The notes under the pieces: generated by a model
Databases searched by the model: none
The model's input: the letters and a program-made list of their open reading frames with translations, nothing else
What the model was told of the DNA's origin: nothing
In this document: positions 1-34,314 of the stretch, piece after piece
How positions within the stretch are numbered: the stretch's first letter is position 1
Layout of the letters: the number at the start of each line of letters is the position of its first letter
Translations under genes and position numbers: made by a program
DNA from: Hyperthermus sp.
Lineage (GTDB): Archaea; Thermoproteota; Thermoprotei_A; Sulfolobales; Pyrodictiaceae
Direction: 5' to 3'
NCBI GenBank assembly: GCA_003978665.1
Contig: QNYQ01000015.1
Coordinates: forward strand, 1-34,314
Length of the DNA: 34,314 bases

Positions 1-92
1 CGCCAACAATTCCACGTTCTATCCGAGGCGGATACTGCGGCCCCTCCACTACTTCAAACAAGATACTAATCCTCTGCACCCCGCCCCAGCAG

Positions 93-533
93 ATGAAGCC
101 TGGGGGTCGAGGAGTGGTGGGGTTAGAGGCTGCCATTCCCGGCCATGCCTCAGAGAAGGATTGGGCGCGTAGGCTTCAATCATGGCTTGGTAGGAGAGGG
201 TTTAGTTTTGAGGCGGAGGGCGAGGCTACGAGGATAAGGCTCGAGAATGGCGTGTATGTTGAGGTGTCGGAGGCTTCCGGCGGCGATGGGTTTGAGGTAG
301 TTGTTACAGTACCTCTCCCAGTAACAGCTGAGGAGGCATCGATGGCGGAGAGTGTGAGGGAGGGGTTAGGGATTGCCCTCTCGCTTGGAGTGAGGCTACG
401 CTATGAGCTGGACGACAGTATGCCCGACTACCCGCTTCTAAGGGTTATCGCGCCCTACCGCGACCCCTACAAGCTCGTTGATAAACTCATAGAGGTGCTT
501 GAGCCCCTGTCCCCGGCGGGGCGCAGCGACTAG
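93..533 (+). CDS. conserved hypothetical protein
   Basis: 146-aa ORF on the coding-dense strand, directly upstream of and co-oriented with the CDP-alcohol phosphotransferase; no family recognised. Confidence 0.6.
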   Translation: MKPGGRGVVGLEAAIPGHASEKDWARRLQSWLGRRGFSFEAEGEATRIRLENGVYVEVSEASGGDGFEVVVTVPLPVTAEEASMAESVREGLGIALSLGVRLRYELDDSMPDYPLLRVIAPYRDPYKLVDKLIEVLEPLSPAGRSD

Positions 534-567
534 TCGCGGAGTACTGTCCAGCTCCAAGCATTCATGG

Positions 568-1167
568 ATGGTGCTGGCAGGCTTGATCACTAGGCTGAGG
601 CCCTACGTGTCTAGGCTCCTCTCAATCATAGCAAAACCCCTGGCCGTACTTCCAGCAGACTTTTACAGTTTCCTAAGCCTGGGAGTGCTGGTCCTCTACC
701 TTCACGCATCAGTATCCCACCAGTATCCCAGAGCCCTATTCTTCTTCGGCCTGAGTGCGCTGCTTGACGCGGTTGATGGAGCTGTAGCTAGGCTTCGAGG
801 GGAGGCTGGGCCGCGCGGGGGCTATGTTGACAGCCTGGTAGACAGGCTATGCGATGCGGGCTATGTTGCAGGCTTCATCTTAATGGGCCTCCCACTATGG
901 CCTTCCTACCTGCTTCTTACGGGAAGCTTCCTTGTAAGCTATTCAAGAGCGAGGTATGAGAGTTTTGCTGGTAGGGGTATGGAGGGCTATGGGCTGATGG
1001 AGAGGGGAGATAGAATAATTGCGTTCACGGTGATATTGGTGTTGATGGTTCTGGGTAGAGGTAGGCTAGCTAGCCTGGTCCTCTCAATCGTGGCTGCTCT
1101 AGTCTGGTTCACTTTCATTCAGCGTCTTCTAAAGGGGCTTCAGGACCTACCGCGGCGCCTCAAGTGA
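568..1167 (+). CDS. CDP-alcohol phosphatidyltransferase family protein (archaetidylinositol-phosphate synthase-like)
   Basis: Motif DAVDGAVARLRGEAGPRGGYVDSLVDR matches the D-G-x2-A-R-x8-G-x3-D-x3-D signature; hydrophobic helices. ORF opens at 499 but in-frame ATG 568 avoids overlap with the upstream ORF. Confidence 0.88.
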   Translation: MVLAGLITRLRPYVSRLLSIIAKPLAVLPADFYSFLSLGVLVLYLHASVSHQYPRALFFFGLSALLDAVDGAVARLRGEAGPRGGYVDSLVDRLCDAGYVAGFILMGLPLWPSYLLLTGSFLVSYSRARYESFAGRGMEGYGLMERGDRIIAFTVILVLMVLGRGRLASLVLSIVAALVWFTFIQRLLKGLQDLPRRLK

Positions 1168-1175
1168 TTTTTGCC
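1165..1175 (+). terminator. T-tract putative archaeal terminator
   Basis: TGATTTTTG directly at the stop codon of the 568-1167 gene. Confidence 0.3.
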
Positions 1176-1205
1176 CGAGAAGCCGGTGTTGATGCAGGCA
1201 ACTAC

Positions 1206-1616
1206 CTAATTCTTCTTGTGCAGTAGTTCGCTCACCATTCTCTTAAGCTCTTCATCATCTATTACCCCAACTATAGCATCAACACGCCTACCCCTAACGA
1301 AAAACACTGTGGTAGGTGTTGCCATAACGCCCACCTCAAATGCTGCCTCTGGAACCATGTAAGCGTCTACTTCAATGAATCGAGGCTCTCCCCCTTTCCG
1401 AGCGAACTCTTCAGCCACACTGTAGAATATGGGCTTATAGACCATGCATGCAGTGCAGGTGGGTGTAGTATATAGGGCTACCACGCGCTCCTCCCCCATC
1501 ACCATCCTGCGGTATGACATGTAGTCCGTTATGTATGATACTATGCCTTTATCGCGTAGTCTCGCCACGTACTCCTCGTAGGGGCTGGTATAGAGGGGGT
1601 CGTAGTAGCCGGCCAT
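1206..1616 (-). CDS. thioredoxin-like fold protein
   Basis: TTPTCTACMVYKPIF CxxC active site and a downstream ATPT cis-Pro segment. Confidence 0.8.
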   Translation of the reverse strand: MAGYYDPLYTSPYEEYVARLRDKGIVSYITDYMSYRRMVMGEERVVALYTTPTCTACMVYKPIFYSVAEEFARKGGEPRFIEVDAYMVPEAAFEVGVMATPTTVFFVRGRRVDAIVGVIDDEELKRMVSELLHKKN

Positions 1617-1752
1617 GCTCTCTCCGGGATGGGTGAGGCGAGGAACTGGCTCGCCTCTATTAACCTGGGCTACGTGGCTTTCATTGTATGTGGTGGCCGG
1701 AGCCTTTACATTCAGTACTGATACCGACCATTCTGGCCTAAATGAAGCACCG

Positions 1753-3504
1753 TTATCTGCTCCACCAGGCTGGCCTAGAGCAGCGTCTTACTCCTCCCCT
1801 GCTGGCACTGCATGCTGATATGCTGTAGGCGTAGAGTAGACTGTTCCGTTTCTCCAGGCTCCTCATTTGCTCTATCTTTCTCTCCGGCGGCCTCCACACT
1901 CTCCTTCTCTCCTCGAGCTCTGCTGCATCCACGCCTATGTCGAGTTTACCTCTCTCAGCATCTATCAATATCTCATCGCCGTCACGTACCAGGGCTATCG
2001 GGCCTTTAGCTGCTGCTTCAGGGGAGACGTGGCCTATCATTAGTCCCCTCGTGGCGCCACTGAATCTTCCATCAGTTACAACCGAGACTTCGGAGCCTAG
2101 CCCCATCCCGTAGATGATGCTTGTCAACTGTAGCATCTCCCTCATTCCCGGCCCTCCTGCAGGCCCCTCGTATCTTACAATGATCACGGTGTTTGGTTCT
2201 GGCGTGTGTTTACGTACCCAGTCTATGGCTTCTTCCTCGCTGTCGAAGACTTTTGCGTGGCCTTTCATCCTAGTTTTCTCGAGCTTTACCGCCTTTATGA
2301 CTGCGCCTTCGGGGGCTAGGCTACCCTTGAGTATGCGCAGTGGGCTGCGCTTGCTTATAGCTTCTTCCAGCCTCTTTATTGCTGGCCCCCGGGGCTCCAT
2401 GTTCTCGGCTACTCTCCTCCACTCCACTCCCTTGGCTGTAGGTGCTAGGCCGTTGAAGGCTTTTGCTCGAAGCAGCTGAGCAACTATTGCTGGCACTCCT
2501 CCAGCCATGTGGAGGTGCTCCATGAAGTATTTGCCGCCGGGCTCTATGTCGCCTATCCAGGGCGTCTTTGAGAATATCTCCTCAACCTCACCTACTCCCA
2601 TGTCCTGTCCAGCCTCCTCGGCCACAGCGAGGAGATGCAGCACAGTGTTTGTGGAGCCTCCGAGGGCGGCATCAACGTGCAGGGCATTGGCTAGACTCTC
2701 CTCTGTGAGAAACATCTCAGCCCTCCATCCCTTCAGGGCAGCCTTTACTATAAGCGCCCCAGTCTCCCTCGCCGCCCAGAGGCGCTTACTGTTGACTGCT
2801 GGGATGGTTGATGTGCCGGGTAGTATGAAGCCCATTGCCTCAGCAGCAACAGCCATAGTGTTAGCGGTGTAGAGGCCGGCGCAGCTTCCGGGGCCTGGCA
2901 GCGCCTCCTCCTCGAAGGCTCGGAGAGAGCTCTCTGAAAGCCTCCCACGCATATACTGGCCCACGGCCTCGAATACATGGCCAAGACCGACCAGGCAGGA
3001 GCCGTTACATTCACCGATCCTCCCGGCAAGCATGGGGCCGCCATTAACAATGTAGACTGGTATTTCCTCCCTCAGCCTAGCGGCAGCAATCAACGCGCCA
3101 GGCAGCATCTTGTCGCAGGAGGTGACAACAACCAACCCGTCAACCCGGTGGGCTTCAGCAAACGCCTCGATAGTGTCTGCCACGAGCTCTCTTGAGGGCA
3201 AGCTAAACCTCATTCCCTCATGGCCCATAGCTATACCGTCACATATGGAAAGCGTCTGCCCAAATACTGGTATGCCCCCAGCCTGGTAAACCCCCTCACC
3301 AACAGCCTGAGCCACCCTCTCCAAGTGGACATGGCCCGGCACTATGCTAGAGTAGGTGTAGACTATGCCTATGAGAGGCTTACTTAAGTCCCTAACGTCG
3401 CTCGGCGAGAGGCCGGAGGCAACCATGAGGCTGCGGTGCGGGGCCCTCTCAGCCCCCTCGCGAATAGTCCTGCTTCTGAGGGTCTGGCCCAAAACATTGG
3501 GCAC
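1753..3504 (-). CDS. ilvD: dihydroxy-acid dehydratase
   Basis: 583 aa; [27 protein letters not shown] and [11 protein letters not shown] motifs; follows ilvC. Confidence 0.96.
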
Positions 3505-3521
3505 CTCAAGCGAGAAAAGCT

Positions 3522-4511
3522 CTAGGCCTCGTGAAATATTATCTTACGGAGCCTCGCCCCAACCTCCTCAATACTGTGCCTCCTCATCTCATCCATTAGC
3601 TTAGATAGCCTCTGCATGCCCCCCTCATACTCCTTAACCCACTCCCTAGCAAACTCCCCACTCCTAACCCTCTCAGCAGCCCTCCTCATGTTCTCTTTAA
3701 CCCTCTCATCAATGACCTGGGGGCCCACCGTGAGCCCGCCGTATCGGGCTGTCACAGAGACTCTCTCAAGCATGCCGGTTATACCATACCTCCATATGAG
3801 GTCCATTATCAGCTTCGCCTCGTTCAAGACCTCGAAGTAGGCTACTTCAGGCTGATAGCCCAGCTCAACCAAGGTCTCAAACCCCTTTCTTATCAACTCC
3901 ATTAGCCCGCCCACGAGAACGGTCTGCTCGCCTATAAGGTCGGTCTCAGTCTCCTCCCTAAACGTGGTCTTTATCACGCCAGCCCTCGTGGCGCCAATAC
4001 CCTTAGCCAGCGCGAGTACAGTGTCCCATGCACTACCGCTAGCATCCTGGTAAACAGCTACAAGCGCAGGGACGCCGCGGCCAGCCAGGTACTCCTCCCT
4101 CACCAGCTGGCCAGGACCCTTAGGGGCAACCATTACCACATCAACACTAGAAGGCGGCTTTATCAAGCCATAATGTATGGTAAACCCATGAGCGAAATCC
4201 AGGGTCACCCCATCCCTCAGATTAGGCTCTATCTGCTCCCTCCACACCTTGGGCTGAACCATGTCAGGTAAGAGAACCATCACCACATCAGCTATCTTCA
4301 CGGCCTCCGGTATACTGAGCGTCTTCATACCATCCTCAACAGCCCTCTTCCAGCTAGGCCCTCCAGGCCTAACCCCCACCACAACATTAAGCCCGCTGTC
4401 CCTAAGGTTGAGAGCCTGCGCTCTACCCTGACTACCATAACCTATGACCGCAATAGTCTTACCCTTAAGAGGCTCAAGAGAAGCCTCCCTATCACCTATA
4501 ATCTCAGCCAA
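3522..4511 (-). CDS. ilvC: ketol-acid reductoisomerase
   Basis: [21 protein letters not shown] dinucleotide-binding motif, [16 protein letters not shown] start. Confidence 0.97.
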
Positions 4512-4572
4512 GCCCAGCCCCCTCTCAAAACACAGTCATGAACCCGGAACTCTTGCAGCCGAAGAGGTGGCA

Positions 4573-4604
4573 CCCAGCCGTACTAGGCTCCGGCGCCGGC
4601 TGGG
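4573..4604 (-). promoter_or_regulatory. GC-rich hairpin in the putative ilvC 5' leader
   Basis: CCCAGCCG-16 nt-CGGCTGGG, 8-bp perfect stem, 62-93 nt upstream of the ilvC start. Confidence 0.4.
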
Positions 4605-4798
4605 CCGCCTACACAGGGGACCCAGCACGGGAAAAACCCTTAACGTAAGCACATCCTCTCCAGCCACCAATACCCCTTACAAGGCTACGCTAGTAGAGGA
4701 GGAGCGTGTCAACGGAGAGGAGCTAGTTTAAGGATCCTAAAACATTGGGGTGCTTATGCATGCTGCTGGAGGCTTTCTCGTACCGTGGCCTTACCCTT

Positions 4799-5074
4799 CT
4801 AGTATGTCTCGGCCTCTAGCGGTTTAAGCAGTCTAGCCTCAACCCTATAGACTTCGGGCATTTTCTCCAGCTTGGCGGCCAGCCATCTCGTCTCGAAGCC
4901 ATCACCTAGTGCTGTTATTCTAACCCTTAGCTTACCTGGCTCGAATGTTGCGTTGAGGGTTTGGTAGCTTAGCTTAGCCCTACGTGCCATGTTGCTTATT
5001 CTCATTAACGCATCTATCCCATTCCACGCCTCTATCTCTAGCTCGTAGAGCCCGTAGACCCTTATCTCACGCAC
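4799..5074 (-). CDS. short ACT-domain-like acetolactate synthase regulatory subunit
   Basis: 91 aa between ilvB and ilvC, same strand; divergent ACT-like pattern (NGIDALMRISNMARRAKLSYQTLNA). Confidence 0.7.
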   Translation of the reverse strand: MREIRVYGLYELEIEAWNGIDALMRISNMARRAKLSYQTLNATFEPGKLRVRITALGDGFETRWLAAKLEKMPEVYRVEARLLKPLEAETY

Positions 5075-5090
5075 TACGAGTCCACCCCCT

Positions 5091-6965
5091 TTAGGAGGCT
5101 TGTGGAATGGGAGCTAGGTATTGTTTAGCTTCTGGATAAACTAGTTCTAGGTCTTCGAGGCCTGGGGGCTTAACCGCGTTGGTCAACCAGTCCCCGGGTT
5201 TAACCCAGGGCAGCACAAGATCCTCGTTGTTGTCTATGTCTATTATCATCACTAGGGGCTCCCTGCTCCTAATGCTCCAGTCAACCCACTTCCTGACCTC
5301 ACCAAGGTCGGAGGGCCTTACAGCCTCGATGTCGTATGCCTCAGCTATCTTCGTGAAGTCTGGTCTTGGAGAGTATTCTGTAGCAACTATTCTCCGATCG
5401 TACAGGTAGATCTGCCAGTGTTTCACAAGCATTAGCGCGCGGTTGTCGAAGATCACTATTGTTATGGGGAGGTTGTAGTCACGTATGAGGGCGAGATTGT
5501 TCATCGTCATCTGGAAGCTCCCATCACCGTCAATGCATATCACTGGCCTATCGCGTGCAGCAACCTTAGCGCCTATTGCGGCGGGTATGCAGAAGCCCAT
5601 GGTACCCAGCCCGGCGCTGGTCAGCCATGTGCCTGGTATGTAGACGTCCCAGTGCTGCTCAGCCCACATCTGGTGGCTTCCCACACCAGTCACCGCTATG
5701 GTATTCTTTGGCGCCACCTCCCGGATTGCTTTCAGCACCTTCCATGGAGCAAACTTGCGCATTCTCCTAGCCCATCGCTCCATTGCAGCCTCGTACCTCC
5801 TCCTTATCTCGAGCAGCCATTCTACGAACTTGCTGTCTCTCCTCGTAACCGAGGGCAGTTCTCGTAGCAGGGCGTTTAGTGCTGCTTTAGCATCAGCAAC
5901 TATCCCTACTTCGGGGGTAACGTTCTTGCCTATCTCGCTGGGGTCACTATCTATGTGTATTATCTTCTTCTCGGCAAGCTCGGGAGAGAACCTGCCAACA
6001 GTACGGTCAGAGAACCTCGTCCCAACAGCTAAGACTACATCCGCGTTTGCCAGCGCAGCATCCGCCTCAAGCCTCCCATGCATGCCGGCAGGCCCCATGA
6101 CTAGAGGATGGTCAGAGGGCACCGCGTTCTTCCCGGGAAGCGTGGTGACTATAGGCGCCTGCAGGATCTCAGCTATCCTCAATACCTGCGTCCAGGCACC
6201 ACTCCAGTAAACCCCGTTACCGACGAGTATGACTGGCCTTAAAGCCGACACGAGCAGCCTCGCCGCCTTCCTTACGGCTTTAATATCGGGTTTTGGTGGC
6301 ACGTACTTGGAGAAGTCTATGGGCAGGTAGGCGTGCTCATCGCTTGGGACGTAATGCTTCAGCTGTATGTCACGTGGGAAGTCTACGAGTGTTGGGCCAG
6401 GCCTCCCCTCGTAGGCCAGCCTGTAGGCCGTGCGTAGTGCGGGACCGGTTTCCTCAGCCCTCTTTATCTGGTAGTTGAACTTTGTTATCGGCGCTGTAAC
6501 CCCGACTATGTCTGTTTCCTGGAAGGCATCGCGGCCGAACACGGCTGTAGGTACCTGGCCCGTGATGGCCAGCATGGGGGCCGAGTCGAAGTATGCGTTA
6601 GCTATGCCGGTTACAAGGTTGGTGGCGCCCGGCCCGCTTGTGGCGAGGGCTACTCCAGGCTTCCCCTTGATCCTACCGTACGCGTCTGCAGCGTGAGCTG
6701 CTCCCTGCTCGTGGCGGAACATGTATATCTCAAAGTCTTCAAGAGCTAGCGCGTCGAAGAAGCCCATTATACTGCCGCCAGTTATCCCGAATACTTCCCT
6801 CACTCCGAGCTCTTTGAGGACGCGTGCCGCGTGATCTACCACGCGAGTTCCATTTACGCCTGCACCTCCGCGACTTCCACTTTCGGCTGCACCTCCACCA
6901 TTTAACCAATGTTTAACAACAAAACCACCTCCAAGCCAGGAGCCAAGAAGCTGCCAGCAAGGCAT
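5091..6965 (-). CDS. ilvB: acetolactate synthase large subunit
   Basis: ELGVREVFGITGG, EQGAAHAADAYGR, ATSGPGATN, GDGSFQM ThDP motif. ORF track opens at 7007; the start is uncertain (ATG 6965 or GTG 6842), see findings. Confidence 0.95.
   Translation of the reverse strand: MPCWQLLGSWLGGGFVVKHWLNGGGAAESGSRGGAGVNGTRVVDHAARVLKELGVREVFGITGGSIMGFFDALALEDFEIYMFRHEQGAAHAADAYGRIKGKPGVALATSGPGATNLVTGIANAYFDSAPMLAITGQVPTAVFGRDAFQETDIVGVTAPITKFNYQIKRAEETGPALRTAYRLAYEGRPGPTLVDFPRDIQLKHYVPSDEHAYLPIDFSKYVPPKPDIKAVRKAARLLVSALRPVILVGNGVYWSGAWTQVLRIAEILQAPIVTTLPGKNAVPSDHPLVMGPAGMHGRLEADAALANADVVLAVGTRFSDRTVGRFSPELAEKKIIHIDSDPSEIGKNVTPEVGIVADAKAALNALLRELPSVTRRDSKFVEWLLEIRRRYEAAMERWARRMRKFAPWKVLKAIREVAPKNTIAVTGVGSHQMWAEQHWDVYIPGTWLTSAGLGTMGFCIPAAIGAKVAARDRPVICIDGDGSFQMTMNNLALIRDYNLPITIVIFDNRALMLVKHWQIYLYDRRIVATEYSPRPDFTKIAEAYDIEAVRPSDLGEVRKWVDWSIRSREPLVMIIDIDNNEDLVLPWVKPGDWLTNAVKPPGLEDLELVYPEAKQYLAPIPQAS
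6843..6896 (-). repeat. two tandem copies of a 27-nt element at the ilvB 5' end
   Basis: Minus strand 6896-6870 GGAGGTGCAGCCGAAAGTGGAAGTCGC, then 6869-6843 GGAGGTGCAGGCGTAAATGGAACTCGC. Confidence 0.85.
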
Positions 6966-6978
6966 GGGTCTCCTTAGG

Positions 6979-7028
6979 GGTTTAAAAGTATTGTCAATAA
7001 TCAACAATTATGATGCCTCTTTTAAACC
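6979..7028. promoter_or_regulatory. divergent ilvB/leuA promoters: TATA-like boxes in a perfect inverted repeat
   Basis: GGTTTAAAAG (6979-6988) and its exact reverse complement CTTTTAAACC (7019-7028) flanking an AT-rich centre. Confidence 0.65.
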
Positions 7029-7038
7029 GCTGCTACCC

Positions 7039-8271
7039 ATGCCCCCGTGTGGAGGCCTTCCCCGAGCCCTTCCCCCGCGACGTGGAGGTGCAGCTGAAAG
7101 TGGAACTCGCATAAGAGTGTTCGATACAACCCTGCGTGACGGAGACCAGATGCCCGGAATAGAGCTTGACGCGTCAGAGAAGATAAGCATCGCAATACTG
7201 CTGGACGAGGCACGTGTAGACATAATAGAGGCGGGCTTCCCGGCGTCCTCGCGCATCGATTATGAGTCTGTGAGGAGCATTAAAAGGGAGGTATCATACT
7301 CCAGGGTTGCCGCACTAGCTAGAGCCAATCCCGACGACGTTGACGCTGCTGCGGCAGCCGAGGCTGATATAATACACGTGTTTATAGCCACGAGCGACAC
7401 GCATATGAGGTATAAGCTTCGCATGTCTCCTGAAGAAGTCATTAGGTCTGCTGTTGATGCCGTGGAGAGGGCTAGAAGCTACGGTGCCTACGTCTTGTTC
7501 TCGGCCGAGGATGCTACGCGCAGCGACCCTGCTTTCCTAGTGAGGGTGTATAAGTCTGTGGTGGCTGCTGGCGCTAAGTACATTAATATTCCAGATACTG
7601 TTGGCACAGCCACTCCCTGGCGTATGGAGTGGCTTGTAGGGCTTGTAAGGTCGAGCTTACCGGGCTATGTGAGCATCGATGTGCACTGCCATAATGACTT
7701 CGGGCTAGCTGTTGCAAACACGCTTGCTGGTGTACGCGCCGGCGCGGATGGTGTGCAGGTTACAGTAAACGGGTTCGGTGAGAGAGGGGGCAACGCTGCC
7801 TTGGAGGAGGTTGTTGCAGCACTACACTTCCTAATGGGCTATAGGACTGGAGTGAGGATGGAGATGCTGACTAAGCTGTCGGGCATGGTGGCTGAAGTCT
7901 TCGGTGTGAAAATGCCCCCCAACAAGCCTGTCACCGGGCTCAACGCGTTCGCGCATGAGGCAGGAATACATGTTCACGGCGTGTTGAAGAACCCGGCAAC
8001 CTATGAGCCTATGCCCCCCGAGGCTGTGGGCAACAGGAGGAGGATAGTCTTGGGCAGGCATAGTGGAAGGGCTGCAGTCGCCTACGCCCTTAAAGCCATG
8101 GGCTATGAGCCCAGCAGCGAGGCGGTAGACTTTGTGCTAGAGAAGTTGAAGGAGGCTGCCCCACGCATAAAGAAGGTTAGCGAAGACATTATAGAGAAGT
8201 GGATGATGGAATACTACTCCCGCAAAATAGGTGCTGCAGGAGATGTCAAGACCGTTATCGCGGCCCGCTAG
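7039..8271 (+). CDS. leuA: 2-isopropylmalate synthase (catalytic domain only)
   Basis: [59 protein letters not shown]; next to leuB and ilv genes. ORF opens at 6964; start uncertain (ATG 7039 or GTG 7117). Confidence 0.87.
7084..7110 (+). repeat. third copy of the 27-nt element, at the leuA 5' end
   Basis: GGAGGTGCAGCTGAAAGTGGAACTCGC; differs from ilvB copy 1 at 2 of 27 positions. Confidence 0.85.
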
Positions 8272-9250
8272 GGTTCTGGTCATACGGGGTGACGGTATAG
8301 GCCCCGAAATCGTGGATGCAGCCCTTAGAGTATTGTCCACGGTGTCAACACGCTGCAATGTTAACATAGAGGTGCTGTTCGGAGAAGCCGGTGACGCTGT
8401 GTCCAAGAAGAGGGGAGATCCCCTCCCCCAGGAAACCATTCGCCTAGCCAGGCAGGCAGACGCTGTGCTCAAAGGCCCCGTAGGCGAGACTGCTGGGAGT
8501 GTAGTGGTGCCTCTGAGGAGGCTCCTCGGAGTTTTTGCTAATCTGCGCCCGGCTCGCAGCTTCCCGGGAGTCGAATCTCTCAAGCCCATAGACCTGCTTA
8601 TTGTCAGGGAGAATCTTGAGGACGTTTATGCTGGCATAGAATGGGAGGTTCCTGGCGCTGCTTTCGCCGTGAAGGTTGTGACTGAGAGGGAGACCGTGAG
8701 GGTTGCTAAGGTTGCCGCGAGCTACGCGTCTAAAAGGAGGGGGCATGTCACTGTTGTCCATAAGGCTAATGTGCTGCGTAAGGCTGACGGCTTGTTTCGG
8801 AGGGTTTCCATAGCGCTCCTGCAGGATAGTGGTGTTGAAGTCGACGAGATGTATGTTGACGCTGCTGCAATGGAGATGGTCCGCAACCCCTCCCGCTTCG
8901 ACGTCATACTTACAATGAACCAGTACGGCGACATTCTCAGCGACCTAGCCGCCCAAGTGTCGGGGAGCCTGGGCTTAGCTCCCTCAGCCAACATAGGTGA
9001 GGACAAGGCATTGTTTGAGCCCGTGCACGGTGCGGCGTGGGATATAGCGGGTAAAAACATAGCCAACCCGACAGCAATGATCCTCTCAGCTGCATGGATG
9101 CTTGACTGGCTAGGCTACACACGGGCCGCCAAGGCTATAGAGAGGGCTGTGGAGGAGACCCTAAAGAGGGGGGAACGCACGCCCGATTTACACGGAACCC
9201 TCGGAACCATGGATTACGCCTCACGTGTCGCATCTAGGGTCACGTGCTAG
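8243..9250 (+). CDS. leuB: 3-isopropylmalate dehydrogenase
   Basis: IRGDGIGPEIV, LKGPVGE, VRENLEDVYAGIE, DILSDLAAQVSGSLGLAPSANIG, FEPVHGAAWDIAGK; overlaps the leuA end. Confidence 0.9.
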   Translation: MSRPLSRPARVLVIRGDGIGPEIVDAALRVLSTVSTRCNVNIEVLFGEAGDAVSKKRGDPLPQETIRLARQADAVLKGPVGETAGSVVVPLRRLLGVFANLRPARSFPGVESLKPIDLLIVRENLEDVYAGIEWEVPGAAFAVKVVTERETVRVAKVAASYASKRRGHVTVVHKANVLRKADGLFRRVSIALLQDSGVEVDEMYVDAAAMEMVRNPSRFDVILTMNQYGDILSDLAAQVSGSLGLAPSANIGEDKALFEPVHGAAWDIAGKNIANPTAMILSAAWMLDWLGYTRAAKAIERAVEETLKRGERTPDLHGTLGTMDYASRVASRVTC

Positions 9251-9864
9251 CCCAGCGCTTTCCTCAGCAGGTACTCGTGGATTACAGTGTCGCTTGTCAG
9301 CTCCGGGTGAAACGCCAACGCTATCTTCTCCCCCTCCCTTACAGCTACACTGACACCCTCGAAATCAGAAATGCTCTCGGCCCTGCCCCAGACCTTGGTG
9401 AAAGCCGGCGCCCTGATGAATACGCCTCGCACACTAACCTCGCCGCCATCAAGCCTTACGCGTAGGGGGGTCTCGAAGCTCTCCCTCTGCCTGCCAAAAT
9501 AGTTCCTTACAGCCTCAAAATCCATCACTGCTAGAAGGGGCTGCTTAACCTCCCCCACATGCTTATCCACCACCCTCTTCGCTAGAAGTATTGCGCCGGC
9601 GCACGTGGCTAGTACGGGCGTCTCACCGGCCTCTAGTAGGTTTTTCAAGGGCTTAAGGAGCCCCGTCCTCGCCATGAGCGCTCCTATGGTTGTGCTTTCT
9701 CCCCCGGGCAGTATGAGTGCATCAATACCGTTTAAGTTCTCCGCGTGCTTGACATAGACTATCTCACAATCTATGCCTAGGTTCCTGGCAGCCCTGCGAA
9801 CCATGTATGCGTGCTCGCTCACACCTCCCTGAAGCGCTACTATGCCCACTCTAATCTTCTTCAT
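9247..9864 (-). CDS. pdxT: pyridoxal 5'-phosphate synthase glutaminase subunit PdxT
   Basis: VGIVALQGGVSEH, LILPGGESTTIG, ATCAGAILLA, AFHPELTSD; adjacent pdxS. Confidence 0.96.
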   Translation of the reverse strand: MKKIRVGIVALQGGVSEHAYMVRRAARNLGIDCEIVYVKHAENLNGIDALILPGGESTTIGALMARTGLLKPLKNLLEAGETPVLATCAGAILLAKRVVDKHVGEVKQPLLAVMDFEAVRNYFGRQRESFETPLRVRLDGGEVSVRGVFIRAPAFTKVWGRAESISDFEGVSVAVREGEKIALAFHPELTSDTVIHEYLLRKALG

Positions 9865-9866
9865 GA

Positions 9867-10913
9867 CTACTCTCCCCTCACCTGCAAAAGCTCGCTCGGG
9901 CTCAGCTGCCTTATGTCGATCCCCATCATGCTCTTCCTTTCGCTAATCATCTCTTGTGCCTCGGCAACCGAGGCTGGGTCATCCCATAGTGCTGTAGCCA
10001 ATACTATGGCTTCAGCCCTCTGCCTTGGGTCCTCGCTCTTAAAGATGCCGCTGCCAACGAAGACCCCATCTGCTCCAAGCCACATCATTAGCGCGGCATC
10101 GGCCGGTGTAGCTATCCCGCCAGCGGCAAAGTTGACTACTGGGAGCCTCCTAAGCCTAGCCACAAGCTCCACAAGAGCTGGGGGTACACCGTACTCTCTC
10201 GCCTTCCTTAGCCTGTCCTCGGGGCTTGAGAGTGCGAGGCTGTAGGCTTCACTGTTTATAAGCTTCATGTGTCTTACCGCTTCTGCTACATTCCCCGTGC
10301 CAGCCTCTCCCTTCGTCCTAATCATCGATGCACCCTCATTGATCCTTCGCAGAGCCTCGCCGAGATTCCTGGCGCCGTTAACAAAGGGAACCTTAAACAG
10401 CCACTTGTTTATGTGGTGTTTCTCATCCACCGGGGTCAATACTTCACTCTCGTCGATCATGTCTACTCCTATCTCCTCTAGCACTAGGGCTTCGTAGTAG
10501 TGGCCTATCCTCACCTTGGCCATCACGGGTATAGTTATCGTCTCCATTACGGACTTTATCGCTGATACACTAGCCATCCTAGCAACTCCACCACTCCTAC
10601 GCACATCGTAAGGCAGCTTATCCAGAACCATTACTGCAACAGCGCCAGCATCCTCAGCGATACCAGCCTGCTCACTGTTAGTAACATCCATGACAACTCC
10701 ACCCTTCTGGTAGACGGGGAAGGCAAGCTTAACCCTTACAGTCCCCGATGCCACAATATCGGGTTCTGGTGGAGCCGGCGGCGCGTAGACCAAACCCTCC
10801 TCTCTCAGCTTGTCATAAGCCTCAGCCAGCCTATAGAAGAACTCAACTATCTCGTCGAAGCCTACCTCAACCAGGCCCGGCCTCTGAATGCCAGGATAGG
10901 GATCGGGTAACAT
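9867..10913 (-). CDS. pdxS: pyridoxal 5'-phosphate synthase lyase subunit PdxS
   Basis: [65 protein letters not shown]. Confidence 0.97.
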
Positions 10914-11003
10914 GGATTATACACCACTCCTACTCCCTGCCGCTCCTCTCTAACTGCAAGCGTGTAGTGGGTTAGAGGTTTTATGCTCTGAAGCCGCCCG
11001 GTT

Positions 11004-11861
11004 ATGTTAGTTATAAATGGTGTGGTTTTGGCGGGGAGACTGCTGATCTTAAGGACGTTTATAGATACGGGTAGCCTTAGAGGAGGACAGGGCTACTATA
11101 GCCCCATACATGTGGAGAGAGAGTGTGCAACGCTCATCCCCGTACCGGAGACCCGGGTTAAGAGGCGCCACCGGCTGCTAGACCCGGAGGCTGTCGGTGA
11201 TCCTTGCACGGGCATGCCTCTCTCACACTTCATGCCGAGGGGAGGAGAATGGTTGATCCACAATGACCCGCGCCTGGACCTTGGCTTTTACACAGACTAT
11301 TATGCGCCTCGCGGCAGGCTTCCCCGTAGGCCTGGGCATAGGCTCAGCAAGGGTGACGTGATAGGTTTCGCTGCTGGACTCGCATATTATGGTGACGGCT
11401 TCTGGGAGACCAGGAGGAGCATGTACGAGATAAGGATGGAGTTTAAGAGTGCTGTGAAGGAGGGGAGGGCTGCGATATATCTTGTGGGCTTTATTAAGGT
11501 AGCTAGGATTGTTGATGTGGGGTCTGTGGGCTGGGAGAGGGCTGTTAGAGAGTTTCCCCAGCTTAGGGAGAGCCCTCATCTTCTAGGAGCGGTTGAGGGG
11601 GGAGGGGATGAGGGCACTATAGCCGTCATAGGCGAAGGCTATATTGTAAGGCCTCCGGCACCCCTCTCAACGCCTACCGATAGGCTTGAGAGGCAGCCCC
11701 CCTCCAGGCTCTTGGAGAGGCTCATTGAGAGGGATAATGCAGTGTCCTTCTCGCGGTCAAACTATAGGAGGACTAAACTCTTGAGAATACCCCTTGGAAG
11801 GCTTCGTGAGGTGCTTAGCTCCGAGGGCTATAGCATAGTGCCAGCCTCCTCCCCAGGCTAG
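11004..11861 (+). CDS. possible Nmad3-like (nucleotide modification associated domain 3) protein
   Basis: Pattern GGxxYxSPI...IPVPE...HNDPRLDxxxYTDYYAPRGR...LxKGDVIGFAAGLAYY...YLVGFIKV recalls Nmad3; recognition from memory, not searched. Confidence 0.5.
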   Translation: MLVINGVVLAGRLLILRTFIDTGSLRGGQGYYSPIHVERECATLIPVPETRVKRRHRLLDPEAVGDPCTGMPLSHFMPRGGEWLIHNDPRLDLGFYTDYYAPRGRLPRRPGHRLSKGDVIGFAAGLAYYGDGFWETRRSMYEIRMEFKSAVKEGRAAIYLVGFIKVARIVDVGSVGWERAVREFPQLRESPHLLGAVEGGGDEGTIAVIGEGYIVRPPAPLSTPTDRLERQPPSRLLERLIERDNAVSFSRSNYRRTKLLRIPLGRLREVLSSEGYSIVPASSPG

Positions 11862-11887
11862 TCGGCTGGAGCACGCCATGTCCTCCA

Positions 11888-11900
11888 AGGGTTTTTGTGT
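11888..11900 (+). terminator. T-tract putative terminator
   Basis: GGGTTTTTGTGT about 30 nt after the stop of the 11004-11861 gene. Confidence 0.3.
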
Positions 11901-12286
11901 TAGCTTCTGTTAACCTCCAGCAGCGCGCTGGGAGGCTTCACGATGAGCCTTGCCCTGCCCTTCTGGGGGAGAGCGGTAATAGCTTCTATACTGGCGAGCG
12001 GGGTGGCCGATAATACTGCTGCGGCCGCTAGTAATGGGTCTATTGACTCGGCTATTATCCCGCTGGGCTGAAGCCCCCTCCTATACAGTGCATACATCAC
12101 GTAGGGTCCCACTGTACTTCCTCTGATCCCCTTCACGACAAGTATCTTGCCGGCCATGGCCACGCCCAGGGGCTTTATAACAGAGGTTGAGGGGTCAACC
12201 TCGCCGTAGAGGGAGAGGTACCTGTCATAGTAGAGTATTTCGCCCTCCCCCTCACCTTCAACATAACCCTGCAGGGTAATCCTCAA
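11900..12286 (-). CDS. aconitase X swivel domain protein; phosphomevalonate dehydratase small subunit
   Basis: GIIAESIDPLLAAAAVLSATPLAS, DUF126/AcnX-swivel-like; directly downstream of the AcnX catalytic gene. Confidence 0.88.
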   Translation of the reverse strand: MRITLQGYVEGEGEGEILYYDRYLSLYGEVDPSTSVIKPLGVAMAGKILVVKGIRGSTVGPYVMYALYRRGLQPSGIIAESIDPLLAAAAVLSATPLASIEAITALPQKGRARLIVKPPSALLEVNRS

Positions 12287-12302
12287 GGCCGCACCTCCCC
12301 CT

Positions 12303-13493
12303 CTAGCGCTTTACCTGGGCGACATACTCGCCAATAGTAGACAATACAACCCTAACGCCGTGGCGTCGGGGGAGGTAAAATGCAGCCTTGAGGGAGTCTG
12401 TGGCAACCACTCTATACGATTCCCTAAACCTCGACACCACAAGGCAGGTGCCGGGCAGCACGTGTACCCCTAGCCTGGCAAGTGCTCTGCTCACCTTCCT
12501 TACAGCCTCATCTCGCGCATCGACGCCTGGTATGGAGACGAGCATGGGCTTCTTTAGTCCGTGGGGGGCCTTGGCGGCTATGTAGGAGTATAGTTCCTGG
12601 AGAAAACTCTTGGGGTGGTGTGGGCAGCCAGTGTAGAATAGTTCAGCGTCGCTGATATCTGCATGGGATATTTCCTCCCGCTTTTCCTCCAGGTCTCGCC
12701 TCGTCAAAGCCAGCTTATCTCGGGCTTCACCGGGCCTTCCATGATCCTCGGGGGAATAGTCTCTCACTATACACATTGCAGTATTGCCCGATGCTGCTGC
12801 GGCCGCGCAGAGGGATATAACACTCCTCCTACCTGTGAATGGGGCGTCAATGTAGGGTATCTCACCTTGATACAACTCTCCCACGAGGTAGCCTAGGATG
12901 CCAGCGTAGAGTTCGTCGAGGGGGGTGCCACTATACTTTACCACAACGGTTGGCTTACGGTTCTCGTCTAGGTGGAGCCCCCAGTAGTAGGTTCTCCCGG
13001 CCAGAGCCGCTGCAAGCGCTACTGGTCCAGCCTCCCTATTAGTCCTGGCAGCGTAGAGCGTGTTTGCAACAGCGACGGCGCTTGACTCGCCCCAAGCAAG
13101 GTGCTCACCCCTCCTAGGCTCACGTAGAACAAGGTATGGTATGCATGTGGCTGACTCGGTGAACCCCATCCCCCTCAGCGCGTTTATTATGCGGAGCTGC
13201 TTCTCCATGAACCCGCCACCGTCGGAGCCTTGGCCGCCTAGGAGTGTTCCCGAAGGATTGTAGGTCGAATACGTTCTTACACGCCCCCCCATAGTGTAGA
13301 GGCTCTCAATGAATTCTAGGCCAGCATCACCTATATTGTCGTAGGAGATCCCGCTGACATGGACGTGGGCCACATCTATAAGCCTCTCGGCACCCAACAC
13401 CTCCCCAACACTCACGAGGAGCTTCATCGCCACCGCCAGCGCCTCACCGTACTCACCATTATAGGCTCGCTCCTCCCACCTAGTAAGATACAT
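12303..13493 (-). CDS. aconitase X catalytic domain protein; phosphomevalonate dehydratase large subunit
   Basis: N-terminal YNGEYGEALAVAMKLLVSVGEVLGAERLIDVAHVHVSGISYDNIGDAGLEF typical of AcnX/DUF521; conserved Cys residues. Confidence 0.92.
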   Translation of the reverse strand: MYLTRWEERAYNGEYGEALAVAMKLLVSVGEVLGAERLIDVAHVHVSGISYDNIGDAGLEFIESLYTMGGRVRTYSTYNPSGTLLGGQGSDGGGFMEKQLRIINALRGMGFTESATCIPYLVLREPRRGEHLAWGESSAVAVANTLYAARTNREAGPVALAAALAGRTYYWGLHLDENRKPTVVVKYSGTPLDELYAGILGYLVGELYQGEIPYIDAPFTGRRSVISLCAAAAASGNTAMCIVRDYSPEDHGRPGEARDKLALTRRDLEEKREEISHADISDAELFYTGCPHHPKSFLQELYSYIAAKAPHGLKKPMLVSIPGVDARDEAVRKVSRALARLGVHVLPGTCLVVSRFRESYRVVATDSLKAAFYLPRRHGVRVVLSTIGEYVAQVKR

Positions 13494-13536
13494 AGCCAGC
13501 CCCCTTCACGCCCCCGGGAGGAAGCACCAAGCCTCT

Positions 13537-14838
13537 TTAGCCGCGCCTATGAGGAATGACGGGTCTCGTATACTTATCTCTCTCCTCAAGGGGGGCGGTT
13601 GCATCAATCACAACCTTATCCGTTACCCCCCCACGCGCACTCGGATCAAGGCTTGAGCCACGAGCGTAAGGTATTACAGCAAGCCCTCTCCCAGCCTGAA
13701 GCCTCGTCGCAATGGCCCATTCCACCTGAAGCATGTCATCCGGGTCAATGTCGTCGTCAACCACCACAACCCCCTTAAGGCTCGGATGGGCTGCAAAGGC
13801 TGCGAAAGCAGCATTCTTGGCATCTCCCTCGTGAAGCTTCCTTATCGAGATCACTGCATGCAGCCACATACCACTACCCTGAGTAAGCCTCACCTTCAAC
13901 ACGTTGGGCACGACACGGGAGACAGCATTGTATATGGCTGCTTCGCGGGGAAACCCCATCAACAACATGTGCTCGATGCCTCCGGGGAGTATCGCGTGGA
14001 TAAACGGCTCATAAACCCTGTTGATGTAGACGCTCTCAACGTGCAGTACGGGCTCTTCTCTAACAGTATCATAGAGGCGGAGCAGATCAGTGAAAGGCCC
14101 CTCCCTCCTCCTCTCGGGGCCGAGCCGCCCCTCGATGACCATTGAAGACCCGCAGGGCACCGGGAGCCCGTAGAGCGGTGTCTTGCACAACCGTAGGGGG
14201 GAGCCGATCAGTGTTGGAGCCAGCTCTATCTCGAACACGCCCAGCGGGGGGTTCATGGATGATGCGAGGAGGATTCGTGGATCCACCCCAACCACGACTG
14301 CAACCCTTAGGCTCCCGCCAGCCCTCTCCAGCAGCGAGTACAGTTGCCTTGGGACGACGCGCACGGCTGCATAGTCCTCTGCCACCATTATCCTGTGAAC
14401 CGATGCGTTACAGACGTCTTGCAGGCACGCGATGATTATTGAGGACGTTAGGTAGAGTCCCCCATCCCTTTCATAGTACTTGAGTGCTGGAAGATGCTCT
14501 ATTCCCTCCCCAATCCGCTCAAAATAACTGTTAAACTCGCCTCCCATAATCATCGTGTTCTCGGCTTTCTCGGCGCCAGTTACTAGTGTGTAGGCTTCTC
14601 TATCGTCTTCCACGCCAAGCAGGCTATAGAGGGTCTTTCTCGAGTATATGGTGTTTGCTATGAAGGGGTAACTGTACTCTCTTACATGAAACATTATGGT
14701 TGACTTGCCATCAAACTTGCTAATTAGGCTTGCGGCCTCGTAGAGCCTGGAGTAAGTGCCTTCAAGCTCACGTATCTCTACTCCCCGGGACCTAGCAACA
14801 TCCATGTACTCCTCTATGCTCCCGTCTACAATAGGCAT
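13537..14838 (-). CDS. UbiD-family decarboxylase; candidate anhydromevalonate phosphate decarboxylase
   Basis: UbiD-like blocks, e.g. GVVVVDDDIDPDDMLQVEWAIATRLQA; contiguous with the AcnX pair. Confidence 0.88.
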   Translation of the reverse strand: MPIVDGSIEEYMDVARSRGVEIRELEGTYSRLYEAASLISKFDGKSTIMFHVREYSYPFIANTIYSRKTLYSLLGVEDDREAYTLVTGAEKAENTMIMGGEFNSYFERIGEGIEHLPALKYYERDGGLYLTSSIIIACLQDVCNASVHRIMVAEDYAAVRVVPRQLYSLLERAGGSLRVAVVVGVDPRILLASSMNPPLGVFEIELAPTLIGSPLRLCKTPLYGLPVPCGSSMVIEGRLGPERRREGPFTDLLRLYDTVREEPVLHVESVYINRVYEPFIHAILPGGIEHMLLMGFPREAAIYNAVSRVVPNVLKVRLTQGSGMWLHAVISIRKLHEGDAKNAAFAAFAAHPSLKGVVVVDDDIDPDDMLQVEWAIATRLQAGRGLAVIPYARGSSLDPSARGGVTDKVVIDATAPLEERDKYTRPVIPHRRG

Positions 14839-16142
14839 CGCGAAGGCCTCCCCACTTCGACGTAGTCCTCGTTCAGCCTAACGTTACCGAAGACGATGCC
14901 TCGGACCTCCCCCTCAAAGGGGGTATATAGGGTTATCGTGTTCGTGGCAAAATCAATGTCATCTACCAGGGCCGGGTGCTCGCGCCCCCTCTCATCAACA
15001 ACTGCTGCCAGTACACCCTTAACACTACCCTTCTCTACAAGATATACTTGCTGCCTCTCGTACAGTGATTCCAGCCTGGCAACACTGTTTCCCCGAGGCT
15101 TCTCGGCAACAACAGCTACCAGCGCGTCCCCCGTAACACTCGCTGCAAGAACCTTAACGCCGAGGATCCTGCCTATCTCCTGGAGCTCCATAGGAGTCAG
15201 GGGGGTTCCGGCAAAGAGGCAGCTGCCCTGCACGCTAACATCACTCATACTAATCCTCCTCGGACGCGAGCCAGACAATACTGCCCTATACTGCCTGCTC
15301 CTCAATATCCTCCTAGCCCCCCGATCCCTTATCCTACGCTGAGCAGGCGATGGGAGATATACTACGCCGCAACCATACCTCCCATACATTCTATCAACAA
15401 GCCTATAGAGCTCCCTATCACCCATGACAACAATGCTCTCAATACCCGAGAGCCTCAGCGCCTCAAGCTTGTATTCCACGGCATTAACTCCTTGAACCCA
15501 GCCGTCAGTGTCGACAACAATAAAGTCAACACCCTCCTCAGCCCTAAGCCTCAGTACAGACTCCACGAGGGCTGCTGCGACACGTCTCTCAAATCTTTGG
15601 GGAGATATGCTGCCGACAAACCTCTGGTACAGGGGCCTAAGCTCCCTAAGCGATAGTATGGGCTTCTCCACGATAGAAGCAGACACAAACGCTGGCGGCC
15701 CTATGTCGGCCTGCCCTATGTCAGCATCCACAACACCCGTCCTCAACCCCCTAAGTAAGGCCCTATTAGCAGCCAACGCTGCAACACTAGACTTACCAGC
15801 ATCAGTGGGGCCCATTACTGCGAGCGATGAGCAGCCCCGGCGCATAACGTCATCTATCCTGCTAACCCAGAGATCCAGGGGCTCCTCCCCGCTCTGAGGC
15901 TCCTCCACCGACGCGCCGGGACTCATGTATATCTTGAGAGAGCTGTCGACAAGTGCTTTCACACCATAACTCTTAAACTCGTCCACGTGGAACGAGGAGC
16001 CTCTGCTGAATATTGCCCCGAGAACAAGCACCTGGCCATCTACAACACTCACCGTAAGCGGGCCCGAAACCCTAACAAGCCTTCCCTCAGCGAGGTGGAG
16101 GAGTGTTGTGATCACACCCTCACACTCCCTCCCCAAGCTCAT
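14826..16142 (-). CDS. polynucleotide 5'-hydroxyl kinase, Clp1/GRC3/NOL9 family
   Basis: Walker A GPTDAGKSSVAALAANRALL, VVDADIGQADIGPP, FIVVDTDGWVQG. Confidence 0.88.
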   Translation of the reverse strand: MSLGRECEGVITTLLHLAEGRLVRVSGPLTVSVVDGQVLVLGAIFSRGSSFHVDEFKSYGVKALVDSSLKIYMSPGASVEEPQSGEEPLDLWVSRIDDVMRRGCSSLAVMGPTDAGKSSVAALAANRALLRGLRTGVVDADIGQADIGPPAFVSASIVEKPILSLRELRPLYQRFVGSISPQRFERRVAAALVESVLRLRAEEGVDFIVVDTDGWVQGVNAVEYKLEALRLSGIESIVVMGDRELYRLVDRMYGRYGCGVVYLPSPAQRRIRDRGARRILRSRQYRAVLSGSRPRRISMSDVSVQGSCLFAGTPLTPMELQEIGRILGVKVLAASVTGDALVAVVAEKPRGNSVARLESLYERQQVYLVEKGSVKGVLAAVVDERGREHPALVDDIDFATNTITLYTPFEGEVRGIVFGNVRLNEDYVEVGRPSRCLL

Positions 16143-16861
16143 AGACTATGCGGTTTCGTCCTACCCCTATCAAAAAGGCCTAGAGAGAGCCTCAAAGCTA
16201 TAGAGGAGGCAGCCTTAACATGCCTCCGCCAAGACGGGGGAATGTGCGGGGGCACAGGCGCAAGCAAGTCACTGTTACTGGAGTGCTCGTCAACCTCCAG
16301 CGCCTCAAGCCCACACTCCAACGCATACGCTCTCACAATAGAAGCAACCTCCCTCACACCAGGCGCCCTACCCACACCAACCACTACGCGTGCCCCTCCA
16401 GCCCCTCCATACACCTCGCAGAACAATCTACGTAGATCACCTAGCCTGCTCACAACACCCCCGTAGACCAGCCTAGCGTCAGCAACCACCCCCAGCCCTA
16501 TAGTCTTACCCGGGTCCACCCCTATGGCTATATAGGAAACGTCAACAACCTCCCTCAACGTCTTCGCCATGCTCGCGAAAACCCTGCTGGAATCCACCTC
16601 GACAATCCTGGCCCCGCCCAGACACTCCCCAGCCAATCCTTTAGGGAGGGGGGTGTAGGCTTCAATGACCACAGCAATAATGCCCTTACAGTCAAGGCCT
16701 TCATGGATCCTTGAGGCCTTGGGCACGTGCGCGTTCAGACCGAAGGCTTTTAATGCATCGGCCAGCATAGAAGCTAGCTCGGCATCGCTAACCCATAGCA
16801 GTACGCGTCCACTGCCCAGGCCTCTAGCAGCCTCCAACTCCATACCGGGCACAGCATGCAA
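16139..16861 (-). CDS. RuvC/RNase H-fold-like protein of unknown function
   Basis: IAIGVDPGKTIGLGVV strand-1 Asp motif and C-terminal RRHVKAASSIALR; possible internal start at 16843. Confidence 0.6.
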   Translation of the reverse strand: MHAVPGMELEAARGLGSGRVLLWVSDAELASMLADALKAFGLNAHVPKASRIHEGLDCKGIIAVVIEAYTPLPKGLAGECLGGARIVEVDSSRVFASMAKTLREVVDVSYIAIGVDPGKTIGLGVVADARLVYGGVVSRLGDLRRLFCEVYGGAGGARVVVGVGRAPGVREVASIVRAYALECGLEALEVDEHSSNSDLLAPVPPHIPPSWRRHVKAASSIALRLSLGLFDRGRTKPHSL

Positions 16862-16875
16862 GGGAAGGGATTAAT

Positions 16876-17469
16876 TTGCCTATTTGCGAGAAGCTGCTGA
16901 GGCTCCTTGAAAGACCCAAAATGGTTCTCATAGAAGGCGGGGCGGGGGTGGGTAAAACCCGGCTCGCACTAGAGCTTCTAAGGGAGCTGTGCACTTCCTC
17001 GTGCATGTATGCTGCACCACGCTACTTCGACGTGATCAAGCTATCCGACATGCTTGGGCTTGACGCCTCAAAGATAACGCTCTACAAGGTGTTTGATCCC
17101 ACAGACTTCATAGACATTATTACCATGGAGAAGGTAATCATGTACGACGTGATAGTCGTAGACCAGATAGAGTACGTTGCCGCGGAGGATTCCACTAATG
17201 AAGCATGGACGCTAGTCCTCCTCTTAGTTTCCGCACTCAAATTCTTAAGTGAAAGGTACGGGGTCTACACGGTTATCGTGAGCGGTAAGGGGGTTTTCAG
17301 AGGGCTTGGAGCCCTGGCCAATATTGTGAAGACATGGTGCGACATGGTGATCGAAATGGGCAAGTATAACAGCCACTACCAGTTAACCGTATACAGCCCC
17401 AAGGACTCCACGGTGCTGCTGAAGTCACGGTACCTTATTAGGCGGGGGATAGAATGGCTAGACTGCTAA
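16876..17469 (+). CDS. small RecA/KaiC-type P-loop ATPase
   Basis: GGAGVGKTRLALELL Walker A, VIMYDVIVVDQIE Walker B-like. Confidence 0.7.
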   Translation: MPICEKLLRLLERPKMVLIEGGAGVGKTRLALELLRELCTSSCMYAAPRYFDVIKLSDMLGLDASKITLYKVFDPTDFIDIITMEKVIMYDVIVVDQIEYVAAEDSTNEAWTLVLLLVSALKFLSERYGVYTVIVSGKGVFRGLGALANIVKTWCDMVIEMGKYNSHYQLTVYSPKDSTVLLKSRYLIRRGIEWLDC

Positions 17470-17957
17470 CACCCCTAGAAACCATCCTCGTCGTACTACC
17501 AGCACTGGCAGCAAACGGGTCGCCGGTGCTGTTGAAGGGGCGTGGGACCCCCCTTGACGGGGGGCGCCAGCTGCTGGGAAAACCTCTCCTCGGTGAAGGG
17601 AAGACTGTGGAGGGCACACTGCTCGGCCTGGCCACAGGCTCTACGGTGGCACTACTATTGGCCGCACTCTACGGCTCTCTCGCACTAGCCTTCATGGGCT
17701 TCATATCCTCGCTGGGAGGCTTAGCAGGGGACATTGTAGCCGCGTTCATTAAGAGGAGGCTTGGCTTGAGGAGAGGGGAGCCCGCGCCAGTGCTCGACCA
17801 GCTAGACTTCTACGCTGGCTCTCTTCTAGCACTCTACGCTGCGGGCGTGGTCGTAGACTTGTACACGGCCCTGCTCATGGCCCCCCTGATATACGTGCTC
17901 CACAGAGCGACAAACATAGCCGCCCACCGGAAAGGCTTGAAAAAGGTGCCCTGGTAG
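17454..17957 (+). CDS. carS: CDP-2,3-bis-(O-geranylgeranyl)-sn-glycerol synthase (CDP-archaeol synthase)
   Basis: PALAANGSPVLLKGRGTPLDGGRQLLGKPLLGEGKTVEG matches CarS/DUF46; multiple TM helices. Confidence 0.9.
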   Translation: MARLLTPLETILVVLPALAANGSPVLLKGRGTPLDGGRQLLGKPLLGEGKTVEGTLLGLATGSTVALLLAALYGSLALAFMGFISSLGGLAGDIVAAFIKRRLGLRRGEPAPVLDQLDFYAGSLLALYAAGVVVDLYTALLMAPLIYVLHRATNIAAHRKGLKKVPW

Positions 17958-17966
17958 ATGCTGCAT

Positions 17967-17999
17967 CCCACGCTGCTTGCAGTGGGGACGCGTTTTCTT
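17967..17999 (+). terminator. hairpin plus T-tract after carS
   Basis: CCCAcgCTGCttGCAGTGGG then CGTTTTCTTC just after the carS stop. Confidence 0.4.
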
Positions 18000-18123
18000 C
18001 GACCAAGACTACCGTGCTGGGTGGCTATCGTGCTTCCCCGTATGCTCCAAACCAAGTATGTGAGGGCTTAGAGCTTAAACCCCCAGGCCAAGGCTCCCCA
18101 CTCGCCCCTGAACAAGAACCTAT

Positions 18124-18144
18124 GGGAGAGGGGTCCCCTCTTCC
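18124..18144. promoter_or_regulatory. palindrome upstream of the nuo cluster
   Basis: GGGAGAGGGGTCCCCTCTTCC with perfect core AGAGGGG-T-CCCCTCT, ending 31 nt before nuoD. Confidence 0.4.
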
Positions 18145-18175
18145 AGGACGATGTTGTGTGTGGTGTTGAGCACTG

Positions 18176-19384
18176 ATGGCCAGTGCTGTTTCGCCCGGTA
18201 TGGAAGTGAGGAGGATAGGTGGCAGTCAGGATGGCCGAGTGATAGAGTTGTATATAGGCGCGCAGCATCCTGCATCGGGTCACATGAGGCTTATCGTGTA
18301 CCTTGACGGGGATGTTATTGTCCGGGTTGACCCGGATATAGGCTATGTTCACCGTACGATGGAGAAGCTGGCTGAAACCAGAGAGTATGTTAGGGTTATA
18401 AGCCTCCTGGAGAGAATGACGATAATAGACTCTTGCAACATCACACTACCCTACGTGGAGGCTGTGGAGAAGCTTCTCGGCGTAGAGCCTCCGCCGAGGG
18501 CTCGTTATCTTCGAACCATACTCTGCGAGATCAACCGCATTGCAAGCCACCTATACGGGCTCGGCATTGGAGGCATATTCCTCAACCACTCAACCATGTA
18601 CATGTGGGCTTTCGGCGACCGTGAAGTCTTTCTTCACCTAGCCTCGCTGCTAACGGGGGCACGGCTAACACACACATACAGCGTCTTTGGAGGGGTTCGC
18701 AGAGACCTCCCGCGACTATTTATAGACGAGTTCTCGAAGGCTAAACGCTACATGCTGAAAAGGCTCCGCGACTACGACAAGCTCTTCTTTAACAACCCCG
18801 TTATACGCGGCAGGCTGGAGGGTGTTGGCGTGCTCAAACCACAGCGTGCAGTAGAGCTTGGCGTTACGGGGCCTAACCTGAGGGCGAGCGGTGTAAGGTA
18901 TGATGCCAGGCTGACGGGGTATGCTGCCTACGGGGAGCTCGACTTCAAGCCTGTTGTAGGCAAGGAGGGCGATGCCTTGGAGAGGATATGGGTTAGGCTT
19001 AGGGAGATAGAGGTGAGCCTCGACCTGATAGAACAAGCCATACGCTCCCTACCAGAGGGCCCCATATTCCATGAGAGGTTCACGAAAACGATCCCTCCAG
19101 CAGTAAGGCATTGGCTGGCTAAGGGCAGGATCAAGCTACCCGGCGGCTATGTGAGGCTGAAGACAAGGCCGGGTGAAGTGTTTACCCGCGCGGAAATGGG
19201 GCATGGCGAGGTCACCTACTACCTTGTCAGTGATGGAGGCATTAAACCCTACCGTCTCCGTGTAGTAACGCCCTCGGCCAGAAACGTCGTGTTGTTTGAT
19301 GAGCTTGCGAGGGGTCATACGCTAATGGATCTCCCAGCGATATATGGTAGCCTCGACTACTTCCCTCCCGAGGCCGACCGGTGA
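18176..19384 (+). CDS. nuoD: complex I subunit D (49 kDa-type)
   Basis: IGAQHPASGHMRLIVYLDGDVI, PDIGYVHRTMEKLAE, GSLDYFPPEADR; lacks hydrogenase CxxC ligand motifs. Confidence 0.93.
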   Translation: MASAVSPGMEVRRIGGSQDGRVIELYIGAQHPASGHMRLIVYLDGDVIVRVDPDIGYVHRTMEKLAETREYVRVISLLERMTIIDSCNITLPYVEAVEKLLGVEPPPRARYLRTILCEINRIASHLYGLGIGGIFLNHSTMYMWAFGDREVFLHLASLLTGARLTHTYSVFGGVRRDLPRLFIDEFSKAKRYMLKRLRDYDKLFFNNPVIRGRLEGVGVLKPQRAVELGVTGPNLRASGVRYDARLTGYAAYGELDFKPVVGKEGDALERIWVRLREIEVSLDLIEQAIRSLPEGPIFHERFTKTIPPAVRHWLAKGRIKLPGGYVRLKTRPGEVFTRAEMGHGEVTYYLVSDGGIKPYRLRVVTPSARNVVLFDELARGHTLMDLPAIYGSLDYFPPEADR

Positions 19385-19427
19385 GCCTCAGAGAAGCCTT
19401 AAGGGTGTGGAAGGAGAGGAGTACGCC

Positions 19428-20444
19428 TTGAGCCCGGTCTCATGGCTATCCTCTCACCTTGGCCTGCCCGACTGGCTTCTCCGCCCCATTCTAGCCCCCC
19501 TAGTATACCCGGGGCTCTTGGCATTCATGCCAGTAGCCCTCTTCATTATATGGGCCGAGAGGAAGGTGACTGCGAGGGTTCAGATGAGGGTAGGGCCCCT
19601 CTACGTGTCCCGCAGGCTTGGCGGCGTCTTGCAGCTGCTTGCTGATGGTGTTCGTATAGCGTTCCAGGAGGTTATAGTGCCCGAGACAGCTGAGAAGTAT
19701 AGTTTCATGCTTGCTCCTATAGCCGCCTTCTCTCTTGTAGCAGCCACGTTCACGGTGGTCCCGGGGGGTCCTGGGGTATATGGGTTCGACAGTAATATTA
19801 GCCTGCTTATAGCCTATGCACTCATCAGTTTATCCCCGATAGTCACAGTGGTCATGGGCTGGGCTTCAAACAACAAATTCTCCCAGATAGGTGCTGGCAG
19901 AGAGATCATAGTGTCCATAGCTGGCGAGGTAACGCTACTAGCCAGCCTGCTCGCGGCTGCCATGATGTATGGGTCAATGAGCTTTAACGCTATAGTAGAG
20001 GCGCAGAATGATGCGGGCATACCGGGCATTGTCGCTAACCCCGTCGCAGCCCTCCTCTTCTTCATAGCAGTCCTCTTGATAACCGACAGGGTGCCTTTTG
20101 ACCTCGTTCTGGGGGAGCAGGAGATCGTGCAGGGGCCATACACCGAGTATACTGGGATATTGTTCGCGCTCACGATGGCGCTGGACTACGCGAAGCTCTA
20201 CGTACTAATGCTCATGTTCACCAACGTATTCCTGGGTGGATGGATGCCCTTCAACACACCCCTAATAGGTAGCCTGTGTGTATTCACTAAGACACTAGTG
20301 TTGATGCTTATCTCAGTATTTCTTAGAAGCGTGTACGGCAGGATGAGGCTTGACCAGGTGGCGTACCTCTTCTGGGCCCGCCTGCTCCCCCTAGCACTGG
20401 CCGCCTTCAGCCTCTCAGCAGTCATGCATTTCTTGTACCGGTAG
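19428..20444 (+). CDS. nuoH: complex I subunit H
   Basis: IWAERKVTARVQMRVGP, DRVPFDLVLGEQEIVQGPYTEYTG; ORF opens at 19344, TTG 19428 follows a purine-rich SD-like stretch. Confidence 0.93.
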   Translation: MSPVSWLSSHLGLPDWLLRPILAPLVYPGLLAFMPVALFIIWAERKVTARVQMRVGPLYVSRRLGGVLQLLADGVRIAFQEVIVPETAEKYSFMLAPIAAFSLVAATFTVVPGGPGVYGFDSNISLLIAYALISLSPIVTVVMGWASNNKFSQIGAGREIIVSIAGEVTLLASLLAAAMMYGSMSFNAIVEAQNDAGIPGIVANPVAALLFFIAVLLITDRVPFDLVLGEQEIVQGPYTEYTGILFALTMALDYAKLYVLMLMFTNVFLGGWMPFNTPLIGSLCVFTKTLVLMLISVFLRSVYGRMRLDQVAYLFWARLLPLALAAFSLSAVMHFLYR

Positions 20445-20479
20445 TTACGAGCCAGCCGCTTGGATGAGGTGGAGGATGG

Positions 20480-20953
20480 TTGAAGAATAGGCTTAGGAGC
20501 CACGTGGATGCGCTGGCTACTGCTGTCTCAAGGCTTACGAAGAGCCCGATGACATTCTTTTACCCGGACTATGAGGAGGATAAGCCCTACGGGTACCGTG
20601 GGGTCATACTGTATAGTAACGAGAAATGTATAGGCTGTAGCCTGTGTGCACAGATCTGTCCAGCACGCGCGCTGAAGATGTACCGTGTGCCGGGCGATAA
20701 GAGGCTTAGACCAGGCTATGATCTCGGCCGCTGCATATTCTGTGGCTTATGCACCGATATTTGCCCTACGGACGCGCTAGAGTTGAGCAGTGTGCACGAT
20801 AAAGTGTTCGATTCGCTGGAGTCGATGGTGATGGATCCCGTTGACTGGACTCTATGGAGCCGTAAGGTTAGGGGGGAGGAGATGGCTCGGGGAAGGAAGA
20901 TGAGAGTGTGGATTGACGAGGATAAGGGGCTCCGTTACGAGGAGGTGAGGTAG
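20480..20953 (+). CDS. nuoI: complex I subunit I, 2x[4Fe-4S] ferredoxin type
   Basis: CIGCSLCAQICP and CIFCGLCTDICP. Confidence 0.95.
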   Translation: MKNRLRSHVDALATAVSRLTKSPMTFFYPDYEEDKPYGYRGVILYSNEKCIGCSLCAQICPARALKMYRVPGDKRLRPGYDLGRCIFCGLCTDICPTDALELSSVHDKVFDSLESMVMDPVDWTLWSRKVRGEEMARGRKMRVWIDEDKGLRYEEVR

Positions 20954-20955
20954 GC

Positions 20956-21459
20956 TTGATCGGGCTCACTGTCTCCTCGCTGAGTGATGCAGCGTTCATT
21001 ATATCGCTTCTAGCGTTAGCTGCGGGCAGCGTTGGCGTGGTTGTTGCGAGAAAGGCTCTGCACATGGTGTCATGGCTTGTAGTTGCATCGCTTGGCGTGG
21101 CATCGCTTCTAGCCCTGAGCGGTTACGGGTACATCTCCGTGTTTCACATTGTGGTCTATATAGGTACGGCGATCACGCTGATAGCCATGGTAATATTAAT
21201 GCTTGGATGTGATGTGGAGCCTAGGGCTTGGAGGCCCGGCAAGCTACTCTTGTCCGTGTTTGCTGCAGCAGTACTGCAGACACCAGTACTTCTCTACAAG
21301 CCCGCCTACCTTAAGATGGAGGGGTTAGAGTTGAGGAAGGCTGCGCAGCCACTTCTTCAATGCTGGCTTTGTACAGTACTGGTAGTGGTCACGGTGGCTA
21401 CAGTGGTCATTGAGGCCGTGGCGATAGCGCGTAGTAGGGGTGGCTCCGAGAGACCATAG
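20956..21459 (+). CDS. nuoJ: complex I subunit J
   Basis: 167-aa membrane protein in nuo order; KALHMVSWLVVASLGVASLLAL, VVYIGTAITLIAMVILML. Confidence 0.85.
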   Translation: MIGLTVSSLSDAAFIISLLALAAGSVGVVVARKALHMVSWLVVASLGVASLLALSGYGYISVFHIVVYIGTAITLIAMVILMLGCDVEPRAWRPGKLLLSVFAAAVLQTPVLLYKPAYLKMEGLELRKAAQPLLQCWLCTVLVVVTVATVVIEAVAIARSRGGSERP

Positions 21460-21504
21460 TGTCCCGAGGAGGCGCTTTTCCCCGGGGGCTGGCAGGGAAC
21501 ACAT

Positions 21505-21525
21505 ACACCTTGCCCGGCATGGTGT
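21505..21525. promoter_or_regulatory. hairpin/palindrome in the nuoJ-nuoK spacer
   Basis: ACACCtTGCccgGCAtGGTGT, followed by AT-rich CTTCTTATTATTCCC. Confidence 0.3.
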
Positions 21526-21595
21526 GGGGAACTTCTTATTATTCCCTTAACGCCGGCTGCCCTTCCCCATGCGATAGGAGGGTTCGGGGAGGCTT

Positions 21596-21910
21596 ATGGA
21601 GTCCTCTCTGGCGACATTGCTGATATATGTGGCTGCCGTCACTGCAAGCGCTTCGGGCATCTACGGGATCATGGTCTCCCGTGGGCTTATTAGGCTGCTT
21701 GTTTCAATGGAGGTATTATTCAATTCTATAATACTTACGGCCGCCTATATAGGCATAGTTGTCGGCGCCGACCCAGGCTTCTACTCGCTCCTCCTCGCTA
21801 CCATAGTGTTAACCATAGCCGAGATCGCAATACTGACCGCAATACTCATACTCGTATACAAGAGAAAGCACGACATATCGTTAGAGGCTGTACGCAGGCT
21901 TAAAGGCTAA
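21596..21910 (+). CDS. nuoK: complex I subunit K
   Basis: 104 aa; LIRLLVSMEVLFNSIIL and IVLTIAEIAILTAILI. Confidence 0.93.
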   Translation: MESSLATLLIYVAAVTASASGIYGIMVSRGLIRLLVSMEVLFNSIILTAAYIGIVVGADPGFYSLLLATIVLTIAEIAILTAILILVYKRKHDISLEAVRRLKG

Positions 21911-21933
21911 GGTCGCCGGGGAGGGAGGAGGAG

Positions 21934-23463
21934 ATGCTTGTAGCGGCGCAGTCAACATGGCAGTTACACCTACCTCTGCTCTGGCTATCAGTGGCAATCC
22001 CCATGGTTTCAGGATTGCTGAGCATTCTCCTGAACTACCGCATTAGGGATAAGCTACACGCTATGCTCGCCGCCGTATCCTGGCTCCTCTCCCTCACACT
22101 CCTCACATACCCCGCACTCATAGCTCGCGACGGGAGAGTTGTGGTGGATCCTTTCTGGGCCAAGATGCCCGGCATAGGCTCTTTCGCCCTCTTCCTTGAT
22201 GGCGCCTCACTCCCCGTCGCTCTCTCAGTCGCAGTCGTGTCTCTGATAATATCCGTCTACTCCCTGCCCTACATGAGGCACAGGTTCCACGAGCTCGGCG
22301 GGGAGCAATGGGGCCTCTACTACCTCCTCTACCAGTTGTTTACAGCTGGCATGCTAGGTGCAGTGCTTTCAAGCAACGGAATACTCTTCTACCTCTTTCT
22401 CGAAGTAACCCTGCTGCCAAGCGCCCTCCTCATAATACTCTACGGTTACGGTGAGAGACTGAGGGTTGGACTCATCTATCTCATCTGGACCCATGCAGGT
22501 GCCATACTATTCCTCCTAGGCCTATTCCTGGCCAAGAGCTTCGACTTCTATGTTCCAGGCCAAGGATACGTGGTTGACGCGTCCAGGAGCCTGCTCGCAT
22601 TAGTACTCGTGATCATAGGCTTAGGGATCAAATCCGCGTTCGCCGGGCTTCACTTCTGGCTCCCCTACGCCCACGCAGAAGCTCCCACCCCCATATCGGC
22701 ACTCTTAAGCCCCCTGCTAATAGGGATTGGCGGCTACGCTCTTGTCAGGGTTGGGCCGGGCCTCTTCCACGGCGTCTGGCATCATGCTTCCTGGCCCCTC
22801 TTCCTCTGGGCTACCCTCACAATGATCTATGGCGGCTTGCTTGTACTCGTTCAGCGTGATGTTAAGAGGCTTCTAGCCTACAGTAGCGTGTCACAAATGG
22901 GCTACATGCTTTTCGGGCTAGCCGTCTCCAACCACGAGGCTCTTACAGGCTCCCTCCTACACTACGCTGCCCACGCCTACGGTAAGGCCGTGTTGTTCGG
23001 TGCTGCAGGCGCCTTAATAGTTCTCTTAGGTACTAGAAGCCTCGACGATATGGGTGGGCTTGCGCGGAGCCTTAGCTACACGGCTGGCGCCAGCCTGCTA
23101 GGCTTCATGTTGATCTCGGGGCTCCCGCCTACTCTCGGCCTGTGGAGCGAGCTCTACCTTGTTTTCGGTTATGCAAAGTGGGCTGTAGGCTTAGGCTCTA
23201 TGAAGTTTGCTCTGTCAGCATTATTGACTATTACTGCTATGACGTTGACTGTAATATATAGTTTCCAGACGTATAGAGTAATGTTTCTTGGCGCACCCCG
23301 AAACACGCTGAGGGAAGGCATTGATGAACTTGGCGAGGCTAAGGCGATAACCCTCTCGATAACGCTCCTTGCAGTCATAGGCGTGTTGCTCTTTATTCTC
23401 GTAGCATTCCTCGCTGAGCCAGCTTCACGGGTCGCTTCAAGAGTCTATGAAGTGGCAGGGTGA
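21934..23463 (+). CDS. nuoM: complex I antiporter-like subunit M
   Basis: FLEVTLLPSALLI, IKSAFAGLHFWLPYAHAEAPTPISALLS, AYSSVSQMGYM. Confidence 0.92.
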   Translation: MLVAAQSTWQLHLPLLWLSVAIPMVSGLLSILLNYRIRDKLHAMLAAVSWLLSLTLLTYPALIARDGRVVVDPFWAKMPGIGSFALFLDGASLPVALSVAVVSLIISVYSLPYMRHRFHELGGEQWGLYYLLYQLFTAGMLGAVLSSNGILFYLFLEVTLLPSALLIILYGYGERLRVGLIYLIWTHAGAILFLLGLFLAKSFDFYVPGQGYVVDASRSLLALVLVIIGLGIKSAFAGLHFWLPYAHAEAPTPISALLSPLLIGIGGYALVRVGPGLFHGVWHHASWPLFLWATLTMIYGGLLVLVQRDVKRLLAYSSVSQMGYMLFGLAVSNHEALTGSLLHYAAHAYGKAVLFGAAGALIVLLGTRSLDDMGGLARSLSYTAGASLLGFMLISGLPPTLGLWSELYLVFGYAKWAVGLGSMKFALSALLTITAMTLTVIYSFQTYRVMFLGAPRNTLREGIDELGEAKAITLSITLLAVIGVLLFILVAFLAEPASRVASRVYEVAG

Positions 23464-23474
23464 CCATGTAAACG

Positions 23475-25451
23475 ATGATAGTGGAGGGGTATGGGATGGA
23501 TGCGTACTCGCTGGCCTTGGCGGCCGTATTGTCCGGGTACGTGGCCTCTCTTTTGGTGATCCTAGAGTCCCTGCTGAGGACTGGCTGGAGGCTTCAAGCG
23601 TGGACTGGCGTTGCCGGGGTAGGCGTTTCCGCAGCGGCCTCCCTCCTAGCGCTTATTAGCGCTGAGGGAGGCACTGTTGCTGGTTTTGACTGGCTTCCCA
23701 GCATTGGCGTCAAGTTCGCCTTAAGGGTGGACTTGGTATCGGGTATTATGGGTCTACTTGTTGCAGTGATATCGTTTCTCATAGCAGTCTATAGTGTCGA
23801 GTACATTGGGGAGTGGGGGGCTGCAAGATACTGGGTCTTTTACACTTTCTTTGTGGCAAGCATGCTGCTGCTTGTCTACGCTGACGATCTCGTAACGTTC
23901 TTCATCGGCTGGGAGGGTACAGGGCTTTCGAGCTGGGCCCTCATAGGCTTCTACTACGACGAGCGAGAGGACGCGTGGGTCGGCGATCCGGGAAGGAGAA
24001 GGCTTGGCGTTCCCATGTGGTTTACCCCCACTCATAGTGCTCTCCGGGCGATAGCATTCACGAGGCTTGGGGACATTGCAATGCTTATTGGCATGGGGGT
24101 TGCATATGCAGCGCTCGGAGCTGTATCGCTGACTATTCTTGCCGAGAAGGGCCCCCTCCTCGCCGCGCTGGTCAAGGGCGCCGGGATCATCCCCCTATGG
24201 CTTATCCTCTTCTACATGGGAGCCCTAGCTAAGAGCGCACAGTTCCCCTTCCACGAATGGCTCGTCACAGCCATGACCGGGCCCACCTCCGTCTCGGCAC
24301 TAATCCATGCAGCCACAATGGTTAAAGCCGGAGTGTACTACGCGCTCCGCATCACCCCTGTCATCGCCCCGTTTCTCGCGGCCCATGCCCTCGGAGCTGA
24401 GGCTTATAGCGGGCTTGCATGGCTCTCTCTCATCACAGCATTCATGACAGCTACAATGGCCCTTGTAGCGAGGGAGCTCAAGCTTATATTGGCTTACTCC
24501 ACGGCAAGCCAGCTCTCCTACATGCTGGCCGCTGTTTTTGCTGCAGCCTCCCACAACGATGTTGGGGAAGGCGTGCTCGGCGGCCTGGCCCACCTACTGA
24601 GCCATGCTGTCTTCAAGGCATCACTCTTCCTTGTGGCTGGAGCCTTGATCCACGAGCTGCACTCAAGGTACATCGACCATATGGGTGGGCTTAGGAGGTT
24701 TATGCCCCTAAGCTTCATATCCTTCATGCTTGCTTCACTAAGCCTAGCCGCAATACCCCCATTCAGCGGGTGGTGGAGCAAGGACGAGGCAATAGAGGCT
24801 ATAAGCGCCATGGGACACCTCGCCTCCGGGGTAGCACTGGTAACAGCTCTCCTCACAGCAGCCTATACTGGTAGAATGCTCTTCCTCGTCTTCTTCAACG
24901 GTTATCGTGGACACGTAGCCCACCCCCACGAGCCCTCCTGGATCATGGTAGCCCCCTACCTAGTCTTAGGGGTCGCCAGCCTTGCAATGGGGCTTACATG
25001 GCCATGGATAAAGACATTCCTCATTCACGCTGTGGGAGTGGAGGCTGTTAAGGCATCACCACCCATAGTGCTCGCCGGGACAATAGCCTCCGTGGCCGGA
25101 ATGGGCGGTACTATCGCGTATTATGCTAGGAAGACGGGTTTGCCAGAGGCTTCCGTGCTCAGGGCGCCTACTGGTGTAGTTGCAGGCTTCCTGTACGATA
25201 GATGGCTAATAAACTCGTTGATCTATAGGCTCATAGTCTATCCTGGCAGAAACGCGGCCATAGCGTTAAGAAGGATTGACTCAGCCGTCGATGAAGCCAT
25301 ACACGTTTTCCTCCCGAGAATCGGGGTGAGTATGAGCGCTATCGTAAGGAGGCTTCAGACGGGTGACGTGAGGGACTACCTATCCTATTTCATGGTTGGT
25401 GTGATACTTACCGCGCTTATCTCAGCTCTCGTGGTCAAGTTAACGGGGTGA
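23475..25451 (+). CDS. nuoL: complex I antiporter-like subunit L
   Basis: WEGTGLSSWALIGFYY, KSAQFPFHEWLVTAMTGPTSVSALIHAATMVKAGVYY, IPPFSGWWSKDE; 658 aa. Confidence 0.95.
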   Translation: MIVEGYGMDAYSLALAAVLSGYVASLLVILESLLRTGWRLQAWTGVAGVGVSAAASLLALISAEGGTVAGFDWLPSIGVKFALRVDLVSGIMGLLVAVISFLIAVYSVEYIGEWGAARYWVFYTFFVASMLLLVYADDLVTFFIGWEGTGLSSWALIGFYYDEREDAWVGDPGRRRLGVPMWFTPTHSALRAIAFTRLGDIAMLIGMGVAYAALGAVSLTILAEKGPLLAALVKGAGIIPLWLILFYMGALAKSAQFPFHEWLVTAMTGPTSVSALIHAATMVKAGVYYALRITPVIAPFLAAHALGAEAYSGLAWLSLITAFMTATMALVARELKLILAYSTASQLSYMLAAVFAAASHNDVGEGVLGGLAHLLSHAVFKASLFLVAGALIHELHSRYIDHMGGLRRFMPLSFISFMLASLSLAAIPPFSGWWSKDEAIEAISAMGHLASGVALVTALLTAAYTGRMLFLVFFNGYRGHVAHPHEPSWIMVAPYLVLGVASLAMGLTWPWIKTFLIHAVGVEAVKASPPIVLAGTIASVAGMGGTIAYYARKTGLPEASVLRAPTGVVAGFLYDRWLINSLIYRLIVYPGRNAAIALRRIDSAVDEAIHVFLPRIGVSMSAIVRRLQTGDVRDYLSYFMVGVILTALISALVVKLTG

Positions 25452-25478
25452 TGGAGAGAGGTTTTGAGGTGATGCTCC

Positions 25479-26912
25479 ATGGCAGGCGGCGTCCTAGGCC
25501 TCTCGTCGCTGGAGGCGAGCTCTCTGCTGGTGCTTGCGGCCTACACGGTGACTGGTCTCATTGGCCCGCTTTTCGGCACGAGGACTTCAAGGATACTCCT
25601 CTACGCATCCTCCATACTGGCACTCCTCGGCATACTTTACGCTTCATCTCTCCCATCCGTCCTCCATGGCTATGCTACCGGCTTTAATGGGGCTGTTGTC
25701 GTTGACACATTCACTGTTTACCTGCTCCTTGTGGCGCTGGTCATCTTTGCCCTAACAGCGCTGGCTGGCCGTAGAACAGTGGATCAATGGGAGGCTAGCG
25801 ATGCATTCTATGCTGTGGTAGGCCTCATGGCTTTAGGCTTGATTGTTCTCGGTTTCTCCAGGGTGCTCTACCTGGTCTATATTGCATGGATCCTCTCAGC
25901 CGTTTCAAGCTACGTTCTCGTAGCCCTATACCGTGATAGTGTGAGTGCTGAGGCGGCTTTGAAGTATGCTGTTACGGGGACTGCTGCAACGATAATCCTC
26001 CTCCTCGCAGTCATACTCTACTATGGGGTTACTGCGAGCTTGACGATAGGGGCTGCTGTAAGCGACGCGTCACCTCTCCTAGTAACGCCAGTGGTAGCGC
26101 TAGCGCTGATAGCTATAGGCTTCAAGATGGGGATGGTGCCGTTTCACGGATGGGCTATTGACGTGTACGGTAACACCAGGCCCCTAATAGTGGCCTTGGT
26201 GTCAGCCATAGCTAAGATTCTTGCAGCATTGTTCATAGTGAAGCTAATAGTATCCTTTGCAGTAGCCACACCAACCATAGTATTATGGGTTGCCGGGGTA
26301 CTAGCAGCAATAACCATGCTCTACGGCAACTTAGGGGCACTCACTACAATAAGAGATAGTCCACAGAAGCTACTAGCATACAGTAGCGTGGCACAGGCAG
26401 GCTACATAGCTGCTGGTTTTGCATCACTGGCAACCCTACCCGGCATAGACAATAAGGCTGCAATAGCAGGTATAGCGCTCCATACAGCTGGCTACGCGCT
26501 CTCAAAGTTCGCAGGCTTCCTGGTCTTAGACTCTCAATGCAGGTATCCGAACTGCGGCTGGGATAGCATGAGAGGAATGGCGTGGCGTAGCCCGGCGGCA
26601 GCTACAGCATTGGTATTGTCTGTAGCCAGCTTAGCAGGCATGCCACCAACCCTTGGATTCTGGGGCAAACTCTACATAGTGAAGGCTGTCAGTGGGGCTT
26701 CAACAGGGCTTGCCCTACTGCTGGTAGTAAACTTTGCTATCGCAGCATTCTACTACGGCTACCTCATCTACCAGCTATTCGCCCGGCCCCGCCAGCAAGA
26801 AGGCGTAAGAGATGATAGAAGCGATGTAGCGTTTGTCGCAGCCCTACTAACGCTTATACTAGGCTTCATGCCCCAGCAAGCCTACCAGCTAACAGTGTAC
26901 GGCTACAGCTGA
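25479..26912 (+). CDS. nuoN: complex I antiporter-like subunit N
   Basis: GFKMGMVPFHGWAIDVYGNTRPLIVALVSAIAKIL, LAYSSVAQAGYI, GMPPTLGFWGKLYI. Confidence 0.92.
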   Translation: MAGGVLGLSSLEASSLLVLAAYTVTGLIGPLFGTRTSRILLYASSILALLGILYASSLPSVLHGYATGFNGAVVVDTFTVYLLLVALVIFALTALAGRRTVDQWEASDAFYAVVGLMALGLIVLGFSRVLYLVYIAWILSAVSSYVLVALYRDSVSAEAALKYAVTGTAATIILLLAVILYYGVTASLTIGAAVSDASPLLVTPVVALALIAIGFKMGMVPFHGWAIDVYGNTRPLIVALVSAIAKILAALFIVKLIVSFAVATPTIVLWVAGVLAAITMLYGNLGALTTIRDSPQKLLAYSSVAQAGYIAAGFASLATLPGIDNKAAIAGIALHTAGYALSKFAGFLVLDSQCRYPNCGWDSMRGMAWRSPAAATALVLSVASLAGMPPTLGFWGKLYIVKAVSGASTGLALLLVVNFAIAAFYYGYLIYQLFARPRQQEGVRDDRSDVAFVAALLTLILGFMPQQAYQLTVYGYS

Positions 26913-26946
26913 CAGCTGTTGACGCTAGTATAGCCTACAGCGACAA

Positions 26947-26962
26947 TGCACATATACGTGCA
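26947..26962. promoter_or_regulatory. palindrome upstream of the CxxCH protein gene
   Basis: TGCACaTATAcGTGCA. Confidence 0.35.
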
Positions 26963-26999
26963 CACGGCCCTAAAAGGGGAGGGCTGAGGGTGAGAGAGA

Positions 27000-27551
27000 A
27001 TGAGAACGCGGCTCCTAGCGTTAGCCGTGCTCCTAGCAGCTCTATCCGCACTATCAGCCGCTGAAGCCTATGGTCACGTCCACCGTGAGGGGGCACCGTG
27101 GATTAACGACACCTTGTGGCAGTGGCGCTGGAGGATCCCATGGGGTCCTTGGGGATGGCATGGACCTTGGTGGGGATGGGGTGTCTTCTGGCATTTAAGT
27201 GTTGACGGCAAGGTAAACGCTACCATACCACCCTCCCATCTCGTCCTCGATACCGTTTATGGTAAGGTACTAGTGATTGTCCCGTGGATTATGGTGGATA
27301 ATTCGACGGGTAAACCTGTTGCTGGCTCGGAGCTGCTTGAACTGGTAGGGAATGATGTCAGAGTGAGTGTTGAGGGTAAAGCAATGTTGGGGTACTGGAG
27401 GAGCTGGTGGTGGGGGCACGACGCTAGCAAGGGCTTTAGGCTAGTAGTTAAGGCTATGGTTTTGAGCGTTAACAATACTGTATACGTTGAGCCTAGCCTC
27501 TACTATAAGGGTGGCTGCTTGAGCTGTCACCGTGGCTCATGGGGCCCGTAG
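27000..27551 (+). CDS. secreted Trp-rich protein with a single CxxCH heme-c-type motif
   Basis: Signal peptide MRTRLLALAVLLAALSALSAAEA; WQWRWRIPWGPWGWHGPWWGWGVFW; C-terminal GGCLSCHRGSWGP. Confidence 0.75.
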   Translation: MRTRLLALAVLLAALSALSAAEAYGHVHREGAPWINDTLWQWRWRIPWGPWGWHGPWWGWGVFWHLSVDGKVNATIPPSHLVLDTVYGKVLVIVPWIMVDNSTGKPVAGSELLELVGNDVRVSVEGKAMLGYWRSWWWGHDASKGFRLVVKAMVLSVNNTVYVEPSLYYKGGCLSCHRGSWGP

Positions 27552-29235
27552 GAGGGGCTGACGGTAGCTGGGTGTCCTTTAGCATGGTGTTCTTTATTGC
27601 TTCCAGCGCCTGCTTGTACTCTATGGCGTCGATGAGTGCTTGGAGGCTGGCCTCCACTATGTTGTCTGAAACCCCTACTGTGGTCCATGTTTTTTGGCCG
27701 TCGGTCATGGTGACTTCCACCCTCACCACGCTCGCCGTGTCGCGGCTGGGGCCGGGCAGTTCTACGCGGTAGTCGATGAGCTTGAGCTTCTCGGCCATGT
27801 GGGGTTTAGTTTCTACTAGCGCTCTTCTAACAGCTTTATCTATCGCGTGGACGGGGCCTCCTCCCTCCCCAGCCGATATTGTTCCTGCCCCCTCTACCTC
27901 AAGCCTTACCAGCGCCCAGCTCCGTGGCTGTGCGCCTCTCCCGCCCTCCGACACTATTCTCCATGCCTGCACGCTGAGCTTTCTCTTGTAGAGCCCAAGC
28001 TCCTCGAGGAGTATCAGTAGCGCGCTTGCCTTGGCTGTGTCGAACCGGTAGCCCTTGTTCTCTAGGTCCTTGATCCTGCCAAGCGCCCTCTTCAGTGCTG
28101 GATGCCTCTTCCCAATGCTCAGCCCCAGCTCCGTCATCGTCCATGCAGCCAGGTTTGCCGTGCCACTCAGCTCTGAAACTGTTACCTTCCTCGTATTGCC
28201 CACCGCATCGGGCGCTATGTGCTCGTAGGCTCTAGGCGTCTTAAGCACTGCATCAACATGAACTCCTGCTTTATGTGTAAAAGCATTGTCTCCAACATAG
28301 GGCTGGTAGGGGTTGGGGCTTATGCCTGCGAGCTCGTAGACTAGGCGTGATAGGTGCGTGAGCCTCCTCAGACCCTTAGGATTGGCGAGTGCCCTAACCC
28401 CCATCTTGAGTTCTAGCGCTGGCACGACCTGGCATAGGTCAGCGTTACCCGTTCTCTCACCAATACCATTCACTGTTACCTGCACGTGACTAGCCCCTGC
28501 CAGCACGCCCATAAGCGTGTTTGCAACAGCATTACCGCTGTCATTGTGCATGTGAACACCCAGCCGGACGCCAGGCAGCTGCCTCAAAGTATCACGCACT
28601 ATGCTATACGCCATGTGGGGCAGCATGCCCCCGTTAGTGTCAGCCAACACTATTCTAGAAGCTCCAGCGCTGACTGCCGCCCTCAAAACCTCTACAGCAT
28701 ACTCGGGGTTGTCGATATAGCCGTCAAAGTAGTGTTCGGCATCAAATATCACATTCATCCCATGCTCTCTAAGATACTCGACCGTGTCCGCGATCATGCT
28801 CAAGTTCTCTTCGGGGCTTGTCCTCAATACCTGGGTGACGTGAAGCAGCCATGACTTCCCGAAAACAGTTGCCCAGTCAACTTCGGCTTCGATAATCTTA
28901 ACAAGACTGTTATCGCGGTCAACCCTAGTATTCTTCCTCCTTGTAGCAGTAAACGCCACGATCGCAGCATTCCTCAAACTATAATCCTTTATCTCCCTAA
29001 AGAAGAGCTCATCCTTAGGGTTACTTCCAGGCCATCCCCCCTCTATGAACGCCACGCCAAGCTCGTCAAGCTCTAAGGCTATCCTCACTTTCGCCTGAAG
29101 GGTAAACGAGACCCCGGCTGCTTGGGCACCATCCCTTAACGTTGTATCCAACACCTCAACACTGTCGAGAGGAGGCCTTAGAGGCGGGGAGAGCTGAGGC
29201 CCATGCTTGTCAAGACCCGCTAATTTGGTAACCAC
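27493..29235 (-). CDS. cimA: citramalate synthase
   Basis: EVLDTTLRDGAQAAGVSFTLQAKVRIALELDELGVAFIEGGWPGSNPKD, VHMHNDSGNAVANT, C-terminal LeuA-type regulatory domain. Confidence 0.92.
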   Translation of the reverse strand: MVTKLAGLDKHGPQLSPPLRPPLDSVEVLDTTLRDGAQAAGVSFTLQAKVRIALELDELGVAFIEGGWPGSNPKDELFFREIKDYSLRNAAIVAFTATRRKNTRVDRDNSLVKIIEAEVDWATVFGKSWLLHVTQVLRTSPEENLSMIADTVEYLREHGMNVIFDAEHYFDGYIDNPEYAVEVLRAAVSAGASRIVLADTNGGMLPHMAYSIVRDTLRQLPGVRLGVHMHNDSGNAVANTLMGVLAGASHVQVTVNGIGERTGNADLCQVVPALELKMGVRALANPKGLRRLTHLSRLVYELAGISPNPYQPYVGDNAFTHKAGVHVDAVLKTPRAYEHIAPDAVGNTRKVTVSELSGTANLAAWTMTELGLSIGKRHPALKRALGRIKDLENKGYRFDTAKASALLILLEELGLYKRKLSVQAWRIVSEGGRGAQPRSWALVRLEVEGAGTISAGEGGGPVHAIDKAVRRALVETKPHMAEKLKLIDYRVELPGPSRDTASVVRVEVTMTDGQKTWTTVGVSDNIVEASLQALIDAIEYKQALEAIKNTMLKDTQLPSAPPTGPMSHGDSSSSHPYSRG

Positions 29236-29526
29236 CCATCACCATCCCCTCCAGAGCCCAGGCGAGGGAGAAGATGCCTATGGCTGACCGGGCGCTGAGC
29301 CATGCTAATATTGTTTTCTCCTGGCAGTAAATGCTTGAAGCAACCGTGGAGGGTAGTGCGTAAGAAGCCCTTTCGCCGCTGGGATTTTTGTTGTTGCGTG
29401 GAGTTCTCCTTGGGGTGATGCTCTAGAAGCTCAAACTGATGGTTCCTTAGCGGTGCACTGTATTATTTAGGTTGCTTGTAGGCCTCCTTGCCTCTGGGAG
29501 ACCAGTCTGTTGGGGGCGGGCTCGTA

Positions 29527-30336
29527 TTGGCTGTTAGGGTTGTGTTCCTTGGGCCTCACCATAGCTTTACTCACGAGGCTGCCCTCTTCTTCTTCGGGGA
29601 TGAGGGGGTGGAGTTTATTGATGTGCCTACAATATCCTCGGTCTTCAGTAGTGTCGAGGGCTATGAGGCTGACTACGGCGTTGTCCCGGTCGAGAATAGC
29701 TTGGAGGGTCCTGTAGGCGAGACTCTGGATAACCTGGCGAGGAGAATGCTTCACATATATGCGGGAGTAGAGTTGAAGATTAAGCTAGTGCTAGCGTGCA
29801 GCGGGAACCATAGGAGCCCGGTCTATAGTCATCCTCACGCTGTAGGCGAGGCCCTTGGTAAGGTTAGGGAAATGCTCGGAGAGAGCGTTGAGGTCGTGTA
29901 CACGACAAGCACTAGCCATGCAGCCGAGCGTGCAGCCAGCGAGGGGGGATGCTGCATATGTAGCAGGAGGGCAGCAGAGTCCATGGGGCTCAACATACTG
30001 TCTAGCGATGTATCCGAGGGCGAGAACTACACGCGCTTCATAGTACTAGCCTGGAGGGACCAGCCGGAGAAGGCTACACGGACGAGCATAGTGACGGCGA
30101 TACCCGACAGGCCGGGCGCCCTCTACCATTGGCTCGAGCCATTCGCCAAGCACGGCGTCAACCTCAAAATGATCTATTCTAGGCCTATTCCAAGCAAGCC
30201 ATGGCACTACAACTTCTACGTGGACCTAGAGGGAACCAGGATGGATAACAGGGTGAGAAAGGCCATAGAGGAGGCGGCCAGGAGGAGCCTATTCCTAAGG
30301 ATACTTGGCAGCTACCCCGTAAAAATCGAGGCTTGA
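29527..30336 (+). CDS. pheA: prephenate dehydratase with C-terminal ACT domain
   Basis: VFLGPHHSFTHEAALFFFG, YGVVPVENSLEGPVGETLD, TSIVTAIPDRPGALYHWLEPFAKHGVNLKMIYSRP; ORF opens at 29488, likely TTG start at 29527. Confidence 0.92.
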   Translation: MAVRVVFLGPHHSFTHEAALFFFGDEGVEFIDVPTISSVFSSVEGYEADYGVVPVENSLEGPVGETLDNLARRMLHIYAGVELKIKLVLACSGNHRSPVYSHPHAVGEALGKVREMLGESVEVVYTTSTSHAAERAASEGGCCICSRRAAESMGLNILSSDVSEGENYTRFIVLAWRDQPEKATRTSIVTAIPDRPGALYHWLEPFAKHGVNLKMIYSRPIPSKPWHYNFYVDLEGTRMDNRVRKAIEEAARRSLFLRILGSYPVKIEA

Positions 30337-30458
30337 AGAGAACTCCCGGGGAAAGCAGCGCGTCAGGGTCGCTCCACTATCCTCATAGCCCCTCCATAGC
30401 TCAAGGGGAGGGTGCTACGGTACGTCCCTACCACCTCATCCGCAGAGACCAAGCCCTT

Positions 30459-30476
30459 CCAGGGAGATCCCCCTGG
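30459..30476. repeat. near-perfect palindrome in the pheA/pfpI convergent intergenic region
   Basis: CCAGGGaGATCcCCCTGG. Confidence 0.4.
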
Positions 30477-30621
30477 AGCAAGCCTAAGCATATACCTCTT
30501 CTCCCATCCAACCCCGAAGCTTCATACTGGACGCATAGCTAGATGCAGCGGTGTAGGGCTTGGAGCCCGGAGGCGTGACTAGCTCTTTTCCGTACGCGTC
30601 CTCCCGGGGGCTTGCTAGTGT

Positions 30622-31203
30622 TTACTCTATGAGCCCTTTCTCGCGTAGAAGCCTGGTGAATAGCCTGAGGCCCTCGCCTAGCCTTGAAGGATGCCTAACG
30701 GTTACAAGGTTCCCGTCTCTAACAGCGTCGGTGTCAACGTATTCTGCTCCAGCATTAACCATGTCGTCGCGTATGCCCCAGTAGGCTGTAACCTTCCTGC
30801 CCCTAAGCACTCCTGCCGAGGCGAGTAGTTGGGGGCCATGGCAGATTGCTAGTATGGGCTTGCCCGCCTGGAACATTCTGCGTGCAATCTCGACAGCCTC
30901 CGGGTAGCGTCTCGCCCTCTCGGGGCCCCTGCCCCCTGGGACCACGAGCACGTCGAACTCATCCAGCCTCTCCAATACCTCCTTATAGGAGGCGTCAACC
31001 TCTATCTCGCTGCCGTGTTTACCCTTCACTTTACGCCGCCTAGCACTGATCCTTCCCGTTGCAGGATCGAAGAGAGGGACGTCACTATACTTGGAGTGGC
31101 TGGCCACAATACACTCGAACCCCTCCTCCCTAAGCCTGTGGAAGGCACAGAAGAACTCAAAGTCGTCTACACCATCCTCGACTATAAACACTGCCCTAGG
31201 CAC
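30622..31203 (-). CDS. DJ-1/PfpI family protein
   Basis: FDVLVVPGGRGPERAR, ILAICHGPQLLASAGVLRGRKVTAY nucleophile elbow. Confidence 0.9.
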   Translation of the reverse strand: MPRAVFIVEDGVDDFEFFCAFHRLREEGFECIVASHSKYSDVPLFDPATGRISARRRKVKGKHGSEIEVDASYKEVLERLDEFDVLVVPGGRGPERARRYPEAVEIARRMFQAGKPILAICHGPQLLASAGVLRGRKVTAYWGIRDDMVNAGAEYVDTDAVRDGNLVTVRHPSRLGEGLRLFTRLLREKGLIE

Positions 31204-31290
31204 ACGCCACCACCAGTTCTCCTCCCCCAGGCTTCATCCCCGGCCTCTTAAATCAAGAATGCCGGAGGTGTCTTGATCCTTCGAGGGTCT

Positions 31291-32178
31291 TTAGGGCAGT
31301 GTGGATAGTTTATTCCATAGCTCTGTGAGGTTGTATGGGGATTTGTTTGCGGGGTAGAAGAGGTGGGCCCCGTACTCGGCTACCCCATAGTTTTCTACCA
31401 GCTCCTGGTGCGAGAGAATGAAGTCCGCAAACATTTCTGCTCCCCTGGCCTCTCTACCCTTGCAGGATGAGACCAGGTAAACGCTGTAGATGTTTATTAG
31501 CTCGCTTACATTAGTGTAGAGGACTTCGAGGTCCGGTAGGAGACCCTCTCTTTTAAGCTTGAGGAAGGTCCCCATGTCCGTCAGCGTATAGGCTCCCTTC
31601 TCCTCGGCCATGACCAGGGTCTCCGCCATGCCTTGCCCGCTCTCAAGATACCATGGTCTCCCTCTGGGATCGAGTCCTGCAAGCCTCCAAATGCTAAGTT
31701 CTCTCGTATGGGTTCCCGAGCGGTCTCCACGGCTAATGAAGAGGATTCTTCCATTCTCCCCCGACTCGTAGATCCTCTTAAACGCGTCTATAATGCTCTC
31801 CGCCCCCCTCACTGCAGCCGGGTCGCTTGAGGGGCCTACTACCGCGAAGAAGTTGTATGCTAGGAAGCCCTCCCTCACTATTACGCCGCTATTAATGTAT
31901 TTCTTCTCCAAGCTGGGAGCATGGACTAGTACGAGGCATGCGTCCCCCCGCGAGGCTAGGCGTAGGGCTTGGCCGCTTCCCACCGCTATGAACTCTACCC
32001 GTATACTAGGGTGTTGCCTGGAGAAGCTGCTGGCGAGGTAGTCTAGGAGTCCAGTAGCGTAGAGGCTGGTTGTCGTGGCGGCCCTAACCCTTACGGGTCC
32101 ACTGCCGCTAAGAGTCGAGAGGTAGAGTGCAATAATTGCAGCAGCCACCACTATTACGGCGAGAATTCTCCTCGACAT
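31291..32178 (-). CDS. TupA-like tungstate ABC transporter substrate-binding protein
   Basis: N-terminal hydrophobic signal, ATTTSLYATGLLDYL, GRILFISRGDRSGTHTRELSIWR. Confidence 0.85.
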   Translation of the reverse strand: MSRRILAVIVVAAAIIALYLSTLSGSGPVRVRAATTTSLYATGLLDYLASSFSRQHPSIRVEFIAVGSGQALRLASRGDACLVLVHAPSLEKKYINSGVIVREGFLAYNFFAVVGPSSDPAAVRGAESIIDAFKRIYESGENGRILFISRGDRSGTHTRELSIWRLAGLDPRGRPWYLESGQGMAETLVMAEEKGAYTLTDMGTFLKLKREGLLPDLEVLYTNVSELINIYSVYLVSSCKGREARGAEMFADFILSHQELVENYGVAEYGAHLFYPANKSPYNLTELWNKLSTLP

Positions 32179-32190
32179 GCCCTAAGGGCA
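32178..32190. promoter_or_regulatory. palindrome abutting the tupA-like start codon
   Basis: TGCCC-TAA-GGGCA touching the start codon (32176-32178). Confidence 0.3.
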
Positions 32191-32343
32191 CCCGGAGCCT
32201 AAGCTGATGAAGCCTCGGCTACCGTTTTTAGCGTGTTGGCTGCCTAGGGATTCGCCTTGAACCTCTTTTTAATCCCGGCCATGCAGTACATTAACTCCTG
32301 CAGCATGGGGCTTTTCCTTGGATGAGGGGTTGGTGGAAGGGTT

Positions 32344-33174
32344 TTGGCCTCGGCGCCAAGAATCCTGGTAACCAATGATGATGGTATACATAGTCCAGGG
32401 ATAAGGCTGCTCTACGAGGCTGTCCGAGAGGTTGGGAGGGTATATGTCCTCGCCCCGGAGACCCCTAAGAGTGCTAGTGGGCTGGGGATTACAATACATA
32501 AGCCTCTCCGAGTGGTCCGGCTGAAGCTCTGGGACACTACCGTATATGTGACCAACGGTACCCCCAGCGACGTGATATACTTGGCGCTTGAGGAGCTAAG
32601 CCCCTACTTTGACCTCGTAGCATCCGGCGTGAACATAGGGGATAACACGAGTATTCAGGTAATATTGTCAAGCGGCACTATTGGTGCAGCCGCCCAGGCC
32701 GCGCTGCTGGGAATACCCGGAGTGGCCTTCTCCGCTAATGTAGACGATGCCTCAGAGCTCGAAGAAGATAGGGAGACTTGGAGGCGGATTGCAGGTATAA
32801 TACGCAGCATTATTACCTGGATCCTCTCAAACGGCATGCCTGAGGGAACGGATGTACTAAGCATAAACTTCCCCCGCCGTGTGAGAGCCAACACGCCCGT
32901 CAAGGTGGTTAAGGCTGCGAGAGTGAAGTTTCTCCAGAAGGTTAGTGTTCTCCACGACCCCAGGGGCAAGAAGTACTACTGGCTTTACGGTACACGGGTA
33001 GACCCTGAGCCCGAGACAGACGTATACGCTGTCAACGTGGAGCAGGCAATAGCTATTACACCCATCACCCTAAACCTCAACCCGTCAGGAGACAGATGGG
33101 TCAGGGCTAGTAGCGTGCTCAGCTCCTTGGCCGAGACCGTGAGGAAGGAGCTGGGGCTGGATATACGAGGGTAG
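32344..33174 (+). CDS. surE: 5'/3'-nucleotidase SurE
   Basis: ILVTNDDGIHSPGI, LAPETPKSASGLGIT, VTNGTPSDVIYLAL, SGVNIGDNTS; TTG start. Confidence 0.96.
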   Translation: MASAPRILVTNDDGIHSPGIRLLYEAVREVGRVYVLAPETPKSASGLGITIHKPLRVVRLKLWDTTVYVTNGTPSDVIYLALEELSPYFDLVASGVNIGDNTSIQVILSSGTIGAAAQAALLGIPGVAFSANVDDASELEEDRETWRRIAGIIRSIITWILSNGMPEGTDVLSINFPRRVRANTPVKVVKAARVKFLQKVSVLHDPRGKKYYWLYGTRVDPEPETDVYAVNVEQAIAITPITLNLNPSGDRWVRASSVLSSLAETVRKELGLDIRG

Positions 33175-33276
33175 TACTGCAGCCATGTTAGAAGCCCATG
33201 TGGCCATCTAGGGTACAAGCAATCTACCAGGGACAGCACACTAGAGGCTGGGAGGGGACCGCTGCTGAGGGGAGGG

Positions 33277-34032
33277 ATGGCTGAAAGAGACGGTAGAGAA
33301 CCAGCCGCCGGCAGCCCGGGATCCTTACGCGATAGAGTGCTTGAGTTCCTGGCGGAGTACGGGGAGAGGGCCTATATAGTGCTGCGTGCCGCTGTTGACG
33401 CAGCCTTTCACGCCCCAAGGCACGGGCTACGCCTAGGAGACTTCAGCTATAGGGAGGTGGCGGCCCGTCTGAAGGCGTGGGGTATAGACTATAATCCCTC
33501 CATGCTCCTTCGGGCACTTGAGAGAGACTACGGTGTTATTGAGACTTCTTACCGGAGCGGCAGCCAACACTGGTGGCGTTTTCTAGACTCTAGTGCTGTG
33601 CTGGACGCATTGGAGATGTACGAGAGGGGCGTGAGCCCTACCGAAGAGAGGGGCGGAGACGGTGAAGTCGACGTGGAGTTGAACGTGCTATTAGCGCAGA
33701 TAGCGAGCCTTCAACCCTACAGCGTCCTTGAAGCGTTAAGGAGGATGGCCGCCAAGCCTAGGCTTGGAAGAGGGGAAATACTACAGTTGAGAAGGATAGC
33801 GTTCAACGAGCTTGAGCTTGCAGCGAGACTATTAGAGAAAGCCGAGGAGCTGGGCTATGAAGGGGAGGAGGTAAGAGTGCTCAAGAGGATCGTGGAGCTC
33901 GCCGGCATTCTCGCGAGAAGACTGCTAGCCAGCGCCGGGGCTGAGGAGGCGGCTAAGCACACTTTAATGCAGATAGCATACACCAGTACCGGGAGGGGTG
34001 TAAGTCTCCCGGGACGGCCAAGGCAAGGCTAG
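33277..34032 (+). CDS. conserved hypothetical protein, possible winged-helix N-terminal domain
   Basis: 251 aa; FSYREVAARLKAWGIDYNPSMLLRALERDYGVIETSYRSGSQHWWRF resembles a wHTH pattern. Confidence 0.6.
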   Translation: MAERDGREPAAGSPGSLRDRVLEFLAEYGERAYIVLRAAVDAAFHAPRHGLRLGDFSYREVAARLKAWGIDYNPSMLLRALERDYGVIETSYRSGSQHWWRFLDSSAVLDALEMYERGVSPTEERGGDGEVDVELNVLLAQIASLQPYSVLEALRRMAAKPRLGRGEILQLRRIAFNELELAARLLEKAEELGYEGEEVRVLKRIVELAGILARRLLASAGAEEAAKHTLMQIAYTSTGRGVSLPGRPRQG

Positions 34033-34075
34033 CTTGAGAGAATAGGGCCCCGGGCACCACCTCCTCCGGGAAGGC

Positions 34076-34314
34076 ATGAGACCGTTGATGAGCAGATACG
34101 GGTTGATGGCTCTAAGTGTCCTCGCTCTAGCAGTTCTAGCATCATCAGTCAGCGGAGCTATTGATGTGAGCGTGAAGGGTGGATGCGGTAGTGCTGTATT
34201 ATCCTATAATGTGACCGTAGTAGAGCCTTTCAGAGGGGTCGCCACGGGCTATAAGCCGTTCATAGTATTGGGGAGGAAGCCCGTAGCAGTAACAGTACTA
34301 GTGGCTCACAGCCT
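34076..34314 (+). CDS. secreted protein, partial (runs off the window)
   Basis: My translation: MRPLMSRYGLMALSVLALAVLASSVSGAIDVSVKGGCGSAVLSYNVTVVEPF..., signal peptide and open to the window end; not in the supplied ORF track. Confidence 0.6.
   Translation, partial: MRPLMSRYGLMALSVLALAVLASSVSGAIDVSVKGGCGSAVLSYNVTVVEPFRGVATGYKPFIVLGRKPVAVTVLVAHS

Follow-up and report, generated by a model that had tools for sequence, protein, structure and literature searches.

Genes and mini-ORFs of the window

The window analysed here, a stretch of 34,314 nucleotides of contig QNYQ01000015.1 from the archaeon Hyperthermus sp., carries three BCAA genes, namely the divergent pair ilvB and leuA and, elsewhere in the window, cimA. 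Each is preceded by one or more short open reading frames (mini-ORFs) that carry codons for the end product of the pathway; each mini-ORF is led by an SD or SD-like sequence and holds one such codon, termed the sensor codon below. The features are as follows, with the promoter and SD assignments read directly from the DNA.

5091 to 6842, minus strand: ilvB body, acetolactate synthase large subunit (TIGR00118, 582 bits)
6836 to 6853, minus strand: Leu sensor mini-ORF of ilvB, ATG GAA CTC GCG TGG TAG, overlapping the ilvB start
6863 to 6869, minus strand: SD of the ilvB Leu mini-ORF, GGAGGTG
6854 to 6880, minus strand: Val sensor mini-ORF, GTG GAA GTC GCG GAG GTG CAG GCG TAA, sensor GTC after G.GAA
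6890 to 6896, minus strand: SD of the Val mini-ORF, GGAGGTG
6902 to 6919, minus strand: Ile sensor mini-ORF, TTG TTA AAC ATT GGT TAA, sensor ATT after A.AAC
6926 to 6932, minus strand: SD of the Ile mini-ORF, GGAGGTG; relatives keep GGAGGTGG
6980 to 6988, minus strand: putative TATA-like box of ilvB (CTTTTAAAC), part of a divergent promoter pair
7019 to 7027, plus strand: putative TATA-like box of leuA (CTTTTAAAC)
7084 to 7090, plus strand: SD of the leuA mini-ORF, GGAGGTG
7100 to 7114, plus strand: Leu-only sensor mini-ORF, GTG GAA CTC GCA TAA (MELA* in 7/7 g1/g2 genomes)
7117 to 8271, plus strand: leuA body, isopropylmalate/citramalate/homocitrate synthase family, -1 frame relative to the mini-ORF
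27493 to 29235, minus strand: cimA, citramalate synthase (TIGR00977, 628 bits), +1 frame relative to the mini-ORF
29210 to 29239, minus strand: Ile sensor mini-ORF before cimA, ATG GGT GGT TAC CAA ATT AGC GGG TCT TGA
29246 to 29252, minus strand: SD-like GGAGGGG before the cimA mini-ORF

The leuA body scores 464 bits with NF002085 and 440 bits with TIGR02090, both under the cut-offs of these profiles. Three copies of a 27-nt element lie at 6843-6869(-), 6870-6896(-) and 7084-7110(+), exactly where an earlier note had placed them, with 0 expected in shuffles. The mini-ORF sequences given there for the ilvB and leuA 5' ends were confirmed as written; the ilvB set was incomplete, a third, upstream mini-ORF with an Ile codon having been missed. 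The accompanying claim that the mini-ORFs end at or just before the GTG starts of the enzymes holds for leuA, where the mini-ORF ends at 7114 before GTG 7117, and fails for ilvB, where the Leu mini-ORF ends inside the gene, its stop TAG (6838-6836) overlapping the GTG GTA G that begins at 6842.

A search of the 970-kb assembly that tolerated up to 3 mismatches found no further copy of the 27-mer. A scan of the GTDB contig collection for IlvB yielded four loci only, which included three of the related contigs. The elements also stand at ilvB and leuA of six related genomes. The 27-mer as such is absent from other biosynthetic loci, but at cimA equal logic is written in other letters: this isoleucine-specific gene is the third in the window with a sensor mini-ORF, and its sensor is an Ile codon. 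The leader of prephenate dehydratase in the window, read by eye, had no obvious equivalent.

Among the relatives the Ile mini-ORF before ilvB appears as MSNIA*, MPNIA*, MSNIC*, MSNIM* or MSNIW*, the Val mini-ORF as MEVA* in genome G003, with MSNVP(A/M)* serving Val in G005, G012 and G015, and the Leu mini-ORF as MELAW*, MELA* or MELV* in six relatives. Frame counting puts the ilvB body of the window at -1 to each of its three mini-ORFs. Throughout the window's family (f1) the start-to-start distances between the ilvB mini-ORFs are 27, 33, 36, 39 and 42, each divisible by 3, and without exception the enzyme lies at -1; the frame of these uORFs relative to the gene is hence not free.

Sensor codons, start codons and open frames across families

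The specificity seen in the window extends across about 10 archaeal families: leuA goes with Leu, cimA with Ile, and ilvB mostly with two of the amino acids or with all three. Among mini-ORFs picked by motif with the hypothesis already in mind, an early Leu codon is present in 63/63 of those tallied before leuA and an Ile codon at the equivalent place in 25/25 tallied cimA genes, and the ilvB leaders of most families carry two or all three of the Ile, Val and Leu sensors; the open-frame and start-codon counts given below were made later. The codons are kept in other families despite unrelated DNA sequence (MELQV*, MASGLVQ*, TTG CTC ..). One misfit to a frameshift model is leuA of family f5, where no Leu mini-ORF was seen.

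The enzyme frame stands at -1 or +1 relative to the mini-ORF, and it often offers no place to begin. Between the upstream in-frame stop and the DTTLR motif, 28/67 leuA genes are without any ATG, GTG or TTG, against 1/18 of the paralogue controls; a canonical body-frame start is likewise missing from 6/25 cimA genes and from ilvB in 6/11 genomes of family f19. These genes thus show two overlapping frames, the second often lacking a usable start, as in programmed frameshifting. The window itself is an exception in that GTG codons are present in the enzyme frames (leuA GTG 7117, ilvB GTG 6842, cimA GTG 29235), and ATG 6965 provides a body-frame start of ilvB at the likely TSS. Genes that have such starts may owe some of their expression to direct initiation. 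GTG 7117, earlier proposed as the main start of leuA, is not conserved: it is GTC in G001, G012 and G015, and these three together with G013 have no canonical start in the leuA frame.

In-frame stops narrow the entry further. Most cimA genes of families f3, f8 and f27 have a body-frame stop at nt +13 to +16, with the Ile codon following within a few nucleotides, and the body frame is therefore enterable at the sensor only. In several f11 leuA genes the ATG of the mini-ORF is overlapped by a TGA; G003 leuA has a TAA adjoining the mini-ORF start. In the 49 leaders that stand apart from ilvB (about 1,125 codons), the -1 frame contains 0 stops, whereas frame 0 has 164 and the +1 frame 48; the product of genus-level shuffles is 10^-11.8, and the open frame closes between -20 and +26 nt relative to the ilvB start. 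In f1, which is GC-rich, an open main frame says little by itself: the third frame has 2 stops in about 170 codons.

That many relatives have no main-frame start, that the mini-ORFs are spaced by multiples of 3, and that the frame reaching the enzyme is free of stops together argue for a frameshift at the sensor codon. We consider it highly probable, judging from these comparisons, that the 27-nt elements are amino-acid sensors acting by ribosomal frameshifting. The earlier suggestion of a shared, BCAA-responsive translational leader fits all the findings; its version as plain uORF coupling does not.

Alternative readings of the leaders

Such coupling without a frameshift would have the ribosome on the mini-ORF terminate next to the main start, followed by reinitiation, or would let stalling control access to that start. 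It draws on the stop/start overlaps ATGA in G005 ilvB, GTGGTAG in most of f1 and GTGA in G043 ilvB and G010 leuA. Arrangements in which the main start overlaps or adjoins the uORF stop are present in some genes and missing in many. The leuA, cimA and f19 ilvB genes counted above as lacking a canonical start have none at which to reinitiate. Furthermore, coupling leaves unexplained a -1 frame that is stop-free over 50-100 nt, the spacing of the f1 mini-ORFs and the slip-prone codons described below, and we regard it as unlikely.

Somewhat less probable again is initiation in the main frame at non-canonical codons (AUU, AUA, GUC and so on), with the overlapping mini-ORF serving as a decoy. In its favour is a body-frame ATT that overlaps the TTG start (ATTG) in leuA of f2, f3, f7, f8, f27 and part of f1. 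Yet no codon is common to all: f1 g1/g2 have AAT or AGT at this position, and ATT is not seen there in f6, f11 (one exception) or f19. Neither the ilvB leaders, nor the in-frame stops right before the cimA sensor, nor the amino-acid specificity would be accounted for.

Classical leader-peptide attenuation, in which stalling at the sensor alters RNA structure or transcription termination and the open frames have some other cause, would suit the fit between sensor codons and pathway as well as a T-rich stretch after the mini-ORF in f11. It founders on space, given that the mini-ORF abuts the enzyme in f1, f5 and f19, and for leuA and cimA, with no room for an attenuator; the stop-free frames and missing starts would also be left unexplained. 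No alternative hairpin or terminator arrangement is apparent in the window, where the mini-ORFs abut or overlap the genes and an Rfam search at the locus found no known RNA family at E<=1. We rate attenuation as slightly more improbable than non-canonical initiation.

The other option raised earlier, that both genes encode the N-terminal extension GGAAESG(S/T)R in the main frame, could appeal to an ilvB frame open through the leader in 7/7 g1/g2 genomes and to the available ATG 6965, but its residues are variable, whereas the mini-ORF invariably starts with ATG, GTG or TTG and retains its sensor codon; with an in-frame TAA inside the G003 leuA element and no start in G012 and G015, it was rejected as having a negligible chance of being right. 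A DNA operator for a regulator common to ilvB and leuA, suggested by the same sequence near the promoters of both divergent genes, was dismissed as equally improbable, in that conservation tracks codons and frames, and other families keep the codons in unrelated DNA sequence.

Proposed starvation-triggered frameshifting and known systems

Under the frameshift reading, a ribosome would bind the SD, or begin at a leaderless start, of a mini-ORF of 4-20 codons and soon meet a codon for the sensed amino acid (Leu at leuA, Ile at cimA; Val, Ile and Leu at ilvB). With the cognate aminoacyl-tRNA plentiful, the sensor would be decoded, the mini-ORF stop reached and the ribosome released, with no enzyme made. 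With that aminoacyl-tRNA scarce, the A site would stay empty ('hungry') and the ribosome would stall, whereupon the P-site tRNA could re-pair one base back or forward and translation go on in the other frame. In f1, f5 and f19 the shift would lead into the ilvB frame, and the enzyme would arise as a short trans-frame fusion; the same would go for leuA and cimA in nearly every family. In f2, f3, f6, f7, f8 and f11, whose ilvB leader stands apart from the gene, the shifted ribosome would read the whole leader and stop at the ilvB start, where it might reinitiate or protect the transcript. Because several sensors stand in series, shortage of any sensed amino acid would turn ilvB on.

The codons preceding the sensors are slip-prone, and their preferred direction generally agrees with the open frame. 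A -1 slip score of at least 2 is reached by 22/26 f1 ilvB sites, 20/20 f3 ilvB sites and 10/10 f1 leuA sites, compared with 24-31% in gene bodies. The agreement is strongest in f19: leuA has a perfect G.GGG|CTC slip site in 12/12, and in ilvB, first read after the rule had been noted, G.GGG precedes almost every sensor, whether Val, Leu or Ile, and the body lies at -1. The Leu sensor of f3 and f2 ilvB favours -1, the only open frame, whereas +1 is favoured in f11 leuA (NTT|CTY, body at +1) and in f27 ilvB, with its +1 frame open (0/111). In f11 ilvB, NCC|CTC favours +1 and C.CAA|V/I both directions, and both frames are open (0/648 stops each). In f1, f3 and f11, re-pairing in the P site retains just 2 of 3 pairs, and at XAA|GTN and XAA|ATN the direction is not predicted, since -1 and +1 score equally.

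Taken as a whole, these patterns make it likely that thermophilic Thermoproteota turn on three BCAA genes through frameshifting that starvation triggers at individual sensor codons, with ilvB behaving as an OR gate and, in f11, leucine starvation acting through +1 slippage and valine or isoleucine starvation possibly through -1. If so, this would be a natural control circuit using 'hungry codon' frameshifting as its signal, and an archaeal counterpart of leader-peptide attenuation, hairpin-free and able to lead straight into the enzyme. The hard-to-find start codons of leuA, cimA and ilvB in these genomes would be accounted for as well, and the idea is open to testing in culturable relatives. 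The literature searched, mainly open-access journals, gave no account of leaders of this kind in archaea.

A close functional parallel is leader-peptide attenuation (ilv, leu, trp and his leaders; the Corynebacterium ilvBNC uORF is an example, PMC10272879), in which a short upstream ORF with end-product codons likewise gauges aminoacyl-tRNA supply. There the output is alternative RNA hairpins, whereas here, in an archaeon and with about one sensor codon per amino acid, the proposed output is a change of frame, usually straight into the enzyme. As in autoregulatory frameshifting (+1 in bacterial RF2 and in antizyme), the protein would be made only via a shift from a short first frame, governed by the product's own pathway. 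What differs is the proposed trigger, a sense codon for the end product in place of a stop codon or polyamine, and the involvement of three genes with three specificities, some with -1 and others with +1. In the ermC leader, ketolide-induced frameshifting (PMC5009743) also lets shifted ribosomes cross a leader and turn on a downstream gene, but it is bacterial and drug-induced, while the inducer here would be amino-acid shortage. In archaea, a 2021 review names fucA1 of Saccharolobus solfataricus as the sole reported -1 programmed frameshift (PMC8211752); it shares the direction and the thermophilic archaeal setting, but is a single gene without a system of amino-acid sensor codons. Finally, the presumed slippage at a vacant codon under aminoacyl-tRNA starvation is that of hungry-codon frameshifting (Gallant; PMC5009743), studied there as an effect of starvation and proposed here as a control circuit; according to that 2016 review, no trans-frame proteins with a starvation-specific function were known (PMC5009743).

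Short leader ORFs of branched-chain genes

The earlier note had described three copies of a 27-nt element at the 5' ends of the divergent ilvB and leuA genes of the window. All three were confirmed at the following coordinates, with 0 expected by shuffling and no further copy in the assembly, and the observation proved weightier than first proposed.

6843-6869, minus strand: 27-nt element before ilvB
6870-6896, minus strand: 27-nt element before ilvB
7084-7110, plus strand: 27-nt element before leuA
5091..6842, minus strand: ilvB body (TIGR00118)
6963-6967, minus strand: region of ATG 6965, ilvB frame
7117..8271, plus strand: leuA body (LeuA-type synthase)
27493..29235, minus strand: cimA body (TIGR00977)
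29210-29239, minus strand: Ile-codon mini-ORF before cimA

Genes for ilvC, ilvD and a leuB-type dehydrogenase were also identified. Allowing up to 3 mismatches, the motif recurs in 6 of 57 related genomes, with 2 copies apiece, always at the divergent ilvB/leuA locus. Among the families compared, f2, f3, f5-f8 and f11 share the order of the window's family, f1, while f19 and f27 belong to other orders of the same phylum; judging from composition and genome size, f11 probably corresponds to Sulfolobaceae and f19 to a Pyrobaculum-like group. The named related contigs are two labeled 'Pyrodictiaceae archaeon' and one 'Thermoproteota archaeon'.

Comparison of relatives revealed that the unit kept in f1 is an SD-led mini-ORF with a single branched-chain codon (Leu, Val or Ile, hereafter the sensor), whose start codon begins with A, G or T, never C. 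The f1 ilvB mini-ORFs share one frame, being spaced start-to-start by 27, 33, 36, 39 or 42 nt, each a multiple of 3, and the ilvB body is in every case at -1 relative to them. Elsewhere in the order, ilvB is preceded by one mini-ORF with several sensors, situated 3' of the promoter and ~60-130 nt upstream of the gene, and the leuA mini-ORFs of other families carry an early Leu codon. In the window, ATG 6965 lies ~20-25 nt past a TATA box and has no equivalent in relatives; it could permit leaderless in-frame ilvB translation in this species.

Table. Mini-ORFs before BCAA genes (a stop codon follows each peptide; G handles are f1 genomes)
ilvB, window: (TTG)LNIG, MEVAEVQA, MELAW
ilvB, G003: MSNIA, MEVA, MELAW
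ilvB, G005: MSNVPA, MSNIW, MELV
ilvB, G012/G015: MSNVPM, MSNIM, MELAW
ilvB, G001 and G004: Ile and Leu units only
ilvB, f2: MELEVRQIH and relatives
ilvB, f3: MELQV(R/S/M/Q/H), 10/10
ilvB, f5: MELWVMPLEIR and MPSELGVTDMEIQ, overlapping or abutting ilvB
ilvB, f6: MRSQI
ilvB, f7: MEL(R/S)
ilvB, f8: MAEDLQLEV..
ilvB, f11: ..MIGDCTLQV and relatives, 29 genomes
leuA, window and the six G-handle genomes above: MELA, 7/7
leuA, f2: TTG CTA..
leuA, f3: TTG CTC CAA CTC..
leuA, f6: MGLPNLGV
leuA, f7, f8, part of f1: TTG TTG..
leuA, f11: MSILQA, MSVLH, MRILHG and relatives
leuA, f19: MASGLVQ and relatives
leuA, f27: TTG CTC A..
cimA, examples: MGGYQISGS, MGGRQIH, MSGVQEIC, MVGGVEIHES, MPGIM

Reading frames lacking stops or starts

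In the 49 leaders where the mini-ORF is separate from ilvB, stops were counted from the end of the mini-ORF up to a point 48 nt short of the conserved body. There were 164 in frame 0 and 48 in the +1 frame (none in f11), and the -1 frame has 0 in ~1,125 codons. Dinucleotide shuffles give a probability of an open frame of 0.03-0.4 in most genomes, and of up to 1.0 in the GC-rich f7 and f8; the product over 17 genera, using the genus maximum, is 10^-11.8, a value to be taken as indicative, as the genera are related. In 49/49 leaders the stop that closes the -1 frame falls from -20 to +26 nt relative to the ilvB start. Several genomes lack a canonical start in this frame and have a stop in it 10-13 nt 5' of the sensor, so that the frame is enterable at the sensor alone. 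In f27 the open ilvB leader frame is +1 (stops in 0/111 codons).

The leuA frames of four genomes (G001, G012, G013 and G015) contain no ATG, GTG or TTG from the upstream stop to the catalytic VFDTTLRDG motif, and that of G003 has an in-frame TAA within the 27-nt element. A canonical start is absent altogether from 28 of 67 leuA genes, across several orders, versus 1 of 18 control paralogues that share the N-terminal motif; in most f3 genes the sole start-like codon sits within the SD. The many frames without a start imply that LeuA is entered either through the mini-ORF start and a frame change, or through a non-canonical codon varying by family. An ATT overlaps the TTG mini-ORF start (ATTG) in leuA leaders of f2, f3, f7, f8, f27 and part of f1 (e.g. 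loci L130 and L136), and would be either an AUU start or an initiator-tRNA slip target. In the window, GTG 7117 (leuA), GTG 6842 and ATG 6965 (ilvB) and GTG 29235 (cimA) could allow some direct expression. A genome search also reported single stop codons within the matched stretches of L030 (ilvB of genome G007) and of L170, L171 and L175 (f19 leuA).

Slip sites and the third gene, cimA

Potential slippage was scored as re-pairing of the P-site tRNA one base back or forward, at 2 or 3 of 3 positions. In the -1 families the codon 5' of the sensor is G.GAA, C.CAA or A.AAC, while BCAA codons within gene bodies score at least 2 for -1 in just 24-31% of cases; where XAA precedes GTN or ATN, the -1 and +1 scores are equal, limiting the call of direction. 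The f11 Leu sensors follow NCC or NTT, which favor +1, and agree with a leuA body at +1; the f11 ilvB leader is open in both frames. The rule was formulated before f19 ilvB was read (ATG TCG GGG GTA TCG GGG CTT CGA CAG GGA ATT..), where nearly all first Val, Leu and Ile codons follow a GGGG run, perfect for -1 slippage. Its body is at -1, and 6/11 genes lack a canonical start; f19 leuA has G.GGG before CTC in 12/12.

The cimA enzyme makes the precursor specific to isoleucine. An Ile-codon mini-ORF precedes cimA in the window, far from the 27-mers, and in 25/25 tallied genes; none was seen before cimA of genome G007, which is outside this tally. A few (f3, f8, f11, f27) additionally contain a Val or Leu codon. 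As in the window, the body is at +1 in 20 genes, all with a +1 score of at least 2; in f19 it is at -1, with a perfect G.GGG before ATY. In most f3, f8 and f27 genes an in-frame stop lies immediately 5' of the sensor, which fixes the Ile codon as the site of entry.

Proposed mechanism and known systems

The earlier note's idea of a BCAA-responsive leader was right in spirit; in place of the translational coupling it suggested, starvation-triggered frameshifting is most likely, as the simplest reading of these sequences. The sequences themselves show the specificity of the sensors and the arrangement of frames, from which slippage, its regulation and reinitiation are inferred. When the cognate aminoacyl-tRNA is scarce, the sensor codon would stand vacant and the P-site tRNA would slip; with ample supply, translation would terminate at the mini-ORF stop. 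The slipped ribosome is predicted to enter the enzyme frame directly in leuA, cimA and the ilvB of f1, f5 and f19. In other families it would run as far as the ilvB start, followed by reinitiation or transcript protection. Two f5 leuA loci (L145 of genome G033, L146 of G043) do not fit this model: their conserved GTG GTG GGC TAG GCT TC has its TAG in the leuA frame, with no canonical start 3' of it and no Leu codon. In f11 ilvB leaders (e.g. L085), T-rich stretches lie downstream of the mini-ORF stop, and may be archaeal terminators whenever the leader is untranslated.

No description of such an archaeal system was found in the literature searched, whose coverage leaves out many journals. Of starvation-specific trans-frame proteins, Atkins and colleagues (2016, PMC5009743) state that 'no examples are known', and up to 2021 only a single case of -1 programmed frameshifting was on record for Archaea (PMC8211752). 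In its sensing, the proposed system resembles leader-peptide attenuation, and in its output RF2 and antizyme frameshifting; the nearest precedent for a shifted ribosome activating a downstream gene is ketolide-induced frameshifting in the ermC leader (PMC5009743).
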